Part shown: positions 1 to 64,000 of the stretch, one piece after another
How the letters are laid out: every line of letters begins with the position of its first letter
How positions within the stretch are numbered: position 1 is the stretch's first letter
DNA from: Candidatus Nitrosotalea sp. TS
GTDB taxonomy: Archaea; Thermoproteota; Nitrososphaeria; Nitrososphaerales; Nitrosopumilaceae
Direction: 5' to 3'
Assembly: GCF_011319465.1 (NCBI RefSeq)
Contig: NZ_RCMB01000002.1
Location: 1-64,000 of the forward strand
Length of the DNA stretch: 64,000 nt
Notes under the pieces: generated by a model
Seen by the model: only the letters and a program-made list of their open reading frames with translations
What the model was told of the DNA's origin: nothing
Database searches by the model: none
Made by a program: the position numbers and the translations under genes

Positions 1-250
1 GTGTTGTCTCCTTGCTTAATAGTGATTCAGGGATGAGTACTGGAAGAAATCCGTTTTCATGTCCAGTTGCCTTTAGTTTTTGATCAACTGACGACTTGAT
101 GTATTCCCATATTGAGTAGCCATATGGCCTTAGTACGATTAACCCCTTGACTGGGGCATAATCTGTAAGCTGTGCCTTTATCACTACCTGTGTATACCAT
201 TCGCTAAAATCTTCATTCTTTTTGACCGTGATTCCAATCTCTTTACTCAA
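1..250 (-). CDS. proS: Proline--tRNA ligase, N-terminal part (runs off left edge)
   Basis: Only the first 83 codons are inside the window. The reverse strand reads a typical archaeal ProS N-terminus, with a DFSEWYTQVVIKAQL segment, then DYAPVKGLIVLRPYGYSIWE and a GHENGFLPVLIPES stretch. The enzyme charges tRNA-Pro in the cytoplasm. The start is TTG at 250, because an in-frame TGA lies three codons upstream and no ATG or GTG lies between. The rest of the gene is beyond position 1. The family assignment is secure from the visible part; the catalytic core cannot be assessed. Confidence 0.88.
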   Translation of the reverse strand, partial: MSKEIGITVKKNEDFSEWYTQVVIKAQLTDYAPVKGLIVLRPYGYSIWEYIKSSVDQKLKATGHENGFLPVLIPESLLSKETT

Positions 251-292
251 TTTACATCATTTTGAGGCTTGTCCTAATGAGCCTTTGTTCTT

Positions 293-595
293 CTACAAAG
301 GGTCGCCTTTGCAAAGAACTTTTCCAGTTATTCTGCTTTGAAAATTAGAGCAGACAAAACATTGGATGAATGGTACTTCTTTTTTCAAAACAGGACAATC
401 TACTGCTTCTTCTTTCATTTTTTTCAGCATCTTGGGGCTGACTCCTTTCAACTTTAATTTTCCTTTATCGTCCATCATTCCTGATGCTTTCAACTCTTCT
501 TTTGTTTGATCCGATAACTTGTTTGATGTTGAAGCCGCTTTGATTGTAACTTCGTATTTATGTGGAAGCTCGCTCATGATCTTCATCTTAGTCAT
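293..595 (-). CDS. Conserved hypothetical small protein with Cys-rich C-terminus
   Basis: This 100-residue protein has a Lys-rich, probably helical N-terminal two thirds and a C-terminal cluster reading CFVC, then a third Cys in LCKGDP. The CxxC plus downstream Cys suggests a small metal-binding knuckle, but there are only three cysteines. The sequence has three possible ATG starts (595, 586, 577). The last gives MSELPHKYEV and sits best relative to an AT-rich box near 605, so the true protein may be 94 residues. It lies between proS and the divergent serB-like gene. I do not recognise a named family, and function is unknown. Confidence 0.6.
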   Translation of the reverse strand: MTKMKIMSELPHKYEVTIKAASTSNKLSDQTKEELKASGMMDDKGKLKLKGVSPKMLKKMKEEAVDCPVLKKEVPFIQCFVCSNFQSRITGKVLCKGDPL

Positions 596-677
596 CTTGA
601 ATATATTGCTAGTGGTAGAAAGATCTAAGATCGCTTAAGATTAATATAATCTCCATCATTTCACAAAGCGGAAACTG

Positions 678-1328
678 ATGCTAGCAATTTTTGATGTGGA
701 AGGCGTATTACTTGACGCAGAATTCCTCCCGATTTTGGCAGAAAAAATTAACAAACAAGACGAGATCTGGGAAATTACAAGAAAAGGAATTGAAGGAGTT
801 ATCAACTGGGAAGAAGGACTAAAGAAGAGAATAGAACTTCTCAGGGGAATAAACTATGAAACTTGTACCGAAGTTGCTGATTCTCTTAAGATAATGACAG
901 GTGCCAGAGAAGCATGTCACGCTCTCAAGGCGGCTGGTTGGAAATTGATGGCAGTGTCAGGTGGATTCACTATAATGACTGACAGGCTACGCGAAGATTT
1001 GGGGCTTGATTATGTCTTTTCAAACGAATTAATTTTTAAAAATGGCAAACTGGATGGCGTTGTAATAAACGTCAATTCAGACAAAGCCAAATCCGCGATA
1101 ATCAAGATAAATGAATGGAAAGAAAAAAAGGAAAACATAGTAGTTATTGTTGATGGTGCAAATGATGTTAAATTGTTTGACATATGTGGGCTGGGCGTGG
1201 CATTTCGAGCGCAAGATGTTGTCAAAGACTTGGCCACTGTAACGCTAGATGAGAAAGATCTATCAAAGCTCATTGATATCATAAACATGCATTATGGTAT
1301 GAAGATACAGTTACAAACTGTTGCTTGA
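678..1328 (+). CDS. serB: HAD-family phosphoserine phosphatase-like protein
   Basis: The 216-residue protein has the length and motif order of SerB-type HAD phosphatases. Motif I is FDVEGVLLD at residues 5-13, motif II is the VSGG around residue 94, and motif III is VDGANDVKLF near 160. SerB makes L-serine from phosphoserine, which would suit the cysteine synthase gene nearby. Motif I has Glu where most HAD phosphatases have the second Asp (DxD), a form I associate with archaeal SerB-like proteins. Substrate is therefore inferred, not certain. The ATG at 678 is the only good start before the FDVEG motif. Confidence 0.75.
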   Translation: MLAIFDVEGVLLDAEFLPILAEKINKQDEIWEITRKGIEGVINWEEGLKKRIELLRGINYETCTEVADSLKIMTGAREACHALKAAGWKLMAVSGGFTIMTDRLREDLGLDYVFSNELIFKNGKLDGVVINVNSDKAKSAIIKINEWKEKKENIVVIVDGANDVKLFDICGLGVAFRAQDVVKDLATVTLDEKDLSKLIDIINMHYGMKIQLQTVA

Positions 1329-1368
1329 GAAGAATATGATTTTAAGCAGTTAAGCAATAGGTTGGTAG

Positions 1369-2110
1369 ATGACCTTAGAGATTATTCCGGTGTATGTTGA
1401 AAATGAAATCAAACCCGGTGATGATCTAACTGAGTTACTGCTAGACTCCAATCCTGGATCAAATCTACATGATGGCGATATTCTGGTTTTCACACAGAAA
1501 ATCATCTCAAAACAAGAAGGACGGATTGCAAATCTTTCAAATGTTAAACCGACTCTTCTTGCTATTGGCTATAGCCAGTGAATACAAAAAAGATCCTCGA
1601 ATTGTACAACTAATACTTGATCAATCAAAACGTATAGTCAGAATGCGTAATGGTATAATAATTTCAGAGACGATTCACGGTTTCATTTGTGCAAATGCCG
1701 GTGTGGACGAAAGCAATGTAGAAGAAGGATATGCAACACTGTTGCCAAATGATAGTGATGCATCAGCTAAAACACTACGTAAACAAATAAAAGAAAAAAC
1801 GGAAAAAAACATCGCAGTTATCATATCTGATACGTTTGGGCGCCCATTTAGACAAGGTCAAACCAATGCCGCTGTGGGAATTTCTGGAATTGCATCTTTA
1901 TTGGATTATGCTGGGAGAAAAGATACTTTTGGCAGAACTCTCCGTGTAACTTCTATTGCCATTGTAGATGAAATATGCTCAGCTACGGAACTTGTTATGG
2001 GCAAATCACTCAATGTGCCTATATCCATAGTGAGAAATTATCCTTTTGACGATACAAAAAATCAAATAAATGATCTTATTAGAACGCGATCAGAAGATCT
2101 ATTTAGATAA
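1369..2110 (+). CDS. cofE: Coenzyme F420:L-glutamate ligase (frame broken once)
   Basis: CofE adds glutamate to F420-0 using GTP. The N-terminal part reads IIPVYVENEIKPGDDL and GDILVFTQKIISKQEGR, both typical of the family. The rest, in the next frame, reads KDPRIVQLILDQSKRIVRM, DTFGRPFRQGQTNAAVG and ELVMGKSLNVPI, also typical. The two parts join at about 1560-1570, where removal of one base gives LLAIASEYKKDPR and a protein of about 246 residues, the usual length. The start is an initiator TTG or ATG at 1369. I treat the break as a sequence error rather than two genes, because each half alone lacks part of the active site. Confidence 0.85.
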
Positions 2111-2163
2111 GTGAATTTTTGAAAACAAAGATTATATTCATAGGTTGAGAGAAGCGATAAACA

Positions 2164-3085
2164 TTGGATGATTTACAGACAGAGCTACACTGTCATAATG
2201 AATTTTCAAATTTTCAACTTGGTATAAAAGAAACTCCATATGATTGTGGTATAACAATACAGGAACAGCTAGAACAAGCGTACAAAACTGGCCTAGATGC
2301 TTTCTTTATTACAAACCATAATACATTGGATGGATACAAACAGCTTTTAGATTATAAAGAAAACCACGAAAAATTCAAAAATATTAAAATCTATCCAGGT
2401 GAAGAAGTTACAACAGATCAAGGAATCCATGTGTTAACATACGGAATCACCGAGACAATAAGGTCAGGTCAAAGTTTTGAAGAGATACTTGATATGGTAA
2501 AGTCTCAAGATGCGATTTCTTGTGCCCCTCATCCTTTTGCCCTGAAATAATGGATTACGAGAAAAAGCAATCCTGTGTGATTTGATTGAAGTCTTTAACA
2601 GCAACAATGTTGACAGGTATTCAAATCTCAGGGCGTCTTATTTTGCAAAAGCAAATAATATGACTGAGGTGGCAGGAAGTGACTCTCATGTTGTTTCTAC
2701 ACTAGGCAGATGTGTTGACATCATTCAGGCCGAAAATACACTAGACAGCGTTTTGAGGTCAATGAGGCGAGGAAAAATCACAATTGGTACTACTGGTTAC
2801 ATTACCAGTAAAGAAATGATAGAACATGCAAAATATAAAATTGAAAATTCAAAAGATGATATCATAAGATATTTCAAAGAAAATCATCCTCATCTAACAG
2901 GGGTATGCAGTTTCCTGATAGATGTGTTTGAATCAAATCCTAACAGCATGGTCTGGAGAGCAGTATACCAAGTAGCTGTGTATCTTACTACTAAATTATC
3001 GAACAAAATTAATTTCAAAAATCAAGATTATAACGTGTTGTATGAGCGTAATCTCAGAGCAATATTGCCAATGATCCTGACTTGA
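2164..3085 (+). CDS. PHP-domain metal-dependent phosphoesterase (frame broken once)
   Basis: PHP proteins are metal-dependent phosphoesterases. The metal ligands are visible in order: HCH at the N-terminus (ELHCHNEF), NHNTLDG, the Glu in YPGEEV, CAPHPF, and the DSH of GSDSHVV. The first four are in one frame up to 2550 and the last is in the next frame from about 2555. An extra A in the AAA run at 2545-2547 accounts for the break: removing it reads ALNNGLREKAILCDLIEVFN through the junction. The corrected protein has about 306 residues with a helical C-terminal extension. The start is TTG at 2164. The substrate is unknown. Confidence 0.78.
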
Positions 3086-3198
3086 GTAATTTTTCTTGCG
3101 TACATGAATAGCTTTTAATATCACTTTACTAGCTTTTTATTTATAGGCGATTAGATATTTCAGAATTATCTCCCACCAAAACAATTGATGTTCGAGGA

Positions 3199-3396
3199 AT
3201 GTTCTGTCCAGAACCTGTCTTTAGAACAAAGATCGAGATGGAAAGAATGGCAGTAGGAAATATTCTCAAAATTATCGCGGACGATCCTGCATCAGAAGAA
3301 GATATTTCACGATGGGTAAACAGAAGTGGACACCAATTGCTTAGTATCAACAAACCTGGTAAAGATCTTGAGTTTACCATTAAGAAGGTGAAGTAG
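3199..3396 (+). CDS. TusA/SirA-like sulfur carrier protein
   Basis: The protein has the TusA core: DVRGMFCPEP, with the Cys that carries persulfide sulfur, and a C-terminal FTIKKV strand. Family members are about 75-80 residues. From the ATG at 3199 it is 65 residues, but the conserved DVRG lies just upstream and in frame (3187-3198), preceded by LDISELSPTKTI back to 3151. No ATG, GTG or TTG precedes it, so the start codon may have been lost to a base error or is unusual. A TATA-like tttaata lies near 3115. It ends 3 bp before the cysteine synthase start, so the two are probably co-transcribed. Confidence 0.75.
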   Translation: MFCPEPVFRTKIEMERMAVGNILKIIADDPASEEDISRWVNRSGHQLLSINKPGKDLEFTIKKVK

Positions 3397-3399
3397 TTC

Positions 3400-4401
3400 A
3401 TGGCCACTAAGGCAATAAATGATGCAGAGACACTTTTAAAAAAAATTGGCAATACACCTGTTGTGAAACTTGACTCTCTTTCAAACGACCAGGCAGAGTT
3501 TTACGCAAAATTAGAATCTCACAATCCATTTGGTTCTGTAAAAGACAGGGCGGCATTTTGGATGGTAAAAATGGCAGAAGAAAATGGCCTCATAAAAAGG
3601 GGACACAGTGTGATAATAGAGCCGACTTCAGGAAATACTGGAATTGCTCTTGCAGGAATTGCAAAACTTCTTGGATATACAGTGGAAATTGTCATACCTG
3701 AAAAGGCAAGTGAAGAAACTAAAAAAATAATTGAATCTTTAGGGGCAGTTCTGTATCAAACAAGTGATGACTTGTGCCCAAAAGTCGGAGCCGGTACAGA
3801 TCAGAGCATCGCACTGGCAAAATCGATTGCGTCAGCAAGACCTGACAAGTACTATTCTCCTAATCAATATGCAAACGAGGCAAATTTCATGGGACATTAC
3901 AAGGGTACTGGCCCTGAAATTTGGGATCAGACTAAAGGAAAGATAACTCATTTCTTCTCAGGTGTAGGAACCGGGGGAACTATAACTGGAATAGGGGCAT
4001 ATCTGAAAGAGAAAAATCCGAACATAAAGATTATCGCAGTACAGCCACAACAAAATCATTTGATTCAAGGTCTGAGAAATTTTGAAGAGTCTGCAAAACC
4101 TGATCTCTTTATCAAACGTGAACAGGTAGTTGATGATTGGATTACAATTACAAATGATGAAGCATTTGTTGCCGTAAAGGAAATCTATGAAAAAGAAGGA
4201 ATGCTGGTTAGTCCGTCATCTGCTACTGTGTATGTTGCAATGAAGAAGTATGGAATTGAGAAGGGTCATGTAATAGGAATATTTGCTGACGATGGCAGAA
4301 AGTTCAAGAGTCTCTATGCTCAACAGAAAATATTTACTAACGAGGAATTTGATAAAGCATTACGCGAGGCAAAACATTTGTCTCCTCCACCGTTTTCCTG
4401 A
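3400..4401 (+). CDS. cysM: Cysteine synthase (O-acetyl- or O-phosphoserine sulfhydrylase type)
   Basis: This 333-residue fold-type II PLP enzyme makes cysteine from an activated serine and sulfide. The PLP lysine is K48 in NPFGSVKDR, the substrate/phosphate loop is PTSGNTG near 75-81, and the glycine loop that holds the PLP phosphate is GVGTGGTITG. The C-terminal PSSATV supplies the usual Ser near the PLP nitrogen. It sits directly after the TusA-like gene, which argues for a sulfur-transfer role for the pair. Whether it prefers O-acetylserine, O-phosphoserine or cystathionine chemistry cannot be told here. It converges on trxB with no gap. Confidence 0.88.
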   Translation: MATKAINDAETLLKKIGNTPVVKLDSLSNDQAEFYAKLESHNPFGSVKDRAAFWMVKMAEENGLIKRGHSVIIEPTSGNTGIALAGIAKLLGYTVEIVIPEKASEETKKIIESLGAVLYQTSDDLCPKVGAGTDQSIALAKSIASARPDKYYSPNQYANEANFMGHYKGTGPEIWDQTKGKITHFFSGVGTGGTITGIGAYLKEKNPNIKIIAVQPQQNHLIQGLRNFEESAKPDLFIKREQVVDDWITITNDEAFVAVKEIYEKEGMLVSPSSATVYVAMKKYGIEKGHVIGIFADDGRKFKSLYAQQKIFTNEEFDKALREAKHLSPPPFS

Positions 4402-5376
4402 CTATTTTCTTCTGCTTTCTGATAAATACTTGTCCACATCTATGGCAGCCATGCACCCAAATCCTGCAGCGGTAATTGCCTGTCGATATCTATGATCATG
4501 TACATCGCCAGCAGCAAAGATTCCATCTATGTTGGTATGGGTGTGATTTTTGAGTACTATGTAGCCCTGATCATCTAACTCAATTTGACCTTTGAACAAC
4601 TTGGTATTTGGCTCATGACCTATTGCAACAAATAAGCCGCCAACATCCATTGTCTCTTGATTGTTAGTTGTTACATCTCTTATCATGATTTGATTTACTT
4701 TTTCACTTCCTTTGATTTCATCAATTACAGAATTCCAGTGAAACTTGATCTTGTTATTCTCAAATGCTCTGTCTTGCATTATTTTACTTGCTCTAAGCTT
4801 ATCTTTTCTATGAATCACATGCACATTTTTTGCAAATTTAGTGAGAAATATGGCTTCTTCCATGGCAGAATCTCCACCACCTGCCACAACTATTTCCTGA
4901 TTCTTGAAAAATGGGCCGTCACAAGTAGCACAATATGATACTCCTTTTGCGCTGAACTCTTGCTCTCCTTTTGCGCCAAGCTTTCTAGGACTTGCACCAG
5001 TTGCAATTATGACCGCATCTGCTTCATACTCTTCTGAATATGTTAACACCTTGAATGGCTTTCTCCTAAAATCTACATTTACTGCTTCATCATCAATGAT
5101 TGTGGCACCCATTCTCTCTGTCTGTTTTCTCATTGTAGTCATGAGCTCTGGACCTAAGATGCCTTCTGAAAAGCCTGGATAGTTTTCAACTTCTGTTGTA
5201 AGCATTAATTGTCCTCCCGGTAACATTCCTGAGATTACTAGCGTATCACGTTTGGCTCTTGATGTGTAAATGGCAGCAGTGTATCCAGAGGGGCCAGCTC
5301 CTATTATTATTACATCAAATTTTTTCTTTGTTTCTGGTTTGTTATTTTCTGCTCTAATTTCTGCCTGCACAAACAA
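4402..5376 (-). CDS. trxB: Thioredoxin-disulfide reductase
   Basis: The enzyme passes electrons from a reduced nucleotide through FAD to thioredoxin. The FAD-binding GAGPSG is at residues 26-31, the redox pair is CATC (C149 and C152) followed by DGPFF, the NADPH-domain glycine motif is GGGDSAMEE, and the C-terminal FAD motif is GIFAAGDVHDHRYRQ. At 324 residues it is near the family norm, with about 18 extra residues before the fold. The N-terminal start (TTG at 5376) is not certain; an in-frame GTG lies two codons on. It is convergent with cysteine synthase. Confidence 0.9.
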   Translation of the reverse strand: MFVQAEIRAENNKPETKKKFDVIIIGAGPSGYTAAIYTSRAKRDTLVISGMLPGGQLMLTTEVENYPGFSEGILGPELMTTMRKQTERMGATIIDDEAVNVDFRRKPFKVLTYSEEYEADAVIIATGASPRKLGAKGEQEFSAKGVSYCATCDGPFFKNQEIVVAGGGDSAMEEAIFLTKFAKNVHVIHRKDKLRASKIMQDRAFENNKIKFHWNSVIDEIKGSEKVNQIMIRDVTTNNQETMDVGGLFVAIGHEPNTKLFKGQIELDDQGYIVLKNHTHTNIDGIFAAGDVHDHRYRQAITAAGFGCMAAIDVDKYLSESRRK

Positions 5377-5414
5377 AATTCATTTACGATTCATATTTAA
5401 ATTATGCACCGATT

Positions 5415-6187
5415 TCAGAGATTATCAAGTACATTTTGGTGCTGTTCGCATAACTTTCCCATTTCTATTTGTGCATGCAAAAGATCTTCTTGCCAATGTG
5501 CGTTATGCAAGATGCATTTTCTTGATTCGCAAAAAGGAATCCCTGTAAGGTGATAAAATATTGCCTGTAACACATATCCTCTAACAACCAAGCGTAACCT
5601 CTCGTCATGATATTCCAGAAACCTTCCTTTGAATTCTTGTTTAATTGAGTCTAGATTCAGGCCTTGTGATATTCTTTCGTATAACTGGAGATAATAATCA
5701 CGTGGTTTTGCAGGTGCTTCGATAATTCCTGTAGTAGAAATAATAGACGGATTAGAACAGATCACAGGCCCTGCCATGATATCTGTAGTCGTCATAATCA
5801 TAGCTACAAGTCAGTCTTGTTGTAAATATAATGTGAAGCTTGTCAGATGATGATTCTGAATCAGGTATGCATCTCTGAAAATATTTTGAAGCTCAAATCC
5901 GTCATACAAAATTATATTGTTTGATGTATGCATGTCTGTTTCCAGTTGTTTTTCAAATGTTATCTCTTCTACTGTGGGTTATGTTCCTCAAAAGGCACGT
6001 ATGGGTTGAAAACTCTACACGAGGCTAACTGGTGGAGAATTTTTTCTTTTATGTCAAAATGCTGAAAAAAACTCTGTCGTACTTCGGTGCTTATTCCACT
6101 TTGTTTCTGTATGAACTCCGCAAGTTCATTGATTTTAATCTCAGACACACTTGGTTCGTCATATAAAAATAGTTTAGATATTTTCAA
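5415..6187 (-). CDS. DUF6775-like putative metallopeptidase (frame broken three times)
   Basis: Two apparent short genes (5415-5801 and 5969-6187) are one broken gene. The N-terminal part reads ISKLFLYDEPSVSEIKI, the middle reads LHIIFTTRLTCSYDYDDYRY then HGRACDL, and the C-terminal part reads SNPSIISTTGIIEAPAKP and ends with CILHNAHWQEDLLHAQ and CEQH. Single-base losses near 5975 and 5838 and an extra base near 5756 restore one protein of about 257 residues. This matches my memory of an archaeal family of putative zinc peptidases (DUF6775). The name is recalled, not searched, so treat it as likely. No biological role is known to me. Confidence 0.65.
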
Positions 6188-6212
6188 TAATGAAATATCG
6201 GCTATAGTTGAT

Positions 6213-7031
6213 TTATCTTCTTAGTTCTTTTATTTTGGATGCTGTAATCTCAGCTGCTTTCTTGCCTGATAACAACATGGAACCATATGTTGGACCCATT
6301 CTTGCTATGCCATATGTCTCTGTTACGGACATGCCTGTTGCTACAAGTCCAGGGAAAACTTCCCCCGTATGATGTACTACTTTATTCTCGCCATCATCTA
6401 CCCACATTGGATCCATACCTTTCCATTCCACAAGCTTTCTGTCAACCAGTCTCTTTATTGCTACTGAGTCATGTCCTGATGCATCTATGACCATCTTAGA
6501 TTCTAAAGCAACTGGGTCCACACAAGTTATGTTTCTTGGAAGAGCTGATACGGGCATCCAATTTACTACAATGCCGCTTACTCTTCCATTTTTCAATATC
6601 AAGTCATCAAATTTTGTTAGATTCAAGAATTTTACTCCTGCATCACAAGCTGCAGCTATTAATTTTGAAACTGCGTGTGGACCTGGTGTGAGATAAAGTC
6701 CTTCTCTTACCTTCTTGTAAGGAACTCCTAATTCGTCCCAAATTTTTTGTGCTGGGGCTCTCACTGTTACTGGGTTCATCATGTATCCTCCTAACCAATA
6801 TCCTCCTCCGAGATAGTTGTTTTGTTCTATGACTAGAACTTTGAATCCCATCGATGAAAGTTCTCTGCTTGCAGTCAAACCTGCCGGGCCAGCTCCTATG
6901 ATTATTACATCAGAATCTGCCCTGTCTACAAGTACTGAGTGAAATTCATCGGCGATTGCTCGTGTGATTTCCTTCTCATCTACGTCTGCAAATATTTTTT
7001 GTATCTCATCTTTGTGAGTCGTCGTTTGCAT
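6213..7031 (-). CDS. thi4: Thiamine thiazole synthase (Thi4 family)
   Basis: Thi4 makes the ADP-thiazole precursor of thiamine from NAD and glycine. The Rossmann motif GAGPAG lies at residues 46-51, followed by EQNNYLGGGYWLGG, DPMWVDDGENKVVHHTGE and GMSVTETYGIARMGPTYG. The length, 272 residues, is normal. Residue 170 (NITCVDP) is Cys at the position where yeast Thi4 donates its own sulfur and where methanogen enzymes carry His. The enzyme may thus be of the single-turnover type. The start is ATG at 7031, and no TPP riboswitch is apparent upstream. Confidence 0.9.
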   Translation of the reverse strand: MQTTTHKDEIQKIFADVDEKEITRAIADEFHSVLVDRADSDVIIIGAGPAGLTASRELSSMGFKVLVIEQNNYLGGGYWLGGYMMNPVTVRAPAQKIWDELGVPYKKVREGLYLTPGPHAVSKLIAAACDAGVKFLNLTKFDDLILKNGRVSGIVVNWMPVSALPRNITCVDPVALESKMVIDASGHDSVAIKRLVDRKLVEWKGMDPMWVDDGENKVVHHTGEVFPGLVATGMSVTETYGIARMGPTYGSMLLSGKKAAEITASKIKELRR

Positions 7032-7067
7032 GAAAAATATCCTTAGAACAGCACATTAATAGTTTGC

Positions 7068-8088
7068 TCAGATTAAAAAAGCATCTTCAAATGATTTAAT
7101 GCACTCCCTTATGTGCATCCTTTTTGTTGGATTCTTAAATGCATAAGCCGAGATAATGTCTGTTTTTGTAAGATCTTTCTTAGTTAGTATATGTTTTGCA
7201 GCCCTGAGTGAATCAACTATTACATTGCAGCCATTTGTACTGTCATTTGTTCTAAGTGACAGGTCCATCTCTATTGTTGAACCTAGAAATCCTTTGGCTT
7301 CCATCCAATAATAACTGACTCTTGACTCGCCAAGCTGTTCTGCATATTCTGTAGTGCCTGCAGTAGACTTGAAAGGATACGGAGCTTCAATTGCAATGGA
7401 TTCTGTTTTGGCGCTTCTTTTTTTCTCTCTTATTTCTTCGGCCATTGTATTCATAGTATCTTGATTTCCTCCAACATCGAGCTGATATGCTTTCTGGATC
7501 TTGATGCCACGATTTGTCATAAAATCTATCATTCCTCGATGAAAAGCAGTTCCACCAAACTGACTCATTAAATCATCTCCTAGAATCATCAATCCCTTTG
7601 TCTCAAATGCTTTTTTTGTCTTATCGGTTACGGTCTTGGAAGATGTGGCATTAAAAAAAGAACACCCTGCATCCAATGCCGCCTCAGAATATTTTCCTGA
7701 TGTATTATCAAGTCCAGAAGAAATCGCGTTAACAAGAAAATCTGGATTGGAGGCCTTGAGAGATTTAACAAATTCATCATAACTTACAGATTTTATCTGA
7801 CCACTCTGGTTAATGTGAGAAGGTGTTGGATCTGACATTATTCCAGGCTGAATTACAATGTCTGAAAAATCTGTTTTACAATTTGTAATCACTTGACCTA
7901 TTTTTTTTCCTACCTTGGAAGGAATCTATGTCAAAAACTGCTGAGATTGTTATATCCCTCAGAGTTAATCCTGAAATCTTTGGGTGCCAAAGTCCTTCGG
8001 TTGAATTCTTGTAAAATTCTAAGCCTTTTATCAGAGTTAATGTTACATTTCCGCTTCCGACAACGGCAATCTTGATTTTATCTGACAC
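7068..8088 (-). CDS. ino1: Inositol-3-phosphate synthase (frame broken once)
   Basis: The enzyme makes inositol phosphate from glucose 6-phosphate, for archaeal inositol lipids. The N-terminal part (from 8088) reads IKIAVVGSGNVTLTLIKG, an NAD-binding loop. The rest, in the other frame, reads GDDLMSQFGGTAFHRG, YQLDVGGNQDTMN and DSLRAAKH, all typical. One extra base near 7917-7922 explains the break: without it the junction reads DIDSFKVGKKIGQVITNC and the protein has about 339 residues. A GTG inside the junction gives the downstream half a false start. It points away from the nitrite/sulfite reductase gene across about 190 bp of divergent promoter DNA. Confidence 0.85.
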
Positions 8089-8278
8089 ACAATTTTTCCT
8101 CGTCGATCTTCATTTAACTCTTTTCTGATATTGCTATTCAGAAAGTACATCAAAAAGGGAATTTCATTAAGAAAAGACCAAAATGATGGGTGGAAAATCC
8201 TGCCACCATATCATTGACTGATGCATATCTGGTGTCTAGTTTAAAATTTATATGCACTTCGCAAAGTAGCTACCATAA

Positions 8279-10083
8279 TTGAGTAAGACAAGCCTTTCTC
8301 AGTCTAGGCCTGATAACCTTCCAAAACCCAAAATACAATGGGGGCGTCTAGAGGAAGCTGAAAAATTTGCAGAGATGGTAAAACTCTTCAGACAAGGCAA
8401 GATTAGCCGTGATGATCTACGACGATTTAGACTCCAGCATGGAGCATATGGTAGCAGAATGACTGATGACTATAGTATGATTCGTGTTAAAATCCCTGCT
8501 GGCGAAGTTTATCCAGAACAAATTGAAAAAATGGCTGAACTAAGTGAATCGTTTTCAATTGGAAGTGCACATGTTTCCACAAGACAAAATTTCCAGCTTC
8601 ATTGGGTTGCACTGGAAGATGTCTCCGAAGTTATGCGTGGGCTGGCAGAAATTGGATTGACATCAAGAGAAGCATGCGGCAATTCTGTAAGAAATGTAAT
8701 GTGTAGCCCTCTTGCAGGTGTATGTCCTAATGAAATATTTGATCCAACTCCATATGCATTATCAACAGCAAAGTTTCTACTGCGAAATTCTATGAATCAA
8801 TCCCTTCCAAGAAAGTTCAAGATCAACTATACATGTTGTGAAAAACATGGAATGGCAAGAATAGTAGACGTTGGTCTTATACCGCAAAGAACAGAAATTA
8901 ACGGAAAATTACAGAATGGATTCAAGGTTTTCTTAGGAGGCGGACTTGGTGCCCAGTCATTTGTAGGGCATCAGCTTGAGGAATTTACTCCAGAAGAAGA
9001 TTTACTCTATACCATAATCGCAGTCATTCGGGTCTATGATAGAATGGGCAACCGAGAAAATATGGCAAGAAACAGGATGAGATATCTTGTTAATGAACTT
9101 GGATGGGAAAAATTCCAAAATATTATACTAAAAGAAAGAACAATGGTAAGACTGACACAGTCTGTTGTGGTAAAACTTGATCTTGACAAGACTCCTGAAG
9201 TATTGCGCAAAATCTCCATCAGCTCAGAAATTCCATCTCTCCACAGGGATTGTCTAGATGGATCAAAACCAACACAATGAAGCAAAAACAACAAGGTTAC
9301 AGTGCGGCGTTCATCACGCTAGAATCAGGTGACATTACAGCAAGTCAACTACGTGCTGTTGCTGACATGGCTAGAGAATTTTCTGCAGAGGGACGAATTA
9401 GAACTGGATTTGTTCAAGATATAGTGTTTAGATGGGTAAAAGATGAAGATCTTGCAAAACTTTATGCCAAATTGCTAGAGGTCGGTCTTGCAAATTCTGG
9501 AGCGTTGACTATGGCCTCAGTTGTTGGATGTTCTGGTACTACCTCATGTAATCTCGCATTGACTAATTCTCATAGACTTGCAAAAGAAGTTCAAAGAAAA
9601 TTTCTTGAACTAAAACTTGATGAAGACGATGACTTGAGAGATTCTACAATTAAGATAAGCGGATGTCCAAATTCGTGTGGCCAACATGAAATAGCAACAA
9701 TTGGATTTTATGGCGGAGGTGGAAGGCTTGGAAAGGATATGTACCCACTGTATACCATGTCGTTGGGTGGAAGGGCAGATGGAAATTCAATGCTAGGGCT
9801 GATTACAACCAAGGTTCCTACAAAGAGAGTCATTCCAACAATTTTAAAAATAATTGAGATCTTCAAATCTGAAAAAAGATCCGGTGAAGTTCTGGATTCT
9901 TGGATTAATAGAGTCATTGAAGGTAGCGGCGGGCCTAAGATTAAATCAATTAATGATATCAAGGAATTGTTGAAACCTGTTGTAGCCCCCCCTACAATCG
10001 AGCAAGACCCTGACTTTTACGTCGATTATGGAAACGATGGAATCTATCATGCAAAAACTGGAAGGGGCGAATGTGCCGCTTGA
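8279..10083 (+). CDS. Sirohaem [4Fe-4S] nitrite/sulfite reductase (frame broken once)
   Basis: The protein has two repeats of the nitrite/sulfite reductase half-domain. The first (8279 to about 9235) has HVSTRQNFQLHW and GNSVRNVMCSPLAG. The second, in another frame to 10083, has the cluster ligands in GCSGTTSC and GCPNSCGQHE. A missing base near 9230-9245 separates them; the corrected product is about 601 residues. The family reduces nitrite to ammonia or sulfite to sulfide with ferredoxin. The neighbours (TusA-like, cysteine synthase, rhodanese) favour sulfite, but ammonia oxidisers have been annotated with nirA-like genes, so the substrate is open. The start is TTG at 8279, with a TATA-like tttatatg near 8250. 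Confidence 0.85.
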
Positions 10084-10882
10084 GCAAAGAAAAGATTACA
10101 AGAATAACAGTTGATGCAGACACTCTGCGATCAGAGGTTAGGGACAAGAGTGTTAAGGTTCTTGACATACGAAAAGAAGAAGATTACAAGCAAGGACATG
10201 TGCCTGGGGCAATTAATTTTCCACTAGCTAGCCTTCTTACTGATGACAGCCCAGAAAAGATTCTCCAATACATGACCAGTCTTTTGGTATTGGTGATGAA
10301 ACCTCTGTTGTTGTATATGACGACACATTTGGCGCCCTAGCATCACGTGTAGCGTGGGCGCTTCAATATATCGGTCATGAAGAAGTCTCGTTATTGGACA
10401 TTACATACGGATCGTGGAAAAAACTTGGACTTGAAACAAGCCTTGAATCTCCATCGCTTGAAAAGAAAACCCATTCTCTAAAATTACAACCACAAATTCT
10501 TGCAACTGCTGATTCCCTTATGCCAGCAAAAGAGAAGGGTGCCATATTGATGGACAATAGGGAAAGGTTGAATTTTCTTGAGCATCATATCCCTGGAGCC
10601 ATTAACATTCCATATAGAATGCTTGCCTCTCCTCAAAATATACTACGATCAAAAGATGAGTTGCGAAGGCTTCTGCAGAACAGAAACATATCTTCTAACT
10701 CTGAGGTAATTACATACTGTGGTAGTGTAGGTACTCTTTCAGGATTGGGATACTATGCATTAAAGTCAATAGGGATTCAGAATGTAAAACTTTACGTTCG
10801 ATCCTTTAAAGAATGGGAATCATTAGAAAAACCAATTGAAAAACAACAAGACGCCAACTATTGGGATCTCTCGGCAGAATAA
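10080..10882 (+). CDS. Two-domain rhodanese (thiosulfate/mercaptopyruvate sulfurtransferase; frame broken once)
   Basis: Two rhodanese domains follow each other. The first has VKVLDIRKEEDYKQGHVPGA and an active-site loop VVVYDDTFG with Asp in place of Cys, so it is probably not catalytic. The second has ILMDNRERLNFLEHHIPGA and VITYCGSVGT with the catalytic Cys, the usual arrangement in this family. The frame changes near 10276-10282, where one base seems missing; corrected length is about 266 residues. A TTG start at 10080 overlaps the reductase stop as TTGA, implying translational coupling; an ATG at 10071 is also possible. The coupling suggests a shared sulfur role. Confidence 0.82.
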
Positions 10883-10886
10883 TATT

Positions 10887-12029
10887 TTAGGTATTTTGCG
10901 TAGTTTCGCTTCTTAGCTTCTTTGTGGTCTGACTTTCAATGTGATCAAAAAGATCTATCATTTTCTGTTTATTTGCTTGCAAGTATTCGTAACCTTTGTC
11001 AGTTAATCTAATTTTGAATAATCTGATATCTCTATGTTCTTCAAAAAAATGTTCTATCATTTGTGCGCCTCTTTTGCTAGGATCTATGAATACATCCATC
11101 TTTGCAATGACTTCCTCGACATCTCCTTTCTCTATTGCAGTCTTGACAGCGTGAACTGCCTCGCTAATTTCTTTTAGGTGTTGAATTAGCAATGGATTGA
11201 TTTTTTTTGTTGTTCCAAAGAGACCTTTCTTTTCAACCCCTATCTTTGCAGCCAACTCGGGGGCAATCTCAAACTCTTCTACCTTTGACAGGCCAACGTT
11301 TCTTTCCTCTTTTATCAGTAGGCCTTTTTCCACTAATTTTCTTGCTGCATCTTCCACCTCTGTCTTGCCTAACATGGTTGTCCAAACTATCTGGCCAACT
11401 TTGTGATATCCCTGTCTTACTGATTCTAACACTACGACTTCAACAATTCTTCTATATCCGTCATCTGCTCTGACGTTTTCAAAATCTTTGTCTCTTACTG
11501 CTTTTTTTGCATTTTTGACATCTATCTCAATTGAACGCTTCAAAGCCTCAATGGCTTCAGGAATGTGATTTAAAAGAGAATAGTAACATCCTTTGTTATA
11601 CCAAGACATACCATCTGTAGGGTTTGTATCAATTGATTTTTCTACACATTCAAGGGCTTTTTCGTAGTTTTTTTGTCTATAATAGATGAGACCTTTCAGG
11701 TTCCAAGCATCCGAGTTTGTAACATCGATCTCGTGAACTTTGTTGTAATCATCCATGGATCCTGCCAAGTCGCCCATGTGGAATCTCGCATACCCTAATT
11801 TCAGAAGAGAATCGACATGTCCTGGGTCAACTTGTAATGCCCCTTCAAAGGCTCGTACTGCATCGTCCATCTTTTCATCTGCCATCAAAGAAACTCCTTT
11901 TTTGTACAGTTTATCTCTAGTATAGTTAGGATCTGTTATCTTTGATTCCTTGGATCTCTCTACTGACATTTCAGGTTTTATCTTAGTGCTTTCAGGCGAC
12001 TCTGAATTGCCCTTGAATAATTTTTTCAC
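10887..12029 (-). CDS. TPR-repeat protein with winged-helix-like C-terminus
   Basis: The 380-residue protein begins with a charged leader, then has at least three clear tetratricopeptide repeats (residues about 40-160; for example DAVRAFEGALQVDPGHVDSL and DAWNLKGLIYYRQKNYEKAL). The middle (about 190-270) reads like a winged-helix segment, with AARKLVEKGLLIKEERNVG. The tail also resembles such a module, with FKIRLTDKGYEYLQANKQK. TPRs bind proteins, so it may be a scaffold or regulator, but I cannot assign a partner. There is no signal peptide or membrane segment. It is divergent from the collagen-like gene and converges on the rhodanese gene with a 4-bp gap. Confidence 0.72.
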   Translation of the reverse strand: MKKLFKGNSESPESTKIKPEMSVERSKESKITDPNYTRDKLYKKGVSLMADEKMDDAVRAFEGALQVDPGHVDSLLKLGYARFHMGDLAGSMDDYNKVHEIDVTNSDAWNLKGLIYYRQKNYEKALECVEKSIDTNPTDGMSWYNKGCYYSLLNHIPEAIEALKRSIEIDVKNAKKAVRDKDFENVRADDGYRRIVEVVVLESVRQGYHKVGQIVWTTMLGKTEVEDAARKLVEKGLLIKEERNVGLSKVEEFEIAPELAAKIGVEKKGLFGTTKKINPLLIQHLKEISEAVHAVKTAIEKGDVEEVIAKMDVFIDPSKRGAQMIEHFFEEHRDIRLFKIRLTDKGYEYLQANKQKMIDLFDHIESQTTKKLRSETTQNT

Positions 12030-12156
12030 GACTGGTCAAATATGGATTTTCCGTAGATAAATACTATTCCGGGTGTCTAAAAAGTAAATTTTATTGGCAA
12101 AGCAGCTTTATAACGCTTGGATAAATACAAAAATACTCAGGTATTACACCTAGGAT

Positions 12157-13571
12157 ATGTCAGCCAGAGAAAGGATAATCGAAATAACTGGCGAATCGCC
12201 ATTTAGGCTCCCGTCGGGCATCTTTGAGGTGCAAATTTCTATTTGTGATTATCCTCCTTCTCAAGAAGACATAAAACGAAGGAATTTTCCGGTTATCTGG
12301 AAAGATAATTTCCACCTAAGGGTAAAAGATGCAAAATTCACTCAGACTCTAGGTTCTCCAAAAAACCCCTATTCCTGATTTTGTCTTTACGCGAGATTCA
12401 ATCTGGGTCGTAATTCTTGATCAGTTTTCATCAATTAATTCTGCATTTCAAGTCGCGGTACCAAAGATTCCAGGCGAAGTTCCCACCACCACAAATCCAA
12501 TCCAAGAGGAATCATCACCGAAGAGTTCCAAACCTTCTCCAGAATATTATCCTACGCCAGGCACTCAGGGCCCACGCGGCCCTGTGGGTCAACCTGGAGT
12601 TCAAGGTCCACCTGGACAGCCAGGTATTCAAGGTTCGCCTGGACCGCAAGGAATTCCAGGTCCTCAAGGTGACAAGGGTTCGTCCTGGACCTCAAGGTCC
12701 TCCGGGAGACAAAGGACCTCAAGGTCCTCCGGGAGACAAAGGCGATAAGGGTGACAAAGGTCCCACTGGCGATAAAGGCATAACGGGAGATAAAGGCCCA
12801 TCTGGCGATAAAGGTCCAAGAGGAGACAAGGGAGAAATTGGCGACAAAGGCGATAAGGGAGACAAAGGAGACAAGGGCGAAAAAGGTCTTACGGGAGAAT
12901 CAGGTCCTGCTGGCGATAAGGGTACGACAGGTCCTCCGGGCCCATCTGGCGATAAAGGTATTCTCGGTCCTCCGGGAGACAAAGGGCTCAAAGGTCCCTC
13001 AGGTCCACTTGGCGATAAAGGTCCAGTAGGTCCACAAGGTCCACTTGGCGATAAAGGTCTTACCGGTCCCCAAGGTCCACTTGGCGATAAAGGCCCACAA
13101 GGCCCGCAAGGTCCTCCTGGAGAAAAAGGTCTTACAGGTATTCCAGGTCCTCAGGGTGAAAAAGGACCTAGAGGTTTACCGGGTTCTCCTGGCGAACAAG
13201 GCCCAAGGGGTCCACCAGGCCCACAAGGCCCACCAGGTCCTCAAGGAATTCAAGGCCCTCAAGGCGATAAGGGACCATTAGGTCCACAAGGTCAATCTGG
13301 CGATAAAGGTCCTCAAGGAGTTCAAGGTCCTCAAGGCGATAAAGGCGTTACAGGTCCTCCTGGCATGGCTGGCGATAAAGGTCCTCAAGGACCACAAGGT
13401 ACGATGGGAGATGTAGGTCCTCGTGGCCCACCTGGTCCTCCAGGCCCGCCTGGTCAGCCAGGATTTTCAGATCAACAAAAGCAAATAATCACTCAACTTC
13501 TTGAAATACTAGCTTCTAAGAATCTGATCACAACAGAGCAACAAATCAAATTGCTGAGCTTTCTCTACTAG
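12157..13571 (+). CDS. Collagen-like Gly-X-Y repeat protein (frame broken twice)
   Basis: An N-terminal domain of about 120 residues ([44 protein letters not shown]) is followed by a Pro/Ser-rich linker and about 100 uninterrupted Gly-X-Y triplets (12560 to about 13462). A 35-residue amphipathic tail ([14 protein letters not shown]) follows. GDK triplets are very common and place Lys and Asp where KGD pairs stabilise a triple helix without hydroxyproline. Extra bases in the CCCC near 12367 and at gttcg near 12678 break the frame; corrected length is about 470 residues. I see no signal peptide. A structural or surface role is inferred from the repeat only. Confidence 0.85.
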
Positions 13572-13693
13572 TTCATCTTGTGTTTTGGAAAAGTTGAGAC
13601 TATTGATAATTTAAAATAAGAGGATCCTTCTTAGCCTGAACCGGCAGTTGCCATGTGTCATGCTAGTTAAGAAAGATGTTTAGCTAAAATATT

Positions 13694-13725
13694 AAAATTA
13701 TCGCTTGACATCAAGCGATAATTTT
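13694..13725. terminator. Perfect palindrome between convergent genes, probable bidirectional terminator
   Basis: Arms AAAATTATCGCTTGA (13694-13708) and TCAAGCGATAATTTT (13711-13725) are perfectly complementary around a CA centre, and T-runs flank both sides. It sits between the end of the collagen-like gene (13571) and the end of the convergent H1-like gene (13732). The position and T-tracts favour transcript ending for both. A protein-binding palindrome is the alternative. Confidence 0.65.
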
Positions 13726-13731
13726 TTGATT

Positions 13732-13887
13732 TTATCTTCTGCGTTTCTTTGCAGATTTTCTTTTAGCTGTTCTTTTAGCTTTTTTACCCGCTGTTCTTTT
13801 AGCTGCTGATCTTCTCTTAGGAGCTGATTTTCTTTTTGGAGCTGATCTTCTTTTGGCAGCTTTTTTAGCGCGTTTTTTCATTGCCAT
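13732..13887 (-). CDS. Tiny Lys/Arg/Ala-rich histone-H1-like protein
   Basis: This 51-residue protein is almost only Lys, Arg, Ala, Ser, Pro and Thr. It has a repeated pattern of the type KRRSAPKRKSAPKRRSAAKR and ends in SAKKRRR. There are no acidic residues and only a single aromatic-free, disordered stretch, so it resembles the C-terminal tail of eukaryotic histone H1 or bacterial Hc-type nucleoid proteins. DNA or RNA binding is inferred from composition. The start is ATG at 13887, with an internal ATG two codons on. Codon choice (AAA, AGA, GCT) matches the neighbours. Its short length means automatic annotation could miss it. Confidence 0.7.
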   Translation of the reverse strand: MAMKKRAKKAAKRRSAPKRKSAPKRRSAAKRTAGKKAKRTAKRKSAKKRRR

Positions 13888-14000
13888 TGACAAGTTTTAC
13901 ATTTAACTTGTTTTTCTATCGTTAGACTTAAGAAAATTACACCAAATGATGATATTCTATAAACAAATTTTTCATAAAATTCTAAAATTTTGATCGCATT

Positions 14001-14177
14001 TTAGTAAACAGACTCGGCTGATGGCCGCCTTCCTTGTAACCATGAGATCTGTCCGCATTGTACACATTTGTATTGACGTCTTCGTTTGTAAGTTGGAATT
14101 TCTGGCATGAAAATTATCTCTTGTTTTGTTTTTGAAATGCATTTCTTACACCATCTGTGTTCAGTTTCTTTTTCCAT
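14001..14177 (-). CDS. Small zinc-ribbon protein
   Basis: The 58-residue protein has two CxxC knuckles, WCKKC at residues 9-13 and CVQC at 38-41, separated by a KRRR patch, which is a classic zinc-ribbon layout. It ends RRPSAESVY. The start is ATG at 14177 and the stop TAA at 14001-14003. It lies just downstream of, and on the same strand as, the DRG-type GTPase gene (ends at 14212), so it may be co-transcribed with it. Ribbons of this size often bind nucleic acid or transcription/translation factors; no specific role can be given. Confidence 0.68.
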   Translation of the reverse strand: MEKETEHRWCKKCISKTKQEIIFMPEIPTYKRRRQYKCVQCGQISWLQGRRPSAESVY

Positions 14178-14211
14178 GAATCACAAAACTTGTCTGTTAA
14201 ATTAGTTGTTA

Positions 14212-15312
14212 CTATTTGCTTTTAACTATGGTCAGAACATCCTCGTCTTCTAATGTGTGGTTCAAACCAGCTCTCTGTCCGCCAAACTTGACGCTTTTGC
14301 CCCACACTAGAGCATATCTGAAATCTTTCTTCAAATCTCTGTGTAATTTGTTACACACATCTAAAACAGTTGAATTGCGTCTAACGATAAGTGGTTCTTT
14401 GTAATCAGTCTCGCCGCCCTTTGGTCTCATGTAAATTCTGATAAAATCTAGATATTCATAAATTGCATCTCTGAGCGCAGCTATGTTGATATCAGTATCA
14501 GCTGATATGGGGATGATTTTTGATTTTACTTTTTCTTGTAATTCATTTAGGAATCCTTGGTTTACCAAATCTATTTTATTCATCACGGTCAAAGATTCAA
14601 CATAAAACTTGTTACCTGATACGTAATCAATCAATTGCTCTGAATCGATATCTTCTCTTATCAAAACGCGCGCATTATTTATCCCGTATACTCGTAAAAT
14701 GTCTTTGAGCAGATTTACAGGCATCTTCGTCATTGGAACCTGTTGACTCACTGCTAATCCGCCATCCCCTGTTTTTTCTATAACGATATTGGGGGGCTTC
14801 TGATCCAATCTGATTCCTATGTTACCAAGTTCGGTTCTAATTACTTCCTCGTGATATGGTTGGAATACATCTAATATGATTAGCACCAAATCGGCACTCT
14901 TTGCCACTGAAAGAACTCTTTTACCAAGTCCTTTTCCTGTGGATGCCCCTTTGATTATTCCAGGCAAGTCAAGAACTTGAATTTTGGCACCGCGATATTC
15001 CATCATTCCTGGTACTACTGTTGTAGTTGTAAATTGAAATGCGCCAACAGCTGACTTTGCACCAGTAAGCCTGTTAAGTAAAGTAGATTTTCCAACGCTT
15101 GGAAGACCAATGAATACAACCGTTGCATCTCCTGTTCTTTTTACATCAAAACCGATTGAACTACCAGAACCTTTTGATTTTCTCTCCTCTTCCTCTCTTT
15201 TTAATTTGGCAAGCTTTGCCTTTAGAAGACCTACATGATGTTCAGTAGCTTTGTTGATCTGGGTTTTGGCCATCTCGTCTTTTATGGCCTGAATTTTTTC
15301 TGGTACTCCCAT
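14212..15312 (-). CDS. DRG/Obg-family GTP-binding protein with TGS domain
   Basis: At 366 residues this matches the DRG (developmentally regulated GTP-binding) proteins found in archaea and eukaryotes, which associate with ribosomes. A helical N-terminus precedes G1 (GLPSVGKSTLLNRLTG), a G3 DLPGIIKGASTGKGLG, and G4 in NKIDL. A C-terminal TGS domain reads LIVRRNSTVLDVCNKLHRDL and ends with the EDEDVLTIVK strand. All nucleotide-binding motifs are intact. The start is ATG at 15312. It is a different gene from the YchF-type GTPase at 43.2 kb. Confidence 0.9.
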   Translation of the reverse strand: MGVPEKIQAIKDEMAKTQINKATEHHVGLLKAKLAKLKREEEERKSKGSGSSIGFDVKRTGDATVVFIGLPSVGKSTLLNRLTGAKSAVGAFQFTTTTVVPGMMEYRGAKIQVLDLPGIIKGASTGKGLGKRVLSVAKSADLVLIILDVFQPYHEEVIRTELGNIGIRLDQKPPNIVIEKTGDGGLAVSQQVPMTKMPVNLLKDILRVYGINNARVLIREDIDSEQLIDYVSGNKFYVESLTVMNKIDLVNQGFLNELQEKVKSKIIPISADTDINIAALRDAIYEYLDFIRIYMRPKGGETDYKEPLIVRRNSTVLDVCNKLHRDLKKDFRYALVWGKSVKFGGQRAGLNHTLEDEDVLTIVKSK

Positions 15313-15377
15313 CTGTCTTATTTGACTCTTATACTGAATAAAATCTTTCTAATTAGATTTGATCTATTGTTCTCTGG

Positions 15378-15896
15378 TCAAAGTTTGAACGAATTAAAAT
15401 AATGAACAAACATATTTCCAAAATAAACTGAAGCAAACGCACTAGTCGTTCTTGCTATGCTCATGGATATGAGGAATTTCTTGAAATTGTATCTTTTTAC
15501 TCCTGCTATTATTGTAACAATCTCTGTCAATATGGGAACTAGACTTAGAGCAAAGATTATGCTCCAACCATGTTTGTTTAACCTCTCAAAACTCTTCTTG
15601 TAATCCTCTTCACTATGGGTCTTTCTCAGTAACTTGTACATCTTTTTTCCGTCGTATCCTATGTAATACGTTATGATTCCTCCACCCACGGATCCAATGG
15701 CCATTGTGATAAACACAGTTACAGCACTTTGACCGTCTAGAAGCAATGCGGTCGATGTTATCACTATTGGGAATGGGATGATTGAAGCAAAAATGCAGTT
15801 TAGAAAAAGACCAACTAATCCATACTTTACAAAGAACGGGTTCTCAAGTATTGGTTTTAAAAAATCAATTAACACAACTCTAGGTGATTTTCTCAC
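15378..15896 (-). CDS. VTT/DedA-type (YqaA-like) membrane protein
   Basis: The 172-residue protein has about four hydrophobic segments: LVGLFLNCIFASIIPFPIVI, a GQSAVTVFITMAIGSVGGGI region followed by TYYIGY, a later SIIFALSLVPILTEIVTII, and SIARTTSAFASVYFG near the C-terminus. The half-helix with Pro, the GGG turn and the conserved Arg near the end are typical of the VTT (DedA/SNARE-associated) family. DedA-family proteins are linked to lipid scrambling or membrane homeostasis; the exact role in archaea is not established. Start ATG at 15896 or the next Met. Confidence 0.75.
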   Translation of the reverse strand: MRKSPRVVLIDFLKPILENPFFVKYGLVGLFLNCIFASIIPFPIVITSTALLLDGQSAVTVFITMAIGSVGGGIITYYIGYDGKKMYKLLRKTHSEEDYKKSFERLNKHGWSIIFALSLVPILTEIVTIIAGVKRYNFKKFLISMSIARTTSAFASVYFGNMFVHYFNSFKL

Positions 15897-15913
15897 ATAT
15901 TATAACTGAATGC

Positions 15914-16162
15914 TCAAAAACATTCCAAGGACTTGGGATCTTTTTTATTATTTGATTTGTGATATAGCGTCTTGTTTTCTTTCTTTATGTAAAAGATCCT
16001 TGTAGCAGGTATTGTCTCAAAATTTTCTGAAATCTTGAGAAATTCTGTCAGTGTAGCTTCCTTAATTATATTAAAGTCAAGATAGCCCACAAAATAGAGA
16101 TCTGAATTGTCATGATACAATGCCTTGCTAAAAATTTCGGATATTGATCCTTTTCTGGTCAC
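15914..16162 (-). CDS. Conserved hypothetical protein, possibly DUF504-like
   Basis: The 82-residue protein begins MTRKGSISEIFSKAL, has a YFVGYLDFN strand, and continues FETIPATRIFYIKKENKTLY. The RKG-x-IxEI start and the IPxxRI-x-xI strand recall the archaeal DUF504 (UPF0248) family, but the match is from memory and incomplete. It has no membrane segments. It lies 17 bp upstream of the VTT-type membrane protein on the same strand and may share its transcript. Function unknown. Confidence 0.55.
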   Translation of the reverse strand: MTRKGSISEIFSKALYHDNSDLYFVGYLDFNIIKEATLTEFLKISENFETIPATRIFYIKKENKTLYHKSNNKKDPKSLECF

Positions 16163-16260
16163 AAATTAACGACTCGATATGAATATTTTAGCTAACCTTA
16201 TCAAAAATCTATCTTTACTCAGTACATAATTTTAAATTCTAACAATCAATGATTCAAATC

Positions 16261-16567
16261 ATGACTAATAAAATCACGCTAAATATAGACAAGCCGATCT
16301 ACAATGAAGGTGAATATATGAAATTAAAAGTAGATTATGAGGCACTTAACCCAAAGCAGACAATGCATGTGACAGTTTTAGATCCGTCCAGAGAAGGAGG
16401 TTTTCAGTGCTGATCAGTACATTAATTCTCAAAAGGGGAATTATTCTACCGTGTTAAAGTTTGACACAAAACAATGGAGAATTTCTGGTAGATACAAAGT
16501 TGCCGCGTGGGATCAGGAAGGAACACGAAAAGAAGTGTTTTTCCAATTCAAGGGAAAGACTTCATGA
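16261..16567 (+). CDS. Conserved hypothetical beta-sandwich-like protein (frame broken once)
   Basis: From ATG 16261 the protein reads ITLNIDKPIYNEGEYMKLKV and VTVLDPSREG, then meets a TGA. In the next frame it goes on FSADQYINSQKGNYSTVLKF, WRISGRYKVAAWD and VFFQFKGKTS before a stop at 16565-16567. One extra G near 16398-16402 explains the break; the corrected protein has about 101 residues. Alternating strands and the phrase 'DKPIYNEGEYMKLKVDY' resemble the Ig-like or macroglobulin-type strand patterns seen in archaeal cell-surface proteins, but no signal peptide is visible. Function is unknown. Confidence 0.6.
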
Positions 16568-16641
16568 TACTTTGTAGATGACAAAACAGAATAGAATTGT
16601 CTATTACAGTTATTATGCCCGGGAATCATTACGTGATTTGA

Positions 16642-17337
16642 TTGAAACCCAAGATATATGCAGTGGATATAGATGGTACAATCACAGATAACAAAGGGGG
16701 CAGAGTTGACCTTGATGCACTTGCGGCTCTGCGTTATTTGGTAAAACTCGGCCATAAGGTAATCTACGTGACAGGACGGTCATCTATTGAGGCCTATGTT
16801 CTCTCAGTATTTGGCGGTACAACAAGAATAGCAGTGGGAGAAAATGGCGGAATTATCACATCTGGACCTGACGAGCATAGGCTAATTGGAAACAAACAGG
16901 AATGCTTGAAGGCATTCCAATTCATTAAAACAAAAATTCCAGATGCAGTTGAAAAACCTGTTTTCCCACGTATCACTGAGGTGGTCCTTGAAAGAAATTT
17001 TGATGTCAACTTGGGAAAAAAGATTCTGGCTGAAAATAATTTTAATGTACAATTATCTGATAGTATGTATGCTTATCACATCAACTCAAAAGGAGTTAAC
17101 AAGGCAAATGGGTTCCTTGAAGTCATGAAGATGTTCTCAGCCACAAAACAAGATGTCATTGCAATAGGTGACAGTGAAACAGACGTGCCTCTTTTTGGAC
17201 TAGCTGGTATAAGTGTGGCATTAGGAAATGCTACAGATGATGTAAAATCCCATGCTACAATTACAGTTCCGGGTCATGCAGGAGATGGAATAATAGAAGC
17301 ACTTGAAAAGATTGAATTAAAACTTTTAGTGAAATGA
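16642..17337 (+). CDS. pgp: Phosphoglycolate phosphatase (archaeal HAD, Cof type)
   Basis: The 231-residue protein has the HAD motifs in order: AVDIDGTITD near residue 7, VTGRSS near 44, a conserved Lys region before the cap (SKGVNKANG), and IGDSETDVPLF near 174. The length and the C2-type cap match archaeal phosphoglycolate phosphatases such as the Thermoplasma enzyme. The reaction hydrolyses 2-phosphoglycolate, though related proteins act on other sugar phosphates. The start is TTG at 16642 (MKPKIYAVD). It is followed 10 bp later by argS, so both may be in one transcript. Confidence 0.8.
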   Translation: MKPKIYAVDIDGTITDNKGGRVDLDALAALRYLVKLGHKVIYVTGRSSIEAYVLSVFGGTTRIAVGENGGIITSGPDEHRLIGNKQECLKAFQFIKTKIPDAVEKPVFPRITEVVLERNFDVNLGKKILAENNFNVQLSDSMYAYHINSKGVNKANGFLEVMKMFSATKQDVIAIGDSETDVPLFGLAGISVALGNATDDVKSHATITVPGHAGDGIIEALEKIELKLLVK

Positions 17338-17347
17338 TGATGATATC

Positions 17348-19234
17348 ATGACACTACGACTTCTCTTCGATGAAATTCGATCTAATGTGCAAAAAATCTC
17401 AAGTGATCTGGGATATCCATTGGTGCGATTTGATGTCTCCGAGGCATCTCAACCGGAATTTGGGGATGTAAGCTGTAATATTGGATTTTTGCTGGCAAAA
17501 CCACTCAAGAAAAGACCATCGGAAATAGCCGAGTCTATTGCAAATGAATATAAAAAATACAAGACTTCATTTGTATCGCAAGTAAATGTACATCCCTCGG
17601 GATATCTCAACTTTGTTGCAAACCACTCGGCTTTTATTAAATCTGTCATGCAATCATCCGCAAGACAAGATTATGGAAAGTTCGATCTTGGAAAGAGCTC
17701 GAAGATTGTAGTAGAACATACCAGTGTTAACCCAAACAAGGCGCTGCACATTGGACATGTGAGAAATATAGTAATTGGAGATACAATGGCAAGGATTCTA
17801 AACAAAGCCTGCTATGATGTCAGGGTTTTAAACTATGTAGACGATTCCGGGCTTCAGGTGGCCGATATCATTGTAGGATTTCGGTATGGTGGCTTTGATA
17901 TTGAATCTGCACAGAATCAGAAATTTGATCATTATTGTGGAGATGTTGTATATGTGAGCATCACTGAAAGATACGAGAAAGAACCGCTTCTTGCAGAAAA
18001 AAGGACAATAGTGCTAAAAGAACTTGAAGAAGGAAACTCTGAAATCGCAAAATTTGGTGATAAGATAACTCGAAGAGTCCTAGAAGAACAACTCAAGACT
18101 TGTTGGAGACTTGGAGTAACATATGACTGTCTAAATTTTGAATCACAAATAGTTCGCTCTAGACTCTGGAACGTGGTTCTTGATAAAATGAAATCTATGG
18201 GACTGATATATCTTGAAAATGAAGGAAAGAATGCTGGTTGCTGGGTGATAAAGTCTGATTCAGAAACAGAAGAAGACAAAATTTTGATCAGAAGTAACGG
18301 TATTGCTACCTATATTGCAAAAGACATTCCATATGCTACGTGGAAGCTGGGACTGCTGGAAGATCCATTCTACTATAAACAATACACTGTGCAGAAAAAT
18401 GACAGGATACTTTGGGAGACCACTCTTGAAAATATTGGAACAAAGATGAATTTTACTGGAGATACCGTCATTACGGTTATTGATTCAAGACAGTCAAGAC
18501 TGCAAAAAATTATCACAAAAATAATATCTGATTTCAAGTCGGAGGGAAAATCATACGTACATCTTGGCTATGAATCAGTCACTTTAAGCTCAGACACTGC
18601 AAAAAATCTTAATCTGGAAACTGAAGGCAAGTCTGTCCAGATGTCAGGCAGAAAGGGAATCTATGTTAACGCTGATTCTGTTTTGGATATACTTGGCAAA
18701 AAAACGTATGAAGAAGTAAAGAAGCGAAATCCCGAACTTGATGATATGCTACTGGTAAAAATTGCAGAACAGGTAGCAGTTGGTGCGCTGCGGTATGCCA
18801 TGATAAAACAAGATCTTGATAAAATAATCACGTTTGACATGACAGAATCGCTTGAGTCTAGAAGGCGATACGGGGCCATACATACAATACGCATACGCAA
18901 GATCTGTGAGAATTCTTGAAAAGTCTGGCAAAACACCTGCATTTGATGTCTCTTTTGATGATTTGGATACGCCCTATGAGAGAAATCTGGTGAAGATAAT
19001 TGGCAAATTTGACATACAGGTAGAAGATTCTGCAAAGAACCTGTCTCCTAAACTAATTGCAAGGTACTGTTATGAACTTGCAGTTTCTTTCAACTCATTC
19101 TATGAACACGTCAAAGTCTTGACTGCAGAATCCCTGAAATGATAAATGCGCGGCTTTGTCTTGTGTGGTCATTCAAAGAAACCATCACCAAGGCGCTTTC
19201 TTTGTTGGGCATTGACACCCCCCATAGGATGTAG
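17348..19234 (+). CDS. argS: Arginine--tRNA ligase (frame broken twice)
   Basis: The class I synthetase charges tRNA-Arg. The N-terminal Add1 domain, the HIGH motif in ALHIGHVRN, and the KMSKS-equivalent QMSGRKG are in one frame to about 18850. The next segment, EGDTGPYIQYAYARSVRIL, is in another frame, and the end, INARLCLVWSFKETITKAL up to TPHRM, is in a third. An extra base near 18853 and a missing A in the run near 19136 explain both changes. The corrected protein has about 628 residues. Since cells need this enzyme and all motifs survive, I read the breaks as sequence errors. Confidence 0.9.
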
Positions 19235-19287
19235 TTCCGACTCTGAAATTTGGAAATACTATTATCCATATGGAATAAGGTCTAGTT

Positions 19288-20173
19288 GTGAAGAAAATAA
19301 AACAAAACAACAACGTGTTGTTCTTCTATGATGATTCAAAGAAATGGCTGATGAAAGTATCGCGAAAACAACAATTTCACACTCATGTTGGAATTATTGA
19401 TCACAAAAAAGTAATAGGAAAAGAATATGGAAGCGCAATCAAGACCAATAAAGGAAAAATAATCTATCTCTTAGAGCCAACCGTATACGATTATGTTATG
19501 AAAAGTCAGCGCAGTACTCAGATAGTCTATCCAAAAGATCTGGGTTACATCGCTGCAAGAACAGGATTACAAAGCGGACACACAATTGTTGAAATTGGAA
19601 CTGGAAGTGGCTTCGCTTACCACTTTTCTTGCCAGTATAGTAAAACCTCGTGGTCATGTGTATACATATGATGTTGATGAAAACTTTATGGCAATAGCAA
19701 GGAAAAACATCGAAAAAGCTGGAATCTCAAAATACGTTACAATGGAAAAGTTAGATATCAAAAATACTAAAAAAGTACCACAAACCGACGCGGACATGGT
19801 TGTAGTGGATTTGGGGGATCCATGGACCGTAGTTCCACAAGCAAGGAAGATGCTCAAAGGTAGTGGGTATTTTGTGGCAATATGCCCGACAATGAATCAA
19901 CTTGAGAAACTTGCATCCGCATTGCGAGAAAATGACTTTTTTGATTTAGAGTTTACTGAACAGATTGTAAGGACCATCGAAGCCAGAGAAGGCAAGACAC
20001 GACATTCGTTTCGAGGCATTGGGCACACCACATATGTTGCATTTGCTCGAAAAGTTACTACGCCAAAAGATCTTAGAAGAATAATACCAAGTATGGAAAT
20101 TAAAGATGTGCCTGATGTAGAATCTGTGGAAGAATCTGTAGAAGACGAAGGTTTATCCGGCGTGAAAAAATAG
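19288..20173 (+). CDS. trmI: tRNA (adenine-N1)-methyltransferase, TrmI type (frame broken once)
   Basis: TrmI methylates A57/A58 in the T-loop of archaeal tRNAs. A small N-terminal domain (FHTHVGIIDH, GKEYGSAI) precedes the SAM fold with IVEIGTGSGS as motif I, GHVYTYDVDE as motif II, and DADMVVVDLGDPW as motif IV. The frame changes at about 19612 within motif I, where one extra T in ggcttcgc explains it; the corrected sequence reads GTGSGSLTTFLASIVKPRG. The corrected protein has about 294 residues. The start is GTG at 19288. The C-terminal Glu-rich extension (VESVEESVEDEG) is unlike the usual compact end. Confidence 0.85.
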
Positions 20174-20178
20174 GACAT

Positions 20179-21042
20179 TTGTTGGCCAAAATTCTGCAGG
20201 CTACAATTGTCAAAAATTTTATTCCTCCAAGAAAATCTTTGTCAAGAAAGGGAGAAAACGGAAAAGTGCTAGTTGTTGGAGGAAGTTATCTATATCATGG
20301 TGCTCCAATTCTCTCATCACTTGCTGCGCTTCGCGCAGGAACTGATCTAGTTTACACATGCGTGCCTAAAACTCATGTAACGTCTACTCGAGCATATTCA
20401 CCAAATCTTATTGTAATTCCAATGGTTGATGTCAAGCTTACAAGAGGCTCAGCTAGAAAACTGGTTGGAATCATACCAAAGGAGCTTGATTCTGCAACTA
20501 TTGGCATGGGACTTGGAATCCAGGATAGGGAGGCACTGAAGATGCTGGTAAAAGATCTACTTGATAGAGCAGTTATGCTCTCTCTTGATGCAAGCGCACT
20601 CGTACCTGAAATTCTTCCTGAAATCAAAGATAAAAAAGTTGTAGTCACACCCCATGCTGGAGAATTCAAGAGATTGTTTGGAGAGGCTCCTCCAGATAAT
20701 GTAACGCAAAGAACCGCAATGGTGCAAAAACATGCAAAAGATAATGGTATTACGGTATTACTCAAGGGACCAACAGACATTGTTTCAGATGGAACACAGA
20801 CATTCCTCAATCCAAAGAAACTGGCATCCATGACTGTGGGCGGTACAGGGGATGTTCTCTCTGGTGTAGTAGCTGCAATGCTATCAAAGAATAGGAAACC
20901 TGTGGAGGCAGCATCTAGCGCGGTATTTGTAAATGGAAAAGCAGGAGCACTGGCACAAAAGAAAAATGGTTTTCACATTGTAGCAACAGATCTCTTGGAT
21001 TTTATTCCGCTGGCAATGAAGCCTTTTGATAGAATAAAGTGA
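20179..21042 (+). CDS. nnrD: ADP-dependent NAD(P)H-hydrate dehydratase
   Basis: The ribokinase-like enzyme repairs hydrated NAD(P)H. Visible motifs are GKVLVVGGSYLYHGAP near residue 30, ATIGMGLG, VVVTPHAGEFKRLFG, and the nucleotide-binding and catalytic MTVGGTGDVLSGVVAAML. The Asp in GTGDVLSG is the catalytic base of the family. At 287 residues it is the dehydratase domain alone, with no N-terminal epimerase (NnrE) domain. The start is TTG at 20179, 5 bp after the trmI stop, and the M20 peptidase gene follows 6 bp after its end, so argS-trmI-nnrD-M20 look like an operon. Confidence 0.87.
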   Translation: MLAKILQATIVKNFIPPRKSLSRKGENGKVLVVGGSYLYHGAPILSSLAALRAGTDLVYTCVPKTHVTSTRAYSPNLIVIPMVDVKLTRGSARKLVGIIPKELDSATIGMGLGIQDREALKMLVKDLLDRAVMLSLDASALVPEILPEIKDKKVVVTPHAGEFKRLFGEAPPDNVTQRTAMVQKHAKDNGITVLLKGPTDIVSDGTQTFLNPKKLASMTVGGTGDVLSGVVAAMLSKNRKPVEAASSAVFVNGKAGALAQKKNGFHIVATDLLDFIPLAMKPFDRIK

Positions 21043-21048
21043 TTTTGC

Positions 21049-22396
21049 ATGCAGGAACAATACGTAGACAAAAACATGCCGGCACTAATTTCTGACTTGC
21101 AGAAATTAATTCAACAACCAAGCATATCCGCAAAAAGTCTTGGATTGGAAGAATGCGCAAGACTGGTAGTTAGAATAATGGGTCAGTCTGGAATCAAAGC
21201 GGAGATACTAAGGCTGGGTAAAAATATCCCGCCTGTAGTTTACGGTGAAGTCAAGTCAAAGAAAAATCCCCACAAGACCATACTATTTTACAACCATTAT
21301 GACGTTCAACCAGAAGAGCCTCTTGAACTATGGGATGATAAACCATTTAGCGGAAAGATAAGGGGAAACAAAATCTATGGTCGTGGTTCAGCAGATGATA
21401 AGGGAGAACTAATCACTAGAATCAAAGCAGTTGAGGCATTTATCAAAACAACAGGTGATGTACCATGCAACATAAAATTCCTAGTTGAGGGAGAAGAAGA
21501 GATTGGCAGTATGCATGTTGAAGAATATCTGAAAAGATACCAAAAGAAACTGTCATGTGATGGTATAATCTGGGAATTTGGGTACGTTGATGAAAAGGAC
21601 AGACCTGTCATCAGTCTTGGTATGAAAGGCCTGTTGTATGTTGAACTCTCTGTACTAGAGTCTATTCGTGATGCTCATTCAAGCCTAGCTGTACTAATTG
21701 AAAATCCAGCTTGGAGATTAATTGAAGCGCTAAAAACACTGCGTAACAAAAACGGCCTAATTCTCATTAAGGATTGGTATAGGAGAGGTTGATAATTTTA
21801 CAAAGGAAGAACTTGGTGTAATTGCCCAAGAACCGTTTGATGAAAAGTCGTTTAAAAAAGAATATGGCATAAAGAAGTTTGTGGGAAACAAAAAAGGAAT
21901 AGACATACGAAAAGCCGTGGTAGGTGACCCTACTTGCAACATTGCAGGATTCTCATCTGGTTGGGAAGGGCCTGGCGCAAAAACAGTTTTACCGTCAAAG
22001 GCACTAGTAAAAATTGACTTTAGACTTGTTCCAAAAATGGATCCTCTAAAACAATTATCCAGACTAAAAAAACATCTCAAAGACAAAGGATTTGGGGATG
22101 TCCAAGTTCACATGATTCACGGAGAGGCAGCTTCTAGAACTGCAATATCTGATCCATTTGTAAAGGTAGTAAAGAAGGCAGCAGACGAATCTTTTGGAAC
22201 CTCAATAATGAGCGTCTCATCTGCTGGAACAGGACCTATGCATTCATTTTCCAAAGTGCTCAAGGCGCCTTGCATCTCAATTGGGAGTACGTATGTCTAT
22301 GCAAGAATCCACTCACCTAATGAATTTGCAAGAATTGATCTGTTAAAAAAGACCACAAAATGCATGTGTAAAATAATAAAAAAATTCAGTGTCTAG
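21049..22396 (+). CDS. M20-family metallopeptidase, dipeptidase-like (frame broken once)
   Basis: The M20 metal site is visible: FYNHYDVQP (His and the second Asp), GRGSADDKGE (bridging Asp), and EGEEEIGS (catalytic Glu-Glu). The lid and C-terminal part, RDAHSSLAV and FRLVPKMDP followed by GTGPMHSF, lie partly in the next frame. The break is near 21781-21785, where one extra base explains it; corrected, the junction reads WYREVDNFTKEELG and the protein has about 449 residues, the length of cytosolic dipeptidases. Peptide or N-acyl amino acid substrates are likely; which is unknown. Confidence 0.85.
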
Positions 22397-22493
22397 CATG
22401 GAAATATCGGACATGATTTTTCACATGTCTGCTAAGAAATGTCTGATCTTGACTGCAAAAAGATTTGGATCACAAGTGATTTAGAGAAAGGCC

Positions 22494-22499
22494 TTTATT
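22494..22499 (+). promoter_or_regulatory. TATA box of psmB
   Basis: TTTATT centred about 25 nt upstream of the ATG at 22522. This spacing matches archaeal leaderless transcripts and supports choosing that ATG over the upstream TTG at 22498, which would lie inside the promoter. Confidence 0.5.
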
Positions 22500-22521
22500 G
22501 TGCTCATTTAGCAGTTCAATT

Positions 22522-23115
22522 ATGGCCTATATGTACATGCCAGGTGCTACGGCAGTTGGAATAACCTATGACGGAGGTATAGTACTAGCAAGCGAGAGAA
22601 GGATATCTTATGGAAATTTTGTGGTAAGTAAAAGCACAAAAAAGACTTTTAAAATAACAGATTTTGTAGGGGCATGCTGTGCCGGAATGGTTGCAGACAT
22701 GCAGGTTTTGGCAATGCAGATGCGTGCACTAACCAAGATTAGAAAATTAGAACTCAAAAGAGAGATTCCGCCAAACTCTGTAGCTAAAATGATGTCATCT
22801 CTCATGTATGAAAGACGATTCTATCCATTGCTTACTCAGGTAATTGTCGGTGGCGTTAATGGCGATGCTACTATTTACACACTTGACCCGTTAGGCTCTG
22901 TTCTTCCAGACGACTATGCAGCCGTAGGTACGGGTGCAGAGATGGCACTGGGAGTATTAGATCAGGAATTCAAAAAAGGAATGAAGGAAAAAGAAGCAGT
23001 AACGCTTGCAGTAAAATCCATAAAATCTGCCATAATGCGAGATGCGGCAAGCGGTGACGGCATTGATGTGCTAGTCATTGACAAGAATGGGTCAAGAGAA
23101 TCCACCGAAAACTAG
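22522..23115 (+). CDS. psmB: Proteasome beta subunit, possibly non-catalytic
   Basis: Archaeal 20S core beta subunit. From ATG 22522 the sequence reads MPGATAVGITYDGGIVLASE, then GNFVVSKSTKKTFKI and GGVNGDATIYTLDPLGS, with GDGIDVLVID near the end. Aligning on the conserved VG, the Thr1 position is Ala (residue 9), while Glu17, Lys33 and the GDGxD region are conserved. The pro-region is only about 8 residues. Many archaea have a second beta subunit, so this one may be structural or regulatory. The start is set by the TATA box at 22494-22499. It converges on the PUA-protein gene with a 3-bp gap. Confidence 0.88.
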   Translation: MAYMYMPGATAVGITYDGGIVLASERRISYGNFVVSKSTKKTFKITDFVGACCAGMVADMQVLAMQMRALTKIRKLELKREIPPNSVAKMMSSLMYERRFYPLLTQVIVGGVNGDATIYTLDPLGSVLPDDYAAVGTGAEMALGVLDQEFKKGMKEKEAVTLAVKSIKSAIMRDAASGDGIDVLVIDKNGSRESTEN

Positions 23116-23118
23116 TGG

Positions 23119-23595
23119 TTACTTTTTTATCGTTTTTGCAGATTCCCAGTATTTGTCTGAGATGTAATGTAAATTCTTGACTACTTCTCCTTTTGTAATG
23201 TTGGCCATCTCCTCGCTTGATATGAGGGATTTTCCTATTGCAAGAAACTTGTTGTGCGTTTCCTCTGCAACGCATATGATTTGATCCTTTTCAAAATTGT
23301 CATATTTTTTGATTCCTGGACGCATGATGTTTGCTCCATTGCATACAAACTTTATCGCTCCTGCATCCACTAGAATTTTTGGAAACTTTTCAAGCAATGA
23401 AGTCTCGGAAAGAAATGGAAGATAAGTTTCACCGCTTTTAATTGCCATGAAACCCTCTCCTGTGATCATGGCTGTTTCATCATCAATTTCGTACTTGACC
23501 AATGTCTTTAGTCTTGGTACATCTATTTTCCACTGCAATGCAATGGATTCTAGGATGTCATTGCTGTCGCTTTTAGATAATGGGTGAGATTTCAA
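23119..23595 (-). CDS. PUA-domain RNA-binding protein (MCT-1/Tma20-like)
   Basis: The 158-residue protein begins LKSHPLSKSDSNDILESI and ends in a PUA domain (residues about 75-150) with AGAIKFVCNGANIMRPGI and AVGKS-like AIGKSLISSEEM. N-terminal DILES plus C-terminal PUA matches the archaeal MCT-1-like proteins, whose eukaryotic relatives act in translation re-initiation. The start is the TTG at 23595, which overlaps the homoserine dehydrogenase stop as TTGA. A longer frame back to 23742 exists but reads against the dehydrogenase and is not protein-like. Translation is probably coupled to the upstream gene. Confidence 0.78.
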   Translation of the reverse strand: MKSHPLSKSDSNDILESIALQWKIDVPRLKTLVKYEIDDETAMITGEGFMAIKSGETYLPFLSETSLLEKFPKILVDAGAIKFVCNGANIMRPGIKKYDNFEKDQIICVAEETHNKFLAIGKSLISSEEMANITKGEVVKNLHYISDKYWESAKTIKK

Positions 23596-24611
23596 TCTCT
23601 GGACATTTCCTGTTTGATATCTAACAAGTCGCGTAATATGGAACTTGCAGTCTCCATGCCGCCTGCACCACGTCCAATTATTGTCTGCTGACCGGAATGT
23701 TCTGAATTGAAGGTGATTGCATTCAATGTCCCGTTGACACAAAGTGGATCATCTTCAAGTATCTCTCTTGGAGCTACCTCCAAGTCTTTGTTACACGATG
23801 CAATTAATTTGACTGCGGAACGATTAGTCGCCGCTCTCTTAATGTCAGAAGTTGATACGTTTCTAATGCCTGTTCGCTTGATGTCTTTGATGGTTACCTT
23901 CATGTCCATTATCCAGTTTGCAAGTATTACAAGCTTAGCCGCTGCATCAAAACCGTCAATATCCAACGATTCGTCAGCTTCGACATATCCTTTCTTCTTT
24001 GCATCTGCAAGTGCCGTCTTAAACGTCATGCCGCCTGCCATGTTTGTAAGTATGTAATTTGTTGTACCGTTTAGAATTCCTTGGAAGGAAACTATTCTTT
24101 CTCCTCTGAGGCTATTTTTTGCATAATCTAGGATTGGAGTGCCACCGCCAACAGTTCCGCTAAATCTTAATTGTACCTGATTGTATGTGGCCAACTCTAT
24201 CAATGATGGAAATGCAAGAGCCAGCGGACCCTTGTTTACTGTAATGACATGAAGACCCTTTTTCATTGCAGTCACTATGTGTGACATCCCAGGCTCGGCA
24301 TCCTTGTAGTTGCTTGGTGTGGTCTCAATTAACACTTCAGCTTCCATGCCGTTTATCATGTCTAGTCCATTTGCTTCTTTTTCCTTGTTGTGATACTTTC
24401 GTATGTTTCCATATTTTTTCTTGACTTCGAGCAACCTATTCAGATCAATACCTGCTGAAGAAGCAGCAGAACCTTTACTGTCGAACACACCGACGATTCT
24501 AGGTTTGACTCCGTGTTTTGCATAAAGATCTTCAGACCTTGAAAGGAGAAGCTTTGCAAAACTTTGCCCTACTACACCAAAGCCACACAATATTATGCGC
24601 AACATCCACAA
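23592..24611 (-). CDS. hom: Homoserine dehydrogenase
   Basis: The enzyme reduces aspartate semialdehyde to homoserine for threonine and methionine synthesis. The NAD(P) loop is ILCGFGVVGQ near residue 9, the catalytic region is ESLDIDGFDAAAKLVILAN, with the Lys in NKGPLA near the nucleotide and NGTTNYIL in the middle. The length of 337-339 residues is right for the monofunctional form without an ACT domain. The start is ATG 24611 or, giving the common LRIILCGFG start, ATG 24605. The gene is intact and coupled by a TTGA overlap to the PUA-protein gene. Confidence 0.88.
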   Translation of the reverse strand: MWMLRIILCGFGVVGQSFAKLLLSRSEDLYAKHGVKPRIVGVFDSKGSAASSAGIDLNRLLEVKKKYGNIRKYHNKEKEANGLDMINGMEAEVLIETTPSNYKDAEPGMSHIVTAMKKGLHVITVNKGPLALAFPSLIELATYNQVQLRFSGTVGGGTPILDYAKNSLRGERIVSFQGILNGTTNYILTNMAGGMTFKTALADAKKKGYVEADESLDIDGFDAAAKLVILANWIMDMKVTIKDIKRTGIRNVSTSDIKRAATNRSAVKLIASCNKDLEVAPREILEDDPLCVNGTLNAITFNSEHSGQQTIIGRGAGGMETASSILRDLLDIKQEMSRD

Positions 24612-24676
24612 GACACATGTTGGGATTAATTAAGATTCATGAATTCTGAGATTCCTTTATTAAAGCTTGAAAAACT

Positions 24677-25345
24677 TTGGATAGCGTGAAATTTACAAAA
24701 TACACTTACGTCGGAATTGCAGCCGCAGTCGGTGTTGCAGCTGTAGTTGTATTTCTTACTCAATTCAATATGATGCAGACAGGACCTAGTGCACCTGCTG
24801 GAATCTCGGCATATACTTTGGATTTTACTTATGCAGAAGCAAATTCAGACTTGAAAAGTACTCTGATAGATCAGAACATAAACATGTCAAAACCTCTGAA
24901 GTTTAACACCCAATCTGACATTACTCAATATTGCAATTTTCTCACTAATCAGACAAGACAAGCCATGATTGAGTATTGTACTTCAACAGAAATAAAGGAC
25001 GAACATGGTAACTTCCTTGGAAATCTTGACATGATAGGATCTCCGCTATCTCCTGTGATGGTGATTGCAGCAGCGCAATCCGATCCTATGTTTAGTAACT
25101 ATAATGACGTAAAAATTCTATTTGGAGATGTTGTCAATGAGACGGTCTGTCAATGCTGGGCAACTGAAAAACCAGGTAACTATACACAACTGTCAGGCAT
25201 GATGGATGCACTTCGCGATTTTCATCTGAAAGGAAAAGAACCCAATAGCACCACTCACGGGGTGCCGTTAAGCGGGAAACACTTTGAAATAGAATTGTCT
25301 ACAACCACCCAAGGCTATCTGTGGAAATTGCTTGTGGCCAAGTAA
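24677..25345 (+). CDS. Membrane-anchored extracellular protein, unknown function
   Basis: The 222-residue protein opens with one hydrophobic segment (VGIAAAVGVAAVVVFLTQF, residues about 11-30) and then a soluble domain, so it is probably anchored outside the cell. The soluble part has cysteines in QYCNFL, EYC and CQCW, and a dimly DUF-like pattern around KILFGDVVNETVCQCW. The start is TTG at 24677. It precedes the TauE/SafE-like exporter by 60 bp on the same strand. I do not recognise the family. An extracellular substrate-binding or redox role is possible but not shown. Confidence 0.6.
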   Translation: MDSVKFTKYTYVGIAAAVGVAAVVVFLTQFNMMQTGPSAPAGISAYTLDFTYAEANSDLKSTLIDQNINMSKPLKFNTQSDITQYCNFLTNQTRQAMIEYCTSTEIKDEHGNFLGNLDMIGSPLSPVMVIAAAQSDPMFSNYNDVKILFGDVVNETVCQCWATEKPGNYTQLSGMMDALRDFHLKGKEPNSTTHGVPLSGKHFEIELSTTTQGYLWKLLVAK

Positions 25346-25405
25346 TTACTCTATGCTCAGGTCCATTAAGCTTGACGCGCTCATTTAATCTATGGAAATT
25401 TCAAC

Positions 25406-26185
25406 TTGGTGTTAGAATTGTTTGAATATTTGTGGCTAGTACCGCTTGGTTTTGCTGCTGGCATCATAGGATCAATGATTGGCCTTGGAGGGGGATTTGT
25501 TATTGTTCCGGCATTGACTTTTGCTGGGTTTTCACCTACTCTTGCGGCAAGTGATAGTCTCTTTGCTGCCTTTTGTAACGCAGTGGCATCTACGCTATCT
25601 TATGCCAGGCAAAAGCGGATTGTGTATTCCCTAGGGCTAAAACTGGCATTACTTTCCATTCCTGGAACAATACTTGGGGCATACATCTCCGACGAAATAT
25701 CTGCCTCTGTATTCAAGATGCTGTTTGGTCTAGTGCTTGTCTCCTCAAGTGTCTACATTTACTCTAAAAGAAAGATGGAACCCAAAGAATACAATCTTTC
25801 AAAACAAATCATGATACTTGCAGTAGGTGCCAGTTTCTTTGCAGGTGTAATTTCAAGCCTATTTGGAATAGGTGGAGGAACAGTATTTGTCCCTCTCATG
25901 GTTGTAGCAATAGGGTTATCCATGAAACTAGCTGCACCCACATCGCAGTTCATATTGATGTTCGCAGCTGCATCGGGAATGATTGTTCATTCTCTGTTGG
26001 GCCATCCTGACTATGTTCAGGCGGGTTTGTTGTCAATAGGAGCATTTGCCGGGGGAGTTGTGGGAAGTAAAATATCGTCAAGAGTAGATGAAAAAAAACT
26101 CAGGATATTTGTAACTGTGGTACTTGCTATCACATCAATCAAGCTCTTCATGGATGCTTTTAGTACTCCAGTTAAAATTCCATGA
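25406..26185 (+). CDS. TauE/SafE-family anion permease
   Basis: About eight hydrophobic segments in 259 residues and the repeated glycine motif MIGLGGGFVIVPALT and FGIGGGTVFVPLMV identify the TauE/SafE family. Members export sulfite, sulfoacetate or other organosulfur anions, or take them up. The two glycine motifs are 150 residues apart, as usual for this inverted-repeat fold. The start is TTG 25406 or the next codon GTG. In this genome a sulfite link would suit the sulfur genes at 3-11 kb, but they are far away and the substrate is unknown. Confidence 0.82.
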   Translation: MVLELFEYLWLVPLGFAAGIIGSMIGLGGGFVIVPALTFAGFSPTLAASDSLFAAFCNAVASTLSYARQKRIVYSLGLKLALLSIPGTILGAYISDEISASVFKMLFGLVLVSSSVYIYSKRKMEPKEYNLSKQIMILAVGASFFAGVISSLFGIGGGTVFVPLMVVAIGLSMKLAAPTSQFILMFAAASGMIVHSLLGHPDYVQAGLLSIGAFAGGVVGSKISSRVDEKKLRIFVTVVLAITSIKLFMDAFSTPVKIP

Positions 26186-26224
26186 TGATACCATGGAAAA
26201 ATATATGCCAATCTAGTTTTTCAT

Positions 26225-26692
26225 TTATTTTCTTACTGGAGGTTCCTTTCTAATCTGGTAAAGATTTCTTTTAGATACAAGAACAATCTCGCCATTGTCT
26301 TTTGTCCCCTCAAAATCAATTGATAACAGGCCAAATTCATCATTAAGATCTCGTCTGTCTGATATCTTGAATTTGATCTTCAATTTCTCGTCTGTATGGA
26401 GAGGTTTGAGAAATCTGGTTTGTCTGCTATTCCAAGACGGGTCTCCGTCTATGCCATAGAAAATCAAAAGATTACCATACATTTCCTCAAGTCTTGTAAA
26501 TTCACCTTCGATTCTTGCTAATATGGCTCTACCAGAGACCATTTTGCCGCGTTGGTGTGCAAATTCTTCATTTTCATAAATTATGTTTTTTATTCCTGAA
26601 AAGGAAAGATACTTGTCAAGGTCATCAGAAGAAATCTGACATTGTGCAAAAAATTCATCCCCAACTTTAAGCTCGGAGAACTTTTTCATCAA
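26225..26692 (-). CDS. MaoC-like hotdog-fold protein
   Basis: The 155-residue protein reads FSELKVGDEFFAQCQIS, then a SSDDLDKYLSFSGIKNIIYE region with the hydratase-like EEFA, MVSGRAILARIEGE, and NSRQTRFLKPLHTDEKLKI. This is the single hotdog pattern of MaoC dehydratases (enoyl-CoA hydratase type), although the usual catalytic Asp/His (NPxH) reads NIIYENE here, so activity is uncertain. It overlaps the tandem SDR gene downstream by four bases (ATGA), implying coupling. The pair may act together on an acyl-CoA intermediate. Start ATG at 26692. Confidence 0.7.
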   Translation of the reverse strand: MMKKFSELKVGDEFFAQCQISSDDLDKYLSFSGIKNIIYENEEFAHQRGKMVSGRAILARIEGEFTRLEEMYGNLLIFYGIDGDPSWNSRQTRFLKPLHTDEKLKIKFKISDRRDLNDEFGLLSIDFEGTKDNGEIVLVSKRNLYQIRKEPPVRK

Positions 26693-28476
26693 GTTCTTGT
26701 TTCATCTGGGTAGTAAATTACTTCTGAGTTTGTAATTGCTTTTCCAGTTTTGAAGAAATTCACTGCGTTTAGGATTTTTGAGTTGTCTGATTCCGCACCA
26801 TCTATGCTTCCGGGAAGAATCAAATGTATTCTGATCTTCGACTTGAGAACATCGCTTAGTTCTTGATTGACTGTTGTGACAAAAGGCCTCAGTGCTCCTC
26901 TGAATACTTCTACTTTTGCTCTATCTTTGCCTGTCACCTTGCTGCCTACTGGCATATCTGGGCCAATAATTATGATGCTGCCTTCTTTTTCCTTGAAAAG
27001 AGGCGGGTTTTTTGCTCCTCCTGGAACAAATCTGTTAAGGACTTCTTGGAGGACAAGTGCTGGTGTGTTGATGAATTTGTCTACAAGACCATCCCATTGT
27101 TGTCTTGATAACTCTGTAATCTTTGTGACTTGAGGCAATTTTCCAGTTACGTAAATCACTACATTGATAGACCCTATCTTTCTCGTTGCCGTATTGAGCA
27201 TTCTTTTCATGTTTTCTTGGTTGTTGATGTCCATTACATGCGAATGAAATTTGGATAGTCGTTCTTCTGCCTGTTTGATACTGGTTTTTGAGATCAAAAT
27301 TACAGTTTTTCCTCCATTGCTTTCAATATTTTGTGCTAGATGTTCGACTCTTGACACATCTGACTCTTCTGTGGCGTCTACTACAAACAAAACCACTTTT
27401 GAGTTATAGTCTGGTTTGGTCTCTGGTACTGAGCAAGCTATGTGGGGTTTGACGGGATAGAAGACTCTGTCGCCTGGAATCACTTTGCCATTTAGAATCT
27501 TTGATATGTTTTCATCACATAGCATAAGGACAGTTTCAGCAACTTGTTGCTGTGACAAGAACTGTTCATCTGCAATCATCTTGCTAGTATTGTTTTGAAT
27601 TTTTTCTGCAATCTGTTGTATCTTGGTCAAAAGTGATATGATGGTATTGCCGAGTTTTTGAATTTCTGGCTCTGACGTTATTGATTTTGTCTTTGCAAGT
27701 TTTGATGCTGCTTGTCTTACTCCGTTTTTCACTGTGTTTTCGTCTTCACCTAATAATGGAAGGATGTCATTATTGACAGTCTCTACTTCTTCAGGAGTTA
27801 GGTTTTCAAAACCACTGACTCGCATGAATTCTGCGGCTGCTTTTGGATAAACGGTTTTGTATATTCTGTCTGAATGAACTGGTCCAGGATTTGTAGCAAT
27901 TGATATTATCCCTTTGTCTGTAAGCTCCCACGACATTGCTTCTGCAAGTCTGTTCTTTGCCCCTTGAGAAGCTGTATATGGACTTCTAAATCTGTAAGGT
28001 CTTTGTTCAAACGGGCGCTCTTCTGTGAAAAACGTGGATATTGTCACAATTTTGCATCCTGACTTCATGGATTTGATTGCCTGAGCTGAAGTCCAGAAAG
28101 TACCGGTGAGGTGTATGCCAACAGTGCTCTTGAAATCACTCATTGAAGAATTTGTAAAACATGTTACTGGACCTGAAACTCCTGCGTTATTTACCACAAT
28201 GTCTACTGTTCCATGAGATTTCTTCAAGTCTTCAAACATTTGTGATACTCCTGCCTCATCACTGACATCAACTCCTGGAAAAATTTTCACAAACGCACCA
28301 CTTTTGGCTTTATCAATTATCGGCTGTAATTCTTTGGCAGCTTCTTCAAGTGGCTCTTTTCTTCTTCCTAAAATGACTATGTTTGCACCATTTTCAGCAA
28401 ATTTGATCGCTATTGCTTTTCCAATTCCGGTACCGCTACCAGTGATAACAACGAGTTTGTCTTGGAACTTGAGCAT
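26689..28476 (-). CDS. Tandem short-chain dehydrogenase/reductase-like protein
   Basis: The 595-residue protein contains two SDR-like halves. The first (residues 1 to about 260) has the NADP loop TGSGTGIGK, NNAGVSG and a PYTASQGAKNRLAEA helix, where the usual YxxxK reads YTASQ with Gln in place of Lys. The second (about 355-590) keeps strands VVLFVVDATEES and SIIIIGPDM but no clear cofactor loop or YxxxK. It is coupled to the upstream MaoC-like gene by an ATGA overlap. A double SDR next to a hydratase recalls acyl-CoA processing, but the lost catalytic Lys makes enzymatic activity uncertain. No frame breaks. Confidence 0.7.
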   Translation of the reverse strand: MLKFQDKLVVITGSGTGIGKAIAIKFAENGANIVILGRRKEPLEEAAKELQPIIDKAKSGAFVKIFPGVDVSDEAGVSQMFEDLKKSHGTVDIVVNNAGVSGPVTCFTNSSMSDFKSTVGIHLTGTFWTSAQAIKSMKSGCKIVTISTFFTEERPFEQRPYRFRSPYTASQGAKNRLAEAMSWELTDKGIISIATNPGPVHSDRIYKTVYPKAAAEFMRVSGFENLTPEEVETVNNDILPLLGEDENTVKNGVRQAASKLAKTKSITSEPEIQKLGNTIISLLTKIQQIAEKIQNNTSKMIADEQFLSQQQVAETVLMLCDENISKILNGKVIPGDRVFYPVKPHIACSVPETKPDYNSKVVLFVVDATEESDVSRVEHLAQNIESNGGKTVILISKTSIKQAEERLSKFHSHVMDINNQENMKRMLNTATRKIGSINVVIYVTGKLPQVTKITELSRQQWDGLVDKFINTPALVLQEVLNRFVPGGAKNPPLFKEKEGSIIIIGPDMPVGSKVTGKDRAKVEVFRGALRPFVTTVNQELSDVLKSKIRIHLILPGSIDGAESDNSKILNAVNFFKTGKAITNSEVIYYPDETRT

Positions 28477-28575
28477 TAATAGAATTTGACATGTTTTGGA
28501 CTATTTATTCGATTGTGCTTGTGTGCTTGCGATGGTACGCTAATATTTATTTGTGGGTCGAATTCAACCTGACGC

Positions 28576-28812
28576 ATGCATGATTCTGAACCTGATACTA
28601 TTGTACGAAAAAACAAGCAAAAAGAATACTGCGATCTGTTGGAAAAAATTGGGGTAACTGCAGAACCAAAACAATTTGAAACTGACGAAGTTGAAAAAAG
28701 TGATTATTATTCAAAGTATTACTCGCATTCGCCTGCTATGGTTACAAACCATGGTTGTATAGATCTAAAAGGAAGTAACATAGACATTATTCAGATAATC
28801 CAGAAGGGTTGA
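28576..28812 (+). CDS. Small hypothetical protein
   Basis: The 78-residue protein begins with the ATG at 28576 (HDSEPDTIVRKNKQKEYCDL) and contains EVEKSDYYSKYYSHSPAM, with no membrane segment or known motif. It ends in QIIQKG, 2 bp before the next start codon, so it is the first gene of a two-gene unit. It has a typical protein composition (charged, few runs) and codon choice like its neighbours. I do not recognise the family. It appears intact, but the following gene is broken. Confidence 0.55.
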   Translation: MHDSEPDTIVRKNKQKEYCDLLEKIGVTAEPKQFETDEVEKSDYYSKYYSHSPAMVTNHGCIDLKGSNIDIIQIIQKG

Positions 28813-28814
28813 AA

Positions 28815-29199
28815 ATGTCACAAGATCTAAATCCGGCACCTTGGGGGGCACAAGACAGATTTCAAGCCCATTTTATTGTCAAAACTGAAAGTCAACTAAC
28901 AGATTCTGACAATCTTCTTGCCAAAACAACCCTAAATACCTGAAGGACATTTTTCCACAAAGAAAGTGTCTGGAGTAGAATGGGTTGGAGGAAGTCTTGC
29001 AGCGTCTCTGAATTCAGACGCCGAACTCAAAAGTATGATTTTGAAGCTTTCGCCCACTGATGCATTAATTTGGGTAGATCCAACAAAGAAGGGAATAAGA
29101 ATTCATGGCAAATGGAAGAGCAGCGGGGAATTGGGGATTACAAAAGAACTATTCGACGTGTATGACAGAATAGCTTCTCATATCAAAAAACATCTCTAG
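28815..29199 (+). CDS. Conserved hypothetical protein (frame broken twice)
   Basis: From the ATG at 28815 the protein reads APWGAQDRFQAHFIVKTES, then in other frames YLKDIFPQRK and SGVEWVGGSLAASLNSDAEL to its end RIASHIKKHL. Missing A bases in the runs near 28934 and 28963 explain both changes; correction gives about 128 residues. The C-terminal half (LSPTDALIWVDPTKKGIRIH) looks like a mixed alpha/beta fold. It follows the 78-residue gene by 2 bp and its last bases meet the endA stop from the other strand. I cannot name the family. Confidence 0.55.
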
Positions 29200-29746
29200 G
29201 CTCTCCACCAGTCAAGTGCCAGGCAGTCAATTTTATTTCCTTTTGGGATTGCAAGGATGAATTGTTTTCTAACTGTTGTGGCCAGCCTGCCTGCCAAGAC
29301 AACACTTGTTGCTGACATTGTATCTGTGGAATTGTAAACTTGTAACAAATATGGTGCATGATCAATGCCTGGGCCTTTTTGGTAAACTGCAAAATCGCAA
29401 CCAAACTTTATTCCTGGATTTATGATGTATCCTTTATCTCTGAAATCTTTGTAAACGATGATATTTTTTGTCAAAGTTATGGTGTTCGCGTCTACCATAT
29501 CTCCAGCATTTCATTTGGAATGACTTTCTTTTTACCTTGGTAGATCTTCAATTTTGATTTTTCTAGAAGATAGTATCCCTCTATGAGATCCAAGATCAAA
29601 GGCACGTTAATCTCGTCAGGTTTTGGTTTTGTAATTCCTATTGGTTTTCCATAATATCCGTTAACAAATAATGACTTGGATTCTTCCAGATCCCACACTA
29701 CAATTCTATTCTCGATTAGTTCTCCTTTCAAGTTAACATCCTTCAA
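29196..29746 (-). CDS. endA: tRNA-splicing endonuclease, EndA (N- and C-domains in two frames)
   Basis: EndA cuts introns from tRNA and rRNA precursors at bulge-helix-bulge sites. The first part (29746 to 29492) is the N-terminal domain with NGYYGKPIGITKPK and LLEKSKLKIY. The second (29498 to 29196) is the catalytic domain with the triad in FAVYQKGPGIDHAPYLLQVY (Tyr, His) and TTVRKQF (Lys). They overlap by 7 bp, with a stop TAG just after an out-of-frame ATG. One missing base near 29493 would give a normal protein of about 182 residues. A true split into two subunits is possible but less likely given the many indels nearby. Confidence 0.82.
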
Positions 29747-29813
29747 GAATAAGGCAATTGATTTTAGTGTTTAGGAAACATTAGTAAAAAAAGAGAAAGA
29801 TAGTTTCACGATT

Positions 29814-30467
29814 TTATAGGCTAAGAGCCAGTAGAATGAATGAATCTGATACCTGAAGGCATTTGTCAGACATTTCTTCTATGCCTTCTACCACATCTTT
29901 TAGAAGCATTAGTTCCTTTGTAGTTGTAACCTCGTCCAAGACCTTTATGGTTAGTGAACGATATTTTTCATCCACCATTCTTTCCATCTTCTGGGCTTCG
30001 TGGGCAAGATCAATTGCAACTGTTGCGTTACCGCCTAATGCGCGAACAATCTCGTTTATCTTATAGATTTGGTCTACTGCCTGCTCGATTAGCTCAGATA
30101 GGTCTTTTTCTATTTTTTCCTTCTTCAGAGTGGCTCCTTTTATGTTTGATAACTTGAAGGCTATGCCTGTGATGTAGCCTGCTATTTCATCCATTGTGTA
30201 TGCCGTGTTCAACAGATTTTCTCTATTCATCATGAGTCCGCCCACATCTGCAATTTCACGAGTTATTTTTCTGCGCAAAGCCTCAACTTCGTCTTCGGTG
30301 TTCTTTATTCTCTCAAGAACTTGCTTTACCTCGGATTTGTCAGACTTGATTATCAACTCGGGAAGTGATGAGAGGTCTCTCACGGCGTTGAGGATCCTGT
30401 TTATTTCATCCTGCAAAACGGCAAGTGCCTTTCTCTTTGCCTGAACTTCAAGTTCTCCGCTGTACAT
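29814..30467 (-). CDS. DUF47/PhoU-like helical protein
   Basis: The 217-residue protein is almost entirely helical and fits the DUF47 (PhoU-like) family, whose members often lie near phosphate transporters. It shows EDEVEALRRKITREI and the acidic metal-binding helices TAYTMDEIAGYITGIAFKL and VVEGIEEMSDKCLQVSDS, the latter with the family's ExxxD pattern. No phosphate transporter is in this window. Start ATG 30467. The gene is intact, and a role in phosphate or metal regulation is a family inference. Confidence 0.72.
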   Translation of the reverse strand: MYSGELEVQAKRKALAVLQDEINRILNAVRDLSSLPELIIKSDKSEVKQVLERIKNTEDEVEALRRKITREIADVGGLMMNRENLLNTAYTMDEIAGYITGIAFKLSNIKGATLKKEKIEKDLSELIEQAVDQIYKINEIVRALGGNATVAIDLAHEAQKMERMVDEKYRSLTIKVLDEVTTTKELMLLKDVVEGIEEMSDKCLQVSDSFILLALSL

Positions 30468-30538
30468 CTAGACGTTTAATTCGATGCCAGCAGCTAATAA
30501 TCCTTACGTAAAGAGCTTCTGATCAAGCCAACCTTTAC

Positions 30539-32306
30539 TCAAAATTGTTTTTCATCTTGTACCACTTTCTTTTGGCTATTGTACATGATGATAACCTCGC
30601 TCACAGAAGTAGCATTTTCTGGAGTTTTTTCAAATCTAATCTTTCCAGTAAATTTAGGGAAGCGCAAGGCAAGGCCACTGCCTTTTCTTATCTTGTCTAA
30701 AGCTACTTTGTGAATTGGACTCAGTGTAATCTCAGACGCCACTACTTCAATTACGACTTCTGGTTCAAACCATACATCTGCCTCAAGGCCGCTTTCAATC
30801 CTAGGATCTTTTTTAACTATGATTTTGTCAGATAATATTTGATAAAACTGATCCAAACTCTCATCTGTGAATCCTGTCCCGACTTTGCATACGCTGGGAT
30901 AGGTATCTGCCTCTTCGTCATATGTTGACAAGAGCAGTGCGCCATACCTAGCCAGTTCTTCGACCGCGACCGTAAAATGCGCCTACCACAACTAAATCTA
31001 GAGAATCGCCCAATTCATTTCTGTATTCGCGTTTTAGTTTGAGCCAGTTGCTTGCTCTTGCACCTGCTCTGTATGGGGAATCCAACTGCTTGAGCATCAG
31101 TCCCTCACAACCCGAGTTGATTGCATTTTCAAGAAAGTCCTCTACCTCGTCGTCTGTTTTGACTAACATCATGGGCATGACTTTGACAAAAGAATCGTCG
31201 CTTACGATATTTTCAAGTATATGTCGGCGTTCCCTATACGACATGTCTAAACAGCTTTTACCATCAAAAAATAATACGTCAAAGAAATTGACTGTTATGG
31301 GATACTCCTGTACTGCCTTTGCTATGTCATATTTTCGTCTCCTGTGCATGAGCTCTTGAAAAGGTAAGAATTCTCCCGTGTCTTCATTTATTGCTACTAC
31401 TTCGGCCTCCAATATGACTTCGTTGGCCTTTATGGATTTTGTAATCTTCTCTACAATATCTGGATAATAATTGGTGATATTCTCAAGGCTTCTGGAATAA
31501 AGAATGATCTTGTCTTTTTGCATGTGGAGTTGGGCGCGTTCTCCGTCTAGTTTGTATTCTGCAGCAAACTCTGTCTCTATTTTTTCGTGAGCCTCCTGTG
31601 CACTCTTTACTCTTTCGGCAAGCATGGGACGAATCGGACTGAACATGGATACTTGAAAACTCTTCAATACGTCGGCGCCATTTTTTGCAACTGCCTCTGC
31701 TACTCTGCCCAAGTCACTGCAAACATTGTAAGCGTGTTCTAACAGTGGTCTATTTTCTTTTGAACCAGTAAATGCAATAGATAGCGCATCAAGAATTGTA
31801 TAATCTGCAACTCCTAGTCGTAGATTGGCTGTAATTATTTTTGCGATAAATCTGCCCTCTGTAGGGCTAGCGTCATTTAACAGACTGGAGATGTATTTCA
31901 TTTTCATGTCCTGAGACCTGTTTCCCCTGAGTGATGCTATCTTGAATAAAGTGTCATAAACCCGCTCCACCGTGATATCTTCTTTGAGAAAAGTTGTTTG
32001 TGTTTTTTGTTCCAAGATATTGGCAGTAGCCTGACCAAAATCTCCCACTTTTTCGTACTCACGTTCGATCTTCAATGCTGGAACTCCTGTTGATTTTGAC
32101 AGTGCTTTGATTGCAATTTTCTCTGCAACTCCGATCTCAATTCCTTCGTGCTCGGGTCTTAGCTTGCCTTGAAGCAAATATGCGACTTTTGAAATTATTT
32201 CAGATGGCGTGATCTTAAACAAATCTACTAGATGTTGGGTCAACTCAAGTCGCTTTGTAGTGCCCTCCATGTACCCTAGAGTGTCAGCAACAAGTGAAAA
32301 CTTCAT
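30539..32306 (-). CDS. lig: ATP-dependent DNA ligase (frame broken once)
   Basis: The ligase seals nicks in DNA during replication and repair. The N-terminal DNA-binding domain precedes the adenylation motif EYKLDGERAQLH with the lysine that takes AMP. Later motifs include FFDVLFFDGKSCLD, EGLMLKQLDSPYRAG and WLKLKREY. The C-terminal OB-fold part is in another frame, from about 30950 to 30539, with SGLEADVWFEPEVVIEV and LRFPKF. One extra T near 30950 explains the break: corrected, it reads GRRTGRYGALLLSTYD. The corrected protein has about 588 residues, as expected for archaeal ligases. Confidence 0.88.
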
Positions 32307-32412
32307 CTGACGATTTTTACAATCTGTAGAATAAAAGGTTGAGCAAGGTTACAATTTTGTGATATAAAGAATGTGTGTTTATACTACAATTTTGTAAGCT
32401 AAACAGGTTGAG

Positions 32413-32703
32413 TTATTTTAGATGTAAATGTGTCTTGATCTTTAATCGTATTTCTGGAGTCCTTTTCAAAACAATACTGTGAAACTCTGATGATTCTTCC
32501 AAATCTAAATATCTCTTATTTCTCTTCAAAAATCCGTCAAAGAACACTCCGCAGATATATCCAACGTAAATTCCATATGCAAAGTCTTCAAGGTTAGATG
32601 TTATGGATAAGGACTTGGCTTCGGACAAAACCATTTTGGGATAATCTAGTGTATATGTTATAATGTCGTCGAGATTTTTTTCCTCGATCATATCCAAGCC
32701 CAT
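32413..32703 (-). CDS. Small hypothetical protein
   Basis: The 96-residue protein starts at ATG 32703 (GLDMIEEKNLDDIITYTLDY) and contains an amphipathic central part with FAYGIYVGYICGVFFDGFLK, which could be a weak membrane helix or a buried one. It ends in Lys/His-rich RLKIKTHLHLK. I do not recognise the family. It lies between lig and rps25e on the opposite strand to the latter. Composition and codon use are like real genes here. Confidence 0.5.
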   Translation of the reverse strand: MGLDMIEEKNLDDIITYTLDYPKMVLSEAKSLSITSNLEDFAYGIYVGYICGVFFDGFLKRNKRYLDLEESSEFHSIVLKRTPEIRLKIKTHLHLK

Positions 32704-32791
32704 AGAGTGCCCAAATTTAGCTTGTATTTAGAACTTATGAAATTCTGATGCTGGGCAAATAGTGAGACCTAATAGACAGAATTCTTGTTCG

Positions 32792-32800
32792 TTTATAAAT
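32792..32800 (+). promoter_or_regulatory. TATA box of rps25e
   Basis: TTTATAAAT ends 20 nt before the ATG at 32821, with its centre 25 nt upstream. This is the clearest archaeal core promoter in the window and implies a leaderless mRNA. Confidence 0.6.
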
Positions 32801-32820
32801 AGGAAGCAGAAAGCTCGGTT

Positions 32821-33129
32821 ATGGGTGGAGCAAAGAAAAAGTCACCGGCACAAGCAGAAAAGTCACAGACTGCAGAAGCCGCAAAGAAGGACGGTCCAAA
32901 GAAAGACAAGAAAGAACAGAAACAAAAAACAAACATTTCTGTAATAGTAGATGATGGACAGGCAATGAGTTTCATAAAAGGTTCCAAGGTCTTCACCGTA
33001 CAAGAATTATCAAGACAAACAAATGTCAAAGTGTCTGCAGCAAATGCATATTTGCTAAACTTGTTAAAACAAGGCGCAGTAAAGAGAATAGGCGGATATA
33101 GCGGACATCATATCTACGTGCCTTCTTGA
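32821..33129 (+). CDS. rps25e: 30S ribosomal protein S25e
   Basis: The 102-residue protein has a Lys/Ala-rich N-terminal tail (residues 1-40) and then the winged-helix S25e core: MSFIKGSKVFTVQELSRQTN, VSAANAYLLNLLKQGAVKRI and GGYSGHHIYVP. S25e occurs in archaea and eukaryotes, not bacteria, and lies in the small subunit near the decoding face. The start ATG follows a TATA box by 25 nt. Its end overlaps the convergent cyclophilin-like gene by about 16 bp, so the tail bases are shared by both. Confidence 0.88.
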   Translation: MGGAKKKSPAQAEKSQTAEAAKKDGPKKDKKEQKQKTNISVIVDDGQAMSFIKGSKVFTVQELSRQTNVKVSAANAYLLNLLKQGAVKRIGGYSGHHIYVPS

Positions 33130-33500
33130 GATATAGAAAATATATCGCCAGGTTTGATTTCTTTTAATGCTTCCAAGTTTGAAGTTATTTTTCCAACAAG
33201 TGTCATGAGTTTAGTGGAAGGCACATCTTCTAAAAAGAAACAAATCGAACCGTTTGAAGCCATGAATCCAATCTCGCCTTTTTTGAATTGTGTTCTAAGT
33301 TTTTCACCACCTGCAGCAAGAGATGTATCCATGAATGCAATGGAATTGCTCATCATGTGCGAATTGCCCTCAAGTGGTAATGCTCTTAGTATGGCACCAA
33401 CAGTTTTTGGCGCAAGATGACGTTTTAACTCAATTTTCATCTGTGCTTTTCCTTTCAGCGATAGAGTCAGATCAATTTTAGACACCGATCCGGCACTCAT
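33114..33500 (-). CDS. Cyclophilin-like domain protein
   Basis: The 128-residue protein begins SVSKIDLTLSLKGKAQMKIE and contains KRHLAPKTVGAILRALPLEG, GEIGFMASNGSICFFLEDV and IKPGDIFSISQ. This is the cyclophilin-like barrel pattern of small archaeal and bacterial proteins (TM1367-like). It probably has no isomerase activity, since the usual cyclophilin catalytic Arg motif is not visible. Function unknown. The start is ATG 33500, about 50 bp from the divergent rpoK gene. Confidence 0.65.
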   Translation of the reverse strand: MSAGSVSKIDLTLSLKGKAQMKIELKRHLAPKTVGAILRALPLEGNSHMMSNSIAFMDTSLAAGGEKLRTQFKKGEIGFMASNGSICFFLEDVPSTKLMTLVGKITSNLEALKEIKPGDIFSISQEGT

Positions 33501-33520
33501 TTTTGAACGAGAGTATTATG

Positions 33521-33530
33521 AAATATATAA
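33521..33530 (+). promoter_or_regulatory. TATA box of rpoK
   Basis: AAATATATAA is centred 27 nt upstream of the ATG at 33553, the spacing of an archaeal leaderless promoter. Confidence 0.55.
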
Positions 33531-33552
33531 CGTTTCTTGCCGGTCTATCTCA

Positions 33553-34062
33553 ATGTCTGATGAGCCTGAGGAAGTTAGTGTAGATACTGAAGAGGCTCCA
33601 GCAGAAGAAGAACCGATAGAATCGATTTTACCAAAAGAGCCAGAACCTGTAGAAGTTGTATCTGAGGATGGAGTAGAAGAAAAACCAACAACTAAACGAG
33701 GAAAGAAAGAACTCTCACCCGAGGAAGCTGCAGAACAGGAAAGGCTACAAAAAATTATTGCCGCAAGAGAAATTATCGAGGTAGACCCAATACATGTTGC
33801 AATAGAATATGAAACTACAGGAAAGGGCAAAGTCATGATAGGTCCTCCTACACTTACACGCTTTGAAAAAGCAAGGATTCTTGGAGCAAGAGCATTACAA
33901 CTTTCACTTGGAGCTCCACCGTTCATTTCAGTACCTAAAGAAGTCGCGACTTCTCTTGATTTGGCTTACACTGAACTTGAAAAACGTGTTATTCCAATCA
34001 CAATAAGACGTGTACTGCCAAATGGTGATTTTCAGAACATACCAATTGATCTCTTCGATTAA
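33553..34062 (+). CDS. rpoK: DNA-directed RNA polymerase subunit K (Rpb6 homologue)
   Basis: The C-terminal 60 residues carry the RpoK/Rpb6/omega signature: GPPTLTRFEKARILGARALQ followed by LSLGAPPFI and KRVIPITIRRVLPNG. The subunit helps fold and hold the large polymerase subunits. Here it is 169 residues, because a long acidic N-terminal half (EEVSVDTEEAPAEEEPIESI and a KRGKK patch) precedes the core. Many archaeal RpoK proteins are only 55-90 residues, while Rpb6 in eukaryotes also has an acidic N-terminal tail. The start ATG is supported by the TATA box at 33521-33530. Confidence 0.87.
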   Translation: MSDEPEEVSVDTEEAPAEEEPIESILPKEPEPVEVVSEDGVEEKPTTKRGKKELSPEEAAEQERLQKIIAAREIIEVDPIHVAIEYETTGKGKVMIGPPTLTRFEKARILGARALQLSLGAPPFISVPKEVATSLDLAYTELEKRVIPITIRRVLPNGDFQNIPIDLFD

Positions 34063-34157
34063 TGGATGATTTGTCGATAAGATTTTAATAGAATGTATAG
34101 TTTGGTGTTTGATAGAGTTTGTTGAGTGGAATAGAGGAAAATGTGCAACTAAATGAT

Positions 34158-34440
34158 ATGTCATCCAACTCAAAAGGTGGAAAATTGATCGCAATTAATC
34201 AACAACCCATAATGGAGTGTGCGCTTGGATATTTTGACAGAGTTGGTACAGCACAGGGTAGTGACTCTCAAGGCCAAAGGCGATTCAATACCGACTGCAG
34301 TGGCAGTGGCAAACGTGATAACTGAAAACATGATGAAAGGCAATTCCAAGATATCTAGTATTGCAGTAGACAGTGAGAGCCAAGTAAATCACGGTCCGCT
34401 TGTCTCAATAATTGAGATAACTATATCTAAAACAAACTAG
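34158..34440 (+). CDS. Alba-family nucleic-acid-binding protein (frame broken once)
   Basis: From ATG 34158 the protein reads SSNSKGGKLIAINQQPIMEC, then in the next frame LDILTELVQHRVVTLKAKGD, SIPTAVAVANVITENMMK and VSIIEITISKTN. One extra G near 34226 explains the break; the corrected protein has about 93 residues, normal for Alba. Alba dimers coat DNA or RNA. The usual GKKP loop with DNA-binding lysines reads NQQP here, so this may be an RNA-linked or divergent paralogue. Its last bases overlap the convergent HTH-regulator gene. Confidence 0.75.
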
Positions 34441-34854
34441 AAAGTGCTTCCTGGACCTTTGAGAAGCATGTTTTCACATTCTTTGCATATTGCTTCGTCT
34501 ATGTTTGATTCTAGCTGATGATGTATATCACAGATCAAAAGACTTGATTTTATGTAATTGCAGAGACCTATGAATTTTGAAAGGCTAGAAGGTGTGTATG
34601 CCATGTTCGATGCTAAATTGCTACAAATGTCATTTATCATATCTGATACTTCCTTGATTGCAAGAAGTTTGTTGATTAGTTCAGGATCGCCTCTTGTTCC
34701 TCTCACATAGTTGCTAATTGCAGCTTGGGTTCACTCCTAACATCTTTGAAACTTCTTCCTCTCGTATTTTGTGATCTTCGATGAGCTTTTTAGCCAAGAT
34801 AGCTCTTAATGCAGGGATCAGTGTCTTTGTTTCAATCTCGGCAGGCAAAAGCAT
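34437..34854 (-). CDS. HTH transcriptional regulator with Cys-rich C-terminus (frame broken once)
   Basis: Starting at ATG 34854 the reverse strand reads LLPAEIETKTLIPALRAILA, then an HTH: KIREEEVSKMLGVTQAAISN, with YVRGTRGDP after it. The two frames meet near 34733, where one extra base breaks the gene; the corrected protein has about 138 residues. The C-terminal part has five cysteines (DICSN, GLCNYI, LICDIHHQL, AICKECEN), which could hold an Fe-S cluster or metal. This HTH plus Cys layout resembles a widespread archaeal predicted-regulator group. It is divergent from the PP-loop gene and may control it. Confidence 0.72.
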
Positions 34855-34911
34855 ACGATTTTTCTCTTTGTAAAATATTTAAAGCTAATCTTTATCGCCA
34901 TGATAACTTAA

Positions 34912-35891
34912 TTGAGAGATTACCTTCAGATCAGATAATTGCAAGATATCTGCTCAAGACTCCAGTCACTTGTATTTGATGCTGTTGTGAGATGTCAAAT
35001 CTGAAAGCATTTCTCTGTCGGGAGGTCTTGACTCTTCAATTCTTGCGTCTTGCCCTGATGTCAAAACAGCTCAAGCATACGTTATGGTGGCAGCAGATTT
35101 TCCGTCAACAGACTTGGTAAACGCTCAACTAGTTGCCAAGATGAATGGTATGAAACTAGATGTGGTTTCTGCATCTATTGATGAATTGTTACAAGCAATT
35201 GAACAAACGATCAGGATCCTGCATGTTTTCAATCCTATTGAAATCCGAAACAATGTTGTGCTTTATCTTACGATGGAGACTGCAAAACATGACGGTTTCA
35301 AGTCTATTATGACTGGCGATGGAGCCGATGAGCTGTTTGCGGGTTATCGTTTCTTTCAAAGGATGTCACAGCCTGAATTACAAAAAGATCTTGAAAGAAT
35401 ATGGAAAATAATGCATTTCCCGTCATTGGCTATATCGAAGGCACTTGGAATCTCCTTGCAGACCCCCTTTCTTGATGTCACTGTTATAGAATATGCAAAA
35501 TCAATATCGCCAGACCTCAAGGTTCATGAAGAAAATGGAAAAAAACACGGCAAATGGGTTCTAAGAAAAACATTTGAGAACATGTTGCCTCCATCAATTG
35601 CATGGCGCGATAAGGATGCAATGCAGGACGGTTCGGGCACAAACGGATTGACGCATTTTTTTGACAGTCTGATACAAGATTCTAGTCTTTTCTGAAAAGA
35701 CCAAAAAATATCTGGAAAAAGAGCAAGTCACATTGCTATCAAAAGAGGCGCTCTATTATTACGAGATATATAGAAAATATTACGATTATCCCGTCCGCCT
35801 TGGACCGTCAAAAAACAAATGTCCGTATTGCAATTATTCTGTTGAGAAAGGATCACATTTTTGCCGTATGTGCGGGGCTTTTCCTATCTAG
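34912..35891 (+). CDS. Asparagine-synthase-like PP-loop ATPase with zinc ribbon (frame broken about four times)
   Basis: The PP-loop ISLSGGLDSSIL is visible at about 35010-35045, followed by TGDGADELFAGYRFFQRM, LGISLQTPFLDVTVIEYAKS and KWVLRKTFENMLPPSIAWR. The end, in another frame, is a zinc ribbon: NKCPYCNYSVEKGSHFCRMC. The start region is scattered over three frames (LPSDQIIARYLLKT near 34925; LVFDAVVRC near 34975), and a break near 35690 leads to the ribbon. Corrected length is about 326 residues. It has the synthetase domain of asparagine synthase without the glutaminase domain, so it may use free ammonia or modify another substrate. Confidence 0.75.
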
Positions 35892-36031
35892 TCCTTTTTC
35901 CACTTGTTGGGTTTTCTTACAAAAATTCTCTTGCAGCCGTGGCAACAAAAATAATACTTTTTTCCCTTATACTCATGTTCTAGAGCAAGTTTCTCATCAA
36001 GCTCTATACCACAGACTGGATCTACTGGCAT
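35888..36031 (-). CDS. YHS-domain metal-binding small protein
   Basis: The 47-residue protein is almost entirely one YHS domain: PVDPVCGIELDEKLALEHEY, then KKYYFCCHGCKRIF and a basic tail. YHS (TRASH-like) domains hold a metal through cysteines and are common in copper and heavy-metal handling proteins and in some haem or sulfur proteins. The start is ATG 36031 and the stop overlaps the PP-loop gene stop by a few bases from the other strand. It could be a small metallochaperone, which is an inference from the domain alone. Confidence 0.75.
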   Translation of the reverse strand: MPVDPVCGIELDEKLALEHEYKGKKYYFCCHGCKRIFVRKPNKWKKD

Positions 36032-36069
36032 GTTTTGATTCGTCTGCTATTTGTATTTAAAACTTACAA

Positions 36070-37179
36070 TTACGACGATGATAATCTATTAACAAGATCA
36101 GAAAATTCTTTTTCATTTAAAACTGGAGTCTTTGCAAGCTCCAAGTTCTCATCTACATGGGAAGGAGATTTTTGTCCTACTAGTGGCGCTATGACACCTG
36201 GGGTGGACCTGACAAATTGAATTGCTCGATGAGACGCACGCGTTAATTCTCCAAATTCAGGTAAGACATTTGGACCTAGAAGTTTTGCTTGCATTAGCGG
36301 AACGCTTGTGAAAACTCCTATTCCAAGCTTGATTGCAGCCTCAAAAATACTAGATGTTGTACCGTCTTGTGTTTGATTCTTCATGGTCATGGCTTGATCA
36401 AGATACATGTTGTATGGAAGTTGTATGAATTTGAATCCGTTTTCAGCACCGCCTATGTCTCTTGCCAGCTTGACAATGTCAAAAAGAGAGAGATACTGTG
36501 GATGTTCTTGTGGCACCCTAAAGCAATCCCATGTGGCCATTCCATAGTATCTTATTGTTCCAATTTTTCTCTGATTTTCATAAAATTCAAACACGTCTCC
36601 AAGTTTTTTCATAAATTCATCTTTTGTAATGTCTTGGAGTTGTCCCTCTGCAGCATTGTGCAGATACATCAAGTCAACGCATTCTAATTCCAGATTTTTT
36701 AGGCTTCGGTTTAATTGATCTTGAAGATACGGTATTGTCATACAGTGGTATCCAGAAGAGATGTCGCCTGATTTGATTATGTTTGATTTTACAAGGGTAT
36801 TTTGAATATTTTGCCAAAACTCTTCTTTTACATCCCCGTCATTTGTTATGTAGCCGTTCTTTGTACTTATGAACAATTGATCCCTTTTTGCCTTGTTTTT
36901 TTCAATTAGCTGGACAATTGCCTTGCCTACTGATCTTTCCGCCTTCTGTGATCTATAATTGATGGCAGTATCTATTACATTGATGCCCAAAGTAGTTGAT
37001 TTTATCACGGCATCTTTGACCAGTACATCAGTTGCATCATCTGGATTTCCAAGATACGTGCCTATCCCAATGGATGATAATGTCAATCCGTTGAATTGTT
37101 TGAAGTGATTCTTCGCTACATTTGGATGATTTTTTGCAAACTCTGCTGTTCCTTCTGGTGTGGAATGCCCAGTTATCAC
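36070..37179 (-). CDS. Aldo/keto reductase family protein
   Basis: The 369-residue protein has the aldo/keto reductase barrel order: LSSIGIGTYLGNPDD, NVIDTAINYRSQKAERSVGK (with the catalytic Asp and Tyr of the family), FISTKNGYI (catalytic Lys), CVDLMYLHNAAEGQL (His), and a C-terminal NADPH-binding GVIAPLVGQKSPSHVDENLE. The reaction reduces an unknown carbonyl with NADPH. The C-terminal part has the phosphate-binding pattern. Start ATG 37179 or a nearby one. It lies downstream of ubiA on the same strand. Confidence 0.82.
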   Translation of the reverse strand: MITGHSTPEGTAEFAKNHPNVAKNHFKQFNGLTLSSIGIGTYLGNPDDATDVLVKDAVIKSTTLGINVIDTAINYRSQKAERSVGKAIVQLIEKNKAKRDQLFISTKNGYITNDGDVKEEFWQNIQNTLVKSNIIKSGDISSGYHCMTIPYLQDQLNRSLKNLELECVDLMYLHNAAEGQLQDITKDEFMKKLGDVFEFYENQRKIGTIRYYGMATWDCFRVPQEHPQYLSLFDIVKLARDIGGAENGFKFIQLPYNMYLDQAMTMKNQTQDGTTSSIFEAAIKLGIGVFTSVPLMQAKLLGPNVLPEFGELTRASHRAIQFVRSTPGVIAPLVGQKSPSHVDENLELAKTPVLNEKEFSDLVNRLSSS

Positions 37180-37209
37180 AAAATGGCTTTAGATGTGGTT
37201 GATTTAACT

Positions 37210-38114
37210 CTACTGAACAATCTTCATGATATAGTCTGCGATAAAACTTACAACAAGTAAAATGCCGGTGATTCTGCTATATGATACAAAATTTTTCATT
37301 ACCGGAACGAGTTCTTCTATCTTGTCAAATTTTTGTTTTAGGGACCTGCCGGATTTTATTGCAATTGGTATGGTGGCAAGTGTGATAAGAGATACAATTG
37401 GAAAAAAATGCAATGCAACTGCAGTTATGATTACCCCATATGATATGACAGGAAAAATCCATACACTTGAAGCAGCCTTTGCTTTACCAAACAGTATGAC
37501 AAGAGTTTTTCTTCCATGAGACTTGTCTGCATCATGATCTGGAAATGAATTTACAAAAAGAACAGTTGATGACAAAACTCCAGACACTATTCCAGCAAGT
37601 ACAGGTTCGGCAGTTATGTGAGAGGCTTGCACAAAGTATGTTCCAAGAACTATCATTGCGCCTTTGATGGCAACAAAGACTTCGCCAAGACCTGAATCCA
37701 CTATTCTTGTAGAATAAAAATAGATGGAGATAATGGCAAATCCCAAAATTATTGCAATTGTTATGCCTCGCTCAAATACAAAATATGCTCCAATTAGAGC
37801 ACCGACAACTAGCAGAATAACTCCTGCACGATAGACATCAGATGGATTGAGCAATCCCTCTGGTAAAACTCCTGTACCGCCACTGAATTTGGTCCTCTTG
37901 GTCTCCGTGTCTATGTTTCTTTTATAATCCCAATAATCATTGAGTAAATCTACACTTGCATGTAGTGCTATAACACCTGCCAATGTTAACACGGCAAATT
38001 CTAGATTGATAGCTTGTATTTTGCCACCAATTTATGGCAAGACCGAGAAAAACTGCAGATTATTGATGCAAGTAGAAACTTGATTCGAACTATGCGCAGC
38101 CAAGATGACAACAT
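37210..38114 (-). CDS. UbiA-family prenyltransferase, MenA-like (frame broken twice)
   Basis: This membrane enzyme joins a polyprenyl chain to an aromatic or other acceptor. The two aspartate motifs are NDYWDYKRNID and NSFPDHDADKSHGRK, and eight or nine hydrophobic segments are visible. The last 260 codons are in one frame. The start, SSWLRIVRIKFLLASIIC from ATG 38114 and then FLGLAINWWQ, is in others, with extra bases near 38056 and 38020. The corrected protein has about 300 residues. The second motif with DHDAD suits quinone-type (MenA) members, and menaquinones occur in ammonia-oxidising archaea; specificity is not proved. Confidence 0.8.
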
Positions 38115-38178
38115 TGTGTAACGTTTGGATATGCTCTATTTCGGTATATTGTCTATGATATGAAAGATGAGATGGCGA

Positions 38179-38589
38179 TTACCGTAATTTTTCCAAGTCG
38201 ACGTTTTCTACTGGCTTTCTACCGTTGAATCCTTCGTCTTTTCCATGCCAAAACTTGATCTCAGTTTCGCCTTCTTTCCAACAAAGCCATATCTCTTCAT
38301 TGAATCGAAGTGATGGAAAATCAAGCAATCCCTCATCTATGCTTTTTATCATTACGCCAGAGCTCTCAATATCTTCTATTGATTTGTAGAAATTCGATAT
38401 TGCGGTATTGAGTTCCTGCTTTTTGAGGGAGTAATCTTTGAAGCTAGACATGTATTTGGGATTTGTTTCAATCTCGGTTTGAATTTTTATGACCTCGTTT
38501 TTCAAATTTACCAGATCTTTGAACTTTTTGATCACAGAAGGAAGCATCGCATTTGCCTCTTTTAGAGTAAAATGAGAAAACATTATCAA
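38179..38589 (-). CDS. DUF2203-family protein
   Basis: The protein has the DUF2203 pattern: HFTLKEANAMLPSVIKKF at the start, a long helical middle, and GVMIKSIDEGLLDFPSLRFN then IWLCWKEGETEIKFWHGKDE with GFNGRKPV. The length of 134-136 residues fits the family. The function of DUF2203 is not known to me. The start is ATG 38589 or 38583 (MFSHFTL). It is followed on the same strand by nothing until ubiA, and it lies after the agmatinase gene. Confidence 0.75.
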   Translation of the reverse strand: MIMFSHFTLKEANAMLPSVIKKFKDLVNLKNEVIKIQTEIETNPKYMSSFKDYSLKKQELNTAISNFYKSIEDIESSGVMIKSIDEGLLDFPSLRFNEEIWLCWKEGETEIKFWHGKDEGFNGRKPVENVDLEKLR

Positions 38590-38622
38590 ACTAGCACGAT
38601 GGCCCAGTTAAAAGTATTAAGT

Positions 38623-39474
38623 CTAATTGATGGCAGATATTACTTCGGCAATCATTCTTGATGCCAAGTGCGATGTTCTGTCTTTGATGTCATATCCTGG
38701 ACAGACTTCCATGATATCAAGTCCGACAATTCCTCTCTTTACTATGGATTTGAGCAGATACACAACCTCTAGATTTCCAAGTCCTAATGGAACGGGAACT
38801 GAGACTCCTGGTGCATAAGCAGGATCAATTGCGTCCATATCTACTGAAATGTACGTATTCTTTCCAATCTTACCAAGTATGGTTTTTTCAATTTCTGTAA
38901 TGCCGTTTTTGAGAACATCCCAGGGGGTTATCACAGATAGATCATGCTTTTTGATGTTGTCTATCTCTTCTTGTTCTGGCGTTCTTATTCCTATCTGGAT
39001 GCTTGATTTTGTATCTATGTCAGGCAAGACGTCATGCAAGACTGAGCCGTAGTATCCGCTGGAAGAGCTAATGAAATCGGGATGGGCGTCAAAATAGACA
39101 AGAGATATTGAGCCATATCTTTTGGATAATGACTTGATAATATCTGTAGAAATGGAATGATCTCCGCCTATGGTTATGGGGATTTTTGATTTTGAAGATA
39201 TCTTGCCTATCGCATCGCTCACTTCAGTTCTTAGTATGTTTCCATAATCATACACTTTCGTGTTTATGCCGCCAAGCGGAAAGCCTGTAGAAATATCACT
39301 GCCTCTCTTGTAGGTATCTCTTATGTTGGAAATTTCTCTTATCTTGTGAGGAGCTTCCGAAGTTCCTTTGCGCAGTGAATGTGATTTTGATTCGTCAGGC
39401 ACTCCTAAAATTACAACATTTGATTCGTCATAGTTTTCAGTATTTGCCCAGCATATTCTCATTCTTATACTCAC
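38623..39474 (-). CDS. speB: Agmatinase/arginase-family ureohydrolase
   Basis: The 283-residue enzyme has the binuclear manganese motifs of ureohydrolases: ITIGGDHSIS, VYFDAHPDF and YISVDMDAIDPAYAPGVSVP, followed by GLDIMEVCPGYD. Members split agmatine, arginine or related guanidines to release urea; agmatinase fits archaeal polyamine synthesis. The last motif retains the aspartates but the substrate loops cannot be judged by eye. Urea release would be of interest in an ammonia oxidiser. Start near 39474 (the next in-frame Met is four codons on). Confidence 0.83.
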   Translation of the reverse strand: MSIRMRICWANTENYDESNVVILGVPDESKSHSLRKGTSEAPHKIREISNIRDTYKRGSDISTGFPLGGINTKVYDYGNILRTEVSDAIGKISSKSKIPITIGGDHSISTDIIKSLSKRYGSISLVYFDAHPDFISSSSGYYGSVLHDVLPDIDTKSSIQIGIRTPEQEEIDNIKKHDLSVITPWDVLKNGITEIEKTILGKIGKNTYISVDMDAIDPAYAPGVSVPVPLGLGNLEVVYLLKSIVKRGIVGLDIMEVCPGYDIKDRTSHLASRMIAEVISAIN

Positions 39475-39526
39475 ATTTTGTAATTATAAAAAACTGACTA
39501 GGCATACAAATGATGGTACCACATAG

Positions 39527-40546
39527 TTAGACTTGATACGATATGTCTCCAACCAGTAATCTCTGCGTCTTCCCTTTGCTTGAAATTAATAATGCTCCGT
39601 CATCATCTATTCCTATAACCATTCCTTTTATCTCTCCGCTAGGAGATGATGATATCTTGACTTTTCTCCCTATGGTTGAGGATCTTTTTTCCCACTCGTT
39701 TTTGATTCCGTCGAGATTGCCTGCAACTAGTTTGCTGTAGAGTTGTTCTAGTTCATGCAGAAATGATTGAAGCAGCAAGATGGGATCTGCCTTTTCTTTT
39801 TTCTTGACAAGCGTTGTTATGCCATAAAAATTTCCAGAGTTCTTGACAATTTTAGATATCGTACTGGGCTGAATCTTGAAATTTATTCCGACGCCAATGA
39901 CCAAATAGTCTATTTGATTTGATTCAATGGACGCATCAACTAGTATTCCGGCGACTTTTTTATTGTTAAGAGTAAGATCATTTGGCCACTTTAACTTGGG
40001 CCTCAATTTCAACACTTTTTCTATGGCGATTGCAAGAGCAAGTGAGGTCAGCATGGGAAATAACGAAGCCTGAGAGATCTCAAAATTTGGCTTGAGAAGA
40101 ACTGATAACCATATCCCGCCTCTTGGAGAAAACCATTTTCTATTTCGTCTTCCTCTACCATGAGTTTGTTGTTCAGATATTACGATGGAGCCATTCTCAT
40201 GTGGCTTTGAAGCTAGTTTTAATGCAAAATTCTGTGTTGAATCGATTGTGTTAAAATAATATATTTTTCTTCCAATAGTTTCCGTTTGCAGTCCGTCTGA
40301 AATCTCCCATGGTAACATTAGATTTGTTTTGGCAACCAGTCTGTATCCTGATTTCTGCCTTGATGTTATTTTATAGCCAAGAAACTGGAGTTTTTTTATA
40401 TTCTTCCAGACAGCAGCCCTACTAAGTCCTAGTGACCTGCTAAGTTCTTCTCCTGACAGAAACTCTGATTGATGAGATTTTAGCAGTCTGACTATCTTGT
40501 CCAGAGTGTCATCAAATGACGTGTACACATATTGTTTATTTGACAA
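39527..40546 (-). CDS. birA: Biotin--protein ligase with N-terminal HTH (BirA)
   Basis: BirA attaches biotin to the carboxyl carrier protein of acetyl/propionyl-CoA carboxylase, a key enzyme for 3HP/4HB carbon fixation. The N-terminal HTH (SLGLSRAAVWKNIKKLQFLG, residues about 30-55) is followed by the ligase core: ISEQQTHGRGRRNRKWFSP, KWPNDLTLNNKKVAGILVD and GVGINFKI. The C-terminal SH3-like cap has GVIGIDDDGALLI-like residues. The HTH suggests it also acts as a biotin-sensing repressor, as in bacteria. Length 339, intact. Confidence 0.88.
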   Translation of the reverse strand: MSNKQYVYTSFDDTLDKIVRLLKSHQSEFLSGEELSRSLGLSRAAVWKNIKKLQFLGYKITSRQKSGYRLVAKTNLMLPWEISDGLQTETIGRKIYYFNTIDSTQNFALKLASKPHENGSIVISEQQTHGRGRRNRKWFSPRGGIWLSVLLKPNFEISQASLFPMLTSLALAIAIEKVLKLRPKLKWPNDLTLNNKKVAGILVDASIESNQIDYLVIGVGINFKIQPSTISKIVKNSGNFYGITTLVKKKEKADPILLLQSFLHELEQLYSKLVAGNLDGIKNEWEKRSSTIGRKVKISSSPSGEIKGMVIGIDDDGALLISSKGKTQRLLVGDISYQV

Positions 40547-40566
40547 ATTAGCATTACTTGGAGTTT

Positions 40567-41238
40567 TTATTCGCTGAGCAACTTTTTGATGTTTTCTTCA
40601 AGAAAGTCGTTTTGGCCAAATGCAACATCTCTTAGTATTCCCTTCTTGTCTATTAGGATGGAAGAAGGTGTACCTCGCAGGGCATACTGTTCAAATGTCT
40701 GTGCAGAATATTCTTTGTTTTTTAGATATTGCTTGACACGTTCGATGATGTCTGCCTTTTGATGTTCGTTGTAAGAGTCAAATCCTGGCACATTTGCTTC
40801 TATGATTTCATTTATTTTCTCTTGGCTAGCCGGACCTTCTTCTTTCTTTAAAAGATCCATGCCGACAGGAAATGGAATCTTGTATGGCAGTTTTTTTCCA
40901 TCTACTAGCTGACCGTACTGTCCTAGTGCCTTGAGCGTTTCACCTACTGTCTCGCCTGTTGTCAAAAGAAGCTCAAGATTCTCAACAGTATTTTTATCAA
41001 AATCCTCAAACGCAGTTGAAATCCCAAGAACCGTAACTCCTTCTTTACGATACTTGTTGTAAATATCAATCACCTGTGGTATTGCATGTAGAAAACATCC
41101 TGGACAATTTACTTGGAACACTTCAACCAAAACAACATTGTCTTTTTCCTTGTCTATGTTGGTGGGCAAACCTTGTACCCATTTTGAAACACCAAGATTT
41201 GGTGCATTTGAACCTATTTTTGCAATCATGAATAACAT
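40567..41238 (-). CDS. Thioredoxin-like (TlpA/AhpC type) protein
   Basis: A thioredoxin fold in 223 residues with the redox motif NCPGC near residue 46, in the phrase VEVFQVNCPGCFLHAIPQV, and the C-terminal GTPSSILIDKKGILRDVAFG with the conserved cis-Pro. A helical insert lies between them (residues about 90-180). No signal peptide, so it acts in the cytoplasm. It may reduce peroxides or pass electrons to other proteins; the substrate cannot be told. It lies 24 bp after birA's start on the same strand and could be co-transcribed. Confidence 0.72.
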   Translation of the reverse strand: MLFMIAKIGSNAPNLGVSKWVQGLPTNIDKEKDNVVLVEVFQVNCPGCFLHAIPQVIDIYNKYRKEGVTVLGISTAFEDFDKNTVENLELLLTTGETVGETLKALGQYGQLVDGKKLPYKIPFPVGMDLLKKEEGPASQEKINEIIEANVPGFDSYNEHQKADIIERVKQYLKNKEYSAQTFEQYALRGTPSSILIDKKGILRDVAFGQNDFLEENIKKLLSE

Positions 41239-41293
41239 CTAGATCTAATTTGGTATCTATTTCTTTGTAAGGTAGGCTGAATGTGCGAAATTC

Positions 41294-41302
41294 TTTTATA
41301 TG
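41294..41302 (+). promoter_or_regulatory. TATA box of the small secreted protein gene
   Basis: TTTTATATG is centred about 25 nt upstream of the ATG at 41323, so that ATG is the likely start rather than the upstream one at 41281, which lies before the promoter. Confidence 0.5.
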
Positions 41303-41322
41303 CGCGGTCTATAGCTAAAACC

Positions 41323-41700
41323 ATGTCGTCCAAGTTACCGGTAGTACTGTTGTTAACAGCAGTTCTGATGGCATCTGTTGCAGTATCAACAATTCCTGCA
41401 TCAAATGCATTGATCCAGAGAGACTACTCCTACCTAAATGATCAACAGATAACAGTGAGATACGGAAACACCAAAGTTTGCGGAGATCACATGTGTGCAC
41501 CTGGGGAATGGGATAAATTGCAAACATCAATTTCAACTGCTCAGCAAGGCAAACAAACTGGAAATGCAACAACCACCAAAACCGCAGCACCTATGACATC
41601 CAGCGCATCAAGTCTTTGCACTGCAGTAAAGGCAGCACTTGCTAATGCAAATACAGATTCTACTATGGCATCTGCAATACTTTCAAAGCTAGGCTGTTAA
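41323..41700 (+). CDS. Small secreted protein with Thr/Ala-rich linker
   Basis: From ATG 41323 there is a signal peptide (LPVVLLLTAVLMASVAVSTI, ending ASNA). The mature protein has LIQRDYSYLNDQQITVRYGN, a Cys pair in VCGDHMCAPGEW, a Thr/Ala/Ser-rich stretch, and a C-terminal Cys pair in SSLCTAV and SKLGC. The length is 125 residues. The two Cys pairs may form disulfides outside the cell. I do not recognise the family. The Cys-x3-4-His-x-Cys pattern could also bind metal. Confidence 0.62.
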   Translation: MSSKLPVVLLLTAVLMASVAVSTIPASNALIQRDYSYLNDQQITVRYGNTKVCGDHMCAPGEWDKLQTSISTAQQGKQTGNATTTKTAAPMTSSASSLCTAVKAALANANTDSTMASAILSKLGC

Positions 41701-41751
41701 AGTCCAGTATTTCAAATCTCTTTTTTTAAAACCTACTCCTGTAATTGAAAT

Positions 41752-42371
41752 TCAAAAGTTTACGTCAAAACCGCCCATGTCGCCCTGTCCTCCATCATGG
41801 CCAAAATCAGTGCTACCGTAGTCGCCATGACCAATGTCATGTCCGCTATCATCATGCCCGTTATCGTCGTGACCTGTATCTGTCGTACCTGTATCATACA
41901 TGTACTGATCTGGCATAAAACTTGTCATGGCAAGTCCCATGAACGACATCATTGAGGAAAACATCATCATGTCCATGATTCCCATAAACATCATGGAGGG
42001 CAGGACTGAACGATTATTATCTATATGTTGTTGCAACTTTTCTTTATCTCCATTCTTCCAAAGAGTTACCATGTGATCCCAGTTTTGCTGCATTTCAAAT
42101 CTCCTTTCTTTCAATTCTTTTGTTCCCTTGTCTGTAAGTGTAATCTCTTTTTTTGGACCAAAGAATCCTTTCTTTTCTATGCTTGCATGATTAACCCATT
42201 GCTTTCAAGACGCTCAAGAAGAACATTCAACTCACTGCCTCCAATTCGTGCCTTTTTTCCTATCTTGTCTGGTTTTTTAGCGCCTTGACTTATGGCACTT
42301 AGAACTATGACATCAGTTGGTTCTTCTTCCATGAAATAAAGAACTGTATCTGTGTCTATAAATTGTTTCAC
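41752..42371 (-). CDS. Winged-helix protein with Met-rich helix and His/Asp/Gly tail (frame broken once)
   Basis: The protein has three parts. Residues 1 to about 85 form a winged helix: LNVLLERLESNGLIMQAIEK and EITLTDKGTKELKERR. Next comes a Met-rich hydrophobic stretch, MMFMGIMDMMMFSSMMSF then MGLAMTSFM. The last 40 residues are built of HDDNGHDDSGHDIGHGDYG-type units. One missing A near 42183 breaks the frame; corrected length is about 206 residues. The Met-rich segment and His/Asp tail suggest copper or nickel binding, so it may be a metal-sensing, perhaps membrane-attached, regulator. It is divergent from the CoA-binding gene. Confidence 0.7.
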
Positions 42372-42407
42372 GACAATCTATTAAGAGGAAGAATAATATC
42401 AAAAATC

Positions 42408-42819
42408 ATGGAAAAAGATATGCATTCTGATGAACAAATAAAGAAAATCTATGAATTAAAAAATATAGCAGTTGTGGGAATGTCAAAGAACCCAGAAAAA
42501 GCAGCGCATTATGTACCGAAAATATCTTGCAGAACAAGGATACAACATAATACCTGTTAATCCTACAACTAGCGAAATTCTGGAGAAGAAATGCTATCCA
42601 AATCTACTTGACATTCCGGTTCAGATAGATATCGTTGATGTTTTTCGACCGTCTGATCAAGTAAGACCTGTAATCGAAGAAGCCATCAAGATGAAACCCA
42701 GGGTGATTTGGCTGCAAGAAGGAATTCATGATCCGGAAGCAGAATCCATGGCAAAAAAAGCAGGAATAGATGTTGTTTTTAACCGATGCATGCTTGCAGA
42801 ACACCAGAGATTATTCTAG
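42408..42819 (+). CDS. CoA-binding domain protein (frame broken once)
   Basis: A Rossmann CoA-binding domain in about 137 residues: KNIAVVGMSKNPEKAAHYVP, NIIPVNPTTSEI, VDVFRPSDQVRPVIEEAIKM and VIWLQEGIHDPEAESMAKKA, ending VFNRCMLAEHQRLF. Small stand-alone members of this family (YccU-like) bind CoA, with no clear function. One extra A in the run near 42519 breaks the frame; corrected, it reads VPKYLAEQGYN. The start is ATG 42408; the N-terminal start upstream would run into the promoter region shared with the divergent winged-helix gene. Confidence 0.78.
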
Positions 42820-42821
42820 AC

Positions 42822-43187
42822 ATGGTAGAAGATTTTGCAAAATTTTATGGCGCTCTTTCCGATCTGATAAAATCATTTGAACAAAAAAATGTGCTAATCA
42901 AGATGTCGTCAGATCTGGATTCGAACATTGTCCGGATATATGGCGAGAGATCAGATGCACTAGCGCGAGCAAAAACAGGACTTGAGGAAGTTGCAGAGCT
43001 TGCATATGATACGGCCGAACATCATCCGTACTGGAATTTGTTGTATAATGGCTCACAAATCATAAAAGTAGTTCTGGACAAATGGAACGATGCGTTAACG
43101 GAAGAAGAGCTTGGAGAAATAAAATGGTATGCAGACAAGATAAAAGATTCGCTTGGGAATGTCTCAAGTGATCATCATCATGAATAA
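42822..43187 (+). CDS. Conserved hypothetical helical protein
   Basis: From ATG 42822 the 121-residue protein reads VEDFAKFYGALSDLIKSFEQ and EVAELAYDTAEHHPYWNLLY, ending SSDHHHE. It is all helical with no membrane segments. The start ATG is 2 bp after the stop of the CoA-binding gene, so the two are translationally linked; a longer frame from 42786 overlaps that gene and is unlikely. I do not recognise the family. Confidence 0.58.
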   Translation: MVEDFAKFYGALSDLIKSFEQKNVLIKMSSDLDSNIVRIYGERSDALARAKTGLEEVAELAYDTAEHHPYWNLLYNGSQIIKVVLDKWNDALTEEELGEIKWYADKIKDSLGNVSSDHHHE

Positions 43188-43228
43188 TCTGCAACAGAGA
43201 TAAATAGCAAGGATTGCGAGATGAGTTC

Positions 43229-44446
43229 ATGCCAATAAAAATTGGCCTTATCGGTAAAACAAATACTGGAAAAACTACATTTTTTAACGCTGCCACTCTG
43301 TCAGGTGGGGAGATCTCAACATATCCATTTACAACAAAGAAACCAGAGCGTGGCACGGGAAATGCAATAACTCCATGTGTTCACACAGAATTTAACGTAC
43401 AAGACAGTCCTCAAAATTCAAAATGTGTTGACGGATGGCGATTCATACCAATTGAGCTCATTGATCTTCCTGGTCTCATAAAGGGCGCTTGGGCAGGAAA
43501 GGGTCTGGGCAACCAGTTTCTCTCTGTAGCAACTCAGTCTGATGCACTCTTGCATATAGTGGATGTATCAGGTGGTGTTGATGCTGCTGGGAGAATAACG
43601 GAGATTGGTCAGGGCGATCCAATTGCTGATGTATCCGATATTGAAGAGGAATTGATAATGTGGTATCAAAAACTCTTGGAAGGCAATAGAGACAAGATAT
43701 CAAAACTTGTCAACTCTGAAACAGAGCCGGTTATCGCAATCACTGATGTCTTTCGGGGAATCGGTGTCAAGGAAAGTCATGTAAAGGAGACCTTGAAGGT
43801 GACTGGTCTTGAAGACAAACACTTTGATAACTTTGATATGAATGATAGTAAAAAATTCTCTGCGCACTTACGAAAGATCTCAAAACCTACGCTGATAGTC
43901 GCAAATAAGATTGACCTTCCAGGTGCAGACAAAAACTTTGACAGGCTGCGTGAAAAGCATGTAGATACGATAATCATACCTGCCAGTGCAGACAGCGAGC
44001 TTTCTCTGAGGCGTGCAGAACAAAAGGGCTGGATAAAATACATTCCTGGCTCAGAACAATTTGAAATACTTCACAAGGAAGCGTTAAATAAAAAACAAGT
44101 AGAGGCACTTGAATTCATTACAAAAGGCATACTTGGAGAATACATGAGAACAGGCGTACAGTTTGCAATCAATGTAACAGTCTTCAAGTTGTTGAAGATG
44201 AACTCTGTTTATCCTGTAGCAGATCCTGAGAAGCTATCTGACAAAAAAGGGCATATTCTACCAAATCTTATTCTCATGAAAGACGGTTCTACCATAGAAG
44301 ATTTGGCAAAAGAAATCCACTCCGACCTTACCAAGGGACTGCTCTATGCAAAGGACGTAAGATATGGCGTCAGATTGCCAACCAATTATCAATTACGTGA
44401 TAGGGATATAGTGTCATTGGTGAGCGCACAGACGAAAAAGTCTTAA
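43229..44446 (+). CDS. YchF/Obg-type GTPase (archaeal)
   Basis: A GTP- or ATP-binding protein of 405 residues with G1 GKTNTGKTTFFNAA, G3 IDLPGLIKGAWAGKGLG, G4 VANKIDLPGA and a C-terminal TGS domain near LPNLILMKDGSTIEDLAKEI. It resembles the archaeal YchF/Ola1-like group, which acts at ribosomes. The start is ATG 43229, about 27 nt after a TATA-like gataaata near 43200; the TTG at 43214 is less likely. It converges on cysS, and the last four bases overlap the cysS stop. A different gene from the DRG protein at 14.2 kb. Confidence 0.85.
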   Translation: MPIKIGLIGKTNTGKTTFFNAATLSGGEISTYPFTTKKPERGTGNAITPCVHTEFNVQDSPQNSKCVDGWRFIPIELIDLPGLIKGAWAGKGLGNQFLSVATQSDALLHIVDVSGGVDAAGRITEIGQGDPIADVSDIEEELIMWYQKLLEGNRDKISKLVNSETEPVIAITDVFRGIGVKESHVKETLKVTGLEDKHFDNFDMNDSKKFSAHLRKISKPTLIVANKIDLPGADKNFDRLREKHVDTIIIPASADSELSLRRAEQKGWIKYIPGSEQFEILHKEALNKKQVEALEFITKGILGEYMRTGVQFAINVTVFKLLKMNSVYPVADPEKLSDKKGHILPNLILMKDGSTIEDLAKEIHSDLTKGLLYAKDVRYGVRLPTNYQLRDRDIVSLVSAQTKKS

Positions 44447-45854
44447 CTGCTCTCAGCGCCGATTCTTTCCTGTTTCATCCACAGCGTTTTTTTCTTGTGA
44501 TCAATTAGGGTGATTCCCATGTCTGATATCTCTTTTCTAATGGTATCTGCACCCTGAAAATTTTTTTGACTTCGTAACAGGATTGCGTTGATTTATGAGC
44601 CCGTTTATTTTCATTTTCTCCTCTGGTGATACCTGAGATATCTTTAGGCCTAAAATGTCAAGCATTTGATCAAATACGGGTAAAACCATACTGGAAATAG
44701 AAGAAACCATGCGTTCTGACGATGCAATCTGATTTACTACCTTTACAAGTTTGAAAAATGCGCTAAGATGCAAGCGACGTGTTAAAGTCTGAGCTCAAAG
44801 CTTCTGTGAACTCTTTTTTGGTTTCTTTTATTGTCTCTTCTATGATCTTTACATCGTCTGCAACCGCAGATCCGTCCTCTGACAGGATTAATTCATAATA
44901 GCAATTTTCAACTTGGCGCCACTTTGTTATTGCCTCTCTTAGCAAGTCTTCAGAATAATCGAATTGGCTTGGAATAGTGACCTGAAAGGACAAAAAAGTC
45001 TGATTATGTTAGAGCCCCACTTTTTTAGAACAAAATCTACCGATTTTGTATTTCCAAGAGATTTTGACATTTTCTCTCCATTTATTGTGACCATTCCCAC
45101 ATGCATCCAAATCTTGGCAAAATTCTTGCCTGAGTATGATTCTGATTGCGCAATCTCGTTTTCATGATGGGGAAATATGAGATCTCTTCCTCCGCCATGA
45201 ATCTCAAAATCAGGTCCAAGATATTTTAGACTCATGGCAGAACATTCTATGTGCCATCCGGGCCTGCCAAAACCCCATGGACTGTTCCATCTTGGCTCGT
45301 CATTTGAAAATTTCCATAATGCAAAATCTAACGGATTATTTTTAGTCTCATCTATCTCTACGCGTGCTCCTGATACTTAACTCGTCAATTTTTTTCTTTG
45401 AAAGCTTGCCGTACTCTTGAAATTTTGATACTGAAAAATAGACTCCATTTGTTGACACATATGCAAAGTTTTTCTCAATTAACACTTTGATCAAAGCAAT
45501 CATATCTTCTATGTGCTCAGTAGCCTTTGGATACCTGTCCGCATGAATGACATTGAGGTTGTCAAACTCCTCGAAATAATTTGTAATGTATTTTGAGCTT
45601 ATTTTATCTGCAGATACATTTTCGGCTCGTGCGCGATTTATTATCTTGTCATCAACATCTGTGAAATTTTGAATGAACTCAACTTTGATTCCTTGTGACT
45701 CTAGAAATCTGCGTAGGGTATCAAAAACTATGATTGTTCTGGCATGTCCTATGTGACTGTCATCATACACTGTAACACCGCAGAGGTAGATTCTCACCTT
45801 ACTTGACGTGTCTAATTCCTTTTCTGCCACTGATAACGTATCAAAAATTTTCAA
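44443..45854 (-). CDS. cysS: Cysteine--tRNA ligase (frame broken about five times)
   Basis: The class I synthetase is spread over several frames but every landmark is there in order: [18 protein letters not shown] (HIGH and zinc Cys), [41 protein letters not shown] and KMSKSLGNT. The helical anticodon-binding part ([45 protein letters not shown]) follows, with an end at [20 protein letters not shown]. Breaks lie near 45366, 44990, 44972, 44770 and 44585. Corrected length is about 470 residues. The gene is essential and all motifs survive, so sequence error is the best explanation. It is the most broken gene in the window. Confidence 0.88.
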
Positions 45855-45868
45855 ACTTTATCATCTTA

Positions 45869-46657
45869 TCAAAGAACGCATGCTTTGGGTGTTATTCTTT
45901 TGTGCTCGCTTCTTTTGTGCATCTGGTAAATTTTATCCACATTTGAAATGGGTATTTCTGTGATCTTGGAGGTATCTTCAATTGATAGATTCTTGTCCAC
46001 TATGCAATACAGAATGGAATCGATTTCTTCGTATGTCAAACCAATCTCTGCTTCTGCGGTATGCCCTTCCCACAATCGGGGGCCGCTTGGCTTTGATACT
46101 ATGCTCGATGGAACGCCAAGAAATTTTGCAAATTCTCTAATCTGTGTTTTGTATAGAGAAGATATTGGTAGTAGGTCTGCAGCGCCATCACCATATTTTG
46201 TAAAATATCCTATCAAAAACTCACTTCTATCGCCTGATCCAAGAACAAGATAATTTCTGGCATTTGCGTAATAATACAAAATGTTTGATCTGATCCTTGC
46301 ACCAAGGTTGCCAAATGCTAGTGGACTTGGTTCAATGTACTTTGAGTATTCTTTGTGAATGAATCCGATATCAATTAACTTGTATTCTAAATGTGAACTA
46401 TCGACAATTTTGATTGCATCTTCAGTGTCTGTCACGGGTGTAATTTTAGAGTCTGGCATTATTAGCGCAAGTGATTTTTCTCTGACAAATTTTGCACAAA
46501 GCATGGCAATGACTGCAGAATCTATTCCGCCGCTTAGGCCAAATATCACGCCTTGTGATTTCTCTCTCTGACCTCCTCTACAAGAAATGAGCCAATTTTT
46601 TCTTGTCATGGTATTGAAATCATTTCTTGTAATCTCATCTAGAATCTTTAGATTCAA
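45869..46657 (-). CDS. nadE: NAD synthetase (ammonia-dependent type)
   Basis: NadE amidates deamido-NAD to NAD. The PP-loop is GVIFGLSGGIDSAVIAMLCA near residue 40, followed by GNLGARIRSNILYYYAN, VLGSGDRSEFLIGYFTKYGD and ITPKACVL at the end. At 262 residues it lacks the glutaminase domain, so it uses free ammonia, which is plentiful for an ammonia oxidiser. Start ATG 46657. It is intact and 14 bp upstream of cysS on the same strand. Confidence 0.88.
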   Translation of the reverse strand: MNLKILDEITRNDFNTMTRKNWLISCRGGQREKSQGVIFGLSGGIDSAVIAMLCAKFVREKSLALIMPDSKITPVTDTEDAIKIVDSSHLEYKLIDIGFIHKEYSKYIEPSPLAFGNLGARIRSNILYYYANARNYLVLGSGDRSEFLIGYFTKYGDGAADLLPISSLYKTQIREFAKFLGVPSSIVSKPSGPRLWEGHTAEAEIGLTYEEIDSILYCIVDKNLSIEDTSKITEIPISNVDKIYQMHKRSEHKRITPKACVL

Positions 46658-46712
46658 CGTTTGTTAAAAATATTCTAAAGAATTAAACTTTTTCAAACAT
46701 TTTTTACACTAT

Positions 46713-46931
46713 CTATTTTTCACTGTGATTTTTTGGATTGACACATTTTTGAACTCGTCCTATCTTGCCATTATCTAATTCAACTTTAATCCCATGAGGG
46801 TGTGAGTTACTCGAAGTGAGAATTCTTCTGACCATTCCTTCAGTCAAGACACCTGTCTGTTGGTCTTGTTTTTGTACTATCAGTACACTTGTTCCAATTT
46901 TTATTTTGTCTCTTGAAGGTGATTCATTCAA
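46713..46931 (-). CDS. YwbE-family protein
   Basis: A 72-residue protein with the YwbE (DUF2196) signature: VLIVQKQDQQTGVLTEGMVR, RILTSSNSHPHGIKVELDNG and IGRVQKCV. The HPHGIKV phrase and the DQxTGxLTEG phrase are diagnostic. The function of this family is not known to me; the fold is a small beta-barrel. Start ATG 46931. It is about 55 bp upstream of nadE on the same strand. Confidence 0.8.
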   Translation of the reverse strand: MNESPSRDKIKIGTSVLIVQKQDQQTGVLTEGMVRRILTSSNSHPHGIKVELDNGKIGRVQKCVNPKNHSEK

Positions 46932-47233
46932 TGGTGACCTGATGACAATCGTTTATCTTAAACTAATCTAAAACTATGGTATTTTTTGTGTTATAGTTTT
47001 TTTACAAGTATTTACGACACCAATTATTGAATGATTTCATTGCAAGATGCAGGTCCTGCAATACTCGAATTTTTATCCCTGATCAGGGGCCTTGTACCGA
47101 TTTGGAGTACATGCAATACATTACTGCATACAACAAACAATGCAAATGTGGTAAGAACGACTGGGAGCTTGTTTCTTAGGTGTTTTTTGTTATGTGATGG
47201 TATGGTATGGATGCTTTGTAGGGTCTGAATTTG
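46932..47233. other. Intergenic region with a short ORF and a small palindrome
   Basis: About 300 bp without a supported gene. It contains a 22-codon plus-strand frame from ATG 47111 to TAG 47179 that reads QYITAYNKQCKCGKNDWELV, with a CxC, and a short palindrome TGCAGG-T-CCTGCA near 47048-47060. A longer plus-strand frame at 47031-47228 has a protein-unlike composition. No tRNA pattern was found. I see no clear function. Confidence 0.3.
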
Positions 47234-47536
47234 TTACAGATCTAGATAAATGCCGTCCGTTTTCACTTCGACCTTGTATGTCTGAAGTTTTACTCCTTTG
47301 ATGTAATCTAAGAGTTCGCCTGTTTTGATGTTATAGTGCCATAAATGAAGCGGACATTCTACTATGTCGCCTTCTAGCTTGCCTGGTGCAAGAGATCCGT
47401 CCTGATGTACACAAACCGAGTCAAGTGCATGAAAACCGTTTTGATTGAATATCGCAATTTTCTTACCGTCTACCGAAAACTCTCTACCTTTTCCTGGTGC
47501 GATTTCGTTCTTTTCTGCTACTTTTTTCCAGACCAT
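47234..47536 (-). CDS. Small Rieske [2Fe-2S] protein
   Basis: The 100-residue soluble protein has the two Rieske cluster motifs, CVHQDGSL (Cys-x-His) and CPLHLWHYN (Cys-x-x-His), 16 residues apart, and flanking EIAPGKGREFSVDGKKIAIF and VKLQTYKVEV strands. It is the ferredoxin-like form used as an electron carrier for oxygenases or nitrite reductases, with no membrane helix. The start is ATG 47536. Its partner is unknown; no oxygenase gene is adjacent. It is divergent from ahcY. Confidence 0.86.
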   Translation of the reverse strand: MVWKKVAEKNEIAPGKGREFSVDGKKIAIFNQNGFHALDSVCVHQDGSLAPGKLEGDIVECPLHLWHYNIKTGELLDYIKGVKLQTYKVEVKTDGIYLDL

Positions 47537-47587
47537 ATTTTTTTAAACAAAACCCATCCAATATTTAGATTGTTATTTTTGATAACA

Positions 47588-47596
47588 TTTTATATC
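47588..47596 (+). promoter_or_regulatory. TATA box of ahcY
   Basis: TTTTATATC is centred 25 nt upstream of the ATG at 47617, giving a leaderless transcript. Confidence 0.5.
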
Positions 47597-47616
47597 CCTG
47601 AAATTTCAACTGCCGT

Positions 47617-48858
47617 ATGAGTCAGGTAAAGGATCCAAGCCTTGCAGAAAAAGGAAAGATGTCATATGAATGGGCACGGGATCACATGCAAATTCTCACT
47701 AATACAATTGGACGATTAAAGAAATCTCAGCCTCTAAAAGGACTACGTATAGGAATATGTCTTCACATCACAAAAGAAACATCTGTCTTGATAATGGGCG
47801 CAAAAGAATTGGGCGCAGATGTAAGTGCATGTGCCGCAAATCCTCTTTCAACACAAGATGACATTGCTGCATTCTTGGCTGAAAGTGGAATTCACATTTA
47901 TGCTTGGACGGGTCAAACCTCTGAAGAATATGATTGGTGCATAGAACAGATGCTAAGTCATAAACCACAGATTCTAACAGATGATGGCTCTGACAGTCAC
48001 AGCAAGATACATGGAAATAAAAAATTTGCATCACTCAAAGTTATGGGGGGAACAGAAGAGACAACAACCGGTGTTATACGACTAAAGGCTCTTGCAAAAG
48101 AAAAGAAACTCAAGTATCCTGTAATTGCTGTCAATGATGCATACACAAAACACATGTTTGACAACAGATACGGAACAGGCCAGAGTACAATTGACGGTTA
48201 TCTCAGATCAATGAATTTGCTATTTGCGGGAAAACGTGTTGTTGTGGCAGGATATGGATGGGTAGGAAGAGGCGTTGCATCAAGATGTCGCGGAATGGGT
48301 GCAAAGGTTTGCGTTACTGAAGTTGATCCTGTAAGAGCTTTGGAGGCTCACATGGATGGTTTTGACGTTGAACCGATGGCAGAAGCTGCAAAAACAGGAG
48401 AAATATTCATCACTGCAACAGGTCAAACTGGAATCATTAGAAAAGAGCATATCCTGACTATGAGAAACGGTGCCATCATGGGCAATGTGGGACACTTTGA
48501 TGTTGAAGTAGATGCCAAGTTTTTGCTGACTGAATCAAAATCTGTACGAGAAGTTCGTCCAAATCTAGATGAGTGTTCATTAAAAAATGGAAAACGCGTT
48601 TATCTTATCGGAAAGGGAAGAATTGCCAATCTTGTTGCAGCCGAAGGACATCCGCCAGAAGTCATGGCTCAATCATTTTCAAATCAATTGCTATCCATGA
48701 TTTACATTGCAAAGAATCACAAAAAGATAGGAAAGAATGTAATCACGGTTCCACAAGAAATTGACATACAGATTGCAATCGATGCACTCAAAGCAATGAA
48801 TGTGAGCATGGACAAACCAACTGCGGCTCAGATAAAATACGGTCAAAGCTGGGCATAG
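47617..48858 (+). CDS. ahcY: Adenosylhomocysteinase
   Basis: The enzyme splits S-adenosylhomocysteine to adenosine and homocysteine, keeping SAM methylation running. Motifs: LKGLRIGICLHITKETSVLI near the start, TDDGSDSHSKIH, EETTTGVIRLKAL, the NAD loop VVVAGYGWVGRGVASRCRGM, and the C-terminal GKGRIANLVAAEGHPPEVMA (close to the family's HPxxVMD with one change). The N-terminal HxT substrate motif is HITKE. The length of 413 residues is typical. A TATA box sits 25 nt before the ATG. metG follows 30 bp later on the same strand. Confidence 0.92.
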   Translation: MSQVKDPSLAEKGKMSYEWARDHMQILTNTIGRLKKSQPLKGLRIGICLHITKETSVLIMGAKELGADVSACAANPLSTQDDIAAFLAESGIHIYAWTGQTSEEYDWCIEQMLSHKPQILTDDGSDSHSKIHGNKKFASLKVMGGTEETTTGVIRLKALAKEKKLKYPVIAVNDAYTKHMFDNRYGTGQSTIDGYLRSMNLLFAGKRVVVAGYGWVGRGVASRCRGMGAKVCVTEVDPVRALEAHMDGFDVEPMAEAAKTGEIFITATGQTGIIRKEHILTMRNGAIMGNVGHFDVEVDAKFLLTESKSVREVRPNLDECSLKNGKRVYLIGKGRIANLVAAEGHPPEVMAQSFSNQLLSMIYIAKNHKKIGKNVITVPQEIDIQIAIDALKAMNVSMDKPTAAQIKYGQSWA

Positions 48859-48888
48859 CTTAAATCACGCACAAACTTTATTCAGATA

Positions 48889-50536
48889 ATGAAAAAGGCA
48901 ATCATAACAAGTGCATTACCATATGCTAATGGTGAGATACATCTTGGCCATGTTGCCTCAACTTATTTGCCTGCTGACATAACAACAAGATTTCTCAAGC
49001 TTACAGGTACTGAAGCATATTACATATGTGCATCAGATGACTATGGAACGCCAATTCTAATTCAAGCTGAAAAAGAAAAAAAGACGCCAGAAGAATATGT
49101 CAAAGTCTGGAACAAAAGAGATTATGATGATTTCACAGCATTTGGGATAGGATTTGATCTGTTCTACAGAACAAGTTCTCCAGAAAATATTGCCTTTGTA
49201 CAGGAGACATTTAAAAAATTAATGGAAAATGGTCACATTTACGAACAAGAAATAATTCAATTCTACTGTAAGGTTGACAAAAAATTCTTGCCAGACAGAT
49301 ACGTGATAGGCAGATGTCCATATTGCAAGGCAGAAGAACAATATTCAGACTTGTGTGAAAAATGCGGCAGAGTGCCACAAGAGATTGAAGAGCCAAAATG
49401 TTCGCTTTGCAAGAATCCACCAACAAAAGAAAAGACCAAGCACTACTTTTTCAAACTGACAAACTTTGTAAAAGAACTAAATGAATGGCTTGCAGGGGAC
49501 TCTCATCTACAAAAGGACGTGAAAAAATACGTACAAAATTGGATAAAAGATGGCCTGGTAGATTGGGATATCACAAGGGACATTACTTGGGGAGTGCCTA
49601 TTCCACTTGAAGAGGCCAAGGGCCAAGTCTTCTATGGCTGGTTTGATAACCATCTTGCATACATCTCTTCAGCGCTAAAGTTTCTAGATAACAAGGGTAT
49701 CAGATGGCAAAGAATTCTGGAATTCTGCTGACATTTACCACTTTATTGGTAAAGATATCGTATACCATCATTATCTGTTTTTGCCTGCAATGAGAATTGG
49801 AATAAAAAAAGAGTACAAACTTCCTGACTATATCCCAACCAGGGGGCATCTCATGCTACAATCAAAAAAGATCTCAAAGAGCCGTAATTGGTATATTGGC
49901 CTAAGGGATTTTCTTCAAATCTATCCGTCTGATTATTTGAGATTCTATTTGACGTTGATTACGCCATATAGTCAAGATGATCTTAATTTTGATTGGGACG
50001 AGTTTGCAGCCAGGATCAACTCTGAACTAATAGGAAACCTTGGCAACTTTGTCAATCGAGCACTTGGTTTTACAAAAAAGAGTACGGGTGGTGTAATTCC
50101 TTCAACTGGTGATCTTGATTCTGTTGATAATGAAGCACAAGACAAGATCAAAAATTTCGTAAAAGAACTGACGCCGCTAATGGAAGAAAATAATCTTGAC
50201 AGGGCATTAAAGAAGATCTTGGAGTTTTCTGCATACTTTAACCAATATTTTCAGAAAAAAGAACCGTGGAAGGGTGGTGCAGGTACAAACAACTGCATAT
50301 TCATTTCGGTGCACGCGGTGCGCTCTATTGCAATAGCACTTTATCCGTTTTTGCCAGAATCATCACAGAGAATATGGTCACAACTTAACTTGGCAGGAAA
50401 TGTATCTGAACAATCCTGGCACTCCATGTCTGAAATTGCAATAAAATCAGGTCATAATCTGGGCGAGGCTACTCCACTTTTCAAGAAAGTAGAGTCGGCA
50501 GATATTGAGACACACAAATCAAAACTTGGACAGTAA
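48889..50536 (+). CDS. metG: Methionine--tRNA ligase (frame broken once)
   Basis: The synthetase reads ITSALPYANGEIHLGHVAST (HIGH variant HLGH), a double zinc knuckle CPYC, CEKC and CSLCKNPP, and the catalytic VPIPLEEAKGQVFYGWFDN. The break is near 49700, where one extra base explains it; corrected, it reads DNKGIDGKEFWNSADIYHF. The rest, in the next frame, has LMLQSKKISKSRNWYI (KMSKS variant) and a helical anticodon domain. The corrected protein is about 549 residues, with no C-terminal tRNA-binding OB domain. The ATG at 48889 follows the ahcY stop by 30 bp. Confidence 0.9.
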
Positions 50537-51768
50537 ATGACACTAGACTGGGTCTCAAGGGATGGAAAACTAATACTTGGTGCACGAGTTGTCAGAACAT
50601 TCTCATATGGTTTTCTGAGCGTAATTTTAGCAATCTATCTCAACTTGCTTGGATTCAGTTCAATCTTAATCGGGGTTGTTTTAACTGCCACACTAGTAAA
50701 TAGCGTAATTTTCAACCTGATCTCAAGCGTATATGCCGATAAGATAGGGCGCAGAAAATTTTTGATTCTTTATGCAATACTGATGGTCATCTCATCTGCC
50801 ATCTTTTTCCTAACTGACAACTATGTGGCACTAATTGCTGCCGCGCTTATTGGAACAATCAACGTAACCGGATCTGAGGTAGGGGCATTCTTATCACTTG
50901 AGCAAGCCATTTTGCCCCAAACGATAAATGATGAAAAGAAGAGAACTTCGATTTTTTCTATCTATAACATGGTGGGAACATTTGCCATGTCTGGAGGCGT
51001 GCTTCTTTCGGGACTACCACATATTCTTTCGCAACAACTCGGACTTGGGCAAATACCTGCAATCAAACTTCTCTTTCTTGCATATGCAGCATGTGCATTA
51101 GGTGCCCTTGTAATCTATCTTGTGTTATCGCCCAAGATTGAGCTCAAATCCAAGAATAAAGATGCCAGTTCATTTCGTAGCATCACACCCCAATCTCAAA
51201 GTGTTATCAAGAAAATGTCTTCGCTGTTTGCCGTTGATTCTTTTGCAGGAGGATTTGTGATACAAAGCATAGTTTCATTTTGGTTCTATACAAAGTTTGG
51301 CGCTGACTTGTCTACTCTGTCTTACATTTTCACAATAGCTGGCATACTCACAGCCGTATCGTATTTGCTAGCAAGCAAGATAGCATCAAAGATTGGTCTT
51401 GTCAATACGATGATCTATACCCACATTCCATCCAACATTCTTTTGATATTGGTGGCATTTGCACCAAGCTTTCCAATTGCTATTGGGTTGTATTTTGCAA
51501 GAATGAGCATATCGCAGATGGATGTTCCAACGCGTCAGTCATATCTGATGGCAGTAGTAAATGAAAACGAACGTGTTGCAGCAGCAGGAATCACTAATAC
51601 ATCAAGAAACATTGCCCAGTCAGTTGGTCCGTCGCTTGCCGGAGCTATAATGGGATCGCTCTTATCTGCCCCTTCATTATTGGCGGCGTGTTAAAGTTAG
51701 CATATGACATAGGGCTATTTCTAAATTTTAGAAAAATAAAACCTCCAGAAGAGACTCTAGGTGTTTGA
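50537..51768 (+). CDS. MFS-type membrane transporter (frame broken once at the end)
   Basis: About twelve hydrophobic segments. The intracellular loop motif YADKIGRRKFLI (G-x-x-x-D-R/K-like) lies near residue 70, and NTSRNIAQSVGPSLAGAI near the C-terminus resembles the family's helix 11. A missing C near 51672 shifts the frame so the tail reads GGVLKLAYDIGLFLNFRKIK to a stop at 51766-51768, overlapping the convergent NAD-binding protein gene by 12 bp. The corrected length is about 410 residues. It starts at ATG 50537 directly after the metG stop. The substrate is unknown. Confidence 0.8.
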
Positions 51769-52653
51769 TTTTTTTATTTTCTCAAGATATGAGAGAATTC
51801 CTGTATAGTCAATATTGCCAAATCCATCTTTGACTGCGTTTTGATACAATTCATTTGCAAGCCTGGCAACAGGCAAATCGGCACCAAATTCTTTAGCGGT
51901 ATAATTTATCTCATCGAGGTCTTTTTGCATCACGTTTAGAAAGAAACTTGGCTCAAAAACCCCTTTTGCCATCTTTGGCCCTTTGAGAGTACTCATTCCT
52001 GTCTTAAAATAGGTGGAATTTAGAACCTCTAAGAAAAGAAGCGGGTCCAGACCTGATTTTTTTACCAATATGATGCCTTCAGATATGGCCAATGCCAAAA
52101 TTGAAATCTGCAAGTTCATGGCAAGCTTCATTGCATCTGCAGACCCATTGTCTCCAAGATAAAACGTTCTCTCCCCTATTGAATCAAAAACAGATTTGCA
52201 TCTTTCGTAAATTTCTTTTTTACCTCCTATCATGACTACAAGCTGACCTTTTTCTGCAAGCGGTGGCCCGCCCATCACTGGGCTGTCGATCATTGGAATT
52301 CCATATTGCAAATATTTCTCAGCTATTTTTCTTGATGAAATGGGACTGATTGTGCTCATGTCTGACACAATCAATTTTTCGTGTTTGCCATGTATGATCC
52401 CGTCTTTGCCAAATGATATGGACTTGACAGCTTCTGCATCCTTTACTATGGTGATAACAATATCTGATCTTTCAGCTACTTGCTTTGGAGACTTTGCAAC
52501 TTGTGCGCCAATGTTTTTGAGCGATTCTGTTTTTTTCTCTGTTCTATTGTATACTGTAACCTTGTGTCCAGTATTAAGAAGACGTGTTGCAACTGCTTTT
52601 CCAAGCAGTCCTGTACCAATGATTCCAACATTCATTATATCATTATTTTTCAT
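51757..52653 (-). CDS. 3-hydroxyisobutyrate dehydrogenase-family NAD(P)-binding protein
   Basis: The 298-residue protein has the beta-hydroxyacid dehydrogenase order: VGIIGTGLLGKAVATRLLNT (NAD(P) loop), IDSPVMGGPPLAEKGQLVVM (substrate loop), and GSADAMKLAMNLQISILAL (the catalytic Lys and Asn). Members reduce short acid semialdehydes or oxidise hydroxyacids. In a 3HP/4HB organism it is a candidate for a malonic or succinic semialdehyde reductase, an inference only. Start ATG 52653 with alternatives two codons in. Confidence 0.78.
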   Translation of the reverse strand: MKNNDIMNVGIIGTGLLGKAVATRLLNTGHKVTVYNRTEKKTESLKNIGAQVAKSPKQVAERSDIVITIVKDAEAVKSISFGKDGIIHGKHEKLIVSDMSTISPISSRKIAEKYLQYGIPMIDSPVMGGPPLAEKGQLVVMIGGKKEIYERCKSVFDSIGERTFYLGDNGSADAMKLAMNLQISILALAISEGIILVKKSGLDPLLFLEVLNSTYFKTGMSTLKGPKMAKGVFEPSFFLNVMQKDLDEINYTAKEFGADLPVARLANELYQNAVKDGFGNIDYTGILSYLEKIKKSNT

Positions 52654-52679
52654 GACAGTGTTTTTTTCTATTGCATCAT

Positions 52680-53204
52680 TTATGTGACAAGTGCTTTGAA
52701 TCTATCGTCGTCTCGAAGAATATCAAAATCTTTGTCACCACTGGCTTTTATTGCATATTCTGGATCAAGAACTATTGCGTGTTCAAGAAAGACCAAAGCT
52801 TCTTCAGATATTTTTCTGGAGTGATTTGCTGCAGGCTTTGTGGTACAACGCACTGGCATGTTTTGGCTCTTGTACTAGAATTTTATCATAACATGCTATG
52901 GCTTCGTCATACTTTTGGAGGTAATGCAGGGCAAGTCCTTTGTTTAAAAGACAAATTACATGATTTGATTTTAGTTTCAAAACCATATCATAGGAAGAAA
53001 TGGCGTCATTGTACCTGCCTATCTTTCCCAGGACATTTCCCTTGTTAATTAAAGCATTCAGGTGTGTTGGGTTTACGGCCAGAACCTTGTCAAAATAAAA
53101 TATGGCATCCTTGGGTTGCCTCGCTTTGCATGTCCCAAGCCAATGCTATAAAAATACTCAAGACTTGCCTCTTCATCATCTGAGGTAAAGCGTATTCCCT
53201 TCAT
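52680..53204 (-). CDS. TPR-repeat protein (frame broken twice)
   Basis: From ATG 53204 the reverse strand gives KGIRFTSDDEEASLEYFYSI, then TPR units NPTHLNALINKGNVLGKIGR, DMVLKLKSNHVICLLNKGLA and ILVQEPKHASALYHKAC, and a last segment VFLEHAIVLDPEYAIKASGD with KDFDILRDDDRFKALV. A missing base near 53113 and a change between 52807 and 52835 shift the frame; corrected length is about 174 residues. TPRs bind proteins; the partner is unknown. It is about 26 bp upstream of the hydroxyacid-dehydrogenase-like gene on the same strand. Its stop was found by reading the corrected frame. Confidence 0.7.
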
Positions 53205-53214
53205 TCTGGTATGT

Positions 53215-53406
53215 ATGACACGCTATTTGATAAAAGCTACTGAATCTGATCAAATTGATAAGGTACTGCCATGGTATCATAAAGACATGGAAAAGCTCAG
53301 GGCATGCCCAATTTGTCCTAATTGTGGTTCTAGAAAATTTGACAAGATAAAGGCCAAAGATACCATTGTTAGATGCGTAAAATGTGGAAAAGAAATGACT
53401 ATTTGA
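53215..53406 (+). CDS. Small zinc-ribbon protein
   Basis: The 63-residue protein has a helical start, TRYLIKATESDQIDKVLPWY, and a C-terminal zinc ribbon, CPICPNCGSRKF and VRCVKCGKEM, with CxxC pairs (the first region has an extra Cys). Such ribbons bind nucleic acid or proteins. It starts at ATG 53215, 10 bp from the divergent TPR gene. I do not recognise the exact family. Confidence 0.65.
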   Translation: MTRYLIKATESDQIDKVLPWYHKDMEKLRACPICPNCGSRKFDKIKAKDTIVRCVKCGKEMTI

Positions 53407-53499
53407 TTATTGTATGTTGCAATACTGTTGACATTTTCAAGTTTCTTATCTGAAAAATTTCTTGTGCTAAATCGTACCTGATTTTCAGACCGGAGAAAA

Positions 53500-53718
53500 T
53501 TATTCTAATGAGCCTGACCTGAGAAACTCTAGGCTTTCTTTTTCAAACAGATCTGATTTTTCCTTTACCTGTTTTATGGAAGAATATAGTCTGAACAATA
53601 ATTCATCGCTAGGCTGGGTAGTTTCCAAAAGTTTACGATCTATGCCGTATTCTTCTATTACTTGCCACATTTCATCTAATGATAATTTCGAACTCAATTT
53701 GCTCCCCGTTGGATACAA
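53500..53718 (-). CDS. Small hypothetical protein
   Basis: The 72-residue protein reads YPTGSKLSSKLSLDEMWQVI and EYGIDRKLLETTQPSDELL, ending FEKESLEFLRSGSLE. It is helical, charged and without membrane segments. It is preceded by a good ATG at 53718, and an AT-rich region follows on the upstream side. I do not recognise the family. It has protein-like composition in this frame only. Confidence 0.48.
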   Translation of the reverse strand: MYPTGSKLSSKLSLDEMWQVIEEYGIDRKLLETTQPSDELLFRLYSSIKQVKEKSDLFEKESLEFLRSGSLE

Positions 53719-53920
53719 AATTATTCCAGTATTTAAAAATTATTCAGAATTGGAGTAAACTGCCCGATCTTAAATGATGTGTATAAATAACAAATTGTTG
53801 ACTCGATTTGGATGTTAGAAGCTTTATTTTTTTGAATGTTAATGTCTTTAGATCTTATTTTGGATGCATTTCTAATCTGTTTTACACATATTGCAAATTT
53901 TTTTGCCACGAAAAATAGAA

Positions 53921-54340
53921 TTAATTAAAGAATTTCATCTTGCTAGCACTAGTTTCTGATACCAGATCTTTTACGACATTTACAATGTCATTGATATCAA
54001 ATGGCTTGTGAATTACCGCCGAAGCACGTAATTGTTCCAATCGTTCAGCCGTTGTTGCAGCAAGATCTGACGTGACCATGACGACTATGGCTGTGGGATT
54101 GATCTCCCGAATCTTTTCCAAAGCGTATATGCCGTCTCCATTGGGCATGACAACGTCTAAAAATGTGATATCTGGCTTGAGGGTGCGGTATAATTCGACT
54201 GCCTCTTGACCATTTCGTCCTTTACCCACAACTACAAAGTTTTTCAATTGCAATAATTCTACAAAAAGGGTCAGAATGTCAGGATTGTCATCTACTGCTA
54301 GTGCCTTTATGCTTTGTTCCTTCTCTCCCACTAGTACCAA
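53921..54340 (-). CDS. CheY-like response regulator receiver protein
   Basis: The 139-residue protein is a single receiver domain: ALAVDDNPDILTLFVELLQL with the acidic pair DD, KPDITFLDVVMPNGDG with the phosphate-accepting Asp, VVMVTSDLAA with the conserved Thr/Ser, and VIHKPFDINDIVNVV with the Lys. No output domain follows, so it acts like CheY or SpoOF, by binding another protein. The partner kinase is not in this window. Start ATG 54340 or the later Met-free start near VGEKEQS. Confidence 0.84.
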   Translation of the reverse strand: MVLVGEKEQSIKALAVDDNPDILTLFVELLQLKNFVVVGKGRNGQEAVELYRTLKPDITFLDVVMPNGDGIYALEKIREINPTAIVVMVTSDLAATTAERLEQLRASAVIHKPFDINDIVNVVKDLVSETSASKMKFFN

Positions 54341-54601
54341 AATGATTAATTTACTATTTAAGGTATCTTTTGATAATTGTTTTCCTTTAAAGGGAAATGA
54401 TATCAGTGAAGAGGTTGGGTATGTGTCAAGATCAAATATTGTTCAAAAGAAACTTTGCCTGATAAAACAAAGAATCTGTTGTCTGGGGAAAAATTTGCAG
54501 TAATTGGCCAGATATCTTGCCCGCTTGTGGTCTGTAAATAGTGTAGGCATCCTTCATTTTCTACTCGTGTTTTCTGACTGGAATCTATTGAATTTGCCCT
54601 C

Positions 54602-54620
54602 AAAACGTATTGTACGTTTT
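54602..54620. promoter_or_regulatory. Operator-like palindrome upstream of ilvC
   Basis: AAAACGTA (54602-54609), TTG, TACGTTTT (54613-54620) is a perfect 8-bp inverted repeat. Its right arm runs straight into a TATA-like TTTTTATTT (54617-54625), about 27 nt before the ilvC ATG at 54648. A protein bound here would block TBP, so a repressor site is plausible. Binding has not been shown. Confidence 0.5.
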
Positions 54621-54638
54621 TATTTCGAGTATTTTTAA

Positions 54639-55648
<1,010 letters not shown>

Positions 55649-55653
55649 TTTCT

Positions 55654-56076
55654 CTAGCTTTTCCTAGTTTTTGTCAAGTTGGACTGGATAAAGTCAATTA
55701 TGGTTGGCAGTGGTGTACCAGGTCCGAAATTTCCTAACACTCCTGCTTTTTCAAGTGCCTGTTTGTCGTCATGTGGAATAACTCCGCCGCCTATTACAAG
55801 AACATCGCTAATTCCTTTTTCTCTGAGAGCTTTTACAACTCTTGGAAACAGAGTCAAGTGTGCGCCATTTAGCAGACTCAGTGCTATGACATTGACATCT
55901 TCGTCTTCTGCAATCTGTGCAATCCTGTCAGGTGTTGCAAACAGGCCAGAGTAAATGACTTCCATTCCGGCGTCCCTGAATGCCCTGCACAATACAAGGG
56001 CGCCTCTATCGTGACCGTCTAACCCTAATTTTGATACCAATATTCTGATTCGCTTTGTCTGGGTTTTCTGCGACAT
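55654..56076 (-). CDS. Methylmalonyl-CoA mutase, small (B12-binding) subunit
   Basis: A cobalamin-binding domain in 140 residues: RIRILVSKLGLDGHDRGALV holds the DxHxxG motif with the His that ligates cobalt, followed by NVIALSLLNGAHLTLFPRVV and VLVIGGGVIPHDD, and PTIIDFIQ at the end. In archaea the mutase is made of separate large and small subunits. It converts methylmalonyl-CoA to succinyl-CoA in the 3HP/4HB cycle. The start ATG 56076 gives SQKTQTKRIRI; a longer frame from 56160 adds residues that do not fit. It is divergent from meaB. Confidence 0.88.
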   Translation of the reverse strand: MSQKTQTKRIRILVSKLGLDGHDRGALVLCRAFRDAGMEVIYSGLFATPDRIAQIAEDEDVNVIALSLLNGAHLTLFPRVVKALREKGISDVLVIGGGVIPHDDKQALEKAGVLGNFGPGTPLPTIIDFIQSNLTKTRKS

Positions 56077-56195
56077 GATATCTTGAAAGTACAAACTGGG
56101 TTTTAAAACCTTTATTGGAAAATTCAAAAGATACGAGTTTATTTGATATTGCTGCAACAAGATTTTATTGTGCGCATGGTACGTGATTGTTCTAT

Positions 56196-57110
56196 ATGGA
56201 TTTAGTAAAGGATCTCAAGCAAGGCAATAGAAGGGCCATTGCAAGAGCGATATCGCTGGTTGAAAACGACGAAAAAGAAGCAAAGTCTCTGGTCAAAAAA
56301 ATCTTCAAGAGTTCTGGAAAATCAATCACTATAGGCATAACCGGTCCTGCAGGGGCTGGCAAGAGCACTCTAATCAACAAAACAAGCATTGAGCTCAACA
56401 AACTTGGCTACAAGACAGCTGTTCTTGCAATCGATCCTACAAGTCACATAACTGGGGGCGCAATTCTTGGTGACAGGGTGCGCATGACAGAATCCACCGA
56501 CTCTGGAACTTATATCCGCAGCATGGCATCAAGGGGTGCCACAGGCGCAGTCTCTCTTGCGTTGCGAAACAGCATCCGGGTGCTGGAGTTTTCCGGATTT
56601 AATCCGATAATAATTGAAAGTGTTGGGGCAGGACAGACTGAAGTTGACATATCGCGAGTTGTTGATGTGACTATAGTGGTCTTTAACCCAAACACTGGTG
56701 ATAACATTCAAACAATAAAAGCAGGTTTAACTGAGATTGGAGATATTTACCTGATTAACAAAAGCGACCTGTCTGGGGCAAATCAGCTATTTGACTCTGT
56801 AAGGGATTTCATAGGCATGTCGGAAAAAAACCCAACAGTCATGATGACGTCTGCCAAATCAAACAAGGGGATAACAGAATTTGCAAAAAAACTGAAAGAA
56901 TTGATGGAATCGCAAAAAAAATCGAAGAAACAAAAGGAAGAGGCAAGGCTTGACGCAGAACTGAAGGATATTATTTTAAATAATGTTAAAAATAAAGTGA
57001 GCAACATGCTTGATTCAAGTAGTGTTTATGCTAAATATCTCAAAAAGGTACAAAAAAAGGACATGGATCCGTTCGAAGCTGCAGACAAGATGTCTAAACT
57101 GTTAAAATGA
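56196..57110 (+). CDS. meaB: Methylmalonyl-CoA mutase-associated GTPase (MeaB/ArgK type)
   Basis: The G3E GTPase protects and reloads the B12 mutase. The P-loop is ITGPAGAGKSTLINKTSI near residue 50, with AILGDRVRMTESTDSGTYIR, RGATGAVSLALRNSIRVL, IIESVGAGQTEVDISRVVDV and NKSDLSGANQ (G4). Start ATG 56196 (DLVKDLKQGN); the upstream TTG 56187 adds three residues. It is followed after 11 bp by the mutase large subunit, and the mutase small subunit lies on the other strand, so all three are clustered as in other 3HP/4HB archaea. Confidence 0.88.
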   Translation: MDLVKDLKQGNRRAIARAISLVENDEKEAKSLVKKIFKSSGKSITIGITGPAGAGKSTLINKTSIELNKLGYKTAVLAIDPTSHITGGAILGDRVRMTESTDSGTYIRSMASRGATGAVSLALRNSIRVLEFSGFNPIIIESVGAGQTEVDISRVVDVTIVVFNPNTGDNIQTIKAGLTEIGDIYLINKSDLSGANQLFDSVRDFIGMSEKNPTVMMTSAKSNKGITEFAKKLKELMESQKKSKKQKEEARLDAELKDIILNNVKNKVSNMLDSSSVYAKYLKKVQKKDMDPFEAADKMSKLLK

Positions 57111-57121
57111 GAGAATAAGAT

Positions 57122-58719
57122 ATGGCAAAAACTAATCAAACCTTCCAAAGAAAAAGATAAAAACTGATTCTAACATTCCTGTCAAAAACTATTATGATTC
57201 AACAGTAAAACCAAAGAGCAAAAATGAAGTGCCGGGAAAATACCCGTTCACAAGGGCAATTCATCCTGGAATGTACCGTGACAGACTTTGGACAATGAGG
57301 CAGTATACCGGGTTTGGTACTGCCGCACAAACAAATCAGAGATTCAAGTATCTGCTTGAAAGAGGACAGACTGGCCTGAGTATGGCATTTGACTTGCCCA
57401 CTCAGATAGGATACGATGCAGATGATTCCCATGCAGAAGGTGAAGTGGGGAAGGTAGGGGTATCAATCACATCGCTCAAAGACATGATGACGTGCTTTGA
57501 TGGAATTCCACTTGACAAAGTAAGCACTTCTATGACAATTAACGCGACTGCTTCAACACTGCTTTCATTGTATATTGCCACCGGGGAATCACAAGGAGTA
57601 AAAAGTGAACAATTACGCGGCACAACACAAAACGACATTCTCAAAGAATACATTGCAAGAAACACCTACATCTATCCTCCAAGGCCGTCGATGAGACTGA
57701 TAGGTGACATGATTGAATACTGCTCCAAAAAAGTACCCCAATGGTATCCTGTGTCCATATCTGGGTACCACATGAGGGAGGCAGGATGCAATGCGGTGCA
57801 AGAAGTTGCGTTTACTCTTGCAAATGCCATTGAATATATTGAAACATGTGTTGATAGAGGTCTCAAAATTGATGACTTTGCCCCGAGGTTATCGTTTTTC
57901 TTTTGCTGCACTAGTGAATTTTTGGAAGAAGTTGCCAAGTTTCGAGCTGCAAGAAGAATCTATGCAAGAATAGTCAAAGACAGATTTCACGCAAAGGACA
58001 AAAAATCAATGCAGCTAAAATTCCATGTTCAGACAAGTGGAGAGTCGCTTACCGCACAACAACCAGACAACAACATTGTTCGAGTGGCCATACAATCAAT
58101 GGCTGCAGTATTGGGAGGCTGTCAATCGCTTCACACAAACTCTAAAGATGAAGCATTAGCGCTGCCGACTGAGGCAGCAGTAAAGATTGCATTAAGAACG
58201 CAGCAAATAGTGGGACACGAAAGCGGAATTACAAAAACAGTTGATCCTCTTGCAGGCTCATACTATGTGGAATCATTGACTGATAAAATAGAAGAAGAGG
58301 CAAACCGATATCTCAAAAGAATTGACAGGATGGGCGGCTCACTGGCTGGCATTGAGAAAGGCTTTTTCCAGTCCGAAATACGACAAAATGCGTATAGGTT
58401 AAAGAAAGAAATCGACAGCAATGAGCGTGTGATTGTAGGGGTTAACAAGTTTACTGACTCTGCTGAAGAAAAGCAAGAGATTATGAGAATTGATGACAGT
58501 ATTCAGGTAAAGCAGATGCAGAACCTAAAGGAGTTGCGTAGCACAAGAGATAACAAAAAGACTGAAGCTGCACTATCGAAAATGATGAGTGCTGCAGAAA
58601 AAGAGGAAAACTTGATGCCACTCATCTTGGAATCGGTGCGAAGTTATGCCACATTGGGAGAGATAAGCAATACATTTCGAGAAGTGTTTGGAATGTATCA
58701 GCCAAAGGAGTCATTCTAA
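57122..58719 (+). CDS. Methylmalonyl-CoA mutase, large subunit (frame broken twice near the start)
   Basis: The catalytic subunit reads PGKYPFTRAIHPGMYRDRLW, YTGFGTAAQTNQRFKYLLER, LSMAFDLPTQIGYDADDSHA and LKFHVQTSGESLTAQQPDNN, with RTQQIVGHESGI near the C-terminus. The residues that define methylmalonyl-CoA specificity (the Tyr/Arg pair in this region) appear conserved by eye. The first 35 codons are split by extra A bases near 57136 and 57160; from ATG 57122 the corrected text reads AKTIKPSKEKDK and SNIPVKNYYDSTVKPKSK before the main frame. The corrected protein has about 531 residues. The epimerase gene starts 1 bp after its stop. Confidence 0.9.
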
Positions 58720-58720
58720 A

Positions 58721-59120
58721 ATGAAGATAAACCATGTTGCAATAGCTGTTAACAATTTGGATGAGGCAGTAAAGGAATATCAAAATGTACTTGGGGTAAG
58801 AGAAGTCGAGTTTGAGACCGTAGAGACTGAAGGAGTACGAGTTGCAATACTACATCTTGAAAATTCACGAATTGAGCTTATGGAGCCAACAAAGGAGACC
58901 AGTCCCATCAAGAAATTCCTTGATACAAGAGGAGAAGGCCTGCATCATATTGCTCTTGAAACTGAAGCAATAGAGGGCGAGGTTGACAGGATGAAAGGTG
59001 CTGGAGTGAGATTTCTTGGAGAAGTACGACCTGGATCTGGAGGAACAAAGATTACCTTTATCCATCCAAAATCACTTCATCGGCGTACTAACAGAGCTCT
59101 GCTCGCATCCAAAAAAGTAA
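58721..59120 (+). CDS. mce: Methylmalonyl-CoA epimerase (frame broken once at the end)
   Basis: A glyoxalase-fold enzyme of about 132 residues that interconverts the (R)- and (S)-forms, so the mutase can use them. Motifs are MKINHVAIAVNNLDEAV with a metal His, IELMEPTKETSPIKKFLDTR, and GEGLHHIALET with a second metal His, then FIHPKSLHGVLTELC with the family's typical C-terminal Glu. The last part is shifted by one extra base near 59080; corrected, the stop is at 59118-59120. The start ATG 58721 lies 1 bp after the mutase stop. Operon with mutase large subunit is very likely. Confidence 0.88.
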
Positions 59121-59178
59121 ATTGATGTGCAGTGGGGAAGTAAACTAACTGAGAATTTCCTAGTGGATTCTACAGGAC

Positions 59179-59974
59179 TCAAGTCTGTTTTCTAATGACG
59201 TCTTTTTTTGTGACCGTCAGATAGATTACTGTAGCTAATATGGTGGCAAGGAAAATCATGCTTGTTATTCACGGTTCCCAATCCCAAATCCGCCATTACC
59301 CAAATCTTGCGAGAGATAGTCACCTATTGATGCCCCAAGGGGACGAGTTAGAATGTATGCTATCCAAAATGCCAAAATAGCATTCACCTTGAAAACAAAA
59401 TGACTTGTTGCAACAGATGCAATTAGGACACCGAAAATGATTGCAGAGAGCAAGTAGCCAAGGTTTATGGTTCTCAGCCAATAGGTCCCCTGCAGCGGTT
59501 CCAAGTGCAAATGTAAATAAAATAGCTAACCAATAAAATGACTCCCTTCTGGTAGTGACGATTGTGTGTATTGATAGTGTTTTTTCCTTCTTGTACCAAA
59601 CAGCAAAGACTATTGAAAGCAAGACAGTGAAGATTATTGTAGAAACTATCAAAGGTACCCCAAGGTTATCAGTCAGATTGTCTGTGATGAGAGTTCCTAC
59701 TATGCTTATTAGAACAACGGCAAGCCAGTATATTCCTGGTACATATTTTTTGAATCTGAACTGGAAGATCAGCGTCACAGCAAGCATTGCTCCCATGATT
59801 AACGTTACTCCATCTAGTCCAAGATTCAACTTTGGTATTTAAAAAATCAGCACCTGTCTCACCAACAGTGGTGCATAGAATCTTGATTATCCAAAAGAAC
59901 AAGGTGATTTCGGGCACCTTGTTTAGCATTACTTGAGCACCTGACTGAGTATCCTTATCTTTCATTTTTTTCAC
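59179..59974 (-). CDS. Multi-pass membrane protein, COG4705-like (frame broken three times)
   Basis: Read across frames, the reverse strand from about 59974 gives KVPEITLFFWIIKILCTTVG, GETGADFLN, VPGIYWLAVVLISIVGTLIT, DNLTDNLGVPLIVSTIIFTV and KTLSIHTIVTTRRESFYWL, then GTAAGDLLAETINLGYLLSA, ILAFWIAYILTRPLGASIGD and a final MIFLATILATVIYLTV. Breaks lie near 59835, 59475 and 59262. This is a conserved prokaryotic membrane protein with paired TTR/RPLGAS phrases; function unknown. About eight helices and about 264 residues when corrected. Start ATG 59974 or 59965. Confidence 0.75.
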
Positions 59975-60176
59975 TTTGTATGAAATTGATATTAGTCATA
60001 ATAAAAAGTCCAAGCGATTTCTCTTCCAATTTGAGGTTTTTTCATTTTATTGGTATATTACAATACAGGTACACTTGACTAAGTTATCTAGAAATGCTTG
60101 TAATGCAACATGGCTTGGTTTTAAGAATTAAAAAAATTTGAAAAGAAAATTAAAAAAATAGATGAGTGGAGTTTCT

Positions 60177-60447
60177 CTACTTTTTCAATTCGGTCTGGTC
60201 GTTTTGCTCTCCATCTCCATCACCTGTTGGTCCTTGACTTGCGCTGTTCTGGTCGTCATTTGTCTCTCCATCATTATGGTTGTCTACGTTATTGCCTGCA
60301 GCATCTACTGCGTTTGGAGTATCTTGGTTGGTCAACTGTTGTTGATGTGGTTGATTGAGCAAATACGTTACCGGCCATTCCAAATCCGATGGCTATTACT
60401 GCAATTGCCATCAAGGGAATTGCCAAGACTGTTTTTTTGTTTGTCAT
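60177..60447 (-). CDS. Small secreted Asn/Asp/Gln-rich protein (frame broken once)
   Basis: ATG 60447 begins a signal peptide, NKKTVLAIPLMAIAVIAIGF, ending NVFA. After a frame change near 60358 (one base missing), the mature part reads QQLTNQDTPNAVDAAGNNVD and ends GDGDGEQNDQTELKK. It is strongly hydrophilic and acidic, lacks cysteines and looks disordered, a pattern seen in small exported or cell-surface proteins of this phylum. About 90 residues when corrected. I do not recognise a family. It is divergent from the winged-helix gene at 60639. Confidence 0.55.
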
Positions 60448-60530
60448 GTTGTGTTGTTTCACCTCGTAGTTTCGATAATCACATTTTTGCATATTATGAT
60501 TGAGGAACATCTGGCTAACTTTAATGAAAA

Positions 60531-60556
60531 ACGTTAACCTGAGATTACACGTTAAC
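60531..60556. promoter_or_regulatory. Paired ACGTTAAC sites in a divergent promoter
   Basis: ACGTTAAC occurs at 60531-60538 and again at 60549-60556, an 18-bp period, in the region between the divergent secreted-protein (60447) and winged-helix regulator (60639) genes. GTTAAC is itself palindromic. A GCTAACT motif occurs at about 60524 and 60571. This looks like an operator for the adjacent regulator; binding is not shown. Confidence 0.4.
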
Positions 60557-60638
60557 ACATCAATACTTAGCTAACTGCACCTGTAATGTAATTACCCTTT
60601 ATTATGCTAGGCATTCCAGTGGTAGAAGGAGAAGACTG

Positions 60639-61187
60639 TTGCGAAATGAAAAAGATGATGATTCTGAAAATAGATTACGCATATACGATTACATTAAAAA
60701 AAATCCCGGAGCACATCTTAGAATGATCACAAGACAATTAGAGATGGGTATGGGTGCAACCCAACATCATTTGGATATTCTGGAAAAGTCTGGAAAAATA
60801 AAATCAAGGAGAATTAACATCTATAGACATTATTATGCAGTTGAAGTATTAGAGGCAGAACATAATATTCTTGCCTTTTTGAGACAAGAAACAGCCATGG
60901 ACATTCTCACATATCTTATGGATCATCCAAAGTCTACTCAAAGCGACATAATCAATTTCAAGGGGTTTTCAGCTCCCACAATAAGCTGGCACATGTCAAG
61001 GCTTGAGGAGGCTGGCCTAGTCAGTTCACTAAAAGACGGCAGAACGGTAAGATATTCAATAATAGACATGCAAAGTATATCTGCTGCACTCAAGACGTAT
61101 CACCCAAACGTGTGGGACAAGATGTTGAGCAGATTTGCAGATCTCTTCTTGCAGATGGCTTCCAAGAATGAGGAGAAGGGTACCTGA
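60639..61187 (+). CDS. Two-winged-helix transcriptional regulator (ArsR/MarR type)
   Basis: The 182-residue protein has two winged-helix units: NRLRIYDYIKKNPGAHLRMI then MGMGATQHHLDILEKSGKIK (residues about 12-55), and MDILTYLMDHPKSTQSDIIN then PTISWHMSRLEEAGLVSSLK (about 90-130). Such tandem HTH proteins are known among archaeal regulators of metal, redox or lipid genes. No metal-binding Cys are seen. It starts at TTG 60639 and its stop overlaps the next gene as TGATG, so both are translated together. Paired operator-like sites lie upstream. Confidence 0.78.
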   Translation: MRNEKDDDSENRLRIYDYIKKNPGAHLRMITRQLEMGMGATQHHLDILEKSGKIKSRRINIYRHYYAVEVLEAEHNILAFLRQETAMDILTYLMDHPKSTQSDIINFKGFSAPTISWHMSRLEEAGLVSSLKDGRTVRYSIIDMQSISAALKTYHPNVWDKMLSRFADLFLQMASKNEEKGT

Positions 61188-61511
61188 TGTTTGAAAATAT
61201 TTTATTTGCAATCAGTGGAATGGCTGAAGTGGGAGGAGAGGCACCAGATCTTCCAGAATCTCTTGATTTTGCAACTGGAATATTTGCGGCAGTTTTGTTT
61301 GTAATGTCACTGTTTGCATACAGACGCACAAATATGAAGAGACTGCTTTTTGTCAGTGCAGCTTTTGGACTTTATGCGTTTCGAGCAATACTGCCAAGCT
61401 TGGAAATTATTCTTCCTACCAGTAGAGGCAACAACCATTACTGTAATACTGTCATCAACAGGATTTGTAATCCTTGCATTATTCTTTGTAGCAATAGTGA
61501 AAAAGAATTAA
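61187..61511 (+). CDS. Small membrane protein, three or so helices (frame broken once)
   Basis: From ATG 61187 (overlapping the regulator stop) the protein reads ENILFAISGMAEV, FATGIFAAVLFVMSLFAYRR and LLFVSAAFGLYAFRAILPSL. One extra base near 61420 moves the frame; the corrected tail is ITVILSSTGFVILALFFVAI followed by VKKN and a stop at about 61511. Corrected length is about 108 residues. It may be a partner or sensor for the adjacent regulator, an inference from coupling only. The longer read-through to 61681 is not hydrophobic and looks like a shadow. Confidence 0.58.
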
Positions 61512-61778
61512 AAATTGGAAAGGCGTTTTGTAGCTACTCCGGTAATCTTCTGCCCATTTTGTGCGAAATTTCTCTGACAAAACTGAGAATCCAAATTCTC
61601 TGGGAGAAGAAAAACCCCTCGGTTCACCTTTATACGGTGTTTGAACCTTACAGGACTAGCATTTTCTATATGTGGATTTAGATTGTAAAACACACAAGGT
61701 GAAGCTTGGAGAATTAAGGTAGAAGGTGACAACAAATGGATCACACTTGTTCAAAATGCAAGCAAACAACAAACAATA

Positions 61779-61986
61779 ATGCAAAAACGAAAAGCCATTT
61801 TTCTTAAAATCATTCTTATTGTTTTTGTTGCCAGTGTGGTCTATCTTGGTTGGGTTTGAAATTTCGGATAAAACATCACATACACATTTAGTTTCTAAAT
61901 ATAGGTTTCTAGTTATACCTGCACTAGTCTCTTTTGCAATGATGATGTGGTCTGCTTTTAAGATAATGACACGCAAAAAGCGGTGA
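61779..61986 (+). CDS. Small two-helix membrane protein (frame broken once)
   Basis: From ATG 61779 the plus strand reads QKRKAIFLKIILIVFVASVV then a second helix FLVIPALVSFAMMMWSAFKI ending TRKKR. One extra G near 61852 breaks the frame. The corrected length is about 68 residues with basic residues at both ends. A 23-codon frame from ATG 61736 (DHTCSKCKQ) precedes it and may be only a leader. I do not recognise the family; confidence rests on the two clear helices. Confidence 0.42.
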
Positions 61987-62063
61987 AAATGCTAATCTTG
62001 GCGCTTTCTAATCTGAACCATGGTCTCAAATAATGACATTATGAAAAAATAACAGACTCAATT

Positions 62064-62101
62064 GACGGTTGTTCTAAGGATTTGACCTTAGAACTTCCGT
62101 C
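62064..62101. other. Strong nearly perfect hairpin, possible structured RNA
   Basis: GACGG-tt-GTTCTAAGG (62064-62079), a six-base loop ATTTGA, and CCTTAGAAC-tt-CCGTC (62086-62101) form a 14-pair stem with one TT/TT internal loop. It lies in the 61987-62381 gap with no supported coding gene. No T-run follows, so it is not a plain terminator. It could be a small RNA, a repeat remnant or a processed structure. Confidence 0.5.
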
Positions 62102-62250
62102 GGTAGAGAATCTGCATTATTGATTATGGATGTGAATACAAAAGATTGTGTTTGTTTATAATAAAATGATTAATTTTGTGTTTGTTGTAAAGTATGTTTG
62201 AACTAAACACACTGTTGAATATATTCATCTAATGTGCAAGAACTGCAAGT

Positions 62251-62309
62251 AGAAACCGTGGAATAATACAACAAAACCACGTAGAGAAAGTCTGCAATCC
62301 ACGGTCTCT
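62251..62309. other. Second hairpin in the same gap
   Basis: ACCGTGGA (62255-62262) pairs with TCCACGGT (62298-62305), with three more pairs beyond a mismatch, around a 35-base loop. It lies about 150 bp from the first hairpin, in the same gene-free region. It could be an RNA structure. I see no known riboswitch or C/D box pattern. Confidence 0.35.
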
Positions 62310-62381
62310 ATATGTAATTTTTCTTGTATTGTGCAGAATAGAAAAAACTCCTCAAGGGTATTTTTTAAAGAAAGAGTATAA

Positions 62382-62935
62382 TCATTCTACAATCTTTAGC
62401 GTGTCAGATGCGGTAATTATTCCGACAATCTTGGTATTTTTTGAAACAAGAACACATTTTGAATATCGTATTAGTGAGACCAGTGTCTTGACAGGTGTGT
62501 TGTAATCTACAATGGTGGACGGGGATCCATTATCTCTGACAGTCTTATCTTCTTTCTTTGCGTCTCATCATTGTCAATGAGATGTTTTACTATGCCGTCC
62601 TCTGTCACTACGCCCATTACTTCAGTTCCTTCAAACACCGGAACCTGACTAATTGACAAGTCCTGCATTTTTTTTATTGCGTCATTTAAGGTGTCACTTG
62701 TCTTTAGTTTTACAATCTCTTTGCTGCAAATGTCGCCTGCTTTCATTGCCGATTGGCTTTCAAGTGACCACAGCACCTCGAATATTTTTCTTGCAGTGGC
62801 ATAGCTTGGCTGACATCTTCCAGACTCGATCTGATTTATCATGGAGGTGCTGACGCCTGTAAGGGAGGCAAGCTTTTGTTGCGTCAATCCAATTTTCTGT
62901 CTTGCCTGTTTTATGGATTCAAGTCTTGGTAGCAT
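62382..62935 (-). CDS. HTH-CBS protein, regulator coupled to ppdK (frame broken once)
   Basis: An N-terminal XRE-type HTH (RQKIGLTQQKLASLTGVSTS then MINQIESGR, residues about 12-42) is followed by two CBS modules: MKAGDICSKEIVKLKTSDTL with VFEGTEVMGVVTEDGIVKHL, then SEIMDPPSTIVDYNTPVKTL with VSKNTKIVGIITASDT. One missing C near 62519 breaks the frame; corrected length is about 184 residues. CBS pairs bind AMP, ATP or SAM-like ligands. The start ATG 62935 overlaps the ppdK stop by one base (TAATG), so the two are co-translated. It may sense adenylates and set pyruvate-phosphate dikinase level; inference. Confidence 0.75.
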
Positions 62936-64000
62936 TATCTGTCACGTACCACTTTTTTTGAGGATTTTTTCGAGTCTTCAAGGGCTGCCTGTGCTGCTGC
63001 AAGTATTGCTATTGGCACTCTATGTGCTGATGCGCTCACATATGTTAATCTGACCATATTGCAGAACTTGATTGAACGGGGGTCTCCTCCATGCTCGCCG
63101 CAGACTCCTATCTCAAGATTTGGTTTGACATCCCTGCCTCTTGATATTGCAATCTGCATGAGGTCTCCTACTCCGTTGATGTCTAGCGACTGGAATGGAT
63201 TTTCTGCCATTATGTCTTTTTCAAAATATTCTGGAAGGAATTTTCCCTCTGCATCCTCTCTGCTAAAGCTAAATACTGCCTGGGTGAGGTCATTTGTTCC
63301 AAAGCTAAAGAACTCAGCCGTCTGTGCAAGCTCAGCAGATGTCAGACAAGCCCTGACAACTTCCATCATTGTGCCAAAATTCATTTTCAGTTTGACTCTA
63401 AACTTTGATTCAACATCTGATTTTATGGAATCGTATATTTTTTTGATATATCTCAATTCGTTTATGCTTCCAACCTGTGGAATCATTATCTGTGGATGAA
63501 CGTCTATTTTTTCTACTCTAAGCTCTGCCGCTGCTTCACATATTGCTCTAATTTGCATCTCGTATATTTCTGGATAAGTGACGCCTACTCTGACTCCGCG
63601 ATGGCCCATCATTGGATTGAACCTCTGCCAGCTCTTTTGCTCTGTCAAATATTTTCTGGTGTCTGAATTATTTGCTCTGGGAGGCCTTGTTTTTCTAGGG
63701 AATGTATCTTGTTCATCAACTCCTCAGTGTTTGGCAGAAACTCGTGTAATGGAGGGTCTAAGAGTCTGATTGTTACGTGGTACCCTTGCATTATTTTGAG
63801 AATCTCCTTGAAATCATGTTTTTGTAATATGCGAAGCTTCTCCAATACTGCTTTTCTTTCTTGTATAGTCTTTGTCATTATCATCTCTACAAAGACTGTC
63901 AAGTCTATCTCGTGCATTGAACATTCTTTCTGTTCTGCACAATCCAATTCCTTTTGCGCCATATGATCGAGCAAGTTTTGCAGCTTCTGGTGTGTCTGCA
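62935..64000 (-). CDS. ppdK: Pyruvate, phosphate dikinase, C-terminal part (runs off right edge; frame broken)
   Basis: Pyruvate phosphate dikinase makes phosphoenolpyruvate from pyruvate, ATP and phosphate. The reverse strand from 64000 reads [20 protein letters not shown], then in other frames [20 protein letters not shown] and [20 protein letters not shown]. It ends with [20 protein letters not shown] and the catalytic Cys in [15 protein letters not shown]. Breaks near 63905, 63660 and 63620 explain the frame changes. The N-terminal nucleotide domain lies beyond the window. The stop at 62935-62937 overlaps the HTH-CBS start. In autotrophic archaea the enzyme feeds gluconeogenesis. Confidence 0.85.

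Follow-up and report, generated by a model that had tools for sequence, protein, structure and literature searches.

The collagen-like gene at positions 12157–13571 (forward strand) of a 64,000 bp segment of the Candidatus Nitrosotalea sp. TS genome (contig NZ_RCMB01000002.1; hereafter the window) raises two questions: whether a gene that is spread over three successive reading frames is functional, and what a collagen does in the Nitrosopumilaceae. Few cells in the ocean outnumber these ammonia-oxidising archaea, which are also common in soils; to our knowledge, little is understood of what shapes their cells.

The first ~70 residues are read in frame from the ATG, the second frame (from ~12365) encodes the remainder of the N-terminal domain, the linker and the first 13 Gly-X-Y triplets, and the third (from ~12680 to the stop at 13571) encodes 87 triplets and the tail (Table 1). 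Together with one triplet that is broken across the second frame change, these give 101 triplets, and the arrays of the closest relatives are also of 101 triplets. The main open reading frame matches Pfam Collagen (PF01391) with an E-value of 1.6e-44 (149.9 bits, cut-off 27.2), and this match and the triplet count bear out the initial annotation of an archaeal collagen-like protein with about 100 uninterrupted triplets; the Pro/Ser linker described there is likewise present in the translation, and its length and sequence vary among relatives. The X position is mostly Pro, Asp or Glu, the Y position is mostly Lys, Gln or Pro, ~23 of the triplets are GDK, and the net charge of the rod is near zero. 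The last triplet of the array, GFS, is also the first of the tail. Upstream, the TTTATA core of the putative promoter element is without variation in nine aligned regions of the genus.

Table 1. Features of the collagen-like gene and its divergent neighbour, in window coordinates.
Feature	Position	Strand	Basis
TPR protein, divergent neighbour	10887..12029	-	Pfam TPR families, synteny, occurrence in other families
TATA-like promoter element TTTATAAC of the collagen-like gene (putative)	12107..12114	+	Role inferred from location ~45 bases before the ATG
N-terminal domain, ~104 residues, predicted beta-sandwich	12157..12469	+	Alignment of 30 relatives, AlphaFold2, upstream stop
First frame break, in an A6C4 tract	12361..12375	+	Open frame in the closest relative
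Linker rich in Pro/Ser/Glu	12470..12559	+	Translation
101 uninterrupted Gly-X-Y triplets, one across the second frame break	12560..13469	+	Pfam Collagen, counts, periodicity
Second frame break, within a Gly-X-Y triplet	12678..12686	+	Open frame in the closest relative
C-terminal tail, 36 residues, predicted helix-turn-helix hairpin	13461..13568	+	Profile match, AlphaFold2 on relatives

The two frame breaks would be expected if the gene were dead, and we compared the region with relatives. The closest relative (G017) has a single open frame of 471 codons at the same place, and in an 11 kb pairwise alignment one-base differences break the collagen frame twice, but also break the sulfite/nitrite reductase gene and the DedA-like gene near its end. 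Both breaks are most likely assembly errors, because dozens of relatives, Nitrosotalea devanaterra and Nitrosotenuis chungbukensis among them, have a single intact reading frame and neighbouring genes are similarly broken. The source assembly (1.54 Mb) is 71% complete, and genes for sulfite/nitrite reductase, methionyl-tRNA synthetase and homoserine dehydrogenase are seemingly split by frame changes within the window (at 8279–10083, 48889–50536 and 23119–24611, respectively), so the assembly appears to contain many indel errors. The substitution pattern gives a second line of evidence. Between the third-frame part and the closest relative there are 100 differences at third positions and only 13 at first or second positions, and all 87 glycines are kept (87/87) although 36 of the glycine codons differ, which excludes a chance repeat. 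Codon comparison thus indicates strong purifying selection on the array, and with substitutions nearly all silent and the gene intact in relatives, we regard a dead gene as hardly credible.

The gene is not a peculiarity of one strain. When 300 genomes sampled across the phylum were searched with a profile of the N-terminal domain, 43 of the 44 Nitrosopumilaceae had exactly one copy and none of the 256 others had any; the window's own domain, which the frame break divides, was counted as two pieces (matches of 2.8e-28 and 1.3e-10, one in each frame). All 22 Nitrosopumilaceae genera in the relatives sample carry it (22/22), and the 78 named loci include members from Nitrosotalea, Nitrosopumilus, Nitrosarchaeum, Nitrosotenuis, Nitrosopelagicus and Cenarchaeum. 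Matches to the tail are distributed likewise, with one per genome and a single marginal extra. Genomes of the genus that lack a domain match are mostly incomplete, and in one of them a contig end cuts the gene; a collagen match is absent from one 99%-complete genome (G379). Complete arrays (79 distinct) have 68–185 triplets with a median of 103, and none is interrupted. The longest is in an uncultured Cenarchaeum (L074/L167; OY282369.1), with 185 triplets and a linker built from AAPQPAPPP repeats. Such proteins had initially been thought rare in archaea; this one is near-universal and single-copy in the Nitrosopumilaceae.

We found no paper that describes this family. A 2015 count placed only 14 archaeal sequences within the Pfam collagen family (PMC4565658), and archaea go unmentioned in a review of prokaryotic collagen-like proteins (PMC8968730). 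The collagen-like kind is already known, and the signal-less, lineage-wide form with terminal domains of its own is new and apparently undescribed. A conserved collagen that is present in one copy, lacks a signal and carries head and tail domains of its own would give the archaea a collagen family at the core of an entire lineage.

Both terminal domains proposed in the initial annotation, a globular head and an amphipathic helical tail, are supported by AlphaFold2, with all predictions made for monomers. The head is predicted to be a beta-sandwich of six strands and two short helices (pLDDT 93.3), and the tail, modelled on relatives, to be a pair of helices with a short turn between them (pLDDT 94.9). 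The window's tail matches the family tail profile at 8.3e-20, and tail length is near-constant across the family. Neither domain belongs to a Pfam family, and fold searches with the head against the PDB and viral structures gave nothing at an E-value of 0.001 or better. By eye the tail resembles a SHOCT-like C-terminal domain, a candidate that we rejected as four tails had no Pfam SHOCT match at E-values up to 10. The consensus of a bacterial module (LWSET...VLGS.NPLP), a possible homologue of the head, had no match in plasmids or viral contigs. Thirteen residues of the head are invariant across 30 diverse sequences. This conservation, together with the flexible linker and the variable rod length, could be accounted for by a soluble multivalent binder resembling a C1q bouquet, in which the rod spaces three ligand-capturing heads in the cytoplasm or under stress; we think this unlikely, since the charge pattern described below suggests that the rod does more than spacing.

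In most of the family the gene order is sulfite/nitrite reductase, rhodanese, TPR (divergent), collagen, zinc ribbon, DRG-like GTPase, phosphatase and ArgS, and the window's collagen gene sits at this conserved place between the TPR and DRG-like GTPase genes. Phage tail fibres often contain collagen repeats, and a domesticated viral tail fibre is therefore an explanation to weigh; it is very improbable, as the neighbours are conserved housekeeping genes with no viral genes among them, and the head has no relative among viral contigs and no convincing PHROG match. The initial annotation left open whether the neighbouring TPR and H1-like genes are linked to the collagen. The adjacency of the TPR gene is conserved, since in nearly every relative it lies right beside the collagen gene in divergent orientation, but a functional tie is unsupported and probably does not exist: full-length TPR orthologues are present in three other families of the order where the collagen head was not found, so the TPR gene is the older and the collagen gene a newcomer. 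A link to the short, Lys/Ala-rich H1-like protein (13732–13893, reverse strand) is also unsupported, with a gene at that place in only part of the genus.

The rod has a regular charge pattern. Triplets whose X residue is acidic and whose Y residue is basic repeat with a period of four triplets (12 residues), with pooled z-scores for 45 representatives of 34.5, 27.4 and 21.4 at lags of 4, 8 and 12 triplets, values that overstate significance because they assume independent arrays while the sequences are related. Taken singly, 95% of 88 arrays have a lag-4 z-score above 2, and that for the window's genome is 6.1. Across the family, identity at silent third bases of glycine codons at lag 4 is near baseline (0.454 vs 0.433 expected), whereas identity of the X and Y residues is much higher (0.306 vs ~0.18). 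What preserves the pattern is therefore mainly selection at the level of the protein and not recent duplication. The window's genome differs from the family as a whole in having a silent-site identity of 0.46 at lag 4 against ~0.31, a residual repeat signal that tandem-repeat finding also picks up. It had been suggested that KGD neighbours stabilise the helix in place of hydroxyproline, and the counts do not agree with this: KGD/KGE neighbours are not enriched in the window (8 observed vs 9.7 expected) and are at or under chance in every array tested, and the acid-base pairs instead fall within triplets (25 observed vs 10.1 expected). A prolyl hydroxylase of the PF13640 type is absent from the source genome (which is incomplete) and from 39 of 40 relatives.

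An in-frame stop lies two codons upstream of the ATG and leaves no space for a signal peptide, and neither a signal peptide nor a transmembrane segment was found in 115 members, in agreement with the absence of a signal peptide noted at the outset. The highest 17-residue mean hydropathy near the start of any of these is 1.5 and is partly in the untranslated leader, compared to 2.7 for a collagen of Nitrosotenuis chungbukensis that does bear a signal; in 55 of the 115, an in-frame stop leaves 12 or fewer residues ahead of the conserved motif. A C-terminal LPXTG was found in none of 120 members (0/120), and of eight other archaeal collagens inspected, seven have a signal peptide or membrane anchor at their start, that of the eighth being ambiguous. 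With every tested export or anchor signal missing, the protein most likely acts inside the cell, and its sequence features suggest that it is probably cytoplasmic. A cytoplasmic location would contradict the view of collagens as proteins that work outside cells.

The alternative is a surface protein that is exported without a signal peptide and forms fibres or an adhesin layer with the S-layer. The surface is the usual place of prokaryotic collagen-like proteins (PMC8968730), and the best PDB fold match of the head, although not significant (E 0.069), is to the ligand-binding region of SgrA, an enterococcal adhesin. A 2026 study of N. chungbukensis MY2 reports that LPXTG-anchored collagen-like adhesins are expressed in dilute medium, that one is also in the proteome, and that a collagen-like protein annotated as LPXTG-anchored rose alongside surface proteins under these conditions (PMC13037477). 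The MY2 protein in that study may be the core-family member, which matches the same adhesin label on its collagen part, below the cut-off. However, besides its core-family gene (L168, contig NZ_AVSQ01000015), MY2 has another collagen, which bears a signal and is split at contig ends, and this one could instead be the protein reported. The LPXTG label derives from NCBIfam models that both MY2 collagens match below cut-off and on the repeats, and a database description as an LPXTG-anchored adhesin is ill-suited to the core family. The missing signal peptide, transmembrane segment and LPXTG, and the presence of one conserved copy even in streamlined genomes, unlike patchy and fast-changing adhesins, further argue against a surface role, which we consider possible but less probable than not. 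The second MY2 collagen (L195 and L196) has a signal peptide, an Ala/Lys-rich TolA-like region and collagen repeats, with repeated VANGGSNNVSILLGTG-type units at the other contig end, and is probably one large surface protein divided by a contig gap.

Our preferred reading, to which we give a probability of roughly one half, is that a homotrimeric collagen-like rod is a core structural protein of the Nitrosopumilaceae, most likely acting as a rod-like scaffold or spacer inside the cell. The C-terminal hairpin would set three chains in register and these would wind into a triple helix, with a length computed from the triplet number of ~87 nm in the window's species and ~58–159 nm across the family (at 0.286 nm per residue). 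Three heads with the predicted beta-sandwich fold would be shown on flexible linkers, and the net-neutral rods could pack side by side in ~3.4 nm steps through the acid-base triplets that recur every 12 residues. A more specific version, that the charge period lets rods bundle as a cytoskeletal element with a part in setting cell width or rod shape, is a speculative one that we think improbable; we note that the gene is found only in Nitrosopumilaceae among the 300 genomes of the phylum, and that these are rods while Nitrososphaeraceae are cocci, as given in the MY2 study (PMC13037477).

The closest known parallels share the rod and depart elsewhere. Like the core family, the streptococcal collagen-like proteins Scl1 and Scl2 (NCBIfam NF038330 and NF038329) have an N-terminal globular domain and a long, uninterrupted Gly-X-Y rod with many charged triplets and no hydroxyproline, but their signal peptide and LPXTG wall anchor are missing from the core family, which adds the C-terminal helical hairpin and scores under the cut-offs of these models; NF038329 scores are 188.4 bits for the window's reading frame and 186.6 for the MY2 member, against a cut-off of 325. 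The Bacillus BclA-type exosporium collagens are made without a classical signal peptide and are similar in this respect, but by description, not sequence, the core family is set apart by the absence of a spore and by other terminal domains. Legionella Lcl (NCBIfam NF046116) has a collagen rod of comparable composition, but it is extracellular (PMC11162425) and the core family matches its model on the repeats only, below the cut-off.

Other archaeal collagens of the same order or family (L209, L210, L211, L213, L214, L218, L220 and L196 of MY2) also have Gly-X-Y repeats, but they differ in having a signal peptide or transmembrane anchor, mostly other triplet types, a patchy occurrence, and partner domains such as a multihaem cytochrome or a protease. 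A genome of the window's own genus (G028; 84% complete), in which a core-family copy was not found, encodes a second collagen (L212) of the GPAGATG type with more than 690 residues and a different N-terminal part. In G095, a single protein (L214) joins a membrane anchor and a short stretch of collagen to a protease that is trypsin-like and DegP-like. Six proteins in G063 and G089 (L211, L213, L215, L216, L219 and L220) have a collagen stalk that links a membrane anchor at the N terminus to a multihaem cytochrome with 2–7 CxxCH motifs, an arrangement that suggests cytochromes carried outside the cell on collagen stalks.
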